Origin: Dehalogenimonas sp. W
GTDB taxonomy: Bacteria > Chloroflexota > Dehalococcoidia > Dehalococcoidales > Dehalococcoidaceae
Assembly: GCF_037094495.1 (NCBI RefSeq)
Contig: NZ_CP146612.1
Location: forward strand, 186,001-250,000
DNA length: 64,000 nucleotides
Reading direction: 5' to 3'
The notes beneath the pieces were generated by a model. It was not told the DNA's origin, ran no database searches, and saw nothing but the letters and a program-made list of their open reading frames with translations. Both the position numbers and the translations under genes were made by a program. Positions 1 through 64,000 of the stretch are shown here, piece after piece. Every line of letters begins with the position of its first letter. The first letter of the stretch is position 1.

Positions 1-867
1 GCGTCCCGCCCGGCTACTTCAGCCCTGGTGGTTGACCTGATGCCGACCGGCCGCCTGGTTGAGGGATACGGCATCTTGCGACTGGGACAAAACCTGGGCT
101 TCGGCCTCGGACCGGTAATCGGCGGCTATTTCTGGCTTACCACGTCATACGCCTGGCTGTTTGTGGCCGCTGCCTTCATCGGCGTTGCGGCCTTGGTGGT
201 ATCGTATTTGCAGCTTAAAGAGAGTGTCACCAGCTTGAACATGGAAAAAATCACGCTCAGAGCGATGTTATTGACCACTCAGGATAAAACATTTCTGGGT
301 TTTACACTGATCAGCATAATCGCTTTCATGGGCCTGGGCCAATTCATCAGCACTCTATCGGTCTATACCGTTGACCGCATCGGTTTGACCACCGTTCAAT
401 ACGGCTCTTTGTTGATGGTCAATGCCGGATTAGTGGTGACCCTGCAATATCCGCTGAGTCGTCTAATCAATCGAATGAAACGAGCCTCCGCATTGCTCCT
501 GGGTATGGTGGTCTATGCTGCCGGTTATGTGATGATTGGCCTGGCCGGCGTTTACGGACTGTTTATACTAGCCATGGGTATTATCACTATCGGCGAGGTT
601 ATCTTCTCTCCAGTCAGCATGACGGTGGTGGGAGAACTATCGCCCGTCAGTTTGCGAGGCCGGTATCAGGGATTTTACGGCCTGGCTGAAACACTGGGCA
701 TTTCCCTCGGTCCAACCTTGGGCGGAGCGCTGCTGGACACCACCGCCCCTGACGGCCGCATCGCTGTATGGGGGCCGATCGCCGGCCTCATCTTGATATC
801 CGGATTCGCTTTTTACATCTGGGGCAAACGCCAATATCCGGAGACCATCCGGGAAACATCTACCTGA
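1..867 (+). CDS. MFS transporter, C-terminal part (truncated by window edge)
   Basis: This is the C-terminal part of a major facilitator superfamily permease in the cytoplasmic membrane. The frame is open from base 1, so the start lies outside the window and the GTG at 28 is probably internal. The visible part has about eight hydrophobic helices, with Arg-rich loops such as RLINRMKRASA between them. A GRYQG motif near the end resembles the second-half signature of drug/metabolite MFS exporters (family knowledge). The substrate cannot be told. The gene runs convergently into mscL with a 34-base gap. Confidence 0.8.
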   Translation, partial: ASRPATSALVVDLMPTGRLVEGYGILRLGQNLGFGLGPVIGGYFWLTTSYAWLFVAAAFIGVAALVVSYLQLKESVTSLNMEKITLRAMLLTTQDKTFLGFTLISIIAFMGLGQFISTLSVYTVDRIGLTTVQYGSLLMVNAGLVVTLQYPLSRLINRMKRASALLLGMVVYAAGYVMIGLAGVYGLFILAMGIITIGEVIFSPVSMTVVGELSPVSLRGRYQGFYGLAETLGISLGPTLGGALLDTTAPDGRIAVWGPIAGLILISGFAFYIWGKRQYPETIRETST

Positions 868-901
868 TAAAAGGTCTGTCCTTAACCAACTTCTAAGTCG
901 T

Positions 902-1366
902 TTATGTCAAATCAGAGGTACAGTTGGGGCAACGACGTGCTTTAACCGGTATGGCAGTGAAGCAAAATGGGCACTCTTTGGTTTCCGGTGCCGGGGGCAC
1001 CACAACATCCCGCGCAGCACGACGTTCAGCCATACGGTTAATCGGCCTAACCACGAAGAAGAAGATGGCCGCAGCCAGTATCAGAAAGCTGATAACCGCA
1101 TTGAAAAACACGCCGTAATTCACGGTCACGGCTCCGGCTTCCTGAGCGGCAGTTAAAGAGGCATACGGCCCGGCCGTAGCACCCTCCTCCAGAACAAAGT
1201 ACAAATTTGTAAAATCAACGTTACCCAGCAACATACCGACAGGCGGCATGATAACATCCTTCACCAGGGAATTAACGATGGCACCAAAAGCTGCGCCGAT
1301 GACGATGCCCACCGCCAAATCCACCACGCTACCGCGCATGATGAAAGTTTTAAATTCTTTTAACAC
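902..1366 (-). CDS. mscL: Large-conductance mechanosensitive channel MscL with C-terminal zinc ribbon
   Basis: MscL is a homopentameric membrane channel that opens under tension to release solutes during hypo-osmotic shock. The N-terminus (LKEFKTFIMRGSVVDLAVG) and two membrane helices match the family. I chose the GTG at 1366 because a GGAG sits about 8 bases upstream and the product then begins MLKEF as usual; a TTG two codons earlier is too close to the GGAG. After the second helix and a basic segment (RRAARD), the last ~25 residues carry two Cys-x2-Cys pairs (CPFC, CPNC), a zinc-ribbon-like tail absent from classical E. coli MscL. Length is 154 residues. Confidence 0.93.
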   Translation of the reverse strand: MLKEFKTFIMRGSVVDLAVGIVIGAAFGAIVNSLVKDVIMPPVGMLLGNVDFTNLYFVLEEGATAGPYASLTAAQEAGAVTVNYGVFFNAVISFLILAAAIFFFVVRPINRMAERRAARDVVVPPAPETKECPFCFTAIPVKARRCPNCTSDLT

Positions 1367-1439
1367 TGTCAACGCTCCTGCAAAAAAGCTGCTCTATCTC
1401 TTAAGTTGGGCAAACAGGGTGGAGGACTGGCGTAGTAAA

Positions 1440-1625
1440 TCAGGTCAGTGTAGTATCGTCTATCGCAGCCTTGGGAGCGTTTTCCTTGACTGACTCAATG
1501 CCATTCATGGCACTGGCTTTGGTCTTGTATCCTTCGGAAACAGCAATCGTCTGACCATTGGTGGCTATCAACCGAAATCGGAATTCACCGGCCTTATCCT
1601 TGTAGACCTGAAATTTCGCTGCCAT
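1440..1625 (-). CDS. DUF1508 / YegP-like small protein
   Basis: This is a 61-residue protein of the DUF1508 (YegP) family. Its single repeat has the family pattern FQVYKDKAGEFRFRL, then a turn, then SEGYKTKASAMNGIESVK. YegP has two such repeats and members often have one or two. The biochemical role is unknown. The ATG at 1625 is chosen because an AAAGGAG lies 8 bases upstream and the DUF starts immediately; upstream in-frame sequence looks non-coding. It stands alone between mscL and a divergent lipoprotein gene. Confidence 0.85.
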   Translation of the reverse strand: MAAKFQVYKDKAGEFRFRLIATNGQTIAVSEGYKTKASAMNGIESVKENAPKAAIDDTTLT

Positions 1626-1768
1626 GTTGGTGTCTCCTTTCAAATTTACCGTATCGCCCTGTAACAGTGTCCGAACCCCGCGCCAGTCCTCCCAGCGACG
1701 TTCACACCAGATGATGGTATACCCAGTTTCGGTTAAATTCAATAGGTTTTGAAATATTTTTTATCTAT

Positions 1769-1798
1769 TTGGAGATGATGACTACGCCGATTTATAAT
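1769..1798 (+). promoter_or_regulatory. Promoter of DOMON-like lipoprotein gene
   Basis: TTGGAG at 1769-1774, an 18-base spacer and TATAAT at 1793-1798. Transcription would start near 1805, just ahead of the start codon at 1821. Confidence 0.5.
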
Positions 1799-1820
1799 CA
1801 ACATGAAAATGAGGTTTGGA

Positions 1821-2396
1821 ATGAATAAGCTGATCAGCCTGTTGCTGCTGGGTTCAGTGATTGCGGTTATCGGTTGCGGCCCCGAGGCGCCGGAGCCGGA
1901 TCCGGTCACCGAAGGATGGCAAGCCGACGGCGTTATCAGCCCCGGCGAGTACAGCCGCCTGAATATCTTTGACAACGGCAATTACGAACTGCATCACCAT
2001 GTCGCCGACGGGTATATTTATGTCGGCATTAAAGCCAACACCGCCGGCTGGGTAGCTGTCGGCTTCATATCCGGCATCTCATTGACTCAGGTGGATTTTA
2101 ACATCGGAGTCGTCACCGGCAGCCGGGCCACCGTGTATGACCATTTCGCCGCGGAACACCCCGGTGAGCACGAGGATGATCGGTTTCTGGGCGGTACGGC
2201 CGATATTCTGGAATACGGCGGCAGCGAGACCGATGGGGTGACGGTTATAGAATTCAAACGGTTACTGAAGACTGGCGATACCGTGACCGATACAGAGATC
2301 TCCGTCGGCAATCGCATTGTCATGTGGGCCTATGGTGCGCTGGACGATATTATTTACCATGCCGCAAAAGGCTTTGAACAGATCAGAATCGGTTAA
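1821..2396 (+). CDS. DOMON-like exported lipoprotein
   Basis: A predicted lipoprotein of 191 residues. It has a Lys-containing N-terminus, a hydrophobic core and a lipobox ending in VIGC, so it should be lipid-anchored outside the membrane. The mature part resembles a DOMON domain, an Ig-like beta-sandwich that can bind heme or sugar: the stretch from LHHHVADGYIYVGIKA to TAGWVAVGF is typical, and an MWAYG motif lies near the end. The ATG at 1821 is preferred over 1803 because a GAGG lies upstream and the -10 box is too close to 1803. It runs convergently into the membrane protein at 2393-2896 with overlapping stop codons. DOMON assignment is by eye. Confidence 0.7.
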   Translation: MNKLISLLLLGSVIAVIGCGPEAPEPDPVTEGWQADGVISPGEYSRLNIFDNGNYELHHHVADGYIYVGIKANTAGWVAVGFISGISLTQVDFNIGVVTGSRATVYDHFAAEHPGEHEDDRFLGGTADILEYGGSETDGVTVIEFKRLLKTGDTVTDTEISVGNRIVMWAYGALDDIIYHAAKGFEQIRIG

Positions 2397-2896
2397 ATGA
2401 CTCCGGTATTTTTCAGTATATGAAGCGGCAATAGAAGTACCAGTGTAATCCCCAGCACTATATGAGCCCGTCTCAGCTTCCGGTAATGCCTCGGCGCCAG
2501 GCCAAAACGCTGGACGATGCCAGTCAGCACGATGCCGCTGACCACGGTCAGCAGTCCTAACCCGGTGCCCCAATCCGGCCCGAAACCAGCGGGGCGGCTA
2601 AGTTGATAAGCAAAATGCACCGCCACCAGGCCGAAGGCAGTCAGATTACTGAATACGTGAAAAGACAACGTCGCGAAAGACTGAATCTTGAAAACCCGTT
2701 TGAGCAGGCTGTACAGGGGCACGAATACGGCAATAACCGCCCCTCCGATCCAGCCGATCCAGTGCGCCAGCGTAAATTCACCGATGATAATATTGACCTT
2801 CCACCATCCTGAGTAGGTGCCGATTACTGCCAACAAAATGACACCACCCAGTAGAGCGGCTGCCGCCGGCTGAATTGATTTCCTGTTTTGTGCCAT
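2393..2896 (-). CDS. Cytochrome b561/ferric-reductase-like four-helix membrane protein
   Basis: A 167-residue integral membrane protein with about four to five helices. Histidines fall inside or at helix ends (LAHWIGWIG, SFHVFSN, VAVHFAYQ, RRAHIVLG, LPLHILKN), as expected for a small di-heme b-type cytochrome of the b561 or ferric-reductase type. I see no flavin or NAD domain, so it would be a heme-only quinol or electron shuttle. This is inference from histidine spacing. Its stop codon overlaps that of the convergent DOMON-like lipoprotein; DOMON and cytochrome b561 domains are fused in eukaryotic proteins, which suggests the two may work together. Confidence 0.6.
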   Translation of the reverse strand: MAQNRKSIQPAAAALLGGVILLAVIGTYSGWWKVNIIIGEFTLAHWIGWIGGAVIAVFVPLYSLLKRVFKIQSFATLSFHVFSNLTAFGLVAVHFAYQLSRPAGFGPDWGTGLGLLTVVSGIVLTGIVQRFGLAPRHYRKLRRAHIVLGITLVLLLPLHILKNTGVI

Positions 2897-2913
2897 CGTC
2901 GGTCTCCTCTTTA

Positions 2914-4344
2914 TTAAGCGGTATTAAGCAATAATTCGCGGTATAGTGTTAAATACTTCTCGGTAGCCCGCCGCCAGGAATGATCGGCGTTCATCCCCCG
3001 TCTCATCAACGCCTGCCATTCGTCCCGGCAACCAAATAATTCAACAGCCTGTCGGATGGTATCCAGCATGGCCGCCGGATTGTAGTCCTCAAACACGAAA
3101 CCGTTACCCCCACCCTCACGACTATTTGGCTCAATGGAGTCAGCCAAACCGCCGGTGCGCCGGACTATGGGTACCGTACCGTATTTTAAAGCGTACATCT
3201 GGGTTAAGCCGCACGGCTCGCGCCGGGAAGGCATCAGAAGAATGTCCGCTCCAGAAATGGCCTGATGCGCCAGCGCTTCATCAAATCCGGTTTTTACCCC
3301 GGCCAGGCCGGGAAACAGTTCCGGTAACCGATGAAAATAATCCTCATAACGACGGTTACCGCTGCCCAGTAAAGCAAACTGAAACCGCCCGTCAAACAAT
3401 CCGTCGCCGGCCTCCATCAGCAACTCCAGACCTTTGCCTTCGGCCAGGCGGGTTACCATGCCGATGACCGGAATATCCGGATTAACTTCCAAACCATAGG
3501 TAATCTGAAGCGCTTTTTTACAGGCTGCCTTGCCCCTGATATCCGCCACCGAATAACGTTCGGCAATCAGCGGATCAATCTCCGGATTCCAGATGTGATA
3601 ATCCACTCCGTTCAGTATCCCGGAAAGCTCCGCCGCCCGCTGCCGCAGGATACCCTCCAGACCAAAGCCCTGGCCATCGCACTGGATTTCTGCGGCATAG
3701 GTAGGGCTGACGGTGGTCAGCCAATCGGCGCACACCAGCCCTGCCTTGAGATAATTGACCTGACTGTAAAACTCAAAATCAGCAGCAAAAACGCCGTCTG
3801 CCAGATGCAGTGCCGGCCACCGCCCGGCCTCAAAGACCCCCTGATAAGCCAGATTATGGATGGTCAGCACCGTCTTGCTGCCGGCTAGGTCCGTATACCG
3901 CTCCGGCTCGCTTTTTAAAATAGCCGCCGCGGGTGCCGTCTGCCAGTCGTGTAGATGGAACATATTACTCCCGGTTAACCGGCCGATCTCCAACACCGCC
4001 CGGGAGAACAGGGCAAACCGTTCGGCATTATCAGGGTAGTCACCAGCGGCATCGCCGTACAGACCCTCCCGGTCAAAGTACTCATCAGCCCGGACCAGAT
4101 ATATGTCCAGATTCCGGCTCAATGGTTGACGATAAACTCGGGTCTCAACCATCCGCTCGCCGACCGGCAGCGACCACACCGCCGTCGGTTCTATTTTATC
4201 CAGTTGTGATAATGGCAATCGGCGATAAGCGGGTAGCACCATGGCGACCAGCACCCCCGAGGCCGCCAGTTCGGCCGATAACGCCCCCACCACATCGGCC
4301 AGGCCGCCGGTCTTGGCGAAAGGCACTATTTCGGCGGCGGCCAT
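2914..4344 (-). CDS. glgA: Glycogen synthase (ADP-glucose type)
   Basis: GlgA transfers glucose from ADP-glucose to the non-reducing end of alpha-1,4-glucan. It is a GT-B fold, family GT5 enzyme. The N-terminal KTGGLADV motif (ADP-glucose binding) and the C-terminal PSRREPCGLTQMYALKYGT segment with the catalytic Glu are present; length 476 is normal. The ATG at 4344 leaves out the first strand: the upstream in-frame residues PLKVL match the usual family start, and a CTG at 4366-4368 has an AGGG 7 bases upstream, so translation may begin there. It lies 44 bases after glgC in the same operon. Confidence 0.95.
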   Translation of the reverse strand: MAAAEIVPFAKTGGLADVVGALSAELAASGVLVAMVLPAYRRLPLSQLDKIEPTAVWSLPVGERMVETRVYRQPLSRNLDIYLVRADEYFDREGLYGDAAGDYPDNAERFALFSRAVLEIGRLTGSNMFHLHDWQTAPAAAILKSEPERYTDLAGSKTVLTIHNLAYQGVFEAGRWPALHLADGVFAADFEFYSQVNYLKAGLVCADWLTTVSPTYAAEIQCDGQGFGLEGILRQRAAELSGILNGVDYHIWNPEIDPLIAERYSVADIRGKAACKKALQITYGLEVNPDIPVIGMVTRLAEGKGLELLMEAGDGLFDGRFQFALLGSGNRRYEDYFHRLPELFPGLAGVKTGFDEALAHQAISGADILLMPSRREPCGLTQMYALKYGTVPIVRRTGGLADSIEPNSREGGGNGFVFEDYNPAAMLDTIRQAVELFGCRDEWQALMRRGMNADHSWRRATEKYLTLYRELLLNTA

Positions 4345-4388
4345 CAGGACTTTAAGCGGCTGATTCAGTGTGAAACCCTGCCTTCGGA

Positions 4389-5669
4389 TTAATATACAAG
4401 GTTAAGCTGTCTGGCGGTCGGTTCCGGTTCAATAATGGTACCCGGCGGCAGCACCGTGCCTTTGGGAATTACCACAATGCCGTCTCTGACCACCCATTTA
4501 CAGTTATCAATATCGGTACCGCGCGGGAAGGGCTTTATGACCGAACCCGCGCCCAGACTGACGTTTTTATCAATAATAGCCCCTTGAATGTAGCAGTTTT
4601 CACCAATACCCAGCGGCTCCTGGTTGCTCATCGGCTCGTACTGATCAGCGCCCATGATGATGGAATCGGTAATAATAGAGCCGCGGCGGATCTGGCTCCG
4701 GACGCCGACAATGGAATGGCTGATACTGGACGCCCTGATATTACAGCCTTCGGTGAGCATGACATCCTGCAAACTGCTGTCCTCAATGATACAACCGGGC
4801 AGGAAGCGGGTATGAGTATATATCGGGCCTCGGGGGTCATAAAAATGGAAGGGCGCATCGTGACGGGTCAGCTCCAGGTTGGTGTTGTAATAAGATCGGA
4901 TGGTACCGATATCCCGCCAGTAATCATCAAATTCATGACCGAATACTGCCATAGTGTCCACTGCAAACGGAATGACGTCAGCACCGAAATCATCAAAATG
5001 AGGGTGCTCATTCAGGAGATCAATCAACACCTTCAGTTTAAAAACATAGATACCCATGGAGCCCAGATAACAATTGGTACGCTCCGGATAACTGACCATC
5101 TCCGCCTGAACCGCGGGGGTTTGGGGCTTTTCGGCAAAAGCCACGATGCGGCCATCATCATTTTGCTTCAGAACGCCGAATCGGCTGACCTCTTCGCCGT
5201 CTATGGGAATAACCCCGACAGTGATGTCGGCTCCGGTGTTCCAATGGGTTTGGAGCATGGCAGCATAATCCATGCGGTACAGGTGATCCCCGGCCAGTAT
5301 CAAAACGTCGCTGACACACTCCGACCGGACCTGGGAAAGCTGCCTTCTGACGGCATCTGCGGTACCCTGATACCAATCATTGTTATCTTCGGTTTGTTCG
5401 GCTGCCAGGATTTCTACGTAACCCATCCCAAACGGATCCATGTGATACGTCTGGGATACATGACGGTTGAGCGAGGCGGAATTGAACTGCGTCAGCACAC
5501 TGATACGGAAAATACCGGAGTTAATGCAATTGCTGATAGGAATATCTATCAGCCGGTACTTCCCGGCGACGGGAATGGCCGGCTTAGCCCGGTTTCGGGT
5601 CAGCGGATAGAGCCGGGTACCGCGGCCGCCGCCCATGATGACCGCAGCAACATCCTTGATACTGGGCAT
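4389..5669 (-). CDS. glgC: Glucose-1-phosphate adenylyltransferase
   Basis: GlgC makes ADP-glucose from ATP and glucose-1-phosphate, the committed step of bacterial glycogen synthesis. The N-terminal nucleotidyltransferase signature GGGRGTRLYPLT, the RAKPAIPVAGKYRLIDIPISN segment, and a C-terminal left-handed beta-helix (repeats such as GSVIKPFPRGTDI) are all present. At 426 residues it is full length. It is first in a glgC-glgA operon and is transcribed away from mobB. Together the two genes imply glycogen storage; no branching enzyme is visible in this window. Confidence 0.96.
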   Translation of the reverse strand: MPSIKDVAAVIMGGGRGTRLYPLTRNRAKPAIPVAGKYRLIDIPISNCINSGIFRISVLTQFNSASLNRHVSQTYHMDPFGMGYVEILAAEQTEDNNDWYQGTADAVRRQLSQVRSECVSDVLILAGDHLYRMDYAAMLQTHWNTGADITVGVIPIDGEEVSRFGVLKQNDDGRIVAFAEKPQTPAVQAEMVSYPERTNCYLGSMGIYVFKLKVLIDLLNEHPHFDDFGADVIPFAVDTMAVFGHEFDDYWRDIGTIRSYYNTNLELTRHDAPFHFYDPRGPIYTHTRFLPGCIIEDSSLQDVMLTEGCNIRASSISHSIVGVRSQIRRGSIITDSIIMGADQYEPMSNQEPLGIGENCYIQGAIIDKNVSLGAGSVIKPFPRGTDIDNCKWVVRDGIVVIPKGTVLPPGTIIEPEPTARQLNLVY

Positions 5670-5716
5670 ACCCCGTTCCTTTCCCCGGTTGAATGCCGGC
5701 TGAAAGCCTATGGCTA

Positions 5717-5746
5717 ATTGTATAACCTTCTAACGCAGTTTCACAA
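5717..5746 (-). promoter_or_regulatory. Promoter of glgC-glgA
   Basis: On the minus strand TTGTGA (5746-5741), an 18-base spacer and TACAAT (5722-5717), about 45 bases upstream of glgC. Confidence 0.45.
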
Positions 5747-5806
5747 CCGGCTTATTAAACAAAACGGTTGACATTACCGCCACACCTTCCCCAACATCAC
5801 CCGGCT

Positions 5807-5836
5807 TTGCAAACACGGCAGTCTAAAACTTATAAT
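5807..5836 (+). promoter_or_regulatory. Promoter of mobB
   Basis: TTGCAA at 5807-5812, an 18-base spacer and a perfect TATAAT at 5831-5836. The predicted transcript start near 5843 leaves a short leader containing the GGAG at 5855. Confidence 0.5.
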
Positions 5837-5863
5837 GGAGGGTACTTTTACTCTGGAGTGCCA

Positions 5864-6529
5864 ATGAGCGCGCCCATCGTGGCCTTTGTCGGTCATTCGG
5901 AATCAGGAAAAACCGGTTATCTGGAACGTTTGTTGCCGGAACTCCGGCGCCGTGGCCTTAAAATGGCCTCGGTCAAACACGTCCCGCAACATTACCATGC
6001 CGATAATCCTGAGAAGGATACCCAGCGCCATCTGGCAGCCGGCGCATTGACCACCGTGGCCTGTGCCCGGGATGCCGTGGTACTAACCCGGCCGGTTATT
6101 ACCGAACCGGAGCTTGAAGATATCGGGCTGATGCTGGGAGACGAGTTTGACCTTATTATCGCTGAGGGCTTTAAGCAGTCCGGCGTACCCAAGGTGGAAG
6201 TCTGGCGTCAGGGACTCGGCGGGCCGTTGGAAGGTATCACCAGCCGGGTGGCCGTGGTAACTTCTGATGAGTATCCCGGCGACGCCCTCAGGGTTTTCCC
6301 GCTGGAGGACGTATGTGCCATGGCTGATTTTCTGGAAACCAGCTATGTACTCCCGCAACAACAGCGCGTTCAAATGCTGGTTAATGGTCAGGAGATAAAG
6401 TTAGCCGCCTTTCCTCGTGATGTCGTGGCCAACGTGACCCAGGCAATGGTCGCCAGCCTGAAAAATGTGCCGCCCGTCAAATGGCTGGAAATCCGGCTGA
6501 AGAATTCAGACCGGTCGGAAAATCCATAA
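5864..6529 (+). CDS. mobB: Molybdopterin-guanine dinucleotide biosynthesis protein MobB
   Basis: MobB is a P-loop GTPase that helps MobA attach GMP to molybdopterin for bis-MGD enzymes. The Walker A motif GHSESGKT is at residues 9-16, followed by the family motif SVKH and later LIIAEGFK. I use the ATG at 5864 because a GGAG lies 5 bases upstream and the product then starts MSAPIVAFVGH, the normal family N-terminus; upstream in-frame sequence overlaps the promoter. The C-terminal ~70 residues extend beyond the minimal MobB domain. The gene is monocistronic by spacing and fits with the tungstate/molybdate uptake system at 23-26 kb. Confidence 0.88.
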   Translation: MSAPIVAFVGHSESGKTGYLERLLPELRRRGLKMASVKHVPQHYHADNPEKDTQRHLAAGALTTVACARDAVVLTRPVITEPELEDIGLMLGDEFDLIIAEGFKQSGVPKVEVWRQGLGGPLEGITSRVAVVTSDEYPGDALRVFPLEDVCAMADFLETSYVLPQQQRVQMLVNGQEIKLAAFPRDVVANVTQAMVASLKNVPPVKWLEIRLKNSDRSENP

Positions 6530-6597
6530 AATATTCATAATCATCCGGTATCATCAGATTTATCAACGCGTTATAACAAGAAAAGAGGTCCGGTAAC

Positions 6598-7878
6598 TTG
6601 GCAAAGAAACACAAAAAGCACGCCCAGCCGCACAATGTACTGTCTCATAAGGCTAAATCCAAACTGGCCAAACAGCATCAAAAACAGAAGGTCACCCGTT
6701 GGATTGGTCTGGGCATCATCGGCGCGGTGGCTCTTGTTTTGAGTATCGGGGTCATTGCCACCTGGCTGATTCCGGTTTATATTCCACTGCAACAGACAGT
6801 GGTCAGCGTCAACGGCACCAATTACAGTGCCTCTTATGTTTCCAAAATGGTCAATTTTTATACCGGCGGCGACCCCACCTATTCCTATCTCTATATTGAT
6901 CTGGTGTTGGGACAGATTGAAAAGAACCAGTTAATGAATGAAGCCGCGGCGGAACTTGGAATCACAGTCAGCGATAAAGAGGTCAAGGAAGCCATTAAAG
7001 CCGCGGGTTTGGATGACAACAAGGTCACCCGTGACATCGTGACCGCTTCCCTGCTGTATCAGAAACTTAATGAAAAGCATTTTGAGATGATCGTCCCCCT
7101 TTCCGGCGAACAGCGTCAGGCACTGGTAATGCTGCTGGAGAGTGAAGCCCAGGCTGAAGCCGTCAAGGCCCGCCTGCTGAACGGCGAGAGCTTTGCTGAC
7201 ATCGCCAAGGAGCTGTCTTTGGACGACACCACCGTCACCCTTGAGGGTGATATGGGCTACCACCCGCCTGGCTTCCTGGATGACAAACTGGGCGCCGACG
7301 GACTGGATGCCAAGGTGGACGCTGGACAACCCGGCAATACCGGCTATTTTTATGACGCCGACAAGAGCAAGAAACTGGGTTACTGGGTAGTAAAAGTAAC
7401 CGACCGTCAGACGGTAAATGACAACGTACAGGTTCAGGTGTACGGCATCCTGCTGCCCACCGTGGAAAAAGCCCAAGAAGCTCGCCAGCGGATTCTGGAC
7501 GGCGAAGACTTCGCAGACGTGGTTGAAGACATGACCCAGGATATTACCTCCAAGGCCAAGGGCGGCGACCTGGGCCTGTTGACCGCTGGAGGAGCCGAGC
7601 TACCCTATTCCGATTATATTTTTGACGAAAACACCCTGCTGGATGACCTCAGCGCCCCCATCCGCGCCGAGGTCGCCACCACCGGCGCCTGGTGGTTCTA
7701 CCAGGTAGCCTCAGTAGAGCAGTCAAAGCTGTATTCCGAGGAAGACCGCAACACCCTGTTGGATCAGGCCTTCACCGACTGGATGGACGGTCTTGAAACT
7801 GACCCGGCCAACGATATCGTGCGTGCAGAACTGACTGATGAACTTAAAGACCTGATCGCAGAACAGTCACTTAGTTAA
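6598..7878 (+). CDS. Membrane-anchored SurA/PrsA-like peptidyl-prolyl isomerase with two parvulin domains
   Basis: A 426-residue predicted extracytoplasmic foldase. A Lys-rich cytosolic N-terminus is followed by one membrane helix (about residues 36-57), a SurA-type N-terminal helical domain with paired ExxL helices, then two parvulin-like regions at about residues 175-265 and 275-365. Both contain the LLNGESFADIAKELS / ILDGEDFADVVEDMT helix followed by a GD-x-G turn. Catalytic competence of each repeat cannot be judged by eye. The start is TTG at 6598 with AGAGGT upstream. It is first in the operon with hom and thrC, 5 bases before hom. Confidence 0.85.
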   Translation: MAKKHKKHAQPHNVLSHKAKSKLAKQHQKQKVTRWIGLGIIGAVALVLSIGVIATWLIPVYIPLQQTVVSVNGTNYSASYVSKMVNFYTGGDPTYSYLYIDLVLGQIEKNQLMNEAAAELGITVSDKEVKEAIKAAGLDDNKVTRDIVTASLLYQKLNEKHFEMIVPLSGEQRQALVMLLESEAQAEAVKARLLNGESFADIAKELSLDDTTVTLEGDMGYHPPGFLDDKLGADGLDAKVDAGQPGNTGYFYDADKSKKLGYWVVKVTDRQTVNDNVQVQVYGILLPTVEKAQEARQRILDGEDFADVVEDMTQDITSKAKGGDLGLLTAGGAELPYSDYIFDENTLLDDLSAPIRAEVATTGAWWFYQVASVEQSKLYSEEDRNTLLDQAFTDWMDGLETDPANDIVRAELTDELKDLIAEQSLS

Positions 7879-7883
7879 AGGAT

Positions 7884-9191
7884 ATGGCATTAATGGAAAA
7901 GAAGACAATTGGGGTTGGACTAATCGGAATCGGCGTTATCGGCGGTGCCGTCGCCCGCGGCCTGAAAGATCGTGCTGCCCGGCTGGAAGCTCAACTGGGT
8001 TTTCAGGTAGAGCTGAAACGGGTCAAGGTGGCCCCGCAGGACATGACCCGGCCGATTATCGCTGAGTTTCCCGAAAATATTTTTACCACCGATGATGATG
8101 ATTTTTTCAATACCCCCGACATGGACATCATCGTTGAGGCCATGGGCGGTGAATATCCCGCCTTTGACTACCTGTCGCGGGCGCTGTCAAGCGGCCGGCA
8201 TGTGGTAAGTTCCAATAAGGAAGTTATCGCCAAACACGCGGCGGAGCTGCTGGCGCTGGCTCATAAGCATAACGTCGGGCTGCATTTTGAGGCCTCGGTC
8301 GGCGGCGGCATCCCCCTGCTGGAACCGCTGCAGTACGACCTGGCCGCCAATAACATCCTGGGCATCTACGCCATCATTAACGGCACCACCAACTATATTC
8401 TCAGCCAGATGGACTCCGCAGGCATTGAGTTCTCCGAAGCCCTGCGCCAGGCCCAGGAACTGGGTTACGCCGAACGCAATCCCGTCAACGACATTGAAGG
8501 CTATGATTCCGTTTACAAACTGGCTATCATGGCTATGATGGTCTTCCGGACTGAGTACAAACCGGAAGTTATTTACCGGGAGGGCATTACCCAGCTTGAA
8601 GTCAAAGACTTCAAGTATGCCAAGGAACTGGGCTTCGTCATTAAATTGCTGGCTATTGCCAAGGCCGATAACGGCGCGGTGGAACTTCGGGTACACCCGG
8701 TACTGCTGCCGCACGATAACTCCCTATCCAGAATTGACGGTGTCTACAACGCCGCTCTGATTAACGGCGACCTGGTTGGCGATGTCATCTTTTCCGGTGA
8801 AGGCGCCGGTCCTTCGGCCACATCATCAGCCGTAATTGCCGACATCATGGCCGCCGCTCAGGATACCGCCCTCGGTGTCGGCAACCGCATGCGCTGGCGG
8901 CTGGACGACAATCGGCCGCTACTGCCGGCAACCGATGTCGTCACCCAGTATTACTTCCGCTTAAACGTCACCGACCAGCCCGGCGTACTAGCCGATATCG
9001 CCGCCATCTTCAAGGACACCGCCATCAGCATTGCCTCCGTATTGCAGAAAGAAGTGGATGAAGACGCGCTGACCGCCGAAGTGGTTATCATGTCTCACCC
9101 CGCCCGCGAATCAGCGGTGCGCCGGGCGGTAGAAGCCCTGCAGTTGCTGGAAGCAATCAATGCGGTCAATATCATTCGGGTAGGTATCTGA
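7884..9191 (+). CDS. hom: Homoserine dehydrogenase with C-terminal ACT domain
   Basis: Reduces aspartate-4-semialdehyde to homoserine with NAD(P)H, at the branch to threonine and methionine. The Rossmann motif [13 protein letters not shown] is near residue 15, the catalytic region GTTNYIL and the homoserine-binding segment near [15 protein letters not shown] follow, and an ACT regulatory domain ([15 protein letters not shown]) fills the last ~80 residues. Length 435 is typical of the ACT-containing form, which suggests threonine feedback. A second ATG at 7893 has better distance from the AAAGGA and may be the real start. thrC follows after one base. Confidence 0.96.
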
Positions 9192-9192
9192 C

Positions 9193-10245
9193 ATGAAACA
9201 GGGAGTTCTTGCCGCCTACCGTAAATACCTGCCGCTATCCGATAAAACTCCGCTGCTGACCCTGGGTGAAGGCGACACGCCGCTGGTGCGCTCGCCGCGT
9301 CTGGAGCGCGAACTCAACGTCGGCGAGCTTTACTTCAAACTGGAAGGCTGCAACCCCACCGGGTCATTCAAGGACCGGGGTATGGTTATGGCCGTGGCCA
9401 AGGCGCTGGAAGCGAATTTCAAAGCCGTCGCCTGCGCCTCCACCGGCAACACCTCGGCCTCAGCCACCGCCTACGCCGCAGCCGCTGGTATTGAGTCCAT
9501 CATTATCATCCCCAAAGGCAAGATTGCCCTGGGCAAGCTGGCGCAGGCCATCGTGTACGGCGCCCGCATCGTCATGGTAGATGGTAACTTTGATGACGCC
9601 CTGCGGCTGGTACGGGAACTGACTCAGACCCGCCCGGTGGCCCTGGTCAACTCCGTCAATCCCAACCGGATTGAAGGCCAGAAAACAGCCGCTTTTGAGA
9701 TTTGCGATGCTCTCGGGGTTGCCCCCGACCGTCTCGTTCTGCCGGTGGGCAACGCCGGCAATATCACCGCTTACTGGAAGGGTTTCAAGGAATATTTTGA
9801 CACCGGCGTCACCACCTCCAAACCCAAAATGACCGGCTTCCAGGCCTCCGGCGCCGCCCCCATCGTCCTGGGGCACACCATACCCCAACCCGAAACCATC
9901 GCCACCGCCATCCGCATCGGCAACCCGGCTTCCTGGCAACAGGCTGAGGCCGCACGGGATGAGTCCGGCGGCACCATTGATATGGTCACCGACGATGAGA
10001 TTCTGGCTGCTTATCATCTGATGGCAGAAAAGGGCGGTATTTTCGGCGAACCGGCCTCAGCCGCCCCGCTGGCCGGCCTGATCAAGCTTAAAGCACAGGG
10101 ACAGGATTTCAGCGGTGAACGCATCGTCTGCGTCGTCACCGGCAGCGGTCTTAAAGATGCCGATACGGCCATCCAGGGCTTCTCCGGCGAATTTATTGAA
10201 GTCACGCCGGAACTCACGGCCGTGGAAAAAGCGCTGGGCTGGTAA
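9193..10245 (+). CDS. thrC: Threonine synthase
   Basis: PLP enzyme that converts O-phosphohomoserine to threonine. The PLP lysine lies in [13 protein letters not shown] (about residue 61), and the phosphate-binding loop is VGNAGNIT. Length 350 matches the short class-II threonine synthase, without the long N-terminal domain of the E. coli enzyme. It follows hom almost directly and is followed after 5 bases by a flavin reductase-like gene, so the three are almost certainly cotranscribed. Confidence 0.96.
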
Positions 10246-10250
10246 AGCCG

Positions 10251-10835
10251 ATGAAACAGGTTTCTGAAGAAGTCGGCGCGTTTTATCAACACTACCCCCG
10301 TCTGGCCGCAGTCGTAGCCGCTTACCACGAAGGCAAGCCTAACGCCATGGTGGCCGGCTGGCACTCGCCGTTGTCATTTAACCCCCCGCTCTTCGGCGTG
10401 TCGCTTTCACCGAAACGTCACACCTATCAGATGATTCTGGACAGCGGCGAATTCAGCGTTAATTTCCTGCCGTCTTCAAAGGCCGGACTCATCGCCGCCC
10501 TGGGCGGAAGCAAAGGCAGCCAGATGGATAAATTCAGCGCCTTCGGTATTGCCCGCGAGATTCCGTTAAAGACCAACTCCCCGGTACTGACCGACGCCTA
10601 TGCCGTTTATGAGTGTAAACTGGTGGATAACCGCACCTACGGCGATCACCAGCTCCTGGTCGGCGAGGTGGTAGCAGTTCACACCCTGGCTGAAGCCTTC
10701 ACCGCCGATGAAATGCTGGATCTGAAAGCCGTCACTCCGGCCTTTTACCTGGGCAAGGATAAATATATCGCCAAATTGAAGGCCAGCGTGGAAACCATGG
10801 AACGCGAACGCTTCGGCCAGCCGGGCAGTCTTTAG
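10251..10835 (+). CDS. Flavin reductase-like domain protein (FMN-binding)
   Basis: A 194-residue member of the flavin reductase-like family, which binds FMN in a split barrel. The segment running AVVAAYHEGKPNAMVAGWH, then LSFNPPLFGVSLSPKRHT, then GEFSVNFLP is diagnostic. Some homologs are FMN reductases, others simply FMN-binding proteins; the substrate is unknown. It sits between thrC and folE in one operon with very short gaps. Confidence 0.85.
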   Translation: MKQVSEEVGAFYQHYPRLAAVVAAYHEGKPNAMVAGWHSPLSFNPPLFGVSLSPKRHTYQMILDSGEFSVNFLPSSKAGLIAALGGSKGSQMDKFSAFGIAREIPLKTNSPVLTDAYAVYECKLVDNRTYGDHQLLVGEVVAVHTLAEAFTADEMLDLKAVTPAFYLGKDKYIAKLKASVETMERERFGQPGSL

Positions 10836-10847
10836 GAGAGTATTGAA

Positions 10848-11408
10848 TTGATTGATGAAAAGGCCATCGCCGCCGCAGTAAAAACCATGCTCCAGGCTAT
10901 CGGGGACGACCCGGAACGTGAAGGGCTCAGGGAAACTCCGGAGCGGGTCGCCCGGATGTACACCGAAATCTTCGCCGGCATTGACAAGAATCCGGCGGAT
11001 GACCTGAAAGTCGGCTATGAGCTGGGCCACCGCGAGATGGTCATCCTCAAGGATATCCCCTTCCACTCCATGTGCGAACATCACCTGCTGCCTTTTTCCG
11101 GCGTGGTGCATATCGGTTATGTCCCCGGTACTGACGGCCGTGTTGTCGGCATTTCCAAACTGGCGCGGGTGGTAGAAACCGTCGCCCGCCGGCCGCAGAT
11201 TCAGGAACGCATGGCCACCGAAATTGCCGATGCCATCGTGGAAGGCCTAAACCCTGACGGTGTCGGCGTGGTCATCGCCGCCGAGCATATGTGTATGACC
11301 ATGCGCGGCATCAAGAAACCGGGCTCCAAAGTCCTCACCTCCGCCCTTAGAGGCGGCTTCGCCAAACGCGCCGCCACCCGCGCCGAGTTCATGTCGCTGA
11401 TACAATAA
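10848..11408 (+). CDS. folE: GTP cyclohydrolase I
   Basis: Converts GTP to 7,8-dihydroneopterin triphosphate, the first step of tetrahydrofolate synthesis and, in some lineages, queuosine synthesis. Zinc and active-site residues are in CEHHLLPF and in [21 protein letters not shown] at the end is also conserved. Length 186 is standard. The start is TTG at 10848 with a GGAG upstream that overlaps the end of the preceding gene. It is last in the five-gene run; an AACCGG/CCGGTT hairpin follows the stop. Confidence 0.96.
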
Positions 11409-11721
11409 CCGGTTTTCATCGCCGGTTGGCAGTTGCCGGTTAGGTGTATTTGATTTCACCACCGAAAAGCGAAGGAAACGACTCTGGAGTTCCAGCTTTG
11501 ACTTAGAATGGCCTCTAACGTAAGCCGCCTTTGATGGTCAATCAAATTCAATTGGAACAATTTTACTATTTTTCTCCGCCTATTTTGACCAAAAAGGCCA
11601 CCGCTATGCTTAATCGGAATCAAGTTTTACTGAATGCCGACGGGTTGGTTTAAGGTGTTGTATAAGGCACTGGTGTTCTTGTATATGAGTCATAAGTATA
11701 ACCGACCACGTCCGGATTGTC

Positions 11722-11740
11722 AATGGGCAAATGTCCCATT
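11722..11740. promoter_or_regulatory. Dyad AATGGG-N7-CCCATT, possible regulator operator
   Basis: A perfect 6-base inverted repeat with a 7-base centre (AATGGGCAAATGTCCCATT). The GGG...CCC geometry resembles operators bound by some NarL/DosR-type regulators (family knowledge). It lies about 55 bases upstream of the predicted -35 of the sensor-kinase promoter, a position suitable for an activator. The binding partner is inferred. Confidence 0.4.
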
Positions 11741-11794
11741 TTCCTGATTCTGCCAATTATTGTTAGCTGTATCCAAAAAATCCAATAACAGAGA

Positions 11795-11823
11795 TTGACA
11801 CCGGCTGCCGCGAGTCATATGCT
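11795..11823 (+). promoter_or_regulatory. Promoter of the NarL-type sensor kinase/regulator pair
   Basis: Perfect TTGACA at 11795-11800, 17-base spacer and TATGCT at 11818-11823. The leader is about 80 bases before the ATG at 11912, which has its own GGAG. Confidence 0.5.
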
Positions 11824-11911
11824 GTGTACGCAGAGTCAATCGTTATCTGCAGATGTCCGAGAATATTGAAATTTGTAGTTGACTAATGGGCGTCTGATCT
11901 GGAGCGATTAG

Positions 11912-13042
11912 ATGAAAATCGGCGGCAGGTATTTTCTGGGCGCATACCGGGCACTTGCAATCATAGTGGCCGCCGCCCAGTTACAATCTTTCCAGCCAGC
12001 CGCCAATCTGCCGACTGGTTCCTTGATATTGCTGGTCGCAGCTCTTTACAGCGTATTAAAACTGGGCCAACCGGCTGACTGGTATTACAAAGGCAGGATA
12101 TGCTCTGTCTTACTGGTTCTGGATCTGCTTTTTTCCGGTCTGTTATTATTCCTGACCGGAGGACTGGAAAGCCCCTTCATCCTGTTTTCATTCTCGCCGA
12201 TATTGGCCGCCTCACTCTTTTTGGATATTCGTATCACCGGCATCACGGCATCTTTTTCCATCGCAGCGATTCTTAGTTCCCATCTTATCAATCCGTGGTA
12301 TTCTCATCTTCTTACCATGGCGGATTTTTCATTCCTGCTGGTCTACTTCATTGCAGCCTGTCTGGTTGCCATCCTTCCCTATCTGATCAACACCAACCTG
12401 AGGCAGGAACTCCAGAGTAAATTCATCATGACGGAACGGCAACGGCTGTCACGGGAAATCCATGACGGTATGGCGCAAACACTTTCCGGTTTGTGCTGGC
12501 AAACGCAGTTACTGGAACAACGTCTACATAAGATGGGTTTGGACCTGGTTGAGGTTGAAGATCTTATCCGGTTAACCGAGGATGCCCGCCGTGACGCCCG
12601 GGAGTCTTTGGAACTCTTGCGTGAATACACCGGCAACGGCGAATTCATTTCCAATCTGCGTCAATACCTCCAACACCTGAAACAAAGCTCCGGTATCATC
12701 TTTGAATTACGTATTAATACAGGACAACGGCACTTAACGCCCACCGCTGAGATAGAATTACTCCGTATTTGTCAGGAAGCCTTGAACAACGTCCGCAAAC
12801 ATTCAGCCGCCAATCATGTCACCATCGTTATTGAATCTGAAAACAACCACCTGACCATTACCATTACCGATGATGGGCGCGGTTTTGATTCCATTGCCTT
12901 TTACCGGTGCGCCCCCAACAATCATTCACACGGACTTGCGATCATGCAGGAACGCGCTGAATCCATCGGCGGGCGTTTCAGAATCATCAGCCTGCCGCTA
13001 AAAGGAACTGAAATTCAGGTAGTCGTCCCGACCCAGCAATAA
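11912..13042 (+). CDS. Membrane sensor histidine kinase, NarL/DesK-type (HisKA_3)
   Basis: A 376-residue membrane kinase. About six hydrophobic helices fill residues 8-165 without an obvious extracellular loop, so the signal may be membrane-borne or intracellular. The dimerisation/phosphoacceptor motif REIHDGMAQTLSGL places the His near residue 183, typical of HisKA_3 kinases. The ATPase domain has EALNNVRKHS (N box), DDGRGFD (G1) and HGLAIMQERAESIGG (G2). It is followed after 13 bases by its likely partner response regulator. It lies directly upstream of the SipW-type surface cluster, which it may control. Confidence 0.92.
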   Translation: MKIGGRYFLGAYRALAIIVAAAQLQSFQPAANLPTGSLILLVAALYSVLKLGQPADWYYKGRICSVLLVLDLLFSGLLLFLTGGLESPFILFSFSPILAASLFLDIRITGITASFSIAAILSSHLINPWYSHLLTMADFSFLLVYFIAACLVAILPYLINTNLRQELQSKFIMTERQRLSREIHDGMAQTLSGLCWQTQLLEQRLHKMGLDLVEVEDLIRLTEDARRDARESLELLREYTGNGEFISNLRQYLQHLKQSSGIIFELRINTGQRHLTPTAEIELLRICQEALNNVRKHSAANHVTIVIESENNHLTITITDDGRGFDSIAFYRCAPNNHSHGLAIMQERAESIGGRFRIISLPLKGTEIQVVVPTQQ

Positions 13043-13055
13043 CCCGGAGGGTAAA

Positions 13056-13700
13056 ATGATTAAAATACTAATCGCCGACGACCATGCAATCGTGCGTAAC
13101 GGCCTAAATAATGTGCTTAAAGATGAACCTGATATGCAGGTCATCGGTGAAGCCTGTGACGGGGAAGAAACGGTGCGTCAGGCGCTGAAGTTAAAACCCG
13201 ATGTCCTGCTTCTGGACATCTTAATGCCCCAGGGCGGTGGTCTAACCGCCCTGGCTAACATTATTGATAAACTACCCACGGCAAAAGTGCTGATTTTGAC
13301 TATCTCCGACCGGGAGGATGATCTTTTCAAGGCTCTCAGATACGGCGCCCACGGTTATCTGCTCAAAGAGGCCGGCATAAATGAAGTGGTTGACGCGGTC
13401 CGCCGGATTGCCGCGGGTGAAGTTATTTTATCATCCCAAATGGTGGCTAATCTGGTATCTGAGTTCCGCCAGAAAAGCCATAACGGTGAAGAGCTGAACC
13501 TGAGCAGCCGGGAAATGGAAGTACTGAGATACGTCGGGGAAGGCTGCACCAACAGCGAGATTTCAGCTAAGTTATTCATCAGTGAAAGCACGGTGCGTAC
13601 TTACCTGAGGCGCCTTCTGGAAAAACTTCATTTACGTAACCGGTCAGAAGCAGTAGCTTATGCCACCCGGCATCACGTCAGCTTTAACCATAATCCCTGA
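13056..13700 (+). CDS. NarL/FixJ-type response regulator
   Basis: A 214-residue DNA-binding response regulator. The receiver domain has acidic residues in ADDH, phosphoacceptor Asp in LLLDILMP (about residue 55) and Lys in LLKEAG. The C-terminal LuxR-type helix-turn-helix begins at LSSREMEVLRYVGEG and contains TNSEISAKLFISESTVRTYL. A GGAGG precedes the ATG. It is cotranscribed with the kinase and ends 333 bases before the first AAWTDEI-motif protein. An 8-base hairpin follows. Confidence 0.94.
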   Translation: MIKILIADDHAIVRNGLNNVLKDEPDMQVIGEACDGEETVRQALKLKPDVLLLDILMPQGGGLTALANIIDKLPTAKVLILTISDREDDLFKALRYGAHGYLLKEAGINEVVDAVRRIAAGEVILSSQMVANLVSEFRQKSHNGEELNLSSREMEVLRYVGEGCTNSEISAKLFISESTVRTYLRRLLEKLHLRNRSEAVAYATRHHVSFNHNP

Positions 13701-13742
13701 ACCCACAATATCCCTGATTATTCCAAACGGTTGTTTCCGCCA

Positions 13743-13768
13743 CGGCGGCAGGCCTTATTGTGCCGCCG
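13743..13768 (+). terminator. Hairpin after the response regulator, possible terminator
   Basis: CGGCGGCA (13743-13750) pairs with TGCCGCCG (13761-13768) around a 10-base loop. Only a short, weak T run (CCTTTC) follows, so termination may be partial or factor-dependent. Confidence 0.45.
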
Positions 13769-14032
13769 CCTTTCAACCCACCGTTCTCTTCCCTCCTAGA
13801 TGTGATAAGACTATACCTAATCATTATCAACCATATTTTGTCATCATTTTGCTTGCACCGAAAGTTTACTTTTGTCGTCTAAATGACTACCCCAAAATCA
13901 CTATTGAAACGACTTGTTTGCCCCAATAGTACTGCCTATCATTGAAATAGGTTGAGAATTACAACCCCGGCCTTGGTCGATCTGTCGTGGAAACGACTGG
14001 GGGCCTGGAAAAGTAAATGGAGGAGAAAGAAA
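13769..14032 (+). other. Leader region of the SipW-type surface cluster
   Basis: No gene is seen. Two GAAACGACT copies occur, at 13906-13914 and 13990-13998. The second is part of a GTCGT-GGAA-ACGAC hairpin (13984-13997) only ~35 bases before the start codon. A weak promoter candidate is TTGAAA (13904-13909), a 17-base spacer and TAGTAC (13927-13932). The hairpin with its tetraloop would lie in the 5' leader of the mRNA. Confidence 0.4.
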
Positions 14033-14719
14033 ATGAAAAAGATCGGACTTCTTTTAATCACTCTGGTTATGGCCCTTGGTGCTTTGGGCGTCGGTTACGC
14101 CGCCTGGACGGATGAGATTTATATCAGCGGTACAGTTCAGACCGGTGACGTTGACATCAACATCACTGAGCTGTCCGGAACAGAGGTCTGGAAAGACCTG
14201 GATACTGATGCCCTGGTGTACATTCACACTGTCAATGGTGAACCTGCAGTTGGGCAACCGACACGCCCCGACCCTGGCTTGAAAGTAGCCGAAGCAACCG
14301 CGGTTGCAGGAGAGGACCCGGATGAAGCTGTATTCACGTTTACTAACCTGTTCCCGTGTCAGGATTTCTATGTTGATATGTTACTAACGTATGAAGGGAG
14401 CATTCCGGCAAAAATCAACTTCGCCTGGATAGACTCTGAAGATCAATGGCTGGTTGACCTGTGGAATCAGGGGTGGGATTCCAATAACCCGAACGCAGGC
14501 GGTATCTGGATGGAAGCCTTTGCGGTTGTAAACGATGTAAAGGTACCGGTTGATCTCGGTACCCAGGTACATGAGGGCGACACTATCTATCTGCAACTGC
14601 ACATTCATATCCCGCAAGATAACGCATTCATGAATCTGTCAGGTTCGTTCACCGGCGGTTTCCAGGTAATCCAGTGGAATGAATATCCTGACGCATCCGT
14701 CATCCCGACGGTTTCTTAA
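14033..14719 (+). CDS. SipW-dependent-type exported protein 1 (TasA/camelysin-like)
   Basis: A 228-residue exported protein. The start at 14033 follows a strong GGAGGAG. Its N-terminus (two Lys, a ~17-residue hydrophobic core rich in Leu and Gly, then GVGYAAWTDEI) resembles signal peptides cut by SipW-type peptidases, as in TasA and camelysin. The mature part is acidic and predicted beta-rich; NLFPCQDFYVD and the later EGSIPAKINF are shared in modified form with the next gene, as is the C-terminal QWNEYP. No sortase motif or catalytic residues are seen. It is the first of three such proteins; the next begins 22 bases downstream. Surface-fibre function is inferred. Confidence 0.75.
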   Translation: MKKIGLLLITLVMALGALGVGYAAWTDEIYISGTVQTGDVDINITELSGTEVWKDLDTDALVYIHTVNGEPAVGQPTRPDPGLKVAEATAVAGEDPDEAVFTFTNLFPCQDFYVDMLLTYEGSIPAKINFAWIDSEDQWLVDLWNQGWDSNNPNAGGIWMEAFAVVNDVKVPVDLGTQVHEGDTIYLQLHIHIPQDNAFMNLSGSFTGGFQVIQWNEYPDASVIPTVS

Positions 14720-14741
14720 TCTTTCTGTATAGGAGCCTGTC

Positions 14742-15428
14742 ATGAAAAAATTAGGCATGATCTGCTTAACAAGCATCTTGGTTTTGGGTGGTTTGGGTGT
14801 CGGCTACGCTGCCTGGACGGATGAGATTTACGTTGGGGGTACGGTTCAGACCGGCGAGCTAAGTTGGCAATTTACCGGTTGTAATCTATTGGATGATAGT
14901 GAACCAGTGAATCCGGGGGGGGACTATCCTACCACGGATCCGGACTACACAAGTTTACCCGGGTTTATTTACAATCCTGAGGTGAACGACTTCTTTTGGA
15001 AATTGGACAAAAATGTTGCCTGGGGTGAATGCGGGAGCGTTGACTTGGATCAAGATGGAGATAATGAAACTCTCCAAGTCACATTCCATAATGTTTACCC
15101 TTGTAACTTCAATGAGCTGTCCTTTTACCCCATGAATACTGGTACCATTCCGCTTAAAATCGATCATCTGGTAATCAATGGGCAGTGGATTACTACCGAC
15201 TCAAAAGTTGAGTTCGATTTCAACCAGGACGGCCAGACGGATTTTGAACTCTGGTGGAATGAGCAATCTTTCGGCCAGCAAATTGAACCGAATGATAGGG
15301 GAACCGAACACAGCATATGGTTCCACACCCTTCAACCCTGTCCTCAAAACAGCATCTTCACTTTTACTATCACTATAGTTGCCGTTCAGTGGAATGAATA
15401 TCCGCTCCCTGCTCCTACTGTAGACTAG
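14742..15428 (+). CDS. SipW-dependent-type exported protein 2 (paralog of 1)
   Basis: Also 228 residues, and a clear paralog of the preceding protein. It shares the signal region (GVGYAAWTDEIYVGGTVQTG), NVYPCNFNEL, the GTIPLKIDHL segment and the C-terminal QWNEYP, while the middle has diverged. Two Asp-rich stretches (DLDQDGDNE and DFNQDGQTDFE) look like calcium-binding DxDxDG loops of the dockerin/EF-hand kind, which the first protein lacks. It is probably secreted and folded as a beta-sandwich. An AGGAG precedes the ATG. An 11-base-pair hairpin follows the gene. Confidence 0.75.
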   Translation: MKKLGMICLTSILVLGGLGVGYAAWTDEIYVGGTVQTGELSWQFTGCNLLDDSEPVNPGGDYPTTDPDYTSLPGFIYNPEVNDFFWKLDKNVAWGECGSVDLDQDGDNETLQVTFHNVYPCNFNELSFYPMNTGTIPLKIDHLVINGQWITTDSKVEFDFNQDGQTDFELWWNEQSFGQQIEPNDRGTEHSIWFHTLQPCPQNSIFTFTITIVAVQWNEYPLPAPTVD

Positions 15429-15448
15429 GAAGTGCTAAAACGTCAATC

Positions 15449-15474
15449 GGCGGGGCGGTATTGACCGCCCCGCC
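15449..15474 (+). repeat. Strong 11-bp hairpin between exported proteins 2 and 3
   Basis: GGCGGGGCGGT (15449-15459) and ACCGCCCCGCC (15464-15474) form a perfect stem with an ATTG loop. There is no T run, so it is more likely an RNA-stabilising or polarity element, or a partial terminator, that sets relative expression of the genes on either side. Confidence 0.6.
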
Positions 15475-15489
15475 TGAAGGCGGCAATAA

Positions 15490-16119
15490 GTGAAACGCAA
15501 CAAAAATCGCCTGACAAGTAAATTAGCCGTCCTGGGTCTGGTTCTGATTATTGGACTGGGATCCATGACCATCGGCACTGCGGCCTGGACTGATGAGATA
15601 TTATTCAGCGGCACGGCTACGACAGGCAGTTGGTGTACGGAACAGGAAGGCAGCCCCGGTTTTTGGAAGAATGTAGAAAAAACTCACAAATACACTTGTC
15701 GTCAGTTGCTGGATTTCTGCGCCACGGTTGATGCCGGCTCGCGTTGGTTGATACCTGATTTAGCTTGTCACTATGGCATCATAGATTGGGTGGACGTCTT
15801 AAAAGTCATTGATGACGGTGAAGGCGGAACCGCCAGGCAAAAATTCCTTCGTCAATATATTTGTTTACGTTTGAACGTTACTGCCGGTCGGCTATTCCTT
15901 ACTACCACACATCATATCTACAGTAATGACCCGGTTAACCCGTATCACTTTGACCCGGGCAATTACCTCGGTCTTACCCCATCGCCATCCTCGCCTCCGG
16001 TCACCCTGCAACAGATAATAAATGCAATAGAGGATAAATACCTGGGTGCGTCCCCGACCGGTGCCCAGTACACCATTATGCAGAAACTCTGTGAAGCGCT
16101 GAACACGCTTTTAGTATAA
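15490..16119 (+). CDS. SipW-dependent-type exported protein 3 with PGFWKN motif
   Basis: A 209-residue exported protein starting at GTG 15490. Its N-terminus has the same signature (hydrophobic core, then GTAAWTDEILFSGTATTG) as the two upstream proteins, but the mature part is different: it opens with a Cys and then GSPGFWKN, a motif seen in many extracellular proteins of unknown role, followed by several Cys residues (YTCRQLLDFC, LACHYG, YICLRL) that could form disulfides. The C-terminus is a helical region ending KLCEALNTLL. No ribosome-binding site is obvious; the 11-bp hairpin lies just upstream. Confidence 0.7.
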   Translation: MKRNKNRLTSKLAVLGLVLIIGLGSMTIGTAAWTDEILFSGTATTGSWCTEQEGSPGFWKNVEKTHKYTCRQLLDFCATVDAGSRWLIPDLACHYGIIDWVDVLKVIDDGEGGTARQKFLRQYICLRLNVTAGRLFLTTTHHIYSNDPVNPYHFDPGNYLGLTPSPSSPPVTLQQIINAIEDKYLGASPTGAQYTIMQKLCEALNTLLV

Positions 16120-16130
16120 TTTTTACTCTA

Positions 16131-16159
16131 TTGACATCTATTGTCTACAGTATTACATT
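16131..16159 (+). promoter_or_regulatory. Promoter of the signal peptidase gene (leaderless)
   Basis: Perfect TTGACA at 16131-16136, 17-base spacer and TACATT at 16154-16159. The expected transcript start is at or next to the ATG at 16166, which has no Shine-Dalgarno sequence, so the mRNA is probably leaderless. Confidence 0.6.
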
Positions 16160-16165
16160 TTGACT

Positions 16166-17332
16166 ATGGTCTCTAATGCACGGGCAGGCATCTGGTTTCT
16201 CCTGATTATCGTAATAGGCATCTACGCTTACATTAATTTTTTCCCTGAACGCATATTCGGCACCTTTGCATCCACTTACATAGTCCAGCCGGCGCTTTGG
16301 TTTCTGCTGATGCTGACGGTGCTTCTGATATTACCGCGACAGAGCATCAAAGGTGAATTCCGGGTCGGGACGCCCGTTTTTGGCATAGCCATCATCCTCG
16401 GTATGTTTCATCTGTCCATTCAGCTCATCGCCGGGCTATTTACCGGCTTCGGTGACAGTCCGTATAATTTTGATCCCCGCGGCATTATTTTTAACTTTGT
16501 CTTCGTCATTGCTGCCCTCGTTGGTATGGAAGTTGCCCGTGCCTGGCTCGTACGGCACCTGGCTAAAAAACATGTCACCGCCGCCATATTTCTTTCCGGG
16601 CTCGTGTTCGCTCTTTTGGTGCTGCCGGTTTCCAAACTAACCGGTTTGGCATTCACCACAGAATCAATCCAGACCGTCAACGGGGACATCATCCCCGCTT
16701 TGGCCCAGAGCCTGTTGGCAACCGTGCTGGCATACTATGGCGGTGCACGGGCTTCTATCGTTTACCTGGGCATCCTCCAGGCCTTTTGGTGGTTTTCTCC
16801 GGTTTTACCGGATTTTTCCTGGTCCATAAAGGGTTTAATCAACACAGTCATCCCGATTATGGGGTTTGTATTGGTTCAAAATTATGTCAATAACCTGCGG
16901 CACCGGATATCCCGCCGGGCGCCCTCCAATGATTCATCTTTCCCCCTGGGGTGGGTGGCAGTAACGACTATCTCGGTTGTCTTTATCTGGTTTTCAGTCG
17001 GCATTTTTCCGGTCAGACCTTCCCTCATTATCAGTGGCAGTATGACTCCGGAATATAACGTCGGAGACGTTGTAGTCATCGCCGAGGTCCCCATCGTCTC
17101 TATTAAGGTAGGGGATGTCATCCGTTTCCAGGAAGGCGAGATTGCCGTCATGCACCGGGTGGTCGCCATTGACGAAATTGGCAAAGACCTGATCTTCACT
17201 ACGAAAGGAGATGCTAATGATGCCGTTGATTCGGCACCGGTCGTAGCAGAGCAAGTAAAAGGCAAAGCAGCCTTCACCGTGCCCAAGATAGGCTGGATAG
17301 CTATTTTTGTCCGCAGCCTGTTTGGACTTTAA
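16166..17332 (+). CDS. SipW-type signal peptidase I with N-terminal multi-span membrane domain
   Basis: A 388-residue membrane protein. The C-terminal ~120 residues are an S26B-type signal peptidase: catalytic Ser in SGSMTP, general-base His in MHRVVAID (where bacterial LepB has Lys), and the GDAN turn with VKGKAAF further on. This His form is found in SipW, archaeal and ER peptidases. The first ~250 residues contain about seven helices not present in SipW and of unknown family; the ALVGMEVARAWLVR helix weakly recalls CPBP proteases but lacks a clear EExxxR motif. Presumed substrates are the three AAWTDEI proteins upstream. The ATG at 16166 is chosen over the TTG at 16160 on promoter position. 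Confidence 0.82.
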   Translation: MVSNARAGIWFLLIIVIGIYAYINFFPERIFGTFASTYIVQPALWFLLMLTVLLILPRQSIKGEFRVGTPVFGIAIILGMFHLSIQLIAGLFTGFGDSPYNFDPRGIIFNFVFVIAALVGMEVARAWLVRHLAKKHVTAAIFLSGLVFALLVLPVSKLTGLAFTTESIQTVNGDIIPALAQSLLATVLAYYGGARASIVYLGILQAFWWFSPVLPDFSWSIKGLINTVIPIMGFVLVQNYVNNLRHRISRRAPSNDSSFPLGWVAVTTISVVFIWFSVGIFPVRPSLIISGSMTPEYNVGDVVVIAEVPIVSIKVGDVIRFQEGEIAVMHRVVAIDEIGKDLIFTTKGDANDAVDSAPVVAEQVKGKAAFTVPKIGWIAIFVRSLFGL

Positions 17333-17412
17333 TATGTTATTTTACCCAATATGTCGTTTTGGGTATTGCATTCCCGTTTCTGATGCTTTATCCTGACTTG
17401 AGGTAACTCGTT

Positions 17413-19020
17413 GTGAAACTGATAAATACTCTTTGGAAAGCCTTGACCAAATTACCCGGCGGTACATTCCACCGGGTGGTATCGGTGATTTTTTGTGCAC
17501 TGTTCATCATCGCCGCCGCGGGATTTGGTGCCGCGAACATCATCCCCCTACAGCATGATGTTACGGTAGACCTGCTTACTTACCAGCATCAAGGCGAGTA
17601 CGATTACACCGCCTACCTCAAACCATCCTATCTGCTTGGGCCAGACCCGGTTGTGTACGAAGAACCGGAACCACCGCCCAATCCAACCTACTTCACCAAC
17701 ATCATAAACGATATCAGCTTTACTTATTCCTTCACGACCGATACCAACACGATATTGCCCAATGTCATAAAGGTCACGGCAATTTTGGAAAACGCTGATT
17801 TGTGGCAGAAAGAAATTCCGCTACATGAATCCGATTTGGGTATTCAAGGCCGGAATAAAATGGATATTGAATTCACATTGGGATTTCAGGCAATCCAGGA
17901 GACCTTTAACACAATTGATAAAGAGCTTAAAATCACCACCAATGACCGCAAGGTCACTTTAATGGTCACCATCCTGGCTGGAGACCAGGAGTTCTTCACC
18001 CAGACATTGGAGATCATCATCAACAAGTCATATGTAGAAATCAGCAATGAGCGTCTTAAAACGGACTCTCTCAACCTGGGCTTGTTTGACTATGCTGTCA
18101 ACCTGATGCCTAATACTTTGTTTGAAGCTACCGCTCTTTTTCCGCCGGCGCTTTATGTTCCGCCCCCACCTCCCCCGGCACCGGTTGTCACAACAATCGG
18201 CCCGGAGGGTGTCCTGTTCACCAAATTGGTGGATCGGATGGATTTCACCTTTGCGTATACGCTGGATTCTGACAAACCCTTAAGCAATGTAACCAGTTCG
18301 GTAAGAATATTCGCCACCATAGAAAATCCCCAATTTTGGACCAAGAAGGTTGAGCTAATACCGTTAATGACCAGGACAGGAGATTTTACGGTTTCTTTTA
18401 CGCTAAAACCGGAGGACTACTTACAATTACTGGAGGATATCAGAGGAGAAACCGGGACCAGCGCAGAGACTTACTACTTTACGGTGGTATCAGAGGTCAA
18501 CATCAGTGCCGATTCTGAATACGGCCCCATTAATGAGTCTTTTACCGCCACTTTGAAGACCGCTGTTTCCGGCGGAGTGCTCAATTGGGGCGAGACACTG
18601 ATAAATACTCAGGACGGAACAATTCAAACCACTGAGGTGCAGGACAGTTATTTTATCGCTGAATGGACATCGCTTTTAGTCGCCGATGCCCGTATCCTGT
18701 TCCTTTGGCTCAGCATTATTTCCCTAGTACTTGCCGCTCCGTTGGTCTTCTTCTATTTTAAGCACCGTCCTCCCGGCCTGCCGGAAGCCGACAAAGAAGC
18801 TCGGCAAGCTAAACGCCGCTTTAAGGGCATGTTGACTGAAGTTTCTTCCCTTCCGGCTATCAGAGAGTCCGATGTCATTGTCAGTATCCAATGCCTTGAA
18901 GATCTGGTCAATATTGCTAATGAGATGGGCAAGACCGTGTTGTACCATCAGGACCACCGCTGTCATTCTTATCAGGTATTGGATGATTTCACCCGCTATG
19001 AATATCAAACTCTGTGTTAG
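17413..19020 (+). CDS. DUF5305-like membrane-anchored protein with two tandem repeats
   Basis: A 535-residue protein with an N-terminal membrane helix (about residues 22-45), a large extracellular region and a second helix near residues 435-458, leaving ~75 residues in the cytosol. The outside part has two related units, about residues 50-215 and 216-405. Each starts with a Y/F-D-Y segment and a Pro-rich stretch, then a strand pattern (ISFTYSF / MDFTFAYTL). The cytosolic tail with LEDLVNIANEMG and YQVLDDFTRYEYQ resembles the tail of archaeal DUF5305 proteins, which occur beside SipW-type peptidases (recalled, not searched). The start is GTG with GAGGT upstream. Function unknown; a scaffold for the exported proteins is one possibility. 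Confidence 0.65.
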   Translation: MKLINTLWKALTKLPGGTFHRVVSVIFCALFIIAAAGFGAANIIPLQHDVTVDLLTYQHQGEYDYTAYLKPSYLLGPDPVVYEEPEPPPNPTYFTNIINDISFTYSFTTDTNTILPNVIKVTAILENADLWQKEIPLHESDLGIQGRNKMDIEFTLGFQAIQETFNTIDKELKITTNDRKVTLMVTILAGDQEFFTQTLEIIINKSYVEISNERLKTDSLNLGLFDYAVNLMPNTLFEATALFPPALYVPPPPPPAPVVTTIGPEGVLFTKLVDRMDFTFAYTLDSDKPLSNVTSSVRIFATIENPQFWTKKVELIPLMTRTGDFTVSFTLKPEDYLQLLEDIRGETGTSAETYYFTVVSEVNISADSEYGPINESFTATLKTAVSGGVLNWGETLINTQDGTIQTTEVQDSYFIAEWTSLLVADARILFLWLSIISLVLAAPLVFFYFKHRPPGLPEADKEARQAKRRFKGMLTEVSSLPAIRESDVIVSIQCLEDLVNIANEMGKTVLYHQDHRCHSYQVLDDFTRYEYQTLC

Positions 19021-19105
19021 CTGTTGTTGAATAAGCCCTGGCAAGTCCCCCTCTCCCGGAAGTTGATATTTATCCCCCCTAGATGAGAAGCCCCCCGCCC
19101 CATGC

Positions 19106-19111
19106 TATAAT
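19106..19111 (+). promoter_or_regulatory. Extended -10 box of prfA (leaderless)
   Basis: TGCTATAAT, with TATAAT at 19106-19111 ending 8 bases before the prfA ATG at 19120. No good -35 is seen. There is no space for a ribosome-binding site, so prfA is probably translated from a leaderless mRNA. Confidence 0.6.
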
Positions 19112-19119
19112 GTGAGCTT

Positions 19120-20190
19120 ATGCTAGACCAACTTGAAAACATTGAAAGACGTTACCAGGAAATAGAAGAAGCCATTGCCGACCCTTCGGTCGGTGCGGAC
19201 ATTGCCCAGCTTACCAAACTCACCAAAGAGCGTTCCTCCATGGAAAGGCTCGTTGAGCTTTACCGCAAGTATAAAAGCGTCGCCCAGGCACTGCAGGACA
19301 CGGAACAGTTGATTGAAACCGAGTCTGATGAAGAAATGCGGGATATGGCCAAAGAGGAACAGCGCAGCCTCAAAGCGCAACTGGAAACCCTGCACGAAGA
19401 CATGAAACTGGAACTGCTGCCCAAAGACCCGAACGCTGAACGCAACATCATCATTGAAATCCGGGCGGGCACCGGCGGCGATGAGGCCAAACTGTTTGCC
19501 GGCGATCTGTTCCGGATGTACACCCGCTACGCTGAGATGAAAGGCTGGAAAGTGGAAATCATTGACCTGACTGAACAGTCAGGCGGCACCTTTAAAGAAG
19601 CCGTCATTGAAATTGACGGCGAAGAAGTGTATTCCCGGCTCAAATATGAAAGCGGCGTCCACCGGGTACAACGCGTACCGGTAACTGAAGCCGCCGGCCG
19701 CATCCACACTTCCACTGCAACGGTAGCCGTCATGCCGGTGGCGGAAGACATTGAGGTGGATATCAAACCAGAGGATTTAAGGATTGATATCTACCATTCC
19801 GGCGGCGCCGGCGGACAAAACGTCAACAAGGTAGCCACGGCGGTGCGCATGACCCATCTGGCCAGCGGCATCGTGGTTGCCTGCCAGGAAGAGCGCTCCC
19901 AGCTCAAAAACCGCCAGAAGGCCATGTCGGTACTCAAAGCCCGTCTGCTGGCCATGGAACAGGAAAAGCAGGATAAGGAAATGACTGACAACCGGCGGGC
20001 TCAGGTGGGATCAGCGGACCGCTCGGAGAAAATCCGTACCTATAACTATCCGCAAGACCGCCTGACCGACCACCGCATCGGCCTGTCCGTCCACAACCTG
20101 CCCAAGATTATGGAAGGGTATCTGGACGATGTCATTGATGCACTGGCCACCGATGAACAGGCCCGGCTCCTCCAGTCCGCCGGGCTATGA
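19120..20190 (+). CDS. prfA: Peptide chain release factor 1
   Basis: RF1 recognises UAA and UAG stop codons and triggers peptidyl-tRNA hydrolysis through its GGQ motif, seen here in [11 protein letters not shown] near residue 230. The stop-codon-reading domain lies before it, and the N-terminal helical domain begins [16 protein letters not shown]. At 356 residues it is full length. It overlaps prmC by four bases (ATGA), which fits since PrmC methylates the GGQ glutamine. The ATG follows a -10 box by 8 bases. Confidence 0.98.
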
Positions 20191-21011
20191 ACCTCGGCGG
20201 ATTACTGAAAGAAGCCGCCCGGCAACTGACCGGCCCCGCAGCCGACCTGGAAGCCGAAGTATTACTTCGTTACCTGACCGGTTTGTCCCGGGCTGAACTT
20301 TTTTCCAGACGCCATCAGCCGACCGACAGCCGCACCGCCGCCGCCTATGATGAACTCATCAAACGCCTCAAAAGCGGCGAACCATTGCAATACATCACCG
20401 GGCATATGGAGTTTTACGGTCTGGACTTTGAGGTCAGCCCCGCGGTGCTGATACCCCGGCCGGAAACCGAGTTGCTGGTGGAACAAGCCCTGGCCGTCGC
20501 TACAGATTATCCGGCACCGGTCATTGCCGATATCGGCTGCGGCTCCGGCGCGGTCGCGGTGGCGCTGGCTAAAAACCTGCCCAAAGCCACCGTCGTGGCT
20601 ACTGATATATCGTCTGCAGTACTGGCGCTGGCCGGCCGCAACGCCGACCTTCACGAATGCCATAATATTGAATTTGTGGAAAGCGACCTGTTGGCCAGTA
20701 TAATCACCCGTAACTTTGACATCATCTGCGCCAATTTGCCTTACGTTCCGGTTGACGAGGCCAAAGACAACCGGTTTGAACCGCAACTGGCGCTGGCCGG
20801 CGGCCCGGACGGGCTGGACATCATCCGCCGGTTGGTCAGCCAGGTAGCCGCCCTCAGCCGCAAACCAGGCTGGCTGATGCTGGAATTCGGCACCGGCCAG
20901 GCAGACGCGGTCAAAGGCATCCTCAGCCAATCCCTGCCGGGAAGCCGGACCGACATTATCCACGACTTCATTCCGCTGGAACGCCTTTCAGTCACCCGGA
21001 TCAACGGCTGA
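20187..21011 (+). CDS. prmC: Release factor glutamine methyltransferase
   Basis: SAM-dependent methyltransferase that modifies the glutamine of the GGQ motif in RF1 and RF2. It has an N-terminal helical domain, the [14 protein letters not shown] segment, the SAM-binding motif [14 protein letters not shown] and the catalytic motif NLPYVP (the usual NPPY with Leu for Pro, a common variant). Length 274 is normal. It starts inside the end of prfA, indicating translational coupling. Confidence 0.95.
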
Positions 21012-21151
21012 ATCTGAGGCTTAACCCCTCGGTGACCTCCCTCAATAATCAAACTGTGGCGCCTGCCCGGCAGTATTTGACCCGATACCCGTCGCGGTGT
21101 TAAATTAGTAATTCATTGACCAATCGTTCAATAATAACCTCGGAGGCAATT

Positions 21152-21943
21152 TTGGATATCATCGTTCTGGTAAAACAGATTCCTGACCCGGAAATCCCCC
21201 CGGCCGGCTTTAAGATTGACCCCGTCGCCAAAAAAGTGGTGCCCCCGGCCAATGTAGCCCCGGTCATTGACCCCTATTCCGAACACGCTCTGGAAGCAGC
21301 GCTTAAACTCAAGGACGTCAACCCCGGCAGCCGCATCAAAGCCGTCAGTCTGGGCAGCGGCCTGAATAAGGATCTGATTAAGAAAACCCTGGCATTGGGC
21401 GCCGATGAGCTTATTCTGGTAGATGACCCGCAGTTTACCGACATGGACTGCGCCGGTCTTGCCGCAGCCCTGAGTCTGGCGGTCAGGAAAACAGGTAGCT
21501 TTGATATCATTCTGACCGGCCGTCAGGCGTCCGACTGGGATAATGGCCAGGCGGGGCTGTTGCTGGCCGGTGAACTGGATCTGCCGGTGGTCAGCCGTGT
21601 TCGTAAGATTGAATTGACCGGCGGCAAACTACGCGTGGAAAAGGTCACCACCGCCGGGTACGATGTGATTGAGTCGCCGTTGCCGGCCCTGGTCACCGTC
21701 TCCAGTGAAATCGGCAAGCTGCGGCTGCCTAATATCAAAAACGTGCTGGCGGCCAAGAAGAAGGAACCACTGTACTGGAAGGCCGCGGACATCGGGGCTG
21801 CTACCGGCGCCGCCGGCCGGGTCAAACTGCTCCGGCTCTATCAACCGGCCCGGGATTCCAAATGTGAAGCCATCCCCGGCGACACTCCGGAAGAACAGGG
21901 CGTTAACCTGGCGCTCAAACTGCGCGAACTGAAACTGGTCTAA
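21152..21943 (+). CDS. etfB: Electron transfer flavoprotein beta subunit
   Basis: The ETF beta subunit binds AMP or FAD and, with alpha, carries electrons between dehydrogenases and quinone, ferredoxin or other acceptors. The N-terminus DIIVLVKQIPDPE and the GRQASDWDNGQ / ESPLPALVTV segments are typical. I choose the TTG at 21152 because a GGAGG lies ~6 bases upstream and the family start follows directly; the alternative at 21116 adds unconserved residues. This gives 263 residues. etfA follows after 10 bases. No ETF:quinone oxidoreductase or acyl-CoA dehydrogenase is next to it, so its partners are unknown. Confidence 0.94.
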   Translation: MDIIVLVKQIPDPEIPPAGFKIDPVAKKVVPPANVAPVIDPYSEHALEAALKLKDVNPGSRIKAVSLGSGLNKDLIKKTLALGADELILVDDPQFTDMDCAGLAAALSLAVRKTGSFDIILTGRQASDWDNGQAGLLLAGELDLPVVSRVRKIELTGGKLRVEKVTTAGYDVIESPLPALVTVSSEIGKLRLPNIKNVLAAKKKEPLYWKAADIGAATGAAGRVKLLRLYQPARDSKCEAIPGDTPEEQGVNLALKLRELKLV

Positions 21944-21953
21944 GAGGATAATA

Positions 21954-22925
21954 ATGAGCGAGAACAAAGGTATTTTAATCATCACTACCGCCGCTGACGG
22001 TAAAACTGCCGCCTCAGCCGCGGAACTGTTCGGTGCTGCTTCGTCGGCAGCACCTGCCGGGGCGGTCAATGCCGCCGTCATCGGTACCGGGACCGCGGCG
22101 GCGGCCCTTGAAACCGGCACCTTCGGCGTCAGCCGGGCTTTTGCCATTGAAACCGCAGAACGCCTGCCGGGTACGGTTATCAACGCCGTCATCAGCGCCG
22201 TCAGCGCGTTGAAACCATACCTCATAATCATGGCCGAGGACGACCTGGGCCGGGACCTGGCGCCGATGCTGGCATCGGCGTTACAAACTGCCGCGGTGAC
22301 CGATGTCGTCAGTCTGAAAAACGAGAACGGCCAAACGGTCATTACCCGCCCGGTGTACGGCGGCAACGCTCTGGCAGATTATGTCATTGAAACCGAGCCT
22401 CAAATCATCACCATCCGTCCCAAAGCCTTTGAACCGGCGGCAGCCGGCAACGGTCAAACACCCGAAATAACCGAATTGTCTTTACCGGCTGATGAATGCA
22501 GTGTTTGCCTGGTGGAGCGCTTTGAAGTCAAACAGGAAGGGCTGCGTATTGAAGACGCTAAAATCGTTATCGGCGGCGGTCGCGGTCTCGGCGGACCGGA
22601 GGGTTTTGCCCAGCTCAAGGAATTAGCAGACCTGGTCGGCGGCAGCGTCGGTGCCTCCCGGCCGCCCTGTGACCAGGATTGGTGGCCGGAAAGCGCCCAG
22701 ATTGGCATTACCGGCAAAGTCATCGCCCCTGACCTGTATATCGCCATAGGCATTTCCGGCTCATCTCAGCATCTGTCCGGCGTCGCCGGTGCTAAAACAA
22801 CCGTGGCCATCAACAAGGACCCGGAGGCGAACATCTTTAATTCGGCAACCTACGGCATTGTCGCTGACTGGAAAAAGGTCTTACCGGCGCTGACCGTCAA
22901 GGTCAGGGAGCTGACCGGGAATTAA
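21954..22925 (+). CDS. etfA: Electron transfer flavoprotein alpha subunit
   Basis: The ETF alpha subunit of 323 residues binds the main FAD. The C-terminal FAD domain shows GGGRGLGGPEGFAQLKELAD, then GASRPPCDQDWWPES, IGITGKVIAPDLYIAIGISG and SQHLSGVAGAKT, all family hallmarks. The N-terminal half is more divergent and Ala-rich. It pairs with etfB directly upstream; AGAGG precedes the ATG. ETF is heterodimeric and cytosolic. Confidence 0.95.
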   Translation: MSENKGILIITTAADGKTAASAAELFGAASSAAPAGAVNAAVIGTGTAAAALETGTFGVSRAFAIETAERLPGTVINAVISAVSALKPYLIIMAEDDLGRDLAPMLASALQTAAVTDVVSLKNENGQTVITRPVYGGNALADYVIETEPQIITIRPKAFEPAAAGNGQTPEITELSLPADECSVCLVERFEVKQEGLRIEDAKIVIGGGRGLGGPEGFAQLKELADLVGGSVGASRPPCDQDWWPESAQIGITGKVIAPDLYIAIGISGSSQHLSGVAGAKTTVAINKDPEANIFNSATYGIVADWKKVLPALTVKVRELTGN

Positions 22926-22930
22926 CCCGG

Positions 22931-22959
22931 TTGACGGTATTAGTACCATGTGCTAATAT
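22931..22959 (+). promoter_or_regulatory. Promoter of the tungstate transporter operon
   Basis: TTGACG at 22931-22936, 17-base spacer and TAATAT at 22954-22959, extended by TGC. Transcription would begin about 50 bases before the riboswitch. Confidence 0.6.
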
Positions 22960-23016
22960 GCTGCCATAATTGAATATTGATCTCTGAATTCCTGGAACCT
23001 AAATCTTTTTAAGACA

Positions 23017-23112
23017 TGGTGCCGGGAACGGCGGGTGGATTGACCACCCCAAGGGTCGCCTCGGAAACGGGGCGGTCTCCCGTGATTTGGAAAGGAGAGT
23101 AGCCATGACTGG
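23017..23112 (+). ncRNA. Molybdenum/tungsten cofactor (Moco/Tuco) riboswitch
   Basis: A structured leader matching my recollection of the Moco RNA motif. GGGTGG (23033-23038) pairs with CCACCC (23044-23049); CGCCTCG (23057-23063) pairs with CGGGGCG (23068-23074) across a GAAA tetraloop; GGTCTCCCG then GGAAAGGAGAGTAGCC follow. GGTGC (23019-23023) can pair with GCACC (23129-23133), which overlaps the left arm of the terminator, so the two folds would exclude each other. Its place ahead of a Tup-type tungstate transporter supports the call. Whether it senses Moco or Tuco cannot be told by eye. Confidence 0.75.
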
Positions 23113-23139
23113 GGTATTGTCTGGCCGCGCACCTCCTTA
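23104..23139 (+). CDS. Possible 11-residue leader peptide
   Basis: A short reading frame (MTGVLSGRAPP, stop in the terminator loop) has an AAAGGAG 7 bases before its ATG. It overlaps the riboswitch 3' end and terminator. The SD-like bases may simply be the conserved 3' part of the Moco RNA, so this is tentative. Confidence 0.2.
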
Positions 23140-23159
23140 AAAAAGAGGTGTTTTTGTTT
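23130..23159 (+). terminator. Intrinsic terminator downstream of the riboswitch
   Basis: CACCTC (23130-23135) pairs with GAGGTG (23145-23150), followed by TTTTTGTTT. Its left arm overlaps a stretch that can pair with the riboswitch 5' end. It would attenuate the transporter operon. Confidence 0.75.
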
Positions 23160-23189
23160 CTACGGAAATATTATTGTTGAAGGAACTTA

Positions 23190-24116
23190 ATGATGAAAAG
23201 GTTTTGGCTAAAATTATCAACGGTGTTGTTTGCGGCGATGCTGGTCGCAATCAGCACAGTCGGTTGCGGAACTGGTAACCCCGACCCTACCATTCAGCCC
23301 ACGGCAACTACTGATGAAGGGTTATCCATTCTGGATCCCTCCATCCGGTTGCGCATCGCCACCACAACCAGTCTTTATGATACCGGCTTGTGGTCATTAC
23401 TGGAGCCCATGTTTGAAGACAAGTACGGAGTTGAGGTTGATGTTCTCTATGCCGGTACCGGTATTTCTATTGAATACGGTAAACGCGGTGATGTTGATCT
23501 GATCGCCGTTCACGACAAGACCAGAGAACTGGCGTTTATCGCTGACGGCTACGGTCTCGAGCGTTCGGCCTTCGCCTCGAACTATTTTGTCATCGTCGGC
23601 CCGGCTAATGACCCTTTAGGGTTGAAAGGCCTGTCGCCTGAGGCTGCCTTCCAGAAACTGGCTGAATCAGGAAGCACCAAATTCATCTCCCGTGGTGATG
23701 ATTCCGGGACCCATGCCAAGGAAAAGGCTATCTGGGCTGCCGCCGGATTCAACTATGCCGATATTCGGCAAGCCGGCGATTGGTATGTGGAGGCTGGTCG
23801 CGGTATGGGCCCCACTTTGTTGATGGCCAGTGAACTTCAGGGATACACTATATCAGACATGGGAACGTTCCTAGCCTACAAAGGCAACACCGGTCTGGCT
23901 GCGATTGTCGACACCGGTTCCATTCTTCTTAATGTCTATTCCGCCATTCCGGTAAATCCTGATAAAGTTGTGGGAGTCAGGAATGCCGAGGCGGCACAGA
24001 TTATGGCTGAATGGTTGATGTCCAAGGAAATTCAGGATATTATCGGACAATACGGGGTTAAAGATTACGGAGCACCCCTCTTTAAACCCACCTACGGTAT
24101 CGAACCGACTGAATAA
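23190..24116 (+). CDS. tupA: Tungstate ABC transporter, substrate-binding lipoprotein TupA
   Basis: A lipid-anchored periplasmic-type binding protein of 308 residues. The signal peptide ends at a lipobox TVGC, and the mature protein starts with the TupA signature TTTSLYDTGL, which contributes oxyanion contacts. Later conserved parts include GTGISIEYGKRGDVD, SRGDDSGTHAKE and GRGMGPTL. TupA binds tungstate with high affinity; related WtpA and ModA differ in sequence. AAGGA precedes a double ATG (23190/23193). The gene follows a Moco/Tuco riboswitch and heads a tupABC operon, supplying W or Mo cofactor enzymes. Confidence 0.92.
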   Translation: MMKRFWLKLSTVLFAAMLVAISTVGCGTGNPDPTIQPTATTDEGLSILDPSIRLRIATTTSLYDTGLWSLLEPMFEDKYGVEVDVLYAGTGISIEYGKRGDVDLIAVHDKTRELAFIADGYGLERSAFASNYFVIVGPANDPLGLKGLSPEAAFQKLAESGSTKFISRGDDSGTHAKEKAIWAAAGFNYADIRQAGDWYVEAGRGMGPTLLMASELQGYTISDMGTFLAYKGNTGLAAIVDTGSILLNVYSAIPVNPDKVVGVRNAEAAQIMAEWLMSKEIQDIIGQYGVKDYGAPLFKPTYGIEPTE

Positions 24117-24124
24117 GGAAAATT

Positions 24125-24841
24125 GTGGAAGCTATTTGGCTGGGTCTGCAAAAAGCGCTTGAGCTTATTTTCTCACTTGACTCTGAAGTGATTGAGATCG
24201 CCTGGAGGTCGCTGAGTATTTCAGCGACCTCCAGCCTCATCGCGGCTATGGTAGCTCTGCCGCTGGGGGCATTGATATTTCACAATACCTTCCCTGGTAA
24301 ATCCCTGCTGATCAGCTTCATCAACACGCTTTTCAGCCTGCCGACAGTACTGGTAGGTCTTCTGGTTTTCTTGTTTTTTTCCCGGACCGGACCGTTGGGT
24401 GAAATGGGGCTGTTGTTCACCCCCACCATCATGATTATCGGTCAGGCATTATTGGTAACACCGCTTATGCTCGGTCTGGTAATTTCCGCTCATTCAGGTA
24501 TTGACCGACAGGCCCGGGAAACGGCGGTAACGCTGGGTGCCAGCGGGCTGCAAATGGGTATTCTGATGGTTAAAGAAGCGCGGTTCGCCATATTTACCGC
24601 CTTCATTCTGGGTTTCGGCCGCGCTATTTCCGAGGTCGGCCTGGCACTGATGATCGGCGGCAATATCAGCGGTTATACCCGCGTGCTGACCACGGCCATC
24701 TCGCTGGAAACTGGACGCGGTGATATTGAGTTGTCAATCGCGCTTGGTATAATATTACTGGTGATTGCACTGATTATTAATTTTACTCTGGGCTGGATGC
24801 AACAGCATGAGACCAAATATAAAGTCAGACGGATAGAATAA
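24125..24841 (+). CDS. tupB: Tungstate ABC transporter, permease TupB
   Basis: An integral membrane permease of 238 residues with about five to six helices. The ABC-permease EAA loop is visible as ETAVTLGASGLQMG, followed by GRAISEVGLALMIGGNI. Starts with GTG at 24125, eight bases after tupA. It forms the channel with TupC and receives tungstate from TupA. Confidence 0.92.
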   Translation: MEAIWLGLQKALELIFSLDSEVIEIAWRSLSISATSSLIAAMVALPLGALIFHNTFPGKSLLISFINTLFSLPTVLVGLLVFLFFSRTGPLGEMGLLFTPTIMIIGQALLVTPLMLGLVISAHSGIDRQARETAVTLGASGLQMGILMVKEARFAIFTAFILGFGRAISEVGLALMIGGNISGYTRVLTTAISLETGRGDIELSIALGIILLVIALIINFTLGWMQQHETKYKVRRIE

Positions 24842-24845
24842 GCCG

Positions 24846-25937
24846 ATGCCGATTATTGAAACCAGCGGGTTAACCCAATCCTACAACGAAACCACGGTCC
24901 TGCGAGATGTTGACCTTAAAGTTGAACCCGGCGAAACACTCGGCATCATCGGCCCTTCAGGAGCTGGTAAGAGTACGCTGATCCGACTGCTGGATCTGCT
25001 GGAAATCCCATCATCCGGCAGCATCAGCATTTTCAACCAGACAGTGAATAATAAAACAGATCGCCTGCCGTTGCGCCGGCGTATGGCATTCGTACATCAA
25101 AAGCCGCTGGTCTTTACCACCAGTGTTTTTGACAATGTTGCTCAGCCGTTGCGCTGGCGCGGCATAAAAAAGGACGTCATCAAGGCGCAGGTGCATGAGG
25201 CTTTAGCTCTTGTTAAGATGGACGCTTATATCAACCGTCACGCTAAAACGCTGTCCGGCGGTGAAACTCAGCGTGTTGCACTGGCAAGGGCACTGGTCAC
25301 CCGCCCGGAATTATTATTTCTGGACGAACCTACGGCCAATCTTGACCCCCAGTCCACCGTCATGGTTGAAGAACTCATTTCCAGCGTGATCCAGGCGCGG
25401 AATCTGACCGTGGTCATGACTACGCATGACCTGGCTCAGGGGCAGCGGCTGGCCGACCGCATTGGTGTGCTGGTAGCCGGAAAACTACTGCAACTGGGCC
25501 AGGCCCAGGAGATATTCATGGCGCCGGCCTGCCGCGCCGTGGCCGAATTCATCGGGGTGGAAAACATCCTCAGCGGCACAGTCACCGCCGCAGACAACGG
25601 ACTGTTCACCGTGGCCGCCGCCGGCCGGGCCATCCAGGCAGTCGGTGATTTCAAACCTGGTGATACTGTTGACCTCTTCATCCGGCCGGAAGATATCGTT
25701 ATCTCGGTCACGGACGATAAAACCAGCGCCCGCAATCATTTTGCCGGCACCATCACCCGCCTCAGTCTGGTCAGCCCGCTGGTGCGGCTGGAGTTAGATG
25801 CCGACGGCCTGACTCTGATGGCGGTGGTCACCCAGCAGGCGGCTGCCGACCTGGAACTGGTCATCGGCAAGCTGGTTTTCGCCAGTTTGAAGGCCACGGC
25901 CATTCACGCCGCCCGAGGCGTCTGCCTTATTAAATAA
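24846..25937 (+). CDS. tupC: Tungstate ABC transporter, ATP-binding protein TupC
   Basis: ABC ATPase of 363 residues. Walker A GPSGAGKST, Q-loop VHQKP, signature LSGGETQRVALARAL, Walker B LLFLDEPTANLD and switch His in TTHD are all intact. After about residue 235 there is an extra C-terminal region with TOBE-like features (VDLFIRPEDIVIS), as in molybdate/oxyanion ATPases such as ModC. It lies 4 bases after tupB and is followed by a strong terminator, closing the operon. Confidence 0.92.
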   Translation: MPIIETSGLTQSYNETTVLRDVDLKVEPGETLGIIGPSGAGKSTLIRLLDLLEIPSSGSISIFNQTVNNKTDRLPLRRRMAFVHQKPLVFTTSVFDNVAQPLRWRGIKKDVIKAQVHEALALVKMDAYINRHAKTLSGGETQRVALARALVTRPELLFLDEPTANLDPQSTVMVEELISSVIQARNLTVVMTTHDLAQGQRLADRIGVLVAGKLLQLGQAQEIFMAPACRAVAEFIGVENILSGTVTAADNGLFTVAAAGRAIQAVGDFKPGDTVDLFIRPEDIVISVTDDKTSARNHFAGTITRLSLVSPLVRLELDADGLTLMAVVTQQAAADLELVIGKLVFASLKATAIHAARGVCLIK

Positions 25938-25938
25938 A

Positions 25939-25972
25939 CGGGGAGGACTCTCGCCCTCCCCGCCGGTTTTTT
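25939..25972 (+). terminator. Terminator of the tup operon
   Basis: CGGGGAGG (25939-25946) pairs with CCTCCCCG (25955-25962), followed shortly by TTTTTT (25967-25972). Confidence 0.85.
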
Positions 25973-26005
25973 GTACTATGCCCGGCCGTCTGCGGCCGAT
26001 TATGC

Positions 26006-28075
26006 TCAGTGGACGGTTTGCGCCGCCGCCACTTCCGCCGCCCGCTCTTCCACCAGCTTTTGGGTCAGGTGGGCCGGAACCTGCGCGTAATGGTCAAAGG
26101 TCATGGTAAAACGCCCCTGCCCGTGGGTCAGGCTTTTTAAATCCACCGCATAGCGCTGAACTTCGGCCAGCGGCGCCATAGCGTCAATAGTCGTCAATTC
26201 GCCGTCAGGATTCATCCCCTGCACGTGCGCGCGCTTGGTGTTAAGATCACCGATGATATCACCGACAACCGCGGACGGCACGGTTATTTTGAGCGCCACT
26301 ACCGGTTCCAGCAGAATCGGTCCGGCCACTTCCATGCCTTTCTTGAGTGCACCGGAGCCGGCAATCTTGAAGCAGATTTCCGAGGAATCCACGGGGTGAA
26401 AACCGCCGTCAACCAGTGTTGCGCGGACGTCAACAATGGGGAAGCCCAGACTGCCGCCGTCCTGCACCGCTTCCTTGATACCCTTTTCCACCGCTGGAAT
26501 ATAGTTGCGCGGCACCGCACCCCCGACCACCTTGTCCACAAACTCCACGCCGCTGCCGGCCGGCAGAGCTTCTACCTCCAGCACCACATGGCCATACTGG
26601 CCATGGCCGCCGGTCTGTTTCTTGTGCTTGTATTCCGCCTTAGCCGCTCCGGTAATGGTTTCTTTATACGGCACCCGCGGTGCTTTAAGGTCAACCGCCA
26701 CCGAGTACTTGCGGGCCATTTTCTCCGCCATCACATCCATCTGAGTATCACCCAGACCGGAAACGATGGTTTCATGGGTGTCGGCATCCCGATGACTCTC
26801 CAGCGTCGGGTCTTCCTCCAGCAGTCTGTTTATGGCCTGGCCGAGTTTATCCACATCAGCCTTGGACCGGGGATGCACCGCCACGGAGTAGGACGCTGAC
26901 GGGAAGACAATGGGGGCAATGATAACCGGCGCATCCTGCGCCGCCAGGGTATCGTTGGTCACCGTGACTGCCAGTTTGGCCACCGCCCCGATATCACCGG
27001 CGCCGATCTGAGTCGCCGGTTCCTGATTTTTGCCGTGCATGATATATAGTTGCCCGACGCGCTCGTCAACATTTTTAGTGCTGTTCCAGACATGAGTATT
27101 GGAAGTCAGTGTACCCCGGAAAACCCGGAAATAGGTCAGTTTGCCGACGTACGGGTCGGCCGTGGTTTTGAACACCAGCGCCGCCAGGCTGCCGCCGTCA
27201 CCAGCATTAAGCTCACTGCCGTCCGCCAGCGCCACCGTACGGTGTTCCGGTGAAGGCATGAAATCTACGATGAAATCCAGCAGCGAATCAATGCCGGTAT
27301 TATTCAGCGCCGAGGCCGACACCACCGGAAAGACTGCCCGGTCCAGAATGGCCTGCTTGAGCGCCTTGGTTAGTTCGGTGTCGGTGATTTCCTCGCCGCC
27401 CAGAAATTTTTCAATCAGTTCGTCATCATTTTCAGCCACCGCCTCAATCAGCCGTTCACGATAAGCCGCCACGGCCTCGGCCATCTCGGCAGGGACGGGG
27501 CCTTCCTGAGCGGGATGAGCGCCGGTGAATGCCTTTTGGGTCAGCACATTGACGACGCCGTTAAAGTCCTTATAGGCGCCGATAGGCACGGTGAGCGCCA
27601 CGCAACCGGCACCGAACCGGGTTTTCAGGGCTTCAATGACCGAGTCAAAATTAACGTTTTCCCGTTCCATTTTATTCATGACAATACAGCGCGGCAGGCC
27701 GGCGGCCTCGGCGGTCATCCAGGCCTGCTCAGTGCCGACTTCAACACCCGACGAAGCCGAGACTACAATAGCGGCGCTTTCCGCCGCGGCTACCGCCGCC
27801 CGGGTCTCGCCGGCAAAGTCAGCATAACCCGGTGCGTCCAGAATATTGATCTTGGAGTTTTGCCACTTAAAAGGCAAAAGCGAAAGATTTATACTTATCT
27901 TTCGCTTTACTTCATCGGGGTCATAATCCGACACCGTCGTTCCATCATCTACCTTACCCATCCGGGTAACGGCACCGGCGCTGAAATTCATCGCCTCGGC
28001 CAGAGTAGTTTTACCGGCGCCGCTGTGCGACAGGAGCGCCACGTTTCGGATACTGGCTATGCCATAGTTCTCCAT
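26006..28075 (-). CDS. Elongation factor G-like GTPase (EF-G2 type)
   Basis: A 689-residue translational GTPase with EF-G domain order. The G domain is divergent: P-loop SHSGAGKTT in place of AHIDAGKTT, and DAPGYADF in place of DTPGHVDF, then NKMERENVNF. Domains IV and V are intact, with HKKQTGGHGQYGHV and the C-terminal DLNTKRAHVQG. These features point to the EF-G-like paralog family (FusA2) seen alongside true EF-G in many bacteria; its role is unclear (ribosome-dependent GTPase without full translocation activity is one report for Thermus). It is not the main fusA, since no rpsL/rpsG lies nearby. Confidence 0.88.
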   Translation of the reverse strand: MENYGIASIRNVALLSHSGAGKTTLAEAMNFSAGAVTRMGKVDDGTTVSDYDPDEVKRKISINLSLLPFKWQNSKINILDAPGYADFAGETRAAVAAAESAAIVVSASSGVEVGTEQAWMTAEAAGLPRCIVMNKMERENVNFDSVIEALKTRFGAGCVALTVPIGAYKDFNGVVNVLTQKAFTGAHPAQEGPVPAEMAEAVAAYRERLIEAVAENDDELIEKFLGGEEITDTELTKALKQAILDRAVFPVVSASALNNTGIDSLLDFIVDFMPSPEHRTVALADGSELNAGDGGSLAALVFKTTADPYVGKLTYFRVFRGTLTSNTHVWNSTKNVDERVGQLYIMHGKNQEPATQIGAGDIGAVAKLAVTVTNDTLAAQDAPVIIAPIVFPSASYSVAVHPRSKADVDKLGQAINRLLEEDPTLESHRDADTHETIVSGLGDTQMDVMAEKMARKYSVAVDLKAPRVPYKETITGAAKAEYKHKKQTGGHGQYGHVVLEVEALPAGSGVEFVDKVVGGAVPRNYIPAVEKGIKEAVQDGGSLGFPIVDVRATLVDGGFHPVDSSEICFKIAGSGALKKGMEVAGPILLEPVVALKITVPSAVVGDIIGDLNTKRAHVQGMNPDGELTTIDAMAPLAEVQRYAVDLKSLTHGQGRFTMTFDHYAQVPAHLTQKLVEERAAEVAAAQTVH

Positions 28076-28110
28076 GTGTCACCTATCCTGTTATTTAGTC
28101 ATTGGGGGCT

Positions 28111-28139
28111 ATTATAACCAGCCGGTGCGAATGGGGCAA
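28111..28139 (-). promoter_or_regulatory. Promoter of the EF-G-like gene
   Basis: On the minus strand TTGCCC (28139-28134), 17-base spacer and TATAAT (28116-28111), giving a leader of about 30 bases with AGGAT near the ATG. Confidence 0.5.
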
Positions 28140-28172
28140 GTCAACACCCGGCTCTACCGGTTCTGCTTTAAT

Positions 28173-28724
28173 TTATCCGAACCAGCCGATAAAAAGGGGA
28201 GTGATAAAACTTTCAATCAAAGCGGCCGGTACTAAAAGAGTCAGGGCAATCCCCAGACGCCGCAGGTTGGTCTTGAATTCCGGCAGCACCTGCGGACGGT
28301 AAGCCGGTCGGAACAGGCCGCGCAGAACAGCAAAACCGAAACTCAGTGACGCGGCCATGGCCAGAATGTAGGCCGGAATCTCAATGACGCCATGCGGCAG
28401 CAGGCCGGCCATCAGGAAACCGATTGACTGATCCTCCAGCACCAGCCGGGACACCAGAGTGATGACTGCGCCGTTCAGAAACAGTGAAGCCAGCGGCAAC
28501 AGGAGCAACAGCGGGGCGACCAGAAACGCCATCATAAAGGCAGTAACGTTGTTTAACAGAATAAAAACCAGCAGGCCGGCGCCGGAAAGAGACTGCGTCT
28601 CACCGGCCAACTCATCAAAAATAGATAACTCCTCAGCAATCGCCCCGGCAGGCAGCAGACTGCCGATAAACATGCCGGTGACAAATACGCTCCCGGCGAT
28701 ATACAGCCAGCGTGTAAAAGTCAT
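28173..28724 (-). CDS. SpoIIM/DUF95-like membrane protein
   Basis: A 183-residue membrane protein with five to six helices. The segment LFILLNNVTAFMMAF-like (here VFILLNNVTAFMMAFL) plus LLPHGVIEIPAYILA is the hallmark of the stage II sporulation M family. The organism group is not known to sporulate, so the name reflects homology only; non-sporulating homologs have been linked to membrane dynamics or peptidoglycan remodelling. Its ATG overlaps the stop of the nitroreductase gene (ATGA). Confidence 0.85.
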   Translation of the reverse strand: MTFTRWLYIAGSVFVTGMFIGSLLPAGAIAEELSIFDELAGETQSLSGAGLLVFILLNNVTAFMMAFLVAPLLLLLPLASLFLNGAVITLVSRLVLEDQSIGFLMAGLLPHGVIEIPAYILAMAASLSFGFAVLRGLFRPAYRPQVLPEFKTNLRRLGIALTLLVPAALIESFITPLFIGWFG

Positions 28725-29281
28725 ATACCGGGGCGCTCAAAGGCATCGTAAGTGATGATTTCTTCCAATCTTTTACGCGGCGGCGCCGGCGGACTGGCAT
28801 CGGCGGGCGGATGTCCCAGCGGGGTCATGGCGACCACCACCAGATTATCCGGCAAATTGACGATGCTGCCGACTGCAGCGGCATCGAACCGCCCCAGGTG
28901 AACCGTCCCCAGCCCGAGTTCATGGGCGGCCAGTGAAAGATTCTGCATCGCCAGCGCGGCATCATACATATACCAGGATAACCCTTTGTCGGTCACCGGC
29001 GCGCCATCAAAGCAACCGGATTTGCCCGGCTCGGCACAACAGACAATCAGGACCGGCGCCTGTTGGACTGCCTGCGAAGCCCTGTTGCCGGTAAGTGAGT
29101 CGGCAATCCGGGATTTAACACCCTTATCCAGCACCACCACAAAGTGCCAGGACTGGCTGTTGGCCCAGGAAGGTGCCCAGCGGGCGGCGTCCATGACGGC
29201 ATTAAGTTCATCGGCGGTAACAACTTCGTCGGTATATTGGCGGTGACTGCGCCGGGTTTTAATGGCGTGAATAACTTCCAT
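28721..29281 (-). CDS. Nitroreductase family protein
   Basis: A 186-residue FMN-dependent oxidoreductase-family protein. It begins VIHAIKTRRSHRQYTDE, with the RRSxRxY FMN-binding Arg/Ser cluster, then WAPSWANSQSWHFVVV, and ends with the LGHPPADASP loop. The physiological substrate is unknown; such proteins reduce quinones, nitro compounds or flavin. GGAGG lies 4-8 bases before the ATG. Shares a four-base overlap with the SpoIIM-like gene downstream. Confidence 0.9.
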   Translation of the reverse strand: MEVIHAIKTRRSHRQYTDEVVTADELNAVMDAARWAPSWANSQSWHFVVVLDKGVKSRIADSLTGNRASQAVQQAPVLIVCCAEPGKSGCFDGAPVTDKGLSWYMYDAALAMQNLSLAAHELGLGTVHLGRFDAAAVGSIVNLPDNLVVVAMTPLGHPPADASPPAPPRKRLEEIITYDAFERPGI

Positions 29282-29302
29282 GTCTGCCTCCGGAGAGTTG
29301 GT

Positions 29303-29560
29303 TTAGCTCACCACAAATGAAGCCGCCACCAGCACCACCAGCAGTATCCCGCCCAGGACACCGACCCGTTTGAGTTCGGCTGCCAGATTAGGGGCAACAG
29401 CCGTCGGCTTCTCCAGCTGGACAACGGCAGCGGGAACGGGCGCCGCAGTAACCGCGGCCGGAGCCGCCGATTGATACGGCGTGGTTTCCAAAGCAGCGGC
29501 CGGTTTGCGGGGTTGGGCTTTCTTTTTCTTGGTTGGTTTATGGGAGTATTTGTCGGCCAT
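29303..29560 (-). CDS. Small tail-anchored membrane protein, function unknown
   Basis: 85 residues. A strongly basic N-terminus (HKPTKKKKAQPRKP) leads into an Ala/Pro/Val-rich linker, then one C-terminal helix (VGVLGGILLVVLVAASFVV). There is no signal peptide, so it looks tail-anchored with the body in the cytosol. AGGA precedes the ATG. It lies between xerD and the nitroreductase gene in the same direction. I recognise no family; codon use fits a real gene. Confidence 0.6.
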   Translation of the reverse strand: MADKYSHKPTKKKKAQPRKPAAALETTPYQSAAPAAVTAAPVPAAVVQLEKPTAVAPNLAAELKRVGVLGGILLVVLVAASFVVS

Positions 29561-29589
29561 ATTTATCTGTCCTGTTAAGTTATTTGCGG

Positions 29590-30501
29590 TTATTTCCGGG
29601 CGCGGGGGTGCGCGCTGTCATAGGCGCGGCGAATATGCTCTGAAGTCAGGTGGGTATAAATCTGAGTGGTGGAAATATTGGCGTGGCCCAGCAGCTCCTG
29701 GACGGAACGTAAATCCGCACCGCCGTTGAGCATATGGGTCGCAAAAGAATGACGCAGAGTATGGGGTGTGACCTCGCCGGAAAGGCCGGCGGCAGCGGCG
29801 TATTCCTTAAGAATCTGCCATAAGCCCTGCCGGGTCAGCCGTTCGCCCCGGCGGTTGAGAAACAACGCCTGCTCATCATCATGGCGAAGTAACCGGGGAC
29901 GGACTTCGTTGGTATATTCAAAGACGATCCGGGCTGCCTGGGGATGAATGGGCACAATCCGTTCCTTGCTGCCTTTGCCGAAACACCTCACCTGCTCTTC
30001 GTCAGTATCCACGTCGGCCACATTAAGACCGATGAGCTCACTGACCCGCATACCGCTGGCGTAAAGAAGCTCCAGCATGGCCCGATCGCGCTTGGACTCC
30101 TGACCGCCGCTCTTGGTGGGCTGTTCCAGCAGTGCTTTAACCTGCTGCACCGAAATGGCGTCCGGCAGCGGTTTGCCGACCTTGGGGGACTCAATATTAT
30201 CAGTGGGATTCCGGCGGATTTTCTTCTCCTCCAGTAAAAAGCTGAAAAAGCTTTTGGCCGCCGCCAGTTTGCGCACTACTGTGGTCACCGCGTAGTTGCG
30301 TTCTTTCAGGTCCAGGATATAAGACAGCATATCCTGACGACTGAAATTATCCCATAAATCCTGATCGCCGCGTTTTCGTAAAGTCTTTACGCCAAAATCG
30401 GCCATCTGGCTGAGGTCATTGTGATAGGCGTCCCGGGTGTTACCCGAAAAACCCTTCTCCACCATCAGGTAATTCAGAAAATTGTCTACATCGGTCTTCA
30501 T
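29590..30501 (-). CDS. xerD: Tyrosine recombinase XerD-like
   Basis: A 303-residue site-specific tyrosine recombinase. N-terminal SAM-like core-binding domain, then the catalytic domain with Arg in LLYASGMRVSELIGL, Lys in the GKGSKER hairpin, HTLRHSFATHML (His, Arg), the LGHANISTTQIYTHL motif with a His and the nucleophile Tyr. Length and sequence fit XerC/XerD, which resolve chromosome dimers at dif. The ATG at 30501 is used because GAGGT lies upstream and the usual N-terminus follows. No phage or integron genes are adjacent, supporting a housekeeping role. XerC versus XerD cannot be settled by eye. Confidence 0.88.
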   Translation of the reverse strand: MKTDVDNFLNYLMVEKGFSGNTRDAYHNDLSQMADFGVKTLRKRGDQDLWDNFSRQDMLSYILDLKERNYAVTTVVRKLAAAKSFFSFLLEEKKIRRNPTDNIESPKVGKPLPDAISVQQVKALLEQPTKSGGQESKRDRAMLELLYASGMRVSELIGLNVADVDTDEEQVRCFGKGSKERIVPIHPQAARIVFEYTNEVRPRLLRHDDEQALFLNRRGERLTRQGLWQILKEYAAAAGLSGEVTPHTLRHSFATHMLNGGADLRSVQELLGHANISTTQIYTHLTSEHIRRAYDSAHPRARK

Positions 30502-30536
30502 GCCGCCTACCTCAACGCCTGATTTTATTGTTATGT

Positions 30537-30564
30537 ATTCTAACATAACTACAGATTAGGTCAA
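30537..30564 (-). promoter_or_regulatory. Promoter of xerD
   Basis: On the minus strand TTGACC (30564-30559), 16-base spacer and TAGAAT (30542-30537), extended by TGT. Confidence 0.55.
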
Positions 30565-30624
30565 GCGCAGTTCGTATATGTCACCATTGTCCACGGATTC
30601 GCGCCAAAGTTTAAAAAATAATCA

Positions 30625-30654
30625 TTGAACTATCATTCAATAATATGCTATAAA
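30625..30654 (+). promoter_or_regulatory. Promoter of fabF-recJ-plsY
   Basis: TTGAAC at 30625-30630, 18-base spacer and TATAAA at 30649-30654 extended by TGC. It is divergent from the xerD promoter. Confidence 0.55.
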
Positions 30655-30684
30655 TAGACATCTTTGCTTTGAGGTACGCTGCTG

Positions 30685-31953
30685 ATGTCCGATTCTAATA
30701 CAGTTCCCGCCAATAACCGCCGCGTGGTCATTACCGGTATCGGTATGGTCAGTCCGCTCGGCTTGAGTACGGACACCACCTGGGACGGCCTGATTAACGG
30801 CCGTAACGGCATTGAAAACGTTACCCTTTTTGACGCGTCTAACCTGGAAACCCGCTTCGGCGGTGAGGTCAAAGGTTTTGAACCAACCGATTTCATCAAC
30901 CGCAAGGATGTCCGCCGCATGGATCGCTTCGCCCAGTTAGCCGTCGCCGCCGCCCGGCAGGCGGTTGAGGCGGCCGGGTTTGATTGTGAAGCGCGCGGCC
31001 AGGAGACCGGGGTCATCATCGGCTCCGGCATCGGCGGTTTGAGCACCATGTTTGAACAAACCAAAATATTTTTGGAAAAAGGCCCCGACCGGATTACCCC
31101 GTTTCTGATTCCGATGATGATTTCCGATATGGGCGCGGCCCAGGTTTCCATTGCCCTGGGGTTGAAGGGCCCTAATTTCTGTACTACCTCGGCTTGTTCG
31201 TCCGGCTCTGATGCCATCGGGGTCGCCTTTGAAAGCATCAAACAGGGACGCTCCGATGCCATGCTGGCCGGCGGCGCCGAATGCGGCATGAATCCGCTGG
31301 CCTTCGCCGCCTTCAATGCCCTGAACGCACTGTCAACGGCCAATGACGACCCGACCCACGCTTCCCGGCCTTTTGATGCCGGCCGGACCGGCTTTGTTAT
31401 GAGCGAGGGGGCAGCGGTACTGGTATTGGAAGAGCTTTCAGTCGCCATCGGCCGCGGGGCCGAAATCATCGCCGAGGTTATCGGCTACGGCGCCAGCGGC
31501 GACGCCTTTCACATCACCCAGCCGATTGAAAGCGGCGAAGGCGCCGCCCGCGCCATGGTCATGGCCTTTGAGCGTGCCGCCATTGAGCCAACTGAGATTG
31601 ACTACGTCAACGCCCACGGCACCTCTACCCAGCTTAACGACAAGATGGAAACCCGGGCCATCAAGACGGTCCTCGGCGACCACGCTTATAAGGTGGCCGT
31701 CAGTTCCACTAAATCCATGCTGGGGCACCTCATCGGCGCCGCCGGGGCGACGGAAGCCGCCATCTGCGCCCTGACTATCAAAAATGGTATAATTCCGCCG
31801 ACAATAAATTACACCACCCCCGATCCGGATTGTGACCTTGATTATGTACCGAATACCGCCCGAAAAGCCAAAGTCCGCACCACGCTGTCCAATTCGTTTG
31901 GCTTCGGCGGCCATAACTCCGTCCTCATCCTGCGCCAATACAGCGAGGCGTAG
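30685..31953 (+). CDS. fabF: Beta-ketoacyl-ACP synthase II
   Basis: Condenses malonyl-ACP with acyl-ACP in fatty acid elongation. The catalytic triad is present: Cys in CTTSACSSGSDAIG, His in NAHGTSTQLND and His in KSMLGHLIGAAG; the C-terminal NSFGFGGHN loop is intact. Length 422 is close to FabF norms. It starts an apparent operon with recJ (3 bases) and plsY (16 bases), so fatty acid synthesis and the first acylation of glycerol-3-phosphate are linked here. Confidence 0.96.
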   Translation: MSDSNTVPANNRRVVITGIGMVSPLGLSTDTTWDGLINGRNGIENVTLFDASNLETRFGGEVKGFEPTDFINRKDVRRMDRFAQLAVAAARQAVEAAGFDCEARGQETGVIIGSGIGGLSTMFEQTKIFLEKGPDRITPFLIPMMISDMGAAQVSIALGLKGPNFCTTSACSSGSDAIGVAFESIKQGRSDAMLAGGAECGMNPLAFAAFNALNALSTANDDPTHASRPFDAGRTGFVMSEGAAVLVLEELSVAIGRGAEIIAEVIGYGASGDAFHITQPIESGEGAARAMVMAFERAAIEPTEIDYVNAHGTSTQLNDKMETRAIKTVLGDHAYKVAVSSTKSMLGHLIGAAGATEAAICALTIKNGIIPPTINYTTPDPDCDLDYVPNTARKAKVRTTLSNSFGFGGHNSVLILRQYSEA

Positions 31954-31956
31954 CTG

Positions 31957-33636
31957 ATGCGCGGCGGCCGTTGGCGCGTCGCCGACGGCGCTGTCCCCGA
32001 AGCCCTCGGCCGGGCTTTCCCGGCGCTGATGGCCCGGATTCTGGCCAACCGCGGTATCAAGAACGAGATCGAAGCCGAGCTGTTCCTGGCCGGCGACGCT
32101 CGCCTGTCATCAGACCCGATGCTGCTGCCGGATATTCAGCCGGCCATGACCCGCATCTACCAGGCGATTCTCAGCGGCGAACGGATTGTCGTCTACGGTG
32201 ATTTTGATGCCGACGGCATTACGGCTACGGCCATCATGGTTACCGGCTTGAAGTGCCTGGGGGCCGACGCCTCGCCTTATATCCCCCATCGCCTGACCGA
32301 AGGCTACGGGCTGAAGACTGAGGCTTTAAAGAAACTGGCAGCCGAAGGCATGACGCTGGTCATCAGCGTGGACTGCGGCATCAACGCCGTTGATGAGATC
32401 CGGGCGGCCGCTAAAATAGGCCTGGATGTCATCATCACCGACCATCACCTGCCGGGACATGAAAAGCCGCCGGCTGTCGCCGTCATTGACCCCAAGCGGA
32501 CGGACTCCAAATATCCGTTCACCGAATTATCCGGTGCCGGTGTCGCCTTCAAAGTGGTGGAAGCACTGTTCAGCGGCATGGGCAAACCGTTGCCGCGGGA
32601 ACACCTTCTGGAACTGACGGCCCTGGGTACCATTGCTGACATCATGCCCCTGACCGGTGAAAACCGTTACCTGGTCAAGGAAGGCTTGAAACACCTCAAC
32701 GACCATCCTTCGCCGGGGCTGACCGAAATTATCAACCTGTCCCGCCTCCGGGCCGGTCAACTGGAAGCCGAAAGTATCTCCTGGCAGGTGGCCCCGCGGC
32801 TGAATGCCGCCGGACGGCTGAATCACGCCATTGCCGGTTATAATCTGCTGACCGCCGCCAGCGCCGATGAAGCCATGGTGCTGGCGGCGGAACTGGAAGC
32901 CCAGAATATTGAACGCCAGCGTTTAACCTTGCTTTATGTCAATAAGGCGCGGGACAAGGTCATGGCCGAACCATTGAAATCCCTGTTGTTCATTGAAGAC
33001 GAAGAATGCCCTCAGGGTATTCTGGGTCTGGTGGCCGGCCGTCTGAGTGACGAATTTTACCGCCCCAGTATTGTGGTTCGGCTCGACGGCAAACTGGCCA
33101 CTGCCAGTTGCCGCTCTATCCCCGGCTTTAATATCACCGAGGCCATTGACCGTTGCGGTCACCTGTTGTGCCACTACGGCGGCCATGCCCAGGCGGCGGG
33201 CTTCAGTCTGAAGCCGCAAGACCTGCCGGAACTGGCCGCCCTGCTTGGGGAGATTGCCGACCGGGAACTGGCCGCGCTTGACCTGCAGCCGGTGCTGCAG
33301 ATTGACGCCGAAGCCACATTGAAGGAACTGGGCGGCGGGCTGTTTCAGATGCTGCAAAGCCTGGCGCCTTTCGGCGAGGGCAACCGGCCGCCGCTGTTTG
33401 TCTCCCGGTGCGTGTCCGTCCCGGATTACCGCGCCATCGGTGCCGGCGGCGATCATCTGAAGCTCAGGCTGACTCAGGGCGGTGTTGTCTGGGAAGGCAT
33501 CGCCTTCCGACAGGCCGCGGAAATGAAAAAAATACTACCGGACCCGCTGGATATTGTATATAATCTGGAGATGGACCGGTTCAACGGCCGGGAGACATTG
33601 CGCCTCAACATAGTGGATTTCGCGCCGTCAGTCTGA
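31957..33636 (+). CDS. recJ: Single-stranded-DNA-specific exonuclease RecJ
   Basis: RecJ digests single-stranded DNA 5' to 3' in recombination and mismatch/base-excision repair. DHH-family motifs are visible: DFDADGITATAIM (motif I), SVDCGIN, TDHHLPG (motif III) and, in DHHA1, HYGGHAQAAGFSL. A C-terminal OB-like domain follows from about residue 450. Length 559 is normal. GAGG precedes the ATG. Confidence 0.95.
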   Translation: MRGGRWRVADGAVPEALGRAFPALMARILANRGIKNEIEAELFLAGDARLSSDPMLLPDIQPAMTRIYQAILSGERIVVYGDFDADGITATAIMVTGLKCLGADASPYIPHRLTEGYGLKTEALKKLAAEGMTLVISVDCGINAVDEIRAAAKIGLDVIITDHHLPGHEKPPAVAVIDPKRTDSKYPFTELSGAGVAFKVVEALFSGMGKPLPREHLLELTALGTIADIMPLTGENRYLVKEGLKHLNDHPSPGLTEIINLSRLRAGQLEAESISWQVAPRLNAAGRLNHAIAGYNLLTAASADEAMVLAAELEAQNIERQRLTLLYVNKARDKVMAEPLKSLLFIEDEECPQGILGLVAGRLSDEFYRPSIVVRLDGKLATASCRSIPGFNITEAIDRCGHLLCHYGGHAQAAGFSLKPQDLPELAALLGEIADRELAALDLQPVLQIDAEATLKELGGGLFQMLQSLAPFGEGNRPPLFVSRCVSVPDYRAIGAGGDHLKLRLTQGGVVWEGIAFRQAAEMKKILPDPLDIVYNLEMDRFNGRETLRLNIVDFAPSV

Positions 33637-33652
33637 AACACAAGGGGCTGAA

Positions 33653-34279
33653 ATGAACGACACTTTGGCTATCATTCTGGCACTCATCGCCGCTTACATT
33701 ATCGGCAGTTTTCCGCTGGCTTACCTGATGGGACGCTGGGTCAAGCACTTTGACATCCGCCAGGTCGGCACCAAAAACATGGGCACCATGAACACCTTCT
33801 ACCAGGTGGGCTTCTGGCCGGGGATGCTGGTGCTGACGGCCGACATCAGCAAGGGTGCGCTGGCGGTGGCCATCGCCCGATTATTGGAAACCCCGCAACT
33901 GGTGGAGCTGGCCGCTGGTATGGTCGCCGTGGTCGGTCATGTCCTGCCGGTCTGGCTGAAATTCAAGGGCGGCAAGGGCGGGGCAACATGTATCGGGGTG
34001 CTGGCCTTTTTGATGCCCTGGGGCATTCCCGTCTATATGGCGGCTTTCGGTTTGCTGTTATTGATCACCAGGTTCCCCACTCTGAGTTACAGCATCGCTT
34101 TTGTGACCTTCGGTTTTGTCGCCTGGCTGGTTTATGACTCCATGACGTTCCTGGTCTACACCTTCCTGCTGCTGCTGATACCGGGATTGCAGTACATCAT
34201 GCGGATCAAACAGATTGGGGAACGCTCGTCGGGCTTCAAAGACGCGGTCTTCCGAAAAAGCATCCGCGACCGGCGGTAG
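33653..34279 (+). CDS. plsY: Glycerol-3-phosphate acyltransferase PlsY
   Basis: Membrane enzyme that transfers an acyl group from acyl-phosphate to glycerol-3-phosphate, the first step of phospholipid synthesis. The three family motifs are recognisable: IIGSFPLAYLMGRW, the GTKNMGTMNT segment (usually GSGNPGATN, so altered here) and KFKGGKGGATCIGV. 208 residues, about five helices. The changed second motif suggests a divergent PlsY. It requires PlsX, not seen here. Confidence 0.9.
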   Translation: MNDTLAIILALIAAYIIGSFPLAYLMGRWVKHFDIRQVGTKNMGTMNTFYQVGFWPGMLVLTADISKGALAVAIARLLETPQLVELAAGMVAVVGHVLPVWLKFKGGKGGATCIGVLAFLMPWGIPVYMAAFGLLLLITRFPTLSYSIAFVTFGFVAWLVYDSMTFLVYTFLLLLIPGLQYIMRIKQIGERSSGFKDAVFRKSIRDRR

Positions 34280-34333
34280 ACCGACCGGAATGCTGTCTTG
34301 AGGGATCAACTGCGGGGGCACTGAAGACCGGAG

Positions 34334-35062
34334 TTAATTGTCTGAAGGGGACTGCTCGGCCTTGTCACGGGTCTTCTTCTTGCCGTCGGGACCGTAATAA
34401 CTGGGATACAGCTTGGTCAGGCAGTCCGGACAGATGCCGTGGGTGAATTCCGCCTCGGAATGGGTGCTGATGTATTTTTCCACACTGCTCCAGTAACCCT
34501 TATCGTCGCGTATCTGCTTACAGTTGGCACAGATCGGCAACAGGCCGGACAAAGCCTTGACCTCGGCCAGGGCTTCCCGCAGTTCAGCTTCCACCTTCTT
34601 GCGTTTGATGATGTCTTTTTCCAGCGCCCGGTTAGCTTCGCTTAGATCCTGAGTGCGGTCCCTGACCTTGTCTTCCAGTGTATGCTGGTATTCCAGAAGT
34701 TTTTGTTTACCCTGTTCATAGCCGTTAATCAGTCCCACTGCCGCCAAGCCAATTAATCCGATAATGACCATTTCCAAAAGCAGGTAAGGGTGCCAGTTAG
34801 TGGTCAGGAACATGATGGCATACGGTATGGTCAAGGCACCAAGTATCGCCCAGAAGGTAAAACCGATGTTCAGTCCGAATCTAAAAGTTGCCAGCGACAC
34901 CACGGTCAGAAATAATATCTGCTGGATGGCAAAAAAGACCAATTGAAATTCATCGCCGACCGGCACCTGCCCGCGCAACAGGTCGCTATAAACGGCCACT
35001 GTAAACACCGCGCCCAGCCCGGCGGTCACCCAGAATTGTCGGTTACGATATAAACTCACCAT
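34334..35062 (-). CDS. Membrane protein with coiled coil and CxxC...CxxC sensor-tail domain, no effector
   Basis: A 242-residue protein with about four N-terminal helices, a coiled coil around residues 130-180 (KLLEYQHTLEDKVRDRT ... ELREALAEVKAL) and a C-terminal domain with CANCKQIRDDKGYW, HSEAEFTHGICPDC and KLYPSYY. That tail is common at the end of PAS, GAF or GGDEF sensor proteins, where the four Cys could hold zinc or iron. Here no kinase or cyclase domain is present, so the protein would act by protein contact or is a truncated sensor. A basic end (GKKKTRDK) follows. Confidence 0.7.
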   Translation of the reverse strand: MVSLYRNRQFWVTAGLGAVFTVAVYSDLLRGQVPVGDEFQLVFFAIQQILFLTVVSLATFRFGLNIGFTFWAILGALTIPYAIMFLTTNWHPYLLLEMVIIGLIGLAAVGLINGYEQGKQKLLEYQHTLEDKVRDRTQDLSEANRALEKDIIKRKKVEAELREALAEVKALSGLLPICANCKQIRDDKGYWSSVEKYISTHSEAEFTHGICPDCLTKLYPSYYGPDGKKKTRDKAEQSPSDN

Positions 35063-35117
35063 TGCTCCAATTGATGCGGTACGCCATTATTCCATAAAAC
35101 CAGAGGGTTGTAAAAAC

Positions 35118-37433
35118 TCACGATGGTGCCGGATCGCTTTCCGCGGTCTTCAGCCCGAGTAAACCCCGCAACAGCACCTGAGCCGCGACCTTGTCCAGCG
35201 GTTCGTTATTATTGCCGCATTTGGGTGATTGAATACAGGCCGGACACCCGCTTTCGCAGGGACATTCAGCGATGGCTTTGAGCGCCGCCTCCCAGAGCTG
35301 GACTACGATCTCATAGCCCTTTTCTGATATACCGACCCCACCGGCATGAGCATCATATATGAACACCGTGGCCGCGCCGGTATCAGGATGAAGCGGCGTG
35401 GACAGACCACCGATATCGTTGCGGTCGCAGAGTGCATACAGCGGCAGAATCCCGATGGCGGCATGCTCCACGGCGTGAAGTCCCCCGGCAAAATCCAGGG
35501 CCGCACCAGTCCCGTGATGAATCAGGTTTTCCGGTAATTCAAACCACAGGGCAACCGTATTAAAACGCTGTGGCGGCATGTCCAGCGCTTCTTCCCCCAG
35601 GACTTCCTCAGTGAACTGGGCTTTACGTTTGAAACCAACCACAGTCACCGTAACCTCAACCTCACCCAGCGACACCGGTATCCCCCGGATGAAGGTGGAA
35701 CGGTGGACATTGACCACTTTGAGGTCGTTAATCTCCCGGGCCTCGGTATAATAGGCTTCTTCATTCGGCTCAACCCCGGCAATCCGGGTTTCCATATCCA
35801 GTGACCGCACCAAATAGCTTTCACCCTGGTGCAAATAGACGGCGCCGGGGAAGAGCTGAAATAACGCGGTTTGCGATTCCAGCGTTTCCAGCAAGGCTCC
35901 GGTGGTATGGTCAACAATAGTGTAATCAGAACCCCCGGCACCGCGGATGCTTACGTCCCGGGCGGGATAGGCGACATCAGAGGAAGGATGGTACTGCCCC
36001 CGGCGCACTTTCAGCAGCCCCTGGTCCACCAGACCCTGCAAATGAGAAGCATACCCCGGTCCAAAATATTCGCCGTCTGCCGCGGCCAAAGGCGCCTCCC
36101 AGGCAGCGCACAACAAGTGAGCGGCAGCGATTTGCCGGTTATCCGGGTTGATCAACGCGGCCTCATTGGAATGACCGAAGAAGAAGTCCGGGTGGCGCAT
36201 AAAATACTGGTCCAGCGGGTCGTTGCGGGCCACCATAATGGACAATGACCGCTGTTGCCGCCGCCCGCTGCGTCCGGCTTGCTGCCAGGCTGAAGCAATG
36301 GAGCCGGGATAACCGGTCAGTACGGCGGCTTCCAGCGAGCCGACGTCTATCCCCAGCTCCAGTGCCGAAGTAGCCACCGCGCCGGTCAGCCGCCCGCTGA
36401 ACAATTCCTTTTCAATCCGGCGGCGGTCCTCCGCCAGATAACCGGCCCGATACGGCTTGATCCGGTCGGCTTGCTCCGGGGCTTGTTTGCGCAAACGTTC
36501 CCGGGCGTGGCTGTAAATCACCTCGGCTAAACGGCGGCTGCGGGCGAAGGTCAGGGTGCGAATGCCGCGGGCAATCAGGTCGGTAAACAACACCGTCGCT
36601 TCAGCTGAGGCACTGCGCCGCTGGGCGCGCTCCGGATCGGTCAGCGGCGGATTCCAGAAAAGAAAATCCTTGCCGCCGTAAGGGGCGCCGTCGGTATCAA
36701 TAACGCTAAATTCAAGGCCGGTCAGCGCGGTGGCAAACTCAGCAGCGTTGCCGATAGTGGCCGAAGCCAGAATAAAGCGCGGCTGGGCACCATAGCGGCG
36801 GCAAATCCGCCGCAAGCGGCGTAACACCAGGGCCAGATGCGAACCGAAAATACCGCGGTACTGGTGAGCCTCATCAATAACCACATATTTCAAATTTGCC
36901 AGAAACCGGCGCCACTGCTGATGGTTAGGCAGGATGCCGGCATGGAGCATGTCCGGATTAGACAGGATAAACCGGGCTTCACGCCTGATATGGCCCCGGG
37001 CCGCGCCGGGAGTATCGCCGTCAAAGGTGGCATAGTCATGCCGGCGGACAAGCGCCGGGTAGAACAAATCGGTGAAATGACGCAACTGGTCCTGTTCCAG
37101 GGCTTTGGTCGGTGCCAGATAAAGAGCTGTGGCGTTGACGTCCGCCAACAAAGCCTGGAGCACCGGCAGATAATATCCAAGACTCTTGCCGGAAGCCGCC
37201 GGCGTAGCGATGAAAACATTCCGGCCGGAGAGCGCTGCGTCAACCGCCTGTGCCTGATGACTATACAGCGGCCACAGACCCTGTTGCTGCAGCGCCGCGG
37301 TCAGACGAGGCGCCAGTGGGTGGTCTGATTCCCCGGTAACCGCCTCCCTGGGGGGGATACTTTCCAGGTGCGCCAGACACCCGGTCAACTCCGCAGAGGC
37401 TTGAAGAAAGGCGACGAATTCCTGAATACCCAC
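35118..37433 (-). CDS. DEAD/DEAH-box helicase with DUF1998 (MrfA/YprA-like)
   Basis: A 771-residue superfamily 2 helicase. Walker A is ATPAASGKS, motif II is VIDEAHQYRG (DEAH), motif III SATIG, and motif VI QQAGRSGRRQQRS. The C-terminal DUF1998 domain ends in a four-Cys cluster (CPCESGCPACIQSPKCG) that binds zinc in Bacillus MrfA, a helicase in mitomycin-lesion repair. The start is GTG at 37433, one base after the DUF503 stop codon. The gene is in line with DUF503 and the response regulator and probably cotranscribed with them. Confidence 0.93.
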   Translation of the reverse strand: MGIQEFVAFLQASAELTGCLAHLESIPPREAVTGESDHPLAPRLTAALQQQGLWPLYSHQAQAVDAALSGRNVFIATPAASGKSLGYYLPVLQALLADVNATALYLAPTKALEQDQLRHFTDLFYPALVRRHDYATFDGDTPGAARGHIRREARFILSNPDMLHAGILPNHQQWRRFLANLKYVVIDEAHQYRGIFGSHLALVLRRLRRICRRYGAQPRFILASATIGNAAEFATALTGLEFSVIDTDGAPYGGKDFLFWNPPLTDPERAQRRSASAEATVLFTDLIARGIRTLTFARSRRLAEVIYSHARERLRKQAPEQADRIKPYRAGYLAEDRRRIEKELFSGRLTGAVATSALELGIDVGSLEAAVLTGYPGSIASAWQQAGRSGRRQQRSLSIMVARNDPLDQYFMRHPDFFFGHSNEAALINPDNRQIAAAHLLCAAWEAPLAAADGEYFGPGYASHLQGLVDQGLLKVRRGQYHPSSDVAYPARDVSIRGAGGSDYTIVDHTTGALLETLESQTALFQLFPGAVYLHQGESYLVRSLDMETRIAGVEPNEEAYYTEAREINDLKVVNVHRSTFIRGIPVSLGEVEVTVTVVGFKRKAQFTEEVLGEEALDMPPQRFNTVALWFELPENLIHHGTGAALDFAGGLHAVEHAAIGILPLYALCDRNDIGGLSTPLHPDTGAATVFIYDAHAGGVGISEKGYEIVVQLWEAALKAIAECPCESGCPACIQSPKCGNNNEPLDKVAAQVLLRGLLGLKTAESDPAPS

Positions 37434-37434
37434 G

Positions 37435-37719
37435 TCAGATATCTATAATTTCCATGCTGGATTCCAGCATTTCCAGATCAAAGGTTGAGGCGAAAGCCAG
37501 CGCCTTGGTAAGGACTTCATTGGTATGGCGTTTGTCGTTGGACAGACAGGCCACGCCGATGGCGGCGGTCTGCCACAGGTCCTGGTCGGCTACTTCAGCA
37601 GCTGAAACGTTGAAACGGTTGTTAAGCTGCGCCACCAGGGACTTAACCACCTGTCGCTTTTCCTTAAGCGAATGGCTTTCAGGCAGCCTGATACTGAACT
37701 GCAGTATGCCGACGTTCAT
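37435..37719 (-). CDS. DUF503 family protein (YlxP-like)
   Basis: A 94-residue protein of the DUF503/YlxP family, whose N-terminus MNVGILQFSIRLPESHSLKEKRQVVKSL is typical. In Bacillus the gene lies near rbfA and infB and a ribosome-associated role has been suggested; here it sits just before a helicase. The ATG at 37719 is chosen because the family N-terminus begins there and GAGG/AAAGG lies upstream; the longer frame from 37761 adds a basic unconserved stretch. Confidence 0.9.
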   Translation of the reverse strand: MNVGILQFSIRLPESHSLKEKRQVVKSLVAQLNNRFNVSAAEVADQDLWQTAAIGVACLSNDKRHTNEVLTKALAFASTFDLEMLESSMEIIDI

Positions 37720-37772
37720 TGGTACACCTTTGCCTCTCAACACGCCCGACTTTAACCGCAAGGCCCGGCGAA

Positions 37773-38435
37773 TTAAAGGTTGCGCTTGAAGCGATAGCCG
37801 ATATTCCGGACAGTCTCCACATACACCTGTCCGTATTCTTCAATCTTAGCTCTCAGACGCCGGATATGCACGTCAACGGTGCGATCGCCGCCGAAATAAT
37901 CAAAGCCCCAGACTTTATTGAGCAGGATTTCCCGGCTGAAGACCCGGCCCCGGTTGGAAGCCAGAAATTTGAGCAGTTCATATTCGCGGAAAGTCAGATC
38001 AACCGATTTCCCAGCCAGGGTAACTTCACAACGGGCGGTATCTATGGTCAGATCTCCGGCGGAAATCACCTCAGTAGACGGAGCGGCATCAGCTTTAATG
38101 GCGACCCGGCGGATGCGGGCCAGCAGTTCATCAATATCAAACGGTTTGAGAACAAAATCCAATGCAGCCGTCTCATCAGCCAGTTCTGCCAAACGATGAC
38201 GAAAAGCCATCAGGATATAATAGGGCTGTTTTTCCAGCCCGGCCGCGTCTAACTCCGGCCAGTCGCCGTCGGTCGGCACGTCCAGAACCACTAACCGGGG
38301 GGATTGCTGTACCACCTTCTCAGCCGGAGTTTCTCCCGGCGGCTCCAGGACACAAATGTACCCTTCCCGGGAAAGGCGGTTTTTGAGTTCCCTGGTTTTG
38401 TCCGTTTCCTCAGCCAGCAGCAATATTTTAAACAA
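37773..38435 (-). CDS. OmpR-type response regulator, orphan
   Basis: A 220-residue regulator. The receiver (residues 1-118) has a weak acidic pocket (LLAEETD), a probable phosphoacceptor Asp in LVVLDVP and Lys in VLKPFD, but is otherwise divergent. The winged-helix DNA-binding domain is canonical: LTFREYELLKFLASNRGRVFSREILLNKVWG and VDVHIRRLRAKIE. No histidine kinase is adjacent, so the partner is elsewhere or control is phosphorylation-independent. It starts 8 bases after the glutamate synthase GXGXG gene and is likely in the same transcript. Confidence 0.9.
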   Translation of the reverse strand: MFKILLLAEETDKTRELKNRLSREGYICVLEPPGETPAEKVVQQSPRLVVLDVPTDGDWPELDAAGLEKQPYYILMAFRHRLAELADETAALDFVLKPFDIDELLARIRRVAIKADAAPSTEVISAGDLTIDTARCEVTLAGKSVDLTFREYELLKFLASNRGRVFSREILLNKVWGFDYFGGDRTVDVHIRRLRAKIEEYGQVYVETVRNIGYRFKRNL

Positions 38436-38443
38436 AGTATTTG

Positions 38444-39217
38444 CTAGTAGGAATACAGCCGGCCGTAAGGCCGTAAACTCTTCGGGTAGAGTTTCTTGAA
38501 AGAACGCTTCATAATCGTCTCTGCATCGCCGCCAAAATGACCGCAGTATTCGTTTACCAAGCCGGCCAGTACTTCCCGGTCAGCTTCATCAAGTTCCGCC
38601 ACGCCGACTTCCTTGCCCAGTTGATGGGGCTCAAAGCCGCCGCTGATATAAATAACACCGCCGTGAATCCCGGTACCGATAAAATTGGCTTTGTGTTTTT
38701 CACCTTCGGCCAGGCCCAGACCGAGCACCACCAGCACTCCTCCGGCCATATATTCTCCCAGGAAATCCTGCCCGGCACCGCCGATAACCATCACCGGCTT
38801 CTTGTCCTGATATTCCTTCATATGAATACCGGCGCGGTAGCCCACATAGTCCCGGATAAAAATCCGGCCGCCGCGGGCCGCCATGCCGCAGATATCGCCG
38901 GCGTGGCCGTGGACGATAATTTCTCCGGCATTCATGGTATTAGCCATACAGTCCTGGGCATTGCCGAAGACTTCAATTCTGGAACCGTTCATAAAAGCAC
39001 CCAGGTCATTGCCCGGCGTACCGGTGATCTTGAATTCCATCGGACGGGAGAGGTCGGTGGCAATATAGCGCTGCCCGCAGACATTGTTCAGCTCAACACG
39101 CTCCACCCCCTCATCGGCCAGCTGCCGCAGGGTTTTATTCAGGTCCCGGTAATAAATACCGGTCGTGTCTATCTGTACCGTTTTCGGAGTTGAAGCCGTC
39201 TTGGTCATACTATTCAC
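38444..39217 (-). CDS. Glutamate synthase, GXGXG (C-terminal alpha) domain protein
   Basis: A 257-residue stand-alone version of the C-terminal beta-helix domain of the glutamate synthase large subunit. The repeated pattern of Gly/Asn turns (e.g. VFGNAQDCMANTMNAGEI, GHAGDICGMAARGGRIF) is characteristic; homologs include the archaeal split form and FwdC. It forms the structural scaffold of the ammonia tunnel. The GTG at 39217 overlaps the upstream gene by 8 bases and may instead be the ATG at 39208. Confidence 0.88.
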   Translation of the reverse strand: MNSMTKTASTPKTVQIDTTGIYYRDLNKTLRQLADEGVERVELNNVCGQRYIATDLSRPMEFKITGTPGNDLGAFMNGSRIEVFGNAQDCMANTMNAGEIIVHGHAGDICGMAARGGRIFIRDYVGYRAGIHMKEYQDKKPVMVIGGAGQDFLGEYMAGGVLVVLGLGLAEGEKHKANFIGTGIHGGVIYISGGFEPHQLGKEVGVAELDEADREVLAGLVNEYCGHFGGDAETIMKRSFKKLYPKSLRPYGRLYSY

Positions 39218-40715
39218 CAGCCATCCTTACACCCAGAATTTCAAGTTCTTTTTCACTCAGACCATAACCGCGCAGATGCAGCCGGTTGCCACGCAGGCTT
39301 TCAAGAGCGTTAACGCCCATGCCGCCCAGCATGTCCTTGATCTCCAGCGCCCAGCCGCGGACCAGATTGGCCGCCCGACGGGCGCCGATTTCCGGATTGA
39401 TGCGCTTGGTCAATTTCAGGTCAGAGGTACAAATACCCCAGGCACATTTGCCGGTATGGCACTGCTGACACACCCGGCAACCCAGGGCTATCAGCGCCGC
39501 TGTGCCGATGTTGACCGCATCCGCGCCCAGTGCTATGGCCTTGGCCACGTCGCCGGACGTCCGGATGCCGCCGGAGATAACCAGGGAGGCCTGATTGCGG
39601 ATGCCTTCGGCCCGCAGCCGGGTATCCACGGCCGCCAGCGCCAGTTCAATGGGAATGCCGACGTTGTCGCGAATGACTTTAGGCGCAGCACCGGTGGCGC
39701 CGCGCACACCGTCAAGCACAATGATGTCAGCGCCGGCGCGCACCATACCGGAAGCGATGGCCGGTGAATTATGCACCGCGGCAATCTTCACCGATATCGG
39801 GCGCTTATAGTTGGTAGCCTCTTTCAAGGCATATATCAGCTGCGACAGGTCTTCAATGGAATAGATGTCGTGCTGGGGTGCCGGCGAGATAGCGTCGGTG
39901 CCCTGGGGAATCATGCGGGTCAGCGAAACTTCCGCCGACACCTTTTCGCCGGGCAAATGGCCGCCGATACCGGGCTTGGCACCCTGACCAATCTTGATTT
40001 CCACTATCCGGCCGGAATTCAAATAATCGGAATACACACCGAAACGGCCGCTGGCGACCTGAATGATAGTGTTATCGCCGTATTTAGCCAGTGACGGATG
40101 CAAACCGCCCTCACCGGTATTCCACATCGTACCGAGTTCTACCGCCGCCCGCGCCAGGGATTCCTGGACATTCAGGCTAACGGCGCCGTAACTCATGGCG
40201 GAAAACATAATGGGGACTTCCAGTTTCACCTGCGGTGCGATTTGGGTGGCCAGACCGCCGGTAACCGGGTCAATCTCAATCTGATCCGGTTTGGAGCCCA
40301 GATAGGTCCGCATCTCCATCGGTTCCCGTAAAGGGTCAATGGAAGGATTGGTCACTTGGGAAGCGTTTAGCATCAGGTGATCCCAGTAAATGCGCGGTGC
40401 CTTGTCAGTGCCCATACCGGTCAACAGCATTCCGCCCTGTTCCGCCTGCTTCTGGATATCTTCAATATACTCCGGCTTCCAGCCGGAATTTTCCCGGTAT
40501 TCCAGCGGATTACGCCGGACAACCAGGGCATTGGTGGGGCAGAACAGTACACAGCGGTGACAGCCGATACACTTACCGTCACGACATTTTATTTCATCGT
40601 CATCGGAATCATAGTAGTGACTGTCAAAACTGCATTGGTTAACACAGACCTGGCACTTGATACACTTGTCCGGGTCACGCTCCACAATAAACTTAGCGGG
40701 TACCAAAGTTCTCAT
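39210..40715 (-). CDS. gltB: Glutamate synthase, ferredoxin-FMN central domain (archaeal-type large subunit)
   Basis: A 501-residue protein. It opens with a two-cluster ferredoxin (CIKCQVCVNQC and CIGCHRCVLFC, residues 18-66), then the FMN-binding TIM barrel of glutamate synthase: GEGGLHPS, GRIVEIKIGQGAKPGIGGHLP, SVKIAAVH, VISGGIRTSGDVAKAIALGADAV. The 3Fe-4S Cys ligands are CRVCQQCHTGKC near residue 420. It makes glutamate from 2-oxoglutarate and channelled ammonia. The glutaminase and GXGXG parts are separate genes on either side, with hisF between, an arrangement like the split archaeal enzyme. Confidence 0.92.
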   Translation of the reverse strand: MRTLVPAKFIVERDPDKCIKCQVCVNQCSFDSHYYDSDDDEIKCRDGKCIGCHRCVLFCPTNALVVRRNPLEYRENSGWKPEYIEDIQKQAEQGGMLLTGMGTDKAPRIYWDHLMLNASQVTNPSIDPLREPMEMRTYLGSKPDQIEIDPVTGGLATQIAPQVKLEVPIMFSAMSYGAVSLNVQESLARAAVELGTMWNTGEGGLHPSLAKYGDNTIIQVASGRFGVYSDYLNSGRIVEIKIGQGAKPGIGGHLPGEKVSAEVSLTRMIPQGTDAISPAPQHDIYSIEDLSQLIYALKEATNYKRPISVKIAAVHNSPAIASGMVRAGADIIVLDGVRGATGAAPKVIRDNVGIPIELALAAVDTRLRAEGIRNQASLVISGGIRTSGDVAKAIALGADAVNIGTAALIALGCRVCQQCHTGKCAWGICTSDLKLTKRINPEIGARRAANLVRGWALEIKDMLGGMGVNALESLRGNRLHLRGYGLSEKELEILGVRMAGE

Positions 40716-40724
40716 TTCGGCTCC

Positions 40725-41483
40725 TTATTGCCTGACGGCTATGCCTTTACGGCACAGATAATCTTTTGCCTGTTCAATGGTGTAACTGCCATAATGAAAG
40801 ATACTGGCGGCCAGCACTGCGTCCGCCTTGCCGACGGTTAAAGCATCATATAGGTGATCCAGCGTACCGGCACCGCCGGAAGCGATCAGCGGCACACTGA
40901 CCGCTTCAGAAATAGCCCGGTTAAGCTCATTGTCATAACCGCCCTTCTGCCCGTCGCTGTCAATACTAGTGACCAGTAATTCGCCCGCCCCAATCGCGGC
41001 GGCTTTTTTAGCCCATTCAACGGCATCCAAGCCGGATTCCTGACTGGCTGAATGGGTGCGCACAATCCACTTGCCGGCACCGATGCGTTTAGCGTCAATC
41101 GCCACCACAATGCACTGGCTGCCGAATTTGACCGCACCCTCGCTGATCAGTTCCGGCCGGGCCACCGCAGCAGTGTTGATGGCCACCTTGTCGGCGCCGG
41201 ACAGCAGCATCTGCCGCATATCCTCAATGGTGCGGATACCTCCGCCGACCGTCAGCGGCATGAAGACCTTGCCGGAAAGCTCACTGATGATGGAAGCCAT
41301 GGTCTTACGGCTTTCCACCGTCGCCGTGATGTCCAGAAAAGCCAGCTCGTCGGCCCCTTGTTCGTAATAGAATTGGGCCAGCGACACCGGGTCGCCGGCA
41401 TCCCGCAGATTCAGGAAACTCTGTCCCTTCACCACGCGTCCGCCGGTCACGTCCAGACACGGTATGATTCGCCGAGTCAGCAC
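40725..41483 (-). CDS. hisF: Imidazole glycerol phosphate synthase subunit HisF
   Basis: HisF closes the imidazole ring using ammonia supplied by HisH, making IGP and AICAR in histidine synthesis. The N-terminus [11 protein letters not shown] with the catalytic Asp, [12 protein letters not shown] and the second catalytic Asp in [15 protein letters not shown] are conserved. The GTG at 41483 is taken as start, one base after the preceding stop, with GGAGG upstream; this gives 252 residues, the usual size. It is inserted between two glutamate synthase genes. Confidence 0.97.
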
Positions 41484-41484
41484 G

Positions 41485-42627
41485 TCAGGCCACCCCTCCG
41501 GCAACCGGTTCTTTTTTCCCGCCCAGGGGATTTTTCAGCGAGCCGATAACCGGCTGGCCGCCCATCGGTATCCAGGCCTTGTCCAGTTCCGGGCAAATCA
41601 GCCGAATAGCGGATTCTTCACTGGACAGGTATAACATACTGCCTTTTTCACCGACCGTCAGCGGCCGCAGCCGGATGCGGTCGGTCAGGCCGATCATCTC
41701 GCCCTCATGCGCGATAATAATAGTGAAAGGACCATTCATCAGCAGACTGCCGTAGACCTGCCGCAAAGCCGTCAGCAGTTCGCGCTGCTCCGGTGTCCGG
41801 CGTTCAATCTCTGCCCACAGCGGCGGGGCGAATATTTCCGCCACCACCTCAATCGGCAGATTGTGTTTGCGCACCAGCAGGTCAACTGCATAAGCGACCA
41901 CTTCGGTATCGGTCTGCAGCGTGCAGTGATAACCGAACTGCTCCAGATAACGCCGATTGATGCCGTAAGAGGAAATTTCACCGTTGTGTACTACCGTCCA
42001 GTCCAGAATGTTGAACGGGTGCGCCCCACCCCACCAGCCGCGGGTATTGGTCGGGAACCGTCCGTGGGCGGTCCAGAGATAACCGGTGTAATCTTCCAGG
42101 CAAAAGTATTCGGAAATCTCTTCCGGATAACCAACGCCCTTGAAAGCCGCCATATTCTTCCCGGATGAAAAAACATACGAATCTTCTATCCGGGTGTTGA
42201 TCTCCATGACTTTGGCGACGATATAATCGTCCACCGAGAGCTTGCAGTCCGGGGCCATTTTATCGGCATCCAGAAAATAGCGCCACACCAGCGGCGGATT
42301 CTTGATGGCCGCTACCGGTTTGGTCGGGACTTCCTCGGAATGATGAACATTAAAATATTCATTCAGAAAGGTTTCGGTCGCCGTCTTGCCTTCCCGGCTA
42401 TCATACATGATGTGAAAGGCGTAATAGTCCGGGTACTGGGGATAAAGACCGTATACGGCAAATCCGCCGCCCAGACCGTTGCCCCGGTCATGCATATTGG
42501 CGATCGCGCGGGTAATATCCCGCCCGGAAAAACACTTGCCGGAAGTATCCATCATGCCGAAAATGGAACAGGCATCAATGACCTTGCCGTCGCCCCATGT
42601 ATTGCTTACACTGGTTAAATCTTTCAT
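41485..42627 (-). CDS. Glutamate synthase, class II glutamine amidotransferase domain protein
   Basis: A 380-residue stand-alone glutaminase, equivalent to the N-terminal domain of the GltB large subunit. The probable nucleophile is Cys20 in [10 protein letters not shown], exposed if the first 19 residues are removed as a propeptide, which is usual for class II amidotransferases. Later motifs include [10 protein letters not shown] and [11 protein letters not shown]. It would release ammonia from glutamine for the FMN subunit. It lies 4 bases after the FAD oxidoreductase gene. Confidence 0.9.
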
Positions 42628-42631
42628 TTAA

Positions 42632-43924
42632 TTAGCTCTCTCCCACTTTCACCCGGCCGGCCGTGGCGCCGGTCAGGCGCTCTTCAATGATCGCCTTGGG
42701 CAGCAGCGCCAGACCGAAATCATCCGCCAGCAGTTTATCCTTGAAATCAGTGACCACAGCCCGGTCCCTCATTAAACCGAAGTAAATGCCGGCTTTGTCT
42801 ATATTACCGACGAAAATCATACCAACCAGCTTGCCTTCGGCGTTGATAATCAGCTTCTGATAAACGTCTTCACCCTTTTTGACCAGCACCTCGTAGCCTT
42901 CCTCGGAAGGCGGCGACGCCATACCGGCGGTAGCCAGTTCCAGACCAAAATAATTAAGCGAGTTCATGGCGGTACCGCCCCGGTAGGGTGTCGGCAACCC
43001 GGCCATGTTGTAACCGGCCACCCGGCCGCCGATATAGGCATTGGGCCACACCGGCGACAACCGCCCGGAACCGTAAACGTAATCATAGGCTTCCGAAGCA
43101 TCTCCGCAGGCATACACGTTCGGCAGACTGGTCAGCATGTGATTATCCACCACAATGCCCCGGTTGACGTTAATGCCGGCCGCCTGGGCCAGCTCCACCC
43201 GGGGAAAAACCCCGACGGCCACCACCACCATATCACACACCATTTCGTGCCCATCGTCAAAAACGACACCGGTCACCCGGTCTTCGCCCAGAATCCGGGC
43301 CACGGTGCGTCCGGTCATCATATTGACGCCGTATTTTTTTACCGCCATCTCAGCTACCCGACCGGCCGGTTCGTCCAGAATGGTATTGAGTATATAGCCT
43401 TTCATTTCCACCACGGTGACTTTCAGACCGCGTTTGATCAGTGCTTCCGTGGCCGAGATACCGATAAGTCCGCCGCCGATAACCACGGCGCGCCGCGCCT
43501 CCGGCAGGTACTCTTCCAGCTTGGTGGCATCAGCCAGATTGATAAAATTAAAAATCCCGGCCTTGCCCATGCCTTCCATTTTAGGAATAATGGGTTTGCC
43601 GCCGGTGGCCAGCAGCAGTTTTTCGTAGCCGATTTCCGTGCCGTCATCCAGAGTAACCGTGCGGGCGGCGGCGTCCATCTTGTATGCCTTGTGGCCCAGC
43701 TTCAAATCAATACATTTATTATCGTAAAAGGCTGCCGGGCGGATTCTCATGCCGTCGGGGTCATACTCTCCGGTAACATACTTGGAGATGAGCGGGCGGG
43801 AATACGCGGCGTAAGGCTCTTCGCCTACAATGGTCAACGCGCCTTTCGGATCAATCTCCCGGATCGCCTCCGCGGCGCCGATACCGCCGGCTGAGTTCCC
43901 GATGATAAGATACTTCGTCTTCAT
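42632..43924 (-). CDS. NAD(P)/FAD-dependent oxidoreductase
   Basis: A 430-residue flavoprotein with two dinucleotide folds: IIGNSAGGIGAAEAIREI for FAD at the N-terminus and AVVIGGGLIGISATEALIKRG for NAD(P) near residue 145. The second FAD site shows NVYACGDASE. The architecture is that of the NADH oxidase/nitrite reductase-like family; there is no redox-active CxxC. By context it may pass electrons to the ferredoxin and FMN subunits of the split glutamate synthase, in place of the usual GltD. Its last bases overlap hisH in operon order (hisH upstream) by four. Confidence 0.9.
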   Translation of the reverse strand: MKTKYLIIGNSAGGIGAAEAIREIDPKGALTIVGEEPYAAYSRPLISKYVTGEYDPDGMRIRPAAFYDNKCIDLKLGHKAYKMDAAARTVTLDDGTEIGYEKLLLATGGKPIIPKMEGMGKAGIFNFINLADATKLEEYLPEARRAVVIGGGLIGISATEALIKRGLKVTVVEMKGYILNTILDEPAGRVAEMAVKKYGVNMMTGRTVARILGEDRVTGVVFDDGHEMVCDMVVVAVGVFPRVELAQAAGINVNRGIVVDNHMLTSLPNVYACGDASEAYDYVYGSGRLSPVWPNAYIGGRVAGYNMAGLPTPYRGGTAMNSLNYFGLELATAGMASPPSEEGYEVLVKKGEDVYQKLIINAEGKLVGMIFVGNIDKAGIYFGLMRDRAVVTDFKDKLLADDFGLALLPKAIIEERLTGATAGRVKVGES

Positions 43925-44541
43925 TTACTTCCTCTAAGTGCCGTCTTTAAAAAATTATCGTACATTTTCAGCCCCGCCGGGCCGCTTTTTTCCGGGTGGA
44001 ACTGGGTAGCCACTACGCTGCCGCTTTCCACCATACTGGCGAAATCCAGGCCGTAGGACGTCTGCCCGATAACCACCGATGCATCAGCCGGCTCGGCATA
44101 ATAGCTGTGCACAAAGTAAAAATACCTGTCATCGCCGATGCCCTCAAACAACGGGTGCGGCTTTAGCTGCCTGACGTTGTTCCACCCCATGTGAGGCACC
44201 TTCAAACCGTCGGAAGGAAGCAGCTTCACCCGCCCCGGAAGCAAACCCAGACACGGACAGCCGCCGCCTTCTTCAGTTTCCTCAAACAGCACCTGCAAGC
44301 CTACACACACCGCGAACAGCGGCGTATCCTTTTGTATAATCTCCCTCAAGGCACTATCCAGACCGTGCCGCTTGAGAGAACTGACCGTGTCGGCAGCCGC
44401 GCCGACACCCGGCAAAATCACCGCGTCGGCTTTAACCACTTCGTCCGGATTACCCGTCACCACCGCCTCATAGCCCAGAGAAGCTACAGCATTAGCCACT
44501 GAACGCAGGTTACCGGCTCCGTAATCAATGATGGCTATCAT
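43921..44541 (-). CDS. hisH: Imidazole glycerol phosphate synthase subunit HisH
   Basis: The glutaminase partner of HisF, 206 residues, class I amidotransferase. Nucleophile Cys is in FAVCVGLQVLFEETEEG (usual GICLGMQ-like), and the His-x-Glu pair is in ATQFHPEKSG. The oxyanion loop is PGVGAA. It follows the ferredoxin gene by 5 bases and overlaps the oxidoreductase gene by 4, so it is part of the glutamate synthase operon. hisF is two genes downstream. Confidence 0.96.
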   Translation of the reverse strand: MIAIIDYGAGNLRSVANAVASLGYEAVVTGNPDEVVKADAVILPGVGAAADTVSSLKRHGLDSALREIIQKDTPLFAVCVGLQVLFEETEEGGGCPCLGLLPGRVKLLPSDGLKVPHMGWNNVRQLKPHPLFEGIGDDRYFYFVHSYYAEPADASVVIGQTSYGLDFASMVESGSVVATQFHPEKSGPAGLKMYDNFLKTALRGSK

Positions 44542-44546
44542 CTAAA

Positions 44547-45014
44547 TTATTTCTGTTCTACAGCCTCGGTGCTGTCATCGGTGATAAGCACGATGGCTTC
44601 GTTGGGGCAGTTCGCCACACAGGCCGGGGTTTCCAGCCCGGGACAGAGGTCGCATTTTTTGACCACCTTGGTCAGTTTATCCTTAACCAAAGCACTGTTG
44701 GGGCAGGACACCACGCAGGTCCAGCAACCAATGCACTTGTCAGGGTCTGAAGTGACCACGCCGGTCACCGGATCTTTACTCATCGCCCCGGTCAGGCAGG
44801 AATAAACACACCATGGCTCGTCACAATGCCGACAGGGTACCGAGAAACTGGTCTCATTCTGTCGTTCCACCTTCAGCCGCGGCACCGCCTTGGGGGACTC
44901 CTTGCGGTGTGCCTTCAAAATATCTTTGGAATCTGAATGCTGGGTGGCGCAATACACCCGGCACAACCCGCAGCCGATACAGACTTCTTTGCGGATGTAA
45001 ATCTTTTTTCTCAT
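44547..45014 (-). CDS. Polyferredoxin with four [4Fe-4S] motifs (HycB/CooF-like)
   Basis: A 155-residue iron-sulfur protein with four Cys groups: CIGCGLCRVYC, CRHCDEPWCVYSC, CIGCWTCVVSC and CDLCPGLETPACVANC. This pattern is that of the electron-transfer subunits of DMSO reductase-type enzymes and hydrogenases (HycB, CooF). No catalytic molybdo- or hydrogenase subunit is near, and it leads the glutamate synthase operon, so it may deliver low-potential electrons for glutamate synthesis. It has a strong promoter. Confidence 0.9.
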   Translation of the reverse strand: MRKKIYIRKEVCIGCGLCRVYCATQHSDSKDILKAHRKESPKAVPRLKVERQNETSFSVPCRHCDEPWCVYSCLTGAMSKDPVTGVVTSDPDKCIGCWTCVVSCPNSALVKDKLTKVVKKCDLCPGLETPACVANCPNEAIVLITDDSTEAVEQK

Positions 45015-45082
45015 TTATCCCCTGCTTGGCCGAAAATACGGCAGTCTTTTACCAATGGAATAATCCTTGCGTCAGGACAATT

Positions 45083-45111
45083 ATTATAGCTGAATATTGA
45101 ATATATTTCAA
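45083..45111 (-). promoter_or_regulatory. Promoter of the ferredoxin-his-glutamate synthase operon
   Basis: On the minus strand TTGAAA (45111-45106), exactly 17 bases, then a perfect TATAAT (45088-45083). The leader is about 60 bases. Confidence 0.75.
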
Positions 45112-45297
45112 ACTTGTTACCCATTTGTCGCCTCTAACACCTTCGCTGATGGCGCCAATCCCGGCTGATACGACGTTTTTACGGCAATATAGCAATATTT
45201 TTGCCGTATTACCAAACGAGGCACGCTTAAATTTCAATGCGCATTACGGCACTAAAGGATTGAATTATGGTAAAGCGTGTCCGGTAAAATTATCCTT
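45112..45297. other. Intergenic region with an ACGGCAA/TTGCCGT hairpin
   Basis: Non-coding region between the end of mntP and the glutamate synthase operon promoter, both on the minus strand. It contains an inverted repeat, ACGGCAA at 45181-45187 and TTGCCGT at 45201-45207, with inner AATAT/ATATT pairing. On the minus strand no T run follows. Nothing else is seen. Confidence 0.4.
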
Positions 45298-45864
45298 TCA
45301 GGAACTCAAACCCTCTACCAGAATCTTGATGCCGATACCGATAAGTACCAGGCCGCCGAAGAGTTCTGCCCGCTTGCCGATCATCTCACCCAGCCGCCGG
45401 CCGACGGCAAAACCGAGCAGCGAAACCCCAAATGAAACCAGCCCCACCAGTACCGCCGCCGGAATAATAGCCACCTGCACAAAAGCAAAGGTCAGCCCCA
45501 CCGCCAGTGAATCAATACTGGTAGCCACCGACAACGCCACCAGAGCTTTTCCCTGACTGATGTCCACGACCCTGCCGGTTTCGCTCTCCTTTTCAAAGGA
45601 CTCCTTGAGCATCCGGGCGCCGATGAAGACCAGCAGAATAAAGCCTAACCAGTGGTCAAAACTTTCAATTACCCCGACGATGGTGCTGCCGGCCAGAAAA
45701 CCCGCCAGCAGCATCCCGAACTGAAAAAGCCCGAAAGAAGCCGCCACCTTCAGCCGCCGGGCCCGGTCCAAAGCCGCACCCATGCTGATGCTGCCGCTGA
45801 CGGACACAGCGAAACAATCCGCCGCCAGTCCCAGCGCAATTAACAGAATGGCGAAAAAATCCAT
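45298..45864 (-). CDS. mntP: MntP-like manganese efflux pump
   Basis: A 188-residue membrane protein with six helices. The conserved motifs LGLAADCFAVSVSG in the first helix and ATSIDSLAVGLTF in the fourth (each with a membrane Asp) identify the MntP family, which exports Mn2+. The ATG at 45864 is used because a TACACT -10 box ends 8 bases upstream; the longer frame from 45906 would run through the promoter. No yybP-ykoY riboswitch was seen upstream. Probably leaderless. Confidence 0.88.
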   Translation of the reverse strand: MDFFAILLIALGLAADCFAVSVSGSISMGAALDRARRLKVAASFGLFQFGMLLAGFLAGSTIVGVIESFDHWLGFILLVFIGARMLKESFEKESETGRVVDISQGKALVALSVATSIDSLAVGLTFAFVQVAIIPAAVLVGLVSFGVSLLGFAVGRRLGEMIGKRAELFGGLVLIGIGIKILVEGLSS

Positions 45865-45872
45865 AGCGTCCC

Positions 45873-45902
45873 AGTGTAGCAGATAGCTGCTCAAAGCCTC
45901 AA
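45873..45902 (-). promoter_or_regulatory. Promoter of mntP (leaderless)
   Basis: On the minus strand TTGAGG (45902-45897), 18-base spacer and TACACT (45878-45873) extended by TGC. Only 8 bases separate the -10 from the ATG. Confidence 0.55.
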
Positions 45903-45971
45903 ACAAACCAATTCAATTCGTATCAGCAACGCCCAGGCACACAACATATTTATTTTCCCGGAGCAGCGGGT

Positions 45972-46022
45972 TCAAAGCTGGCATCCGGTTGACGCCGCCG
46001 GAAGGTTTGCTAGAATTAACAC
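45972..46022 (+). promoter_or_regulatory. Promoter element copy 1, upstream of the ArsB-like permease
   Basis: TTGACG at 45989-45994, 16-base spacer and TAGAAT at 46011-46016 extended by TGC. A TCCGG/CCGGA inverted repeat brackets the -35. About 40 of the ~50 bases are identical to the copy at 47465-47514. The transcript would have a ~115-base leader before the ATG at 46136. Confidence 0.65.
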
Positions 46023-46135
46023 ACCAACCTCAAGACGTCCAATAAGTGATATCTAATCAGACGCGGAAACTGAAAAAAGGATAGCGGATAAAGGAAGAGT
46101 AAACAGGCGGCAGGCACCCTGCTTCCTCAAACATT

Positions 46136-47392
46136 ATGCTGATCAGCTTGTTTATCTTTCTGCTCACTATTATCGCCGTCCTGCGACGGCCGGCCGGTGT
46201 GTCGGAGGCGGTCGTCGGAATCATCGGCGCGGCGGTCATGATTGGAGCAGGCTATGTCAGTTTACCCCAGACATACACCGTCGTCATCGATAGTCTCAAT
46301 GTGGTCTTATTTTTTCTAGGCTTGATGATAATGGTGGCAATAGCCGAGGTTTCGGGATTAGTGGAAACCGCCGCAAACACTGCCGCCAGGTTTTCCCATG
46401 GCAACGGCCGACTGCTCCTGTTAGTGGTCTTCGGTATTGGAATCATAATCACAATCCTGCTTTCCAATGATGCCACGGTACTGATACTAACCCCGGTCGT
46501 TTTGGCTCTGACCAGTCGTTTCAACCTTAACCCGCTGCCTTATGTTTTCGCTTGTGCCTTTGTGGCCAATGCCTCCTCCATGCTGTTACCCATCGCCAAT
46601 CCGGTTAATCTTCTGGCAATTGATGCCTTTGATATTCGCCTCCCTGAATACCTGATTCATCTTCTGTTGCCGGGATTGACCGCCATTGCCGTAACAATAT
46701 CCCTGTTCATGATTATCTTCCGCCGCGAAGTCAGGACAAATTTTACACTTGAGGCAAATTCCTTCTACCCGGTCAACCCACTATTGATGCCCGTGTTGAC
46801 CACCCTCGGAATAGTCGTGGCCGGATACATTTTATTCTCGGTCCAAGGCTGGCCGCTGTCCATTCCGGTACTCAGCGGCGCAATCATGCTGCTGGCAATC
46901 GCGCTGACCGGACGACATATTACCCTGCGCCCGCTGTCAAAATCCATCAGTTGGTCAATACTGCCGTTCATCGTTTCGTTGGCGGTATTGGTTCAAGGTT
47001 TGGCAAACAGTGGCTTGATTCAGTTATTGGGCGATCATCTCACTACCCTGCTGAATCAAGGCGAAATACCAGCTTCGCTGGTCGCCTCTTTCGGCACCGC
47101 CGTTGGGGCCAACCTGTTTAATAACTGGCCGATGATGATGATTTCGGTTGAAACCTTGAGGACAAGCCCGGAACTCATCGGCATGGTGCCGGCTTTACCA
47201 TATCAGGTTATTCTTGGAGCAGATCTCGGACCTAATATTGCAATCTTCGGCTCATTTTCCACTCTGCTTTGGTTTGTAATACTGCGCCGTCGCGGCCTTA
47301 ATATTAAACCCTCAAGTTATTTGAAATTGGGCGTCATCGTTACCCTGCCGGCCCTTTTATTCAGCAGCCTGGTGTTGATTCTCATAAGTTAG
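46136..47392 (+). CDS. ArsB/SLC13-type anion permease
   Basis: A 418-residue membrane protein with about eleven helices, member of the ArsB/NhaD/DASS superfamily. The signature LLSNDATVLILTPVVLAL, then FVANASSMLLPIANPVNLL, and in the second half GTAVGANLFNNWPMM plus the LGADLGPNIAIFGS segment, match ArsB-like carriers. It may export arsenite or move another anion; no arsR, arsC or arsA is adjacent, so the substrate is uncertain. No Shine-Dalgarno precedes the ATG, yet a stop codon 36 bases upstream in frame rules out a longer start. Confidence 0.85.
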   Translation: MLISLFIFLLTIIAVLRRPAGVSEAVVGIIGAAVMIGAGYVSLPQTYTVVIDSLNVVLFFLGLMIMVAIAEVSGLVETAANTAARFSHGNGRLLLLVVFGIGIIITILLSNDATVLILTPVVLALTSRFNLNPLPYVFACAFVANASSMLLPIANPVNLLAIDAFDIRLPEYLIHLLLPGLTAIAVTISLFMIIFRREVRTNFTLEANSFYPVNPLLMPVLTTLGIVVAGYILFSVQGWPLSIPVLSGAIMLLAIALTGRHITLRPLSKSISWSILPFIVSLAVLVQGLANSGLIQLLGDHLTTLLNQGEIPASLVASFGTAVGANLFNNWPMMMISVETLRTSPELIGMVPALPYQVILGADLGPNIAIFGSFSTLLWFVILRRRGLNIKPSSYLKLGVIVTLPALLFSSLVLILIS

Positions 47393-47464
47393 GTAATCAT
47401 TGAGCAGACCACCGCCGGCGTCGACCCTGTTCCTATGAAAATATATTTTTCACCTGAAGCTGCC

Positions 47465-47514
47465 TCAAAGCTGGCAGCCGGTTGACGCCGGCTGTGGTTT
47501 TGCTACAATAAATA
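47465..47514 (+). promoter_or_regulatory. Promoter element copy 2, upstream of kamA
   Basis: TTGACG at 47482-47487, 16-base spacer and TACAAT at 47504-47509 extended by TGC. CAGCCGG/CCGGCTG forms a perfect 7-base inverted repeat centred on the -35 box. It closely matches copy 1 at 45972-46022. Confidence 0.7.
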
Positions 47515-47539
47515 GAACATTATTTTAGGAGTCTCAAAA

Positions 47540-48835
47540 GTGAAATTGGAAATGCCCGCCGCCGAAGATGAAGCTGAACCCCCTTCGTTACCGAGTGTCA
47601 GCCCGGAGGAACCACCCCTTAAGGTGCCGGTTTTAAACCGGCATAAATTATTCCCGGACGTCTCCGACGCGGAGTGGAATGACTGGCGCTGGCATTTCCG
47701 CAACCGCGTCACCACCGTTGAAGCATTATCCCGCTTCCTGCCGTTATCCGTGAAAGAGCGGACCCGCCTCAAACTGGTAAGTGCCCGCTACCCCCTGGCC
47801 ATCACCCCGTATTATCTGTCGCTGGTCAATCCCGCCGACCCGCACGACCCGATTCGCCGTCAGGCTGTGCCCTGTGTCCAGGAATTGACTGATACGGCCG
47901 GCCGCGAAGACCCGCTGGAAGAACACAGCCATTCCCCCGTGCCGGGACTGGTTCACCGCTACCCCGACCGGGTGCTGTTGGTACTGACCGACATCTGCCC
48001 CATGCTGTGCCGGCACTGTACCCGCAAACGCGAATGGCGCAACGGCGGTTGGGTCCAAAACCCCGACCGGATTAACGCCATGCTGGACTATATCCGCCGC
48101 ACCCCCGCCGTCCGCGATGTCATCATTTCCGGCGGCGACCCGCTGACCTTGTCCACCCGGCGGCTGGAAGAAGTGCTGGCCGGGCTGAGGGCTATTGAAC
48201 ACGTTGAAATCATCCGTATCGGCACCCGTTTTCCGGTAGTCCTGCCGCAGCGTATTGATGCCGAACTGTGCGACATGCTGTCCAAATACGGCCCGATCTG
48301 GCTTAACACCCACTTTAATCATCCCAACGAAGTGACGCCCGAAGCCGCCGCCGCCTGTGACCGGCTGCTGCGCGCCGGGGTTCAGGTCAACAATCAGAGC
48401 GTCCTGCTCCGGGGCATTAACGATACCGTAGATATTCAATTGAAACTGTGTCACAGCCTGCTCAAAGCCAAGGTTCGCCCGTATTACCTGTTCCAGTGCG
48501 ACCAGGTCCAGGGCACCGGGCACCTCTGGACGCCGGTAGAAGTCGGCCTGCGCATCATTGAAGGCATGCGCGGCCACACTTCCGGGCTGGCGATTCCCAA
48601 TTATGTCATTGATCTGCCTGACGGACGGGGTAAAATCCCACTGACTCCCAATTACGTTATCAGCCGGTCGGATCAGGATCTGGTCGTCAGAAATTACGAA
48701 GGCCACATCAGTCATTTTGCCAATCCGAAACAGGTGTCAGCGACCAAAAGGAGTAAACCGGCACCGACCGTCACCCCTTCGGTCCGCCGGGAAATAGAGG
48801 TAGCCGATGAAAATAGGGCTGGCGTACGACCTTAA
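47540..48835 (+). CDS. kamA: Lysine 2,3-aminomutase family radical SAM enzyme (KamA)
   Basis: A 431-residue radical SAM, PLP-dependent aminomutase that moves an alpha amino group to the beta carbon. The cluster motif is CPMLCRHC (CxxxCxxC), followed by ISGGDPLTL. The PLP lysine is in DGRGKIPLTPNYV. The two aspartates that bind the lysine side chain in clostridial enzyme correspond to Asp in LLRGINDTVD and in YVIDLPDG; both are kept, favouring lysine over glutamate as substrate (inference from recalled alignments). GTG start with AGGAG upstream. It overlaps the next gene by 29 bases. Product would be beta-lysine. Confidence 0.93.
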   Translation: MKLEMPAAEDEAEPPSLPSVSPEEPPLKVPVLNRHKLFPDVSDAEWNDWRWHFRNRVTTVEALSRFLPLSVKERTRLKLVSARYPLAITPYYLSLVNPADPHDPIRRQAVPCVQELTDTAGREDPLEEHSHSPVPGLVHRYPDRVLLVLTDICPMLCRHCTRKREWRNGGWVQNPDRINAMLDYIRRTPAVRDVIISGGDPLTLSTRRLEEVLAGLRAIEHVEIIRIGTRFPVVLPQRIDAELCDMLSKYGPIWLNTHFNHPNEVTPEAAAACDRLLRAGVQVNNQSVLLRGINDTVDIQLKLCHSLLKAKVRPYYLFQCDQVQGTGHLWTPVEVGLRIIEGMRGHTSGLAIPNYVIDLPDGRGKIPLTPNYVISRSDQDLVVRNYEGHISHFANPKQVSATKRSKPAPTVTPSVRREIEVADENRAGVRP

Positions 48836-49826
48836 AGAGGCCGTAACCGCTTCAGCCGCTGGGCCTGACGATGCGCTGGAAGAATATGATTCCGCAGAGA
48901 CGGTGAATCTGCTGGCTGCGGCAATCCGGAGCGCCGGGCATGAGGCGGTTGCGCTGGGCGGCGGCAGTGCCTTTCTTAAACGCATACTGGAAACCGACAT
49001 TGATTTTGTCTTCAACATCGCCGAAGGCCGGGGCGCTTATCGCAGCCGCGAAGCCCAGGTGCCGTCGGTACTGGAAATGCTGGGCATTCCCTATTCCGGA
49101 GCCGATCCGCAGACGCTGGCCGTCGCTCTGGACAAACCGTTAACCAAACGCATCCTGCAAACCGCCGGGGTGGCTACGCCGCGCTGGCAGGTGTTTGCCG
49201 CCCCGGCCGACATTGCAGCGGCCGACTGGGGTCTTTTCACCTTTCCCGTTTTTGCCAAGCCGGCTTTTGAGGGTTCCAGCAAGGGCATCCGTTTCAGTGC
49301 CGTCGCGGACACCCCGGAACAGGCGGCCCGGGAAATAGTGCGCCTGCTGGAGAGCTACCGCCAGCCGATTCTGGTGGAAGAGTTTATTGACGGCGATGAG
49401 GTCACCTGCGGTATCATCGGCAATCCGGCCGCCGGCGACGCCGAGGTGCTGGTCTGGCCGCTGCGCGTCGTCCCGCGGCAAAAATCCGGTCCGTTCATCT
49501 ATTCCCTGGAAGTCAAACGCAACTATCGGAATCTGGTGGATTATGAGTTTCCGGCGGCCCTTCCGGAGCCGGTGCTGGCCAAAATCAAACAACAGGCGCT
49601 GACAGTATTCCAGAACCTGGGCTGCCGTGATTTCTCGCGGGTGGACTTCCGCGTCAGTGCCGACGGCACTCCATGGTTTCTGGAGGTCAACCCCCTGCCG
49701 GGGTTGTCGCTGGACAGCGACCTTTATATCGTGGCCGTCGCCCTTGGCTGGAGCCATGAACGGCTGATCCAATCGGTCCTCGGCGCCGCACTGGCCAGAT
49801 ACCCTGAATTATGCGTATCGCCCTGA
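48807..49826 (+). CDS. ATP-grasp ligase 1 (D-Ala-D-Ala ligase-like)
   Basis: A 339-residue ATP-grasp enzyme similar to D-alanine-D-alanine ligase. Order: N-terminal domain with FVFNIAEGRGAYRSRE and GIPYSGADPQTLAVALDKPLTK, ATP-binding segment VFAKPAFEGSSKGI, EEFIDGDEVTCGI, and the Mg-binding end FSRVDFRVSADGTPWFLEVNPLPGL. It is not the peptidoglycan ligase by context: it starts inside kamA and is followed by a paralogous ligase. Predicted to form an amide bond with ATP, perhaps using the aminomutase product. AGAGG lies before the ATG. Confidence 0.88.
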   Translation: MKIGLAYDLKEAVTASAAGPDDALEEYDSAETVNLLAAAIRSAGHEAVALGGGSAFLKRILETDIDFVFNIAEGRGAYRSREAQVPSVLEMLGIPYSGADPQTLAVALDKPLTKRILQTAGVATPRWQVFAAPADIAAADWGLFTFPVFAKPAFEGSSKGIRFSAVADTPEQAAREIVRLLESYRQPILVEEFIDGDEVTCGIIGNPAAGDAEVLVWPLRVVPRQKSGPFIYSLEVKRNYRNLVDYEFPAALPEPVLAKIKQQALTVFQNLGCRDFSRVDFRVSADGTPWFLEVNPLPGLSLDSDLYIVAVALGWSHERLIQSVLGAALARYPELCVSP

Positions 49827-50806
49827 TTTATAACCAGCCCGCGCCCTCAGCCTATGATGAACGGGGCGAATCAGCCGCGGAAAACGGCGTCATGGACGCG
49901 GTAGCGGCAGTGCGCCGCGCCCTGAAGTCCAACGCACACCAGATTATTGAACTGCCGCTGGCGCCGACAGCGGCAGTCACACCGGAAACCCTGGCCGCCG
50001 GCGGGGCGGACGTCATTTTTAATCTTTTTGAAGGCTTTGCGGGAAAACCGGAATCGGAAGCCGAATTTGCCGGCCTGCTGGCTGAATCCGGTCTGCCGTT
50101 TACCGGTTCGGCGGCCCCGGCCCTGGCGCTGACCCTCAATAAGGCAGCAACTCATCAGGTGCTTCAGGCTCACGGTCTCAGGACACCCCGATTTCAACTG
50201 CTGATGCCGGCCGCGCTGGCCACTTTTAACCTGAGCTTCCCCTGTATCGTCAAGCCCGCCGCTGACGATGCCTCTCACGGCATGTCCGCCCAAAGTGTAG
50301 TATTTAATCCGGCAGAGCTGGCGCGCGAAGTCGGTCGGCTGGAAACGGACTACCCCGGCCAGCCGGCACTGGTGGAAGAATTCCTGGATGGCCGGGAGTT
50401 CAACGCCACCGTCTGGGGCGTCAACGCGCCCCGTTTGCTGCCGGTCTCGGAAATTGTCTACACCCTGCCTTCCGGCCGGCCCAATATCCTGACCTTCGCC
50501 GCCAAATGGCAGCCGGACAGTGATGATTACCGCCAGACCGCAGTGGCTTGTCCGGCCCGTCTGGAGGCCCGCCTGGAGCCGGAAATCCGAACCGCGGCGC
50601 TGACGGCCTTCAGCGCTACCGGCTGCCGCGGGTATGCCCGGATAGACTTCCGGCTGGATCGGGACGGCCGGCCGGTCATCCTGGAAGTCAACGCCAACCC
50701 GGACCTGTCGCCGGACGCCGGTGTTGCCCGACAGGCCCGGGCCGCCGGAATTGACTATAATAATATGGTGACTGAAATTATTAACTTCGCCCTGGAGGCC
50801 GCATGA
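49811..50806 (+). CDS. ATP-grasp ligase 2 (D-Ala-D-Ala ligase-like)
   Basis: A 331-residue relative of the preceding protein, with the same architecture: VIFNLFEGFAGKPESEAE and GLPFTGSAAPALALTLNKAATHQ, IVKPAADDASHGM, VEEFLDGREFNAT, and YARIDFRLDRDGRPVILEVNANPDL. The two are not close copies, which suggests two successive ligations or a two-subunit ligase. Overlaps ligase 1 by 16 bases and the GNAT gene by 4, so it is translationally coupled. Confidence 0.88.
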   Translation: MRIALIYNQPAPSAYDERGESAAENGVMDAVAAVRRALKSNAHQIIELPLAPTAAVTPETLAAGGADVIFNLFEGFAGKPESEAEFAGLLAESGLPFTGSAAPALALTLNKAATHQVLQAHGLRTPRFQLLMPAALATFNLSFPCIVKPAADDASHGMSAQSVVFNPAELAREVGRLETDYPGQPALVEEFLDGREFNATVWGVNAPRLLPVSEIVYTLPSGRPNILTFAAKWQPDSDDYRQTAVACPARLEARLEPEIRTAALTAFSATGCRGYARIDFRLDRDGRPVILEVNANPDLSPDAGVARQARAAGIDYNNMVTEIINFALEAA

Positions 50807-51282
50807 CCATTGAATACCGGCCGCTGACCCCGGCGGACAAGCCGGCGATAATGCGCCTGCTGCAAAATACCCCGGAGTTCACACCGGAGGAACTGCCGGT
50901 GGCCGAAGAAGTATTGGACGATTGCCTGCTTCATCCGGCGGATTCCGGATATCACGGCATCGCTGCGGTCAGGGACGGGGCCTTATGTGGTTACATCCTC
51001 TACGGCAATACGCCGCTGACCCGGGGCAACTGGGAGATTTACTGGATGGCGGTGGGGCTAAGCGCCCGGAATCTGGGCATCGGCGGGCGGCTGGTACAAC
51101 TGACGGAATCTGAAATCCGGCAGCGCGGCGGTCGGCAGATGACGCTGGAAACTTCATCGCAGCCGTCATATCAAAACACCCGCCGTTTCTACCGGGCCTG
51201 CGGCTTTCACGAAACAGCCTGCATCCCGGATTTCTATGACCGGGGCGATGACCTTTTGATATATCTGAAAAAACTGGCCTGA
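50803..51282 (+). CDS. GNAT-family N-acetyltransferase
   Basis: A 159-residue GNAT protein. The acetyl-CoA-binding region is VGLSARNLGIGGRLVQLTESEIRQRG (usual R-x2-G-x-G/A pattern, here ARNLGIGGRL), and the C-terminal part has NTRRFYRACGFHETACIPDFYDRGDD. It is too short to be AblB, the known beta-lysine acetyltransferase, and is of the general Rim-like type. As last gene in the kamA-ligase-ligase operon it probably caps an amino group of the product. It converges on the Cys-rich gene with an 8-base gap. Confidence 0.88.
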   Translation: MTIEYRPLTPADKPAIMRLLQNTPEFTPEELPVAEEVLDDCLLHPADSGYHGIAAVRDGALCGYILYGNTPLTRGNWEIYWMAVGLSARNLGIGGRLVQLTESEIRQRGGRQMTLETSSQPSYQNTRRFYRACGFHETACIPDFYDRGDDLLIYLKKLA

Positions 51283-51290
51283 ACCACCAC

Positions 51291-51542
51291 TCAGCGGCAA
51301 TAGGCCTGCCCGTCACCGGGGTTCAGGTGGCAACCCGGACACCGGCAGTCGCCGGCGTCATCAGACGCCGTCTTATGGTGATTCCGGCAGTAGAGCCCGG
51401 TCGCCGGCAGCTTGTCATCAAAGATGTCGGTTAACGCCCGGCGCAACTGCTTACTGGTACACTCCGCCGCCGTCCCGACGGCACAATCGGCACAACAACA
51501 GCGCAAAATGTCTGCATGGGGGTCGTTATTTTCGTCGTTCAT
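51291..51542 (-). CDS. Small Cys-rich protein, metal-binding (DUF2769-like tail)
   Basis: 83 residues with twelve Cys. The N-terminal part has RCCCADCAVGTAAEC, the middle GLYCRNHHKT and the end CRCPGCHLNPGDGQAYC, suggesting zinc or iron-sulfur binding; the tail recalls DUF2769. The ATG at 51542 has AGGA upstream, whereas the longer open frame to 51950 lies over the histidine-kinase gene and is not coding. It is divergent from the kinase gene by ~65 bases. Function unknown; a redox or metal sensor is possible. Confidence 0.65.
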   Translation of the reverse strand: MNDENNDPHADILRCCCADCAVGTAAECTSKQLRRALTDIFDDKLPATGLYCRNHHKTASDDAGDCRCPGCHLNPGDGQAYCR

Positions 51543-51584
51543 TAAGAATCCTGTCATAATAATGCTAAGAACCAATTCATATTG

Positions 51585-51590
51585 TATAAT
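51585..51590 (+). promoter_or_regulatory. -10 box of the PAS kinase gene
   Basis: Perfect TATAAT at 51585-51590 with no clear -35. The ATG at 51609 would have only ~12 leader bases and no Shine-Dalgarno. Confidence 0.45.
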
Positions 51591-51608
51591 GCTGGTAGTA
51601 AATACGCT

Positions 51609-52835
51609 ATGACTGATCATACAGATAAAACCCAGAGTGAACTCATCGCCGAGATTGAACGGCTTCAATCTGCCGTTGAAGCCGTCATTGAGCCCGCAGA
51701 GACGGATTGCCGCTCCGTCAGGGAAAGTGAAGAGAAGTTCCGCATGCTCTTCCACAACGCCAATGACGCCATTTTCCTGTGGGAAATACGTAACGGCTAT
51801 CCGACGGTACTGCTGGAAGCCAACAAGGTAGCGGCCAGCCGCCTGGGTATTCCCATGGCGGAAATGCCTGATCTGCAAGTGGCGGACTTCTCCATCACCA
51901 CCCGGGCTGAAACTGAAGCCAACGTCGCCCGCCTCTTGCAGGACCGTCACGGCACGTTTGAGTCAGTCCACAAGCGTCGGGACGGCAGCACCTTCCCGGT
52001 GGAAATAAGTTCCCACGTTTTTGAATTAGGTGGAAAAACCGTAATCCTGTCCATCGCCCGGGACATCACCGTGCGTAAGAAGTCTCAGGAAGAACTGACC
52101 GCGCTGTATCACCGGGAGAAAGACCTGCGGCTAGCGCTGGAAACTGAAATCAGCAAGCGTATTGACTTCACCCGGTCACTGGTGCACGAACTCAAAACCC
52201 CGCTGACCCCGATGATTGCCTCCGGCGAAGTGCTGCTGGATATTCTGGAAGGCGAGGATGAACTGCGGCTGGCCGGCAACATCTACCGGGGCGCCCTGAA
52301 TCTGGAACGCCGGATCAACGACCTGCTGGACTTCGCCCGCGGCGAGATGGGCGTCCTCAAAGTCAGTCGTCAGCCGCTGGATATCTGCCCCTTGCTGTTA
52401 GACCTGGCGGCGGAGGTTTCGCCCCAGTTTGACCGGAAGCAGCAATCGCTGGAACTGAATCTGCCGGATATACTGCCCCAGGTACTGGCGGATGAAGATC
52501 GGTTGAAGCAGGTCCTGCTGAATCTGCTGACCAATGCCGGTAAATTCACCCCCCGCGGCGGGCAGATTACGCTTGGCGCTAAAGTAGATGGGAATATGCT
52601 ACAATTATGGGTGTCCGATAACGGCCGCGGCATCGCACAGACGGAACAGGCCAGTATCTTTTTGCCGTATTACCGCGTTCAGGATGACAATGATCCCAAC
52701 GACGGCATGGGTATCGGCTTGGCATTATGTAAAATGTTAGTAACCCTGCACAGCGGGGACATCTGGTTCACCAGTGAAAAAGGTCAGGGCAGCACCTTCT
52801 ATTTTACACTGCCGCTGGCTAAGAATATGGAGTGA
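51609..52835 (+). CDS. PAS-domain sensor histidine kinase
   Basis: A 408-residue soluble kinase without membrane helices. A short coiled coil (ELIAEIERLQSAVEAV) is followed by a PAS domain (about residues 40-155, with EEKFRMLFHNANDAIFLWE), a HisKA domain with phosphoacceptor His in SLVHELKTPLTPM (about residue 192), and a HATPase with NLLTNAGKFT, VSDNGRGIA and GMGIGLALCKML. The signal is probably cytosolic (redox, ligand or light through PAS), unknown. It is followed after four bases by its response regulator. Confidence 0.92.
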   Translation: MTDHTDKTQSELIAEIERLQSAVEAVIEPAETDCRSVRESEEKFRMLFHNANDAIFLWEIRNGYPTVLLEANKVAASRLGIPMAEMPDLQVADFSITTRAETEANVARLLQDRHGTFESVHKRRDGSTFPVEISSHVFELGGKTVILSIARDITVRKKSQEELTALYHREKDLRLALETEISKRIDFTRSLVHELKTPLTPMIASGEVLLDILEGEDELRLAGNIYRGALNLERRINDLLDFARGEMGVLKVSRQPLDICPLLLDLAAEVSPQFDRKQQSLELNLPDILPQVLADEDRLKQVLLNLLTNAGKFTPRGGQITLGAKVDGNMLQLWVSDNGRGIAQTEQASIFLPYYRVQDDNDPNDGMGIGLALCKMLVTLHSGDIWFTSEKGQGSTFYFTLPLAKNME

Positions 52836-52839
52836 AGAA

Positions 52840-53538
52840 ATGAACAAACCTGAACTGACCGTGGCCCTGATTGAGGACGACAATGAAATTGTGGAAGCGG
52901 TAACCCTGACCTTCAAGATCCGCTGGCCTCAGGCCACTTTCCTGTCCAGCTCTTCGGGAGAAGAAGGAATCGCGCTGGTAGAACGCAACAATCCCGACCT
53001 GGTTATCCTGGATCTGGGTTTGCCGGATACCAGCGGCTTCAATGTGCTCAAGGAGATCCGCCGGTTCAGTCATGTGCCGGTCATCATCCTGACGGCCCGC
53101 GGTGAGGAAGCGGATATCGTCCGGGGCCTGGAACTCGGTGCCGATGAATATATCGTCAAGCCGTTCCGTCAGATGGAACTGCTGGCCCGGGTCAAAGCCA
53201 TCCTGCGCCGCCACGAATCATCCGGTGAGGAATTGCCGCTGACCGTCGGCGGTATGAGCCTCGGCCCCTCAGTCCGCGACCTTAATCTGAACGGCCGCCG
53301 CGTCAATCTGACCCGCACCGAAGGCATCGTCCTCAGCCAGTTGATGCGCAACGTCGGGCACCCCGTCAGTCACTCCATCCTGGCTAAAGCCCTCTGGGGT
53401 GAAGAATACCCCGGTGCCGCGGAAAGCCTCAAAGTCTATGTCCGGCATCTGCGGGAAAAGATTGAGGAAAACCCCTCGGATCCCAAGCTGTTGCTGACCC
53501 GTATCGGGGCCGGCTACCAGCTGGCTAAACCTCAGTAA
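52840..53538 (+). CDS. OmpR-type response regulator
   Basis: A 232-residue regulator. Receiver: IEDDNE acidic pocket, Asp in LVILDLGLPD, Thr in IILTARG, Lys in IVKPF. Winged-helix domain: LTRTEGIVLSQLMRNVGHPVSHSILAKALWG and LKVYVRHLREKIEENP. The ATG at 52840 has GGAG upstream in the end of the kinase gene. Operon with the PAS kinase; targets unknown. Confidence 0.93.
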   Translation: MNKPELTVALIEDDNEIVEAVTLTFKIRWPQATFLSSSSGEEGIALVERNNPDLVILDLGLPDTSGFNVLKEIRRFSHVPVIILTARGEEADIVRGLELGADEYIVKPFRQMELLARVKAILRRHESSGEELPLTVGGMSLGPSVRDLNLNGRRVNLTRTEGIVLSQLMRNVGHPVSHSILAKALWGEEYPGAAESLKVYVRHLREKIEENPSDPKLLLTRIGAGYQLAKPQ

Positions 53539-53622
53539 ACCTGACAATCTGAAGAATACTACGGCGCTTCACCCTGCAGCACCGCCAATCGGTCGCGGAG
53601 TGGGGCGCCGCTGGATAATTGA

Positions 53623-54402
53623 ATGACCACATATAAAGTTGCCCTGCTGCATCTGGCCCCGGAACTGGGCGCCATTGAAGCCAATAAAAAACAGGTGGAA
53701 CGGGCGGTGCATCTGGCCGCCGCCGCCGGTGCGGATATTGCCGTTACCCCGGAGACGGTGATTCCGGGTTATCATTTTGCCGAGCTTATCGGCACTGACT
53801 GGATAGAACCGCAGCCTGACGCCTGGCTCCGCCGCATGGCGGAAATGGCCGGACAACTGAAGCTGAACATCTTTCTGGGGTATCAGGAACGCGACCCGGC
53901 CGACGGGCGGCTGTACAATGCCGTCTTCTGCCTGGACAAAAGCGGCCGCCTCGCCGGCCGCCATCGCAAGATGGGCATCAGCGCCGGCCATACCGCCGAG
54001 GCCTGGGCCGCCGCCGGCACACAGGTGGACATCATCCAATGCGACGGCTTCAAAGCCGGAATACTCATTTGTGCCGACACCTGGGGGCCGGATCATGCCG
54101 CTAAACTTAACACCCGCGGCGCGCAGTTCATTATCTCCCCGGCCGCCTGGCCGCCCCGACCCTGTCCGCCGGAAGGCTGCTGGGAAAAACGCAGCGCCGA
54201 AACCGGCCTGCCGGTCTGGGTCTGCAACCGCACCGGTGTAGAACCGGGGCTGGACTTCACCGGCGGTGAAAGCATTGTTGCCGTCGACGGTAACCGGGTA
54301 CTGGAATATGACGCGCCGGAACCGGCGGTTTTACTCTTTAACTGGGATGACCAGGCCCGGCAGCCGCAGCAGACCGCTTTTGAGATTATCCCGCTTAATT
54401 AA
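53623..54402 (+). CDS. Nitrilase-superfamily carbon-nitrogen hydrolase
   Basis: A 259-residue enzyme with the nitrilase catalytic triad: Glu in VTPETVIPGYHF, Lys in GRHRKMGIS and Cys in AGILICADTWGP. This superfamily hydrolyses amides (or nitriles), including N-carbamoyl amines and omega-amides. The substrate cannot be told. It lies after the two-component pair and converges on the rhodanese gene with an 11-base gap. Confidence 0.9.
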   Translation: MTTYKVALLHLAPELGAIEANKKQVERAVHLAAAAGADIAVTPETVIPGYHFAELIGTDWIEPQPDAWLRRMAEMAGQLKLNIFLGYQERDPADGRLYNAVFCLDKSGRLAGRHRKMGISAGHTAEAWAAAGTQVDIIQCDGFKAGILICADTWGPDHAAKLNTRGAQFIISPAAWPPRPCPPEGCWEKRSAETGLPVWVCNRTGVEPGLDFTGGESIVAVDGNRVLEYDAPEPAVLLFNWDDQARQPQQTAFEIIPLN

Positions 54403-54413
54403 AGCCGCCCGGA

Positions 54414-54833
54414 CTATTTGACCACCGGATAGCCGGCGGCCTGCCAGTCCACAATACCACCGTCCATATCGCTGACGTCCTGGAACCCGAGATTTTTCAT
54501 GACATTGACCGCCTGACCGGAACGATTGGAGGTCCGGCAGTACACCAGGTACCTGACGTCCTTATCCAGTTTGCCGACTTCAACCTCAAAATTTCCGGCA
54601 TTGAAATCCAACAGCACCGCGCCTTCAATGTGGCCTTCGGCAAACTCCGCCGGCGTACGTACGTCCAGGATAACAAAATCGTCCTGCCCCTGGTTATCCT
54701 GAATCATGCTATAGGCCTCCGCCACACTCAAATCGCGGATGGTCTGCCCGTCAGGGGGCGGCGCCGCGGCGCCGCAAGCGGCCAGCGGCAACACCATCAG
54801 GCCGGCCAGTAAAATCACTAACAGTCTGCGCAA
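54414..54833 (-). CDS. Rhodanese-domain lipoprotein
   Basis: A 139-residue lipoprotein with one rhodanese domain. The signal ends at a lipobox LAAC, and the mature part has DFVILDVRTPAEFAEGHIEGA and the active-site loop YCRTSNRSG with nucleophile Cys. Such extracellular sulfurtransferases carry sulfane sulfur; the substrate is unknown. TTG start at 54833 with GGAG 7 bases upstream. Confidence 0.93.
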   Translation of the reverse strand: MRRLLVILLAGLMVLPLAACGAAAPPPDGQTIRDLSVAEAYSMIQDNQGQDDFVILDVRTPAEFAEGHIEGAVLLDFNAGNFEVEVGKLDKDVRYLVYCRTSNRSGQAVNVMKNLGFQDVSDMDGGIVDWQAAGYPVVK

Positions 54834-54863
54834 TTTTTCACTCCTCTGTAGATATTACGGTCT

Positions 54864-54892
54864 ATTATAAACTGCCCGCCGGCAAGCCCCAA
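54864..54892 (-). promoter_or_regulatory. Promoter of the rhodanese gene
   Basis: On the minus strand TTGGGG (54892-54887), 17-base spacer and TATAAT (54869-54864). Its -35 overlaps the T run of the acs terminator. Confidence 0.5.
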
Positions 54893-54923
54893 AAAACGGG
54901 GGCGGGTTGTTACGCCCGCCCCC
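54891..54923 (-). terminator. Terminator of acs
   Basis: On the minus strand GGGGGCGGG (54923-54915) pairs with CCCGCCCCC (54906-54898), followed by TTTTTT at 54896-54891, one base after the stem. Confidence 0.9.
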
Positions 54924-54946
54924 ACCATGAAGCTGAATACTTCGGA

Positions 54947-56923
54947 CTATTTGATGTCCGGTTTCTTTTCCGATGTTTTGTAGTGATGGGCGCTGGTTTT
55001 CAGCTCTTCAAAGGCGGCCCGGGCTTCGTCAATAGACGCACCGTCATCCAGAGTGGAAGTATCGCCGACGGTGGCGCCGGTGGCTACCGCTTTCAGCAGA
55101 CGGCGCATGATCTTGCCGCTGCGGGTCTTGGGCAGCAGATTAACGAAGAAGATTTCTTCCGGAGTGGCCAGCGCGCCGATCGTCGCCCGCAGGTGACGGG
55201 TGAGTTCGGCTTTGATTTCCGGTGACGGATCAGTGCCCTTGCGCAGCGTCACAAACAGAATGATCGCTTCACCTTTGACTTCATCCGGCCGGGAGCAGGC
55301 CGCGGCTTCAGCCACAGCGGAGTGACCCACAATGGAGCTTTCCAGTTCGGCGGTGGAAATACGGTGACCGGCCACCTTGATGACCTCATCAGCCCGGCCC
55401 AGCAGCCACAGGAAGTTATCCTGGTCTTTCATGCAGAAGTCACCCGGCAGATAGTAACCGGGGAAACGGGACCAGTAGGTTTGCTGATACAGTTCCTGAT
55501 TTTGGTAAATATCCAGCAACATCCCCGGCCAGGGTTTGCGAATAACGATGAAACCGGTCTGCCCGTTAGGCAGTTCTTTGCCATCCGGATCCAGCACTGC
55601 CACGTCCACGCCGGGCATCGGCTTGGTCGCAGAACCGGGTTTGAGCGGATGCGGCTGAATACCGGGGGTGGGTGAGATCATGAAACCGCCGGTCTCCGTC
55701 TGCCACCAGGTGTCGGAAATGGAAATGCGTTCATGACCGATATTGCGGTAGTACCACAACCAGGCTTCCGGATTGATCGGCTCACCCACCGAACCCAGTG
55801 ATTTCAAACTGGACAGGTCGTATTTGGCCGGCCATTCCTCACCATGGCGCATAAACATGCGGATAGCCGTAGGAGAAGTGTAGAAAATGGTCACGCCGTA
55901 CTTGGCAATCAGTTGCCACCAGCGGTCAATAGCCGGGAAATCCGGTGCCCCTTCGTACATGACCGAGGTCAGCCCCAGCTCCAGCGGCGCAAATACCACA
56001 TAACTGTGACCGGTAATCCAGCCGATATCGGCAGTGCACCAGAAAACACTCTTTTGGTCAGGATTGAAAGCCCACTGTAAGGTTTTGGCAATCCACAGGG
56101 CATAACCGGCGGTGCCGTGGAGGATACCCTTGGGCTTGCCGGTGCTGCCGGAAGTGTACAGAACAAACAGCGGGTCATTGGCATCCATGGCTTCCGGAGC
56201 CACATACTCATCAACGCCGGCCAGAATATCGTCCAGCCAGACATCACGGTCGGGGTCCATTTCGGTATGATGACCGGTGTGCTTAACGACAACAATCTTC
56301 TCCACACACGGGCATTTAACCGCCGCCTCAACGGCATTCTCTTTCAACGGCAAGATCTTGCCGCGGCGATGCATGCCTGAGGAAGTGATAATTACCTTGG
56401 CTCCGACATCTTCCACACGGTCGGCCAGCGCCTGACCGGAGAAAGCGGAGAACACTACCGTAAAGATGGCTCCAAGGCGGGCACAGGCCAGCATGAAGAC
56501 CGGCAGCGCCGGAATCATCGGGAGGTACAGAGCCACCTTGTCGCCCCGCTTGACTCCCAATCGTTTGAGGGCGGCGGCGTAGTTGTTGGTCAACCGGTAC
56601 ATCTCGTTGTAGGTCAGCACCTGGGTTTCACCCAGTTCGCCTTCCCAGTAAAAAGCCACCTTGTTTTTAACCTCGGTCTGTACATGACGGTCCAGACACT
56701 GGTAGGAAAGATTCAGTTTACCGCCGACAAACCAGCGGGCATACGGCGCCTGCCAGTCCAGCACCTTTTCCCAGGGTTTGAACCAGTCAAGGCTCTCGGC
56801 CTGTTCCGCCCAGAATCCTTCCGGATCCTCCATGGAGCGCCGGTACAGGTCGTCGTACTCGCCGGACGGCGTGTAGTAACTGCCGGTGGGCAAATGGGTA
56901 ACGCGGGAATCTGTTTGTGTCAT
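54947..56923 (-). CDS. acs: Acetyl-coenzyme A synthetase
   Basis: Makes acetyl-CoA from acetate, ATP and CoA via acetyl-AMP. 658 residues, standard length. The AMP-binding motif is VLYTSGSTGKPKGILHG, the WWQTETGG acyl-AMP motif is intact, and the C-terminal catalytic Lys is in KTRSGKIMRR, the site of regulatory acetylation in other bacteria. AAGGA precedes the ATG. It sits 32 bases after a sugar nucleotidyltransferase gene and ends in a strong terminator. Acetate is a carbon source for Dehalococcoidia. Confidence 0.97.
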   Translation of the reverse strand: MTQTDSRVTHLPTGSYYTPSGEYDDLYRRSMEDPEGFWAEQAESLDWFKPWEKVLDWQAPYARWFVGGKLNLSYQCLDRHVQTEVKNKVAFYWEGELGETQVLTYNEMYRLTNNYAAALKRLGVKRGDKVALYLPMIPALPVFMLACARLGAIFTVVFSAFSGQALADRVEDVGAKVIITSSGMHRRGKILPLKENAVEAAVKCPCVEKIVVVKHTGHHTEMDPDRDVWLDDILAGVDEYVAPEAMDANDPLFVLYTSGSTGKPKGILHGTAGYALWIAKTLQWAFNPDQKSVFWCTADIGWITGHSYVVFAPLELGLTSVMYEGAPDFPAIDRWWQLIAKYGVTIFYTSPTAIRMFMRHGEEWPAKYDLSSLKSLGSVGEPINPEAWLWYYRNIGHERISISDTWWQTETGGFMISPTPGIQPHPLKPGSATKPMPGVDVAVLDPDGKELPNGQTGFIVIRKPWPGMLLDIYQNQELYQQTYWSRFPGYYLPGDFCMKDQDNFLWLLGRADEVIKVAGHRISTAELESSIVGHSAVAEAAACSRPDEVKGEAIILFVTLRKGTDPSPEIKAELTRHLRATIGALATPEEIFFVNLLPKTRSGKIMRRLLKAVATGATVGDTSTLDDGASIDEARAAFEELKTSAHHYKTSEKKPDIK

Positions 56924-56955
56924 CGTTTCTTCCTTTCTCTCTATATATGATTCAG

Positions 56956-58026
56956 TCAGTTATTCAGTATTGTACCCGGCCAGACCGCCGTGTCGGATAA
57001 CGCCAGGCCGGGGGCGCTGAAAACCCCGTCAGCCAGCACCGTTCCTTCTACCCGGGCACCGGTGCCGATGACACAGCCATCGGCAATTATAGAATTGGAA
57101 ATCACTGTGTTGGGGCCGATAGTCACCCCGTTCCAGATAACGGCAGCCGTAACCACCGCGCCGGAACTGACCACACAGCCGTTGCCGATAACGGCCGGGC
57201 CGTTGACCACTGCGCCGGCCTCAATGCGGCAATTATCACCGATGACCACCGGGCCGTTGACAGCTGCGGCCGTATCAATCGCGGTCCCCCGGCCGCAGCA
57301 TGCCTGAACTTCCCCCGATTGACCCAGCAGGTCCATATTAAGCTGAAAATATTTCTCCCGTTTGCCCATGTCAATCCAGTAAGCCCCGGTCGTATCATAA
57401 CCATAAAACGGCCGGCCTTCCGCCAGCAATGATTGAAAAGTCTGCCGTTCAATGCTCACGGCGGTATCAGCCGGAATATAGTCCAACACCGCCGGCTCCA
57501 GCAGATAACAGCCGGCATTAATCATATTGGTGGTAATTTCGTCAGCCCGGGGTTTTTCAATAAAACGGCGGATGCGGCCGTCATCTTCAGTTTCAACCAG
57601 CCCGAAGGCCGCCGGATTAGCCACCGGCGTCAGGGCAATAGTCGCCAGGGCGCCGGTTTGAGCATGAAAGCGCCGCATGGCGGTATAATCAATGTGGGAA
57701 TAAACGTCACCGTTGAGCACCAGGAAGGTGCCGTCCCCCAGCAGGGATTGGCAGTTTTTAATGCCGCCGGCGGTACCCAGCGGCCGGCTTTCATCAACAT
57801 AAGTGACCTTCAGCCCAAAGCCGGAGCCGTCACCAAAATAGTGCTCCATCAGCCCGGCCAGATGGCCGCGGGTGAAAATCACCTCGGTCACGCCGTGCCG
57901 CGCCAGTCGCCGCACCACATGACCCATGAACGGCGTGTTCAGCACCGGCATCATCGCCTTGGGGGTGTTGACCGACAACGGCCGCAACCGGGTTCCCAGA
58001 CCGCCTACCAATATCAGCGCTTTCAT
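56956..58026 (-). CDS. Sugar-phosphate nucleotidyltransferase (GDP-mannose pyrophosphorylase-like)
   Basis: A 356-residue protein. The N-terminal nucleotidyltransferase domain starts KALILVGGLGTRLRPLS, with the Mg-binding Asp in LVLNGDVYSH. The C-terminal left-handed beta-helix has hexapeptide repeats (VNGPVVIGDNCRIEAGAVV). It is like mannose-1-phosphate guanylyltransferase or a GlmU/RfbA relative and makes an NDP-sugar. No capsule or glycosyltransferase gene is adjacent. A GGAGG lies unusually far (16 bases) from the ATG. Confidence 0.9.
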   Translation of the reverse strand: MKALILVGGLGTRLRPLSVNTPKAMMPVLNTPFMGHVVRRLARHGVTEVIFTRGHLAGLMEHYFGDGSGFGLKVTYVDESRPLGTAGGIKNCQSLLGDGTFLVLNGDVYSHIDYTAMRRFHAQTGALATIALTPVANPAAFGLVETEDDGRIRRFIEKPRADEITTNMINAGCYLLEPAVLDYIPADTAVSIERQTFQSLLAEGRPFYGYDTTGAYWIDMGKREKYFQLNMDLLGQSGEVQACCGRGTAIDTAAAVNGPVVIGDNCRIEAGAVVNGPAVIGNGCVVSSGAVVTAAVIWNGVTIGPNTVISNSIIADGCVIGTGARVEGTVLADGVFSAPGLALSDTAVWPGTILNN

Positions 58027-58099
58027 GAAATGACGAGTTTGTCCTCCAAAAAGTAATTTAAGGGTGGTAACTGGTCTTGGTTGCGCGGAATGCCTTTAT

Positions 58100-58127
58100 C
58101 TTATAGGAACTAATCCCCTTAAATCAA
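58100..58127 (-). promoter_or_regulatory. Promoter of the nucleotidyltransferase-acs pair
   Basis: On the minus strand TTGATT (58127-58122), 16-base spacer and TATAAG (58105-58100). Confidence 0.4.
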
Positions 58128-58144
58128 GCTCTAATACCCGGATT

Positions 58145-58753
58145 TCACCCGCCGCGGTTGATTTCTGCCAGAATAGCCGCGGCTTTGGCGGTAGCGCGGG
58201 CCCGGTGACTGAGGGCATTTTTAGCTTCCGGCGTCAGTTCAGCCATGGTGCGGCCTAGTTCCGGCACACAAAAAACCGGGTCGTAGCCAAAGCCGCCGTC
58301 ACCCCGCGGCGCGGCGGCAATAACCCCTTCCACCGCCCCTTCTACCACCCGGGTCGGCTGTCCGCCGCCGGCGATGGCAATAGCACAGCGGAAACGGGCG
58401 GTACGTTGCGCCGCCGGCACCACCCGCATATTTTTCAGCAGCAGCTCATTGCGGTCGGCATCAGTAGCTCCGTCGCCGGCGTACCGCGCCGACCTGACGC
58501 CGGGGGCGCCGGCCAGCGCATCCACTTCCAGTCCGGAATCATCAGCCAGCGTCAACAGCCCGGAAGCAGCCGCCAGGGCTTCGGCTTTTATCACCGCATT
58601 ATCAGCAAAGGTCTGTCCGGTTTCAGCCGGTTCAACATCAATCCGCTTGTCCGCCGGTGTCACCAGACAAAACCCGACCCCGGCCAGCAAGCGGGTGTAC
58701 TCTCTGACCTTGCCCGGATTATTGGTTGCCAGCAGCAGCTCCCGCGCTGCCAC
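58145..58753 (-). CDS. rdgB: XTP/dITP diphosphatase (RdgB/HAM1)
   Basis: House-cleaning enzyme that hydrolyses non-canonical purine NTPs. LLLATNNPGKVREY at the start and ADDSGLEVDALAGAPGVRSARYAG are diagnostic, as is GGFGYDPVF and the later LSHRARA. 202 residues, GTG start at 58753. The gene follows the fbp terminator. Confidence 0.94.
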   Translation of the reverse strand: MAARELLLATNNPGKVREYTRLLAGVGFCLVTPADKRIDVEPAETGQTFADNAVIKAEALAAASGLLTLADDSGLEVDALAGAPGVRSARYAGDGATDADRNELLLKNMRVVPAAQRTARFRCAIAIAGGGQPTRVVEGAVEGVIAAAPRGDGGFGYDPVFCVPELGRTMAELTPEAKNALSHRARATAKAAAILAEINRGG

Positions 58754-58783
58754 TATTATTCTTCCCTCTGCATCGTATACTCC

Positions 58784-58840
58784 TAAAATAAACTACCCCC
58801 TTCTTCCTCAACGCCGGGCGCTGGAAATCAGGGGGGTAGT
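58784..58840 (-). terminator. Terminator of the cobO-fbp operon
   Basis: On the minus strand ACTACCCCC (58840-58832) pairs with GGGGGTAGT (58800-58792) across a 31-base loop containing CGCCCGGCG, followed by TTATTTTA. Confidence 0.6.
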
Positions 58841-58855
58841 CATTAAACACTTAAC

Positions 58856-59947
58856 CTATATAGCTTCGAAACGGCTTTCCAGTTTACGCGACACCTGGGG
58901 CATGGTGGTGTATTCCATTTCATCCAGGGGCAGGCGGTGAGGTTCAAACGGCCCGTGTTCCCGCATCATGTAAGCCATGTCATTGGCTTTCTGGCGAGCC
59001 TGATCGTAGGACACATCGGCAAAGAAATCCCGCGGCCCTACCAGCCGGCCTTCAGATAACTGGAAGCCCAGCGCGGTCACCCGCGGCGGGCCGTCAAAAC
59101 GGGTCGGCTGGCTTTGAGCAACGCTTACCGGCATCAGCGGCCCGTAGTGAGAACCACGCATCCAACCCTCAACCAGGTAAGGTTTGGCAAACGGCTCCAG
59201 GGCCTCACCGACGGCCGGGAAGGCACCCTGACAGCGGACGATGCACACCGGGTCATCCTTGCCGACATAGCGTCCGGCCAGGAAGGCCAGCTTTTGGGTG
59301 GAGGATGAAGCGGCGATCTCGCCGCTTAACGTATAGACCGCCTTAACGGGGTAGCGGTTGGCCGCGCCGATAAAGACCAGCATGTCATAGATTTCTTCCG
59401 GGGTTTTGAAGGTTATCTTTTTGCTTTCCTTGACGTCATGCACTTCAAATTTGAAACCCTGATGCATGTTTTCAGCGATTACCAGACCGATGGTGTTAAA
59501 GGGATCGGCAAACATCTTATACAGCGGCATATTCCAGGCGCCGGAGGAGGTTTTATCAGCCATGAAGACCACAATCGGCTCAGACACCCGTTCTTCAAAC
59601 TCCATCTCGGCCGCCCCCGGCCCCATACCCTTGATATTGCCGGAAAAGGCATCGGTCAGCAGATCCTGGCCGGCACCGTACAGCTTCAATTTCTTGGCGA
59701 CTTCGGTACACTCTACAAAGGTATCCCAGGCCATTTCATGAATATCGCCGTTGTTTTCACCTTTCTGGTGAGTCATGATGAGTTGCAGGTCATCACCGCA
59801 CTTGGTGACGTGATAGTCAATCAGCAGACCTTTTTCCTTGGCCCGGGCCAGAGCCGAGTCTGCGGTACAAAGACAATCCGGATGGGCATCGGAATGACCG
59901 ACAAAGCCGCCGATATCGGCCTTGATGACGCTTACGGTAACCTTCAT
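58856..59947 (-). CDS. fbp: Class V fructose-1,6-bisphosphatase/aldolase (archaeal type)
   Basis: Bifunctional gluconeogenic enzyme that condenses triose phosphates and dephosphorylates the product to fructose-6-phosphate. The N-terminus VSVIKADIGGFVGHSDAHPDC with several metal-binding Asp and His is the family signature; the catalytic Schiff-base Lys of the aldolase and FEPHRLPLDEMEYT near the end are seen. 363 residues. This enzyme type is typical of Archaea and deep-branching bacteria, including Dehalococcoides. GGAGGAG precedes the ATG. Operon with cobO (20-base gap). Confidence 0.95.
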   Translation of the reverse strand: MKVTVSVIKADIGGFVGHSDAHPDCLCTADSALARAKEKGLLIDYHVTKCGDDLQLIMTHQKGENNGDIHEMAWDTFVECTEVAKKLKLYGAGQDLLTDAFSGNIKGMGPGAAEMEFEERVSEPIVVFMADKTSSGAWNMPLYKMFADPFNTIGLVIAENMHQGFKFEVHDVKESKKITFKTPEEIYDMLVFIGAANRYPVKAVYTLSGEIAASSSTQKLAFLAGRYVGKDDPVCIVRCQGAFPAVGEALEPFAKPYLVEGWMRGSHYGPLMPVSVAQSQPTRFDGPPRVTALGFQLSEGRLVGPRDFFADVSYDQARQKANDMAYMMREHGPFEPHRLPLDEMEYTTMPQVSRKLESRFEAI

Positions 59948-59967
59948 GGTTTCTCCTCCGAAACTTA

Positions 59968-60534
59968 TTAGTAATCAATGCCCTTGCGGGCGCGAATCCC
60001 TTCATTAATGGGGTGCTTGATCATCAGTACCTCAGACACCAGGTCGGCCATCTGGACCAGCCGCGGGTCGGCATATCGTCCGGTGAGCACCAGTTCAACA
60101 TTGTGGGGCTTGGTTTCTATCAGCTTAACCACCGCTTCAATGTCCACCAGACTGCTGGCGATGGCGCCGTTGACCTCATCCAGGATGATAACGTCATATT
60201 CGCCGCTGTTCATCGCCGCCGCGGCAGCGTCCAGCGCCTTCTGCGCCTGTTCCCGATGCTCCGGCAGCACATTGCCCCGCTTGGCCCAGCCCCGCTGGCC
60301 GAACGTATCAATAGTGACATTGGGCAGGGCTTTGAGGACTTTGAATTCACCATGGTCAAAAGCCTCATTGGCCTTCATCATGAACACCATATAAACACTA
60401 AGGCCGTGTCCGGCGGCCCGCACTGCGGTCCCGATGGCGGCTGAGGTTTTACCCTTGCCGTGACCGGTAAAAATATTCACCAGCCCTCTTTCCAGTTTAT
60501 AGCCGTTATCGGGTGATACCTGTTCGGTCAACAC
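59968..60534 (-). CDS. cobO: Cob(I)yrinic acid a,c-diamide adenosyltransferase
   Basis: CobO/BtuR-type adenosyltransferase that attaches 5'-deoxyadenosine to cobalt in corrinoids. P-loop is GHGKGKTSAAIGTAVRA, then the YDVIILDEVNGAIASSL (Walker B-like) and LVLTGRYADPRL segments. 188 residues. The corrinoid salvage role fits an organism needing cobalamin, as for reductive dehalogenation in the group. Start GTG 60534 or TTG 60531, both after GGAGG. Confidence 0.95.
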   Translation of the reverse strand: MLTEQVSPDNGYKLERGLVNIFTGHGKGKTSAAIGTAVRAAGHGLSVYMVFMMKANEAFDHGEFKVLKALPNVTIDTFGQRGWAKRGNVLPEHREQAQKALDAAAAAMNSGEYDVIILDEVNGAIASSLVDIEAVVKLIETKPHNVELVLTGRYADPRLVQMADLVSEVLMIKHPINEGIRARKGIDY

Positions 60535-60590
60535 AACCCTCCGGGAACGATATTATTGAAGCGGGAAACATGTAACAGTAAAACCTTCCA

Positions 60591-60620
60591 AGTTTAACAA
60601 GCGCCCTCTTAAAGTGTCAA
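60591..60620 (-). promoter_or_regulatory. Promoter of cobO-fbp
   Basis: On the minus strand a perfect TTGACA (60620-60615), 18-base spacer and TAAACT (60596-60591) extended by TGT. No cobalamin riboswitch is visible in the ~55-base leader. Confidence 0.6.
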
Positions 60621-60718
60621 CTGTAATCGGGATATGATTTTCTGTTTTTGTACCTGTTTTTCCATTATTACAGTTATAGATTCCTGATGGTTTTCATCAA
60701 AAAGAGTTTCTTCGGTTG

Positions 60719-61498
60719 TTACCGGACTTCCGGCTCTTCAATACAGGCCACCTGGTTACGCAGGGTCCCCACGCCGTCAATCTTGATTTCTATGGTATCC
60801 CCCGGCTGCATCGGCCCGATGCCGCTGGGAGTGCCGGTAGCCACCACATCGCCCGGCAGCAGCGTCATCACATGGGAGATAAAGTGAATCAGGTAATCCA
60901 CCGGATAAATCAGATCTGCGGTATTGCCGTACTGTTTGCGTTCCCCATTCAGATAAGACTCTACCGTCAGGGCTGCCGGGTCCGCGGAAGTGCTGATCCA
61001 CGGGCCGACGGCGGCAAAAGTATCAAAGCCTTTGGCCCGCGCCCACTGGCCGTCCTGCTTCTGCAAGTCGCGGGCAGTAACGTCGTTAAAGCAGGTGTAA
61101 CCCAGAATACAATCCCGCGCCGCCTCCCGGCTGACCCGCCAGACCGGTTTTTTGATTACCACCGCCAGTTCGGCTTCATAATCCACCCGGTGCGACATCG
61201 GCGGATAAAGGATATCAGCTTCCGGTCCGATAACCGCGGTAGACGGTTTTAAAAATATCAGCGGCGCGTCAGGTATCTTGTGATTCATCTCCCGCGCGTG
61301 CCCGTGATAATTGACCCCCAGACAGACGATCTTACTAGGCTGACACGGCGCCAGCAGTTGTACCGCCTGCGGGTCAAAATCCCGTCCGGTGTATTCAATG
61401 TTTTTGAAAGGCGTCCCGGTCAGTTCCCTGACCGTTTCCGCCTCAATAATACCGTAATGTTCGCCGCCGTCGGGCGCTTTGAATCTGACAATATTCAT
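60719..61498 (-). CDS. Fumarylacetoacetate hydrolase family protein
   Basis: A 259-residue member of the FAH superfamily of metal-dependent hydrolases/decarboxylases. Typical segments are KIVCLGVNYHGHAREM, PLIFLKPSTAVIGPE, the metal-binding VDYEAELAVVI, FNDVTARDLQ, GDVVATGTPSGIGP and MQPGDTIEIKIDGVGTLRN. Known activities include 2-hydroxyhepta-2,4-diene-1,7-dioate isomerase, acylpyruvase and oxaloacetate decarboxylase; the substrate is not decidable. It has a short predicted promoter giving a leaderless mRNA. Confidence 0.92.
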   Translation of the reverse strand: MNIVRFKAPDGGEHYGIIEAETVRELTGTPFKNIEYTGRDFDPQAVQLLAPCQPSKIVCLGVNYHGHAREMNHKIPDAPLIFLKPSTAVIGPEADILYPPMSHRVDYEAELAVVIKKPVWRVSREAARDCILGYTCFNDVTARDLQKQDGQWARAKGFDTFAAVGPWISTSADPAALTVESYLNGERKQYGNTADLIYPVDYLIHFISHVMTLLPGDVVATGTPSGIGPMQPGDTIEIKIDGVGTLRNQVACIEEPEVR

Positions 61499-61507
61499 AT
61501 CAAAGCA

Positions 61508-61536
61508 TTTTAGCCATTAACCAGAACATGTACAAG
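61508..61536 (-). promoter_or_regulatory. Promoter of the FAH-family gene (leaderless)
   Basis: On the minus strand TTGTAC (61536-61531), 17-base spacer and TAAAAT (61513-61508). The ATG at 61498 is 9 bases after the -10 box, with no Shine-Dalgarno. Confidence 0.55.
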
Positions 61537-61600
61537 CACCGCGCTACGCCACCAAAGATTATTAAAGAGGTACTGTAATCCATGGGCCGTCCGGAAATAT

Positions 61601-62455
61601 TTAACTGAACAGCTTTTCCAGGTTTACCGTGATAAGATCGTTCCAATCACGCACTACAATTTCAACTTTATAACCAGCCAGATTACCTTTCAATGTAATC
61701 GACGTACCGATAGATCCCGTTACGGTATTTTCGGTAAAACCTGTGGCCCCTTGCATCAGATTCCGGTAATGACTGACGGCATCGGCAACACTGCCAGTGT
61801 TTTCATACCGGCGATAGTATTCTTTGGAGTTCGACCAGCAATAGAAGATATCTGACAAGGGAACACTCAATTGATAAGCAGGGAAAAGGGTCGTGGGAAA
61901 ATCGGTAAAGTAGGGATTGCTTTGGTAGACGATTTTATTATTCCCCACCATGACGCTGACGTTCTGTTCACCGGTATAGAAGGAGGCCTCCGCGTCGGCG
62001 TACACTTCCCAATCACCGATATAGCCTTGAACATCACTGAAAGCATTAATCTGATGCGCCTCAACCCTGTCATAGTAATGTTTGAGTACCTCGGCTTCGG
62101 TTGCGGCGGAAGAGTATTGAATGCCAAAATAAAACTTAATGTCAGGATATACATAATCCGCCGGGTAATACACTTCCATCCAGAAATTATTCTGACGTTC
62201 TTCAATATTCTTAATTTTGTATAGCGGCCAGATGGTCTCAGGGTATTCTTTAAGTTCACACATAAAATTACCGACCGCGGTCGGCATCGGCGGAGCTGTC
62301 GTGACCGGAGCCGTCGTACCCGGCGGATTGGTGTCAGGTGTATTTGTGCCGGGATCGTTGTTGCCGACCTCCGCTCCCGAACTGCAACCCACCGCGATCA
62401 GCATGATTGACATTGCCGTTACAACAATACGCGCCCAGGAAATTTTGTTGGTCAT
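61601..62455 (-). CDS. Exported lipoprotein of unknown function
   Basis: A 284-residue lipoprotein with a signal peptide ending at AVGC, a Pro/Thr/Asn-rich linker (residues ~30-60, e.g. DTNPPGTTAPVTTAPP) and a ~220-residue globular part rich in Tyr and acidic residues. No family is recognised. The end (TVTGSIGTSITLKGNLAGYKVEIVVRDW) looks like a beta-sandwich. AAAGG precedes the ATG. It is a lone gene between FAH and comM. Confidence 0.7.
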   Translation of the reverse strand: MTNKISWARIVVTAMSIMLIAVGCSSGAEVGNNDPGTNTPDTNPPGTTAPVTTAPPMPTAVGNFMCELKEYPETIWPLYKIKNIEERQNNFWMEVYYPADYVYPDIKFYFGIQYSSAATEAEVLKHYYDRVEAHQINAFSDVQGYIGDWEVYADAEASFYTGEQNVSVMVGNNKIVYQSNPYFTDFPTTLFPAYQLSVPLSDIFYCWSNSKEYYRRYENTGSVADAVSHYRNLMQGATGFTENTVTGSIGTSITLKGNLAGYKVEIVVRDWNDLITVNLEKLFS

Positions 62456-62569
62456 TATTTGCCTTTCTAAGCGTATTTACACACTTGACGAATATATAAT
62501 CGGCTATTATCAGTCAGCAGGCGTGCTTTGTCAAAGTGTTATTTCACCAATTTTTTATTACAAGCCGGT

Positions 62570-62598
62570 TTGACACCCGGCGCCCTGGTGGCTAACAT
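62570..62598 (+). promoter_or_regulatory. Promoter of the YifB/ComM gene (leaderless)
   Basis: Perfect TTGACA at 62570-62575, 17-base spacer and TAACAT at 62593-62598. The ATG at 62608 is 9 bases downstream, without a Shine-Dalgarno, so the mRNA is likely leaderless. Confidence 0.7.
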
Positions 62599-62607
62599 AG
62601 GCGCATT

Positions 62608-64000
62608 ATGCTCGCTAAAACCATGACCTGCGCCCTGCTCGGACTGGACGGCACCATCGTTGAAGTTGAGGTTGATATCGCCCCCGGTCTGCCGTCGTTC
62701 ACCGTGGTCGGTCTGCCCGACGCCGCCATTCAGGAATCCCGGGAGCGGGTCCGCGCCGCCGTCAGGAATTCTGGTTTCTTTTTTCCAATGAAGCGGGTGG
62801 TCGCCAGCCTGGCGCCGGCAGATTTCAAGAAAACCGGCCCGGCTTATGACCTGCCCATCGCTCTGGGCATCTTGCTGAGTTCCGGCCAGCTTCGCGCCCA
62901 GGTAAAAGACATCGTGTTTCTGGGTGAATTATCCCTGGAAGGCAAACTGCGCCACACCAGCGGTATTCTGCCGATGGTATCGCTGGCGCGGGACCACGGT
63001 TTCCGCCGGGTGATTGTGCCGGCCGAGGATGCCCTTGAAGCCGCCCTGGTGGACGGCGTGGAGATTATTCCGGTAACCAGTCTGGCTCAAATGGCCTCTT
63101 TTCTCTCCGGCGACATTGAAGCCCCCCAGCCGCCGGAACGGCCGGTCTTTGCCGATGACGGCACCGCCGCCAACTTTGACATGTCCCACATCAAGGGTCA
63201 GGAACACGTCAAGCGCGCTCTGGAAGTGGCAGCCGCCGGGGCGCATAACGTGGTCATGTCCGGCCCGCCCGGCTCCGGCAAGACCATGCTGGCCCGGGCT
63301 TTGACTACTATCCTGCCGCCACTGACCAATGATGAGGCCCTGGAAGTCACCAAAATATATTCAGTTTCCGGCAATCTGCCGCCGGGCACGCCGCTGGTGC
63401 GGCGTCGCCCCTTCCGTTCTCCTCACTACACCACTTCGGCCGCCGGTCTGGTTGGCGGCGGTCACCAGCCGCGTCCCGGTGAAATTACTTTGTCACATCG
63501 CGGCGTACTATTCTTGGATGAACTGCCGGAGTTCGGCCACAGCATGCTGGAAGTACTGCGTCAGCCACTGGAAGACCGGGTGGTGACCATCAGTCGCTCG
63601 CAGGGCACGGTCACTTTCCCGGCCAACTTCATGCTGGTCGGCGCCATGAATCCCTGTCCCTGCGGTTATTACGGCGATCCGCTCAAGGAATGCCGTTGCG
63701 CCCCGTCACAAATTACCCGCTATCAGACACGTTTATCCGGGCCGTTTCTGGACCGGGTGGATATTTTTGTTGAAGTACCGCGGGTGGATTATGACAAGCT
63801 ATCGGGCGACCATCAGGGTGAATCATCTTCGGCCATTTCCAGTCGGGTGACCACCGCCCGGGAATATCAGACAGTCCGCTTTACCGGCAGCCGCCTGACT
63901 GCCAATAACGATATGACCGCGGCCGATATTAAGAAACACTGTAAAATGGACGCCCCGGCGGAGAGTCTGCTGAAAACAGCCATGCGCCAGCTGTCCTTGT
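62608..64000 (+). CDS. YifB/ComM-family AAA+ ATPase (Mg-chelatase-like), truncated at right edge
   Basis: 464 residues are visible; the frame is open to the window end, and full proteins are about 500-510 residues. The N-terminal ChlI-like domain (DIAPGLPSFTVVGLPDAAIQESRERV) is followed by AAA+ Walker A SGPPGSGKTML, RSPHHTTSAAGLVGGG-type segment (RSPHYTTSAAGLVGGG), Walker B GVLFLDELPEF and a CPCGYYGD Cys motif. ComM is a helicase that promotes branch migration in natural transformation; orthologs are widespread even outside competent species. Confidence 0.95.
   Translation, partial: MLAKTMTCALLGLDGTIVEVEVDIAPGLPSFTVVGLPDAAIQESRERVRAAVRNSGFFFPMKRVVASLAPADFKKTGPAYDLPIALGILLSSGQLRAQVKDIVFLGELSLEGKLRHTSGILPMVSLARDHGFRRVIVPAEDALEAALVDGVEIIPVTSLAQMASFLSGDIEAPQPPERPVFADDGTAANFDMSHIKGQEHVKRALEVAAAGAHNVVMSGPPGSGKTMLARALTTILPPLTNDEALEVTKIYSVSGNLPPGTPLVRRRPFRSPHYTTSAAGLVGGGHQPRPGEITLSHRGVLFLDELPEFGHSMLEVLRQPLEDRVVTISRSQGTVTFPANFMLVGAMNPCPCGYYGDPLKECRCAPSQITRYQTRLSGPFLDRVDIFVEVPRVDYDKLSGDHQGESSSAISSRVTTAREYQTVRFTGSRLTANNDMTAADIKKHCKMDAPAESLLKTAMRQLSL

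Follow-up and report, generated by a model that had tools for sequence, protein, structure and literature searches.

A probable acquired gene module for TasA/AbpX-type extracellular filaments in Dehalogenimonas sp. W

We analysed a 64,000-nucleotide stretch of the Dehalogenimonas sp. W genome (contig NZ_CP146612.1, positions 186,001 to 250,000; hereafter the window) and consider it likely that the genes at positions 11912–19020 constitute a single regulated module, acquired horizontally, for an extracellular filament of the TasA/AbpX type. The module is of the TasA-SipW kind with novelties, namely a differently built peptidase, a DUF5305 partner, a two-component system of its own and a third substrate that looks like an end piece. 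At its core is the run of three substrates (S1, S2 and S3), a signal peptidase and a DUF5305-like gene that the earlier note had described at 14033–19020; all five genes do lie there, on the plus strand. The gaps from S1 to the DUF5305 gene are short (22, 61, 46 and 80 bases, with the peptidase counted from the ATG at 16166). The start of the module lies upstream of 14033, with a histidine kinase gene (11912–13042, plus strand) and a LuxR/NarL-type response regulator gene (13056–13700, plus strand) preceding S1. Every module gene is an intact open reading frame, and the catalytic and structural motifs are conserved. The probably acquired DNA as a whole spans 11409–19119 (~7.7 kb), between folE (10848–11408) and prfA (19120–20190).

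S1 (14033–14719, plus strand) and S2 (14742–15428, plus strand) each encode a protein of 228 aa with a hydrophobic signal, the motif AAWTDEI, a GTVQTG stretch and a C-terminal QWNEY. In S1 the signal covers residues 1–23, and the mature protein is predicted to start at A24-W25. Both mature proteins are acidic (32 D+E versus 5 K+R in each). They had been called clear paralogs, which is borne out over the entire mature protein (27% identity, pairwise E 5e-9). The N-terminal signature attributed to all three substrates, a hydrophobic segment followed by AAWTDEI and a Gly-Thr stretch, is also present in S3, where the last element reads GTATTG.

Single-sequence searches with S1 returned no credible match in Pfam, NCBIfam or the PDB, and those with S2 nothing credible in Pfam or NCBIfam (DUF5640 at 0.12 is a chance match). 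A profile of 44 mature substrates from loci with the same fused peptidase, compared with all PDB sequences, placed AbpX on top (2.7e-19 and 1.2e-13) and TasA second (5of1, 1.1e-5; 8aur fibre, 1.2e-5), with the next match at 0.009. A profile of 11 Dehalococcoidia relatives alone matched AbpX in the PDB at 1.2e-8. Against Pfam, the strongest match of the 11 family members was an unrelated one at 0.0089, with no camelysin match. The NCBIfam SipW-cognate signal model TIGR04088 matched them weakly (best 0.0049 among the 11), and nothing exceeded a curated cut-off. S1 and S2 are thus remote relatives of the TasA/camelysin-type models and not members of them. We conclude from the computed sequence homology that both are distantly related to TasA and to AbpX, a filament protein of archaea. 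The TasA-like relationship proposed earlier holds in this form for S1 and S2; the mature domain of S3 looks unrelated.

Trp at mature position 2 was invariant (44/44 substrates), and T14, G15, Q191 and N193 were near-invariant. Mature starts had been placed by alignment to S1, and related open reading frames without W or F in the column of mature position 2 had been excluded, so the invariance is valid for this group and not for every TasA-like open reading frame in the loci. In the solved AbpX chain, Trp is likewise residue 2. TasA depends on SipW through a Phe at P2′, and an aromatic P2′ residue makes a poor site for the ordinary signal peptidase (PMC10269814). S1 and S2 combine a signal with an aromatic residue at the predicted P2′ position and an adjoining S26B peptidase gene (16166). 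TasA and AbpX form donor-strand filaments (PMC9674648; PMC11952670). By homology, S1 and S2 would fold into a beta-sandwich with an acceptor groove and a donor strand.

The peptidase gene (16166–17332, plus strand) encodes an S26B (ER/archaeal-type) signal peptidase behind a multi-TM domain of ~260 residues. Its assignment to S26B in the earlier note, by SGSM and HRVV, proved correct: the protein matches TIGR02228 over residues 266–380 (1.7e-25; 89.7 bits, cut-off 51.85), the sole match to this model in the genome. The Ser-His-Asp motifs are in place, with SGSM at 290–293, HRVV from 330 and KGD at 347–349 (numbered from ATG 16166). The catalytic part also matches SEC11A (3.8e-7), with SGSM, HRV and KGD aligned. 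Against the SipW equivalog model NF046067 it scores 73 bits, below the cut-off of 190, and it is not a SipW equivalog. The N-terminal domain has at least six hydrophobic segments and conserved residues E124, R127, N174, Y202, Q207 and W211 (numbered from TTG 16160). We dropped its interpretation as a CPBP-type intramembrane protease, as E124 and R127 are spaced ExxR and no Pfam model supports it. Among 294 genomes of the class, ten besides that of the window had a match to the peptidase (E 1e-20 or better), in most cases including the multi-TM part; one match (G168) covers the catalytic part only.

The conserved neighbourhood that had been set as a check was found, in Bacillota and Archaeoglobus as well as in Chloroflexota. 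Using the multi-TM domain alone as query against 84,980 species genomes, we obtained 25 loci from Dehalococcoidia, clostridial lineages including Heliobacterium and Desulfovirgula, and two Archaeoglobales; some loci labelled Deltaproteobacteria (e.g. L083) belong to the window's own order in the genome set used. TasA-like open reading frames were present in 24/25 loci, the exception (L081) beginning at a contig edge. A DUF5305-like gene lies directly downstream of the peptidase in 23/25; of the other two, one (L098) is cut by a contig end and one (L093) is a divergent variant. At least 12 of the 25 have response regulators upstream. Because the same set recurs in clostridia and Archaeoglobus, it probably represents a common route to extracellular filaments that has hardly been described.

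S3 (15490–16119, plus strand) encodes 209 aa, in which the S1/S2-type signal and N-terminal strand are followed by a GSPGFWKN domain; the mature protein has 6 Cys. It resembles S1 only over the first ~56 residues (41%, pairwise E 3e-9), which comprise the signal and the initial ~20 residues of the mature protein, in agreement with the claim that the third substrate is unrelated beyond its signal. Homologs of S3 occur in two other fused-peptidase clusters (L080 and L085), and in locus L079 its slot is occupied by a GYWKNH-domain protein with the same N-terminus. Across 400 Chloroflexota genomes the S3-type domain was found in the window and in two weak matches (E about 5e-4), at the C-terminus of a 653-aa secreted protein in two sister-genus genomes. 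S3 thus shares a W-K-N core with GxWKN/GYWKNH surface proteins, including the L079 protein and, weakly, the 653-aa protein; it differs from them in that the domain stands alone behind a TasA-type N-terminal strand. A single-sequence PDB search with S3 gave nothing credible. A structure model from four sequences was mostly helical, but its pLDDT of 46 makes it unusable, so an acceptor groove might still be present in S3.

Between S2 and S3 lies a perfect GC-rich hairpin with no T-run (15449–15474, plus strand; z-score −4.3 for 15429–15489), which occurs as a single copy in the genome and possibly sets the expression of S1 and S2 relative to S3. The ribosome-binding sites of S1 and S2 are strong, and S3 starts with GTG behind the hairpin; the GTG start and the unique hairpin are suggestions of, and consistent with, low S3 expression. 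In TapA, an N-terminus shared with TasA precedes a complete domain of its own; TapA donates this N-terminus and acts as initiator of the filament, not as one of its repeating subunits, at a reported TasA:TapA ratio of 100:1 (PMC10151520). S3 and TapA are alike in design and show no sequence relation. By this analogy, S3 could be a low-copy initiator or tip subunit.

The last gene of the module (17413–19020, plus strand) had been read as a two-repeat membrane protein resembling DUF5305, and the match to PF17231 confirms this (1.6e-23; 83.7 bits, cut-off 29), with two matched stretches and two TM segments. In an AlphaFold2 model with good local confidence (mean pLDDT 83) and poor domain placement (pTM 0.43), an N-terminal TM segment is followed by two beta-sandwich repeats, a TM segment near 428–446 and a small alpha/beta tail. 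This C-terminal tail of ~90 residues would be cytoplasmic. Whereas a single-sequence PDB search gave nothing credible, Foldseek with the model returned a single match below 0.001, and TM-scores were very low. VIA-align matched the model to transglutaminase C-terminal barrels and the biofilm protein RbmA (Z 8.2–8.3; RbmA 8.3). These are generic Ig-like/beta-sandwich folds, and the matches may reflect only a common arrangement. The extracellular domain is duplicated here and in other Chloroflexota-type loci (535–570 aa) and single in Bacillota (~370 aa); the Archaeoglobales protein has ~300 aa. We found no mention of DUF5305 in the literature searched.

We propose the following mechanism. The kinase and the LuxR-type regulator would switch the module on. 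S1 and S2 would be exported through Sec and cut just before A-W by the S26B peptidase; a dedicated enzyme would be needed because the ordinary signal peptidase cuts poorly where P2′ is Trp. Once freed, the N-terminal strand of one subunit (W-T-D-E-I-x-x-x-G-T-V-x-T-G) would fill the groove in the beta-sandwich of the next, and a filament would grow. With the same strand and a different body, S3 could serve as donor only; it would initiate or cap the filament in a manner comparable with TapA, leaving its WKN domain exposed at one end. DUF5305 would be the platform or anchor next to the peptidase, its two beta-sandwiches lying outside the cell between the two TM segments. Its role as the base of the filament is a tentative idea that we regard as somewhat less likely than not. 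A still broader version is speculative, and we think it rather unlikely that all its parts hold: that S3 is a donor-strand-only end piece with a functional WKN head, that the fused peptidase and DUF5305 form a membrane machine coupling cleavage to assembly, and that this pathway is common to Chloroflexota, Bacillota and Archaeoglobales and distinct from chaperone-usher, sortase and type IV pili.

The kinase has four hydrophobic segments followed by HisKA_3/HATPase (Pfam HATPase_c 2.4e-14, HisKA_3 7.4e-9), and the regulator matches Response_reg (5.7e-24) and GerE (3.3e-19). The kinase and the regulator of the window share 49 and 58% identity with the pair at the same position in a related cluster (G041), which indicates that both genes belong to the module; in a second cluster (G019) the corresponding values are 36 and 44%. 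The kinase is the probable sensor of the module, and the LuxR-type regulator probably controls the filament genes.

The genome is a single contig of 1,772,240 bases with 29 reductive-dehalogenase matches, in a family of two genera. GC content is 48.1% in the module and 55.0% in the window, in which the 2-kb bins of the module rank lowest. The peptidase, the substrates and DUF5305 were all absent from seven congeners. In the congener that is closest by prfA, one unrelated gene of 242 aa occupies the folE-prfA interval; the remaining congeners differ in the sequence that precedes prfA. Low GC and absence from the seven congeners indicate that the module was probably acquired; its loss from all seven is less likely. 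In the peptidase tree the window branches beside a Dehalococcoidia group with modest support (80/73), which suggests, not firmly, that the donor was a related lineage. Dehalogenimonas-like bacteria lack an ordinary cell wall, and the system had been thought to build the cell surface or a matrix. The first part of this proposal is weakened by the seven congeners that live without the module; an accessory filament or a matrix fits better.

We also considered that S1, S2 and S3 are separate secreted surface proteins or adhesins with a common peptidase and signal, which do not polymerise and form a loose surface coat. The mature proteins diverge strongly (27% identity at most), clusters elsewhere have one to six very different substrates, and other SipW-type peptidases of the order are paired with different kinds of substrate, all of which would suit such a coat. 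However, the conserved stretch runs on beyond the signal through ~20 residues of the mature protein, the donor strand in TasA, and S3 keeps this segment though its body looks unrelated. The closest solved relatives, AbpX and TasA, are moreover filament subunits, and we judge the coat to be unlikely. Less likely still is that the island is a recent passenger, silent or decaying in its host. Its presence in one of eight species of the genus and its GC below that of the host would be expected of a passenger, but the intact genes with their motifs and the strong ribosome-binding sites kept by S1 and S2 speak against silence or decay.

A further alternative concerns DUF5305 only and is compatible with the filament reading: the protein could be an accessory signal-peptidase subunit, like the luminal partners of SEC11. 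Among 61 related genomes, DUF5305 occurred in six and adjoined an S26B peptidase in 6/6, an adjacency that had been pointed out for archaea; these pairs show the same Pfam family over cut-off and the same adjacency as here. Four of the six lie in genomes without AbpX-type substrates. The constant partner of DUF5305 is thus the peptidase and not one substrate type, and DUF5305 may serve processing, anchoring or assembly. Against a subunit role, many S26B peptidases in the same genomes lack DUF5305 (peptidase in 18/61 versus DUF5305 in 6/61), and the best matches of the model are generic beta-sandwiches including RbmA, perhaps by common arrangement alone. Luminal subunits of the eukaryotic signal peptidase complex were absent from the fold-match list, which excludes nothing. 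On balance we find a subunit role conceivable and somewhat improbable.

The module resembles TasA-TapA-SipW of B. subtilis and CalY/TasA-SipW of B. cereus in having an S26B peptidase beside its substrates, an aromatic P2′ residue, subunits with profile-detectable homology to TasA, and partners with a common N-terminal strand of which one is not a filament body. Unlike these systems, it has a peptidase fused to the ~260-residue multi-TM domain, a DUF5305 partner and its own two-component system, and no Pfam camelysin match. The closest solved relative of S1 and S2 is AbpX of the archaeal bundling filaments (Pyrodictium, Pyrobaculum), with which they share a W...TG N-terminus and an N-x-GTIP motif. 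This likeness comes from the subunit sequences, and the host here is an organohalide-respiring Chloroflexota bacterium instead of an archaeon. A literature search for TasA or SipW with Dehalococcoidia or Chloroflexota showed no such system among the matches listed.

The operon design of TasA-like subunits, a multi-TM-fused S26B peptidase and DUF5305 recurs in two bacterial phyla and one archaeal order. It places DUF5305 in a concrete setting and points to predicted filament subunits that escape present annotation libraries. Should the module function as proposed, it would let a single species of the genus attach to partners or surfaces, which would bear on bioremediation consortia.

S2, the second of the two TasA/AbpX-like subunit genes, is separated from S3 by a GC-rich perfect hairpin (GGCGGGGCGGT-ATTG-ACCGCCCCGCC; window 15449-15474). 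This hairpin occurs in a single copy in the genome, has no T-run and is a possible expression divider. Promoter-like sites at window 16131-16166 and 19083-19120 place the expected transcription start on or adjoining the ATG of the peptidase gene and of prfA, respectively, which hints at leaderless transcripts of both genes.

The multi-TM domain of the peptidase (window 16166-17000) matches no known family; a Glu-x-x-Arg motif within it is invariant, as are several polar residues. The GFWKN domain of S3 was weakly matched by a GYWGNWDNHW domain, which forms the end of a secreted protein of 653 aa in two genomes of the sister genus (L105:28-1989 and L106:28-1989).

In more distant members of the class (L050:7398-11681, L051:7703-12024 and L052:6476-12384), the substrates that accompany fused-type peptidases have LWYEDL..TANVST or a similar sequence in the signal region, and the place of DUF5305 is taken by another C-terminal membrane protein. 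One fused-peptidase locus, L083 (JAUVYB010000010.1), is titled Deltaproteobacteria, yet the genome set places this contig in the window's own order; the title looks wrong.

Some clostridial clusters encode an extra TasA-like protein after DUF5305 (L086:11256-12068, L088:4087-4905 and L089:11180-12070). Its C-terminal end is a transmembrane stretch, preceded in L086 and L089 by a PKTGG-like motif. We suggest that this protein might be a wall-anchored base subunit.
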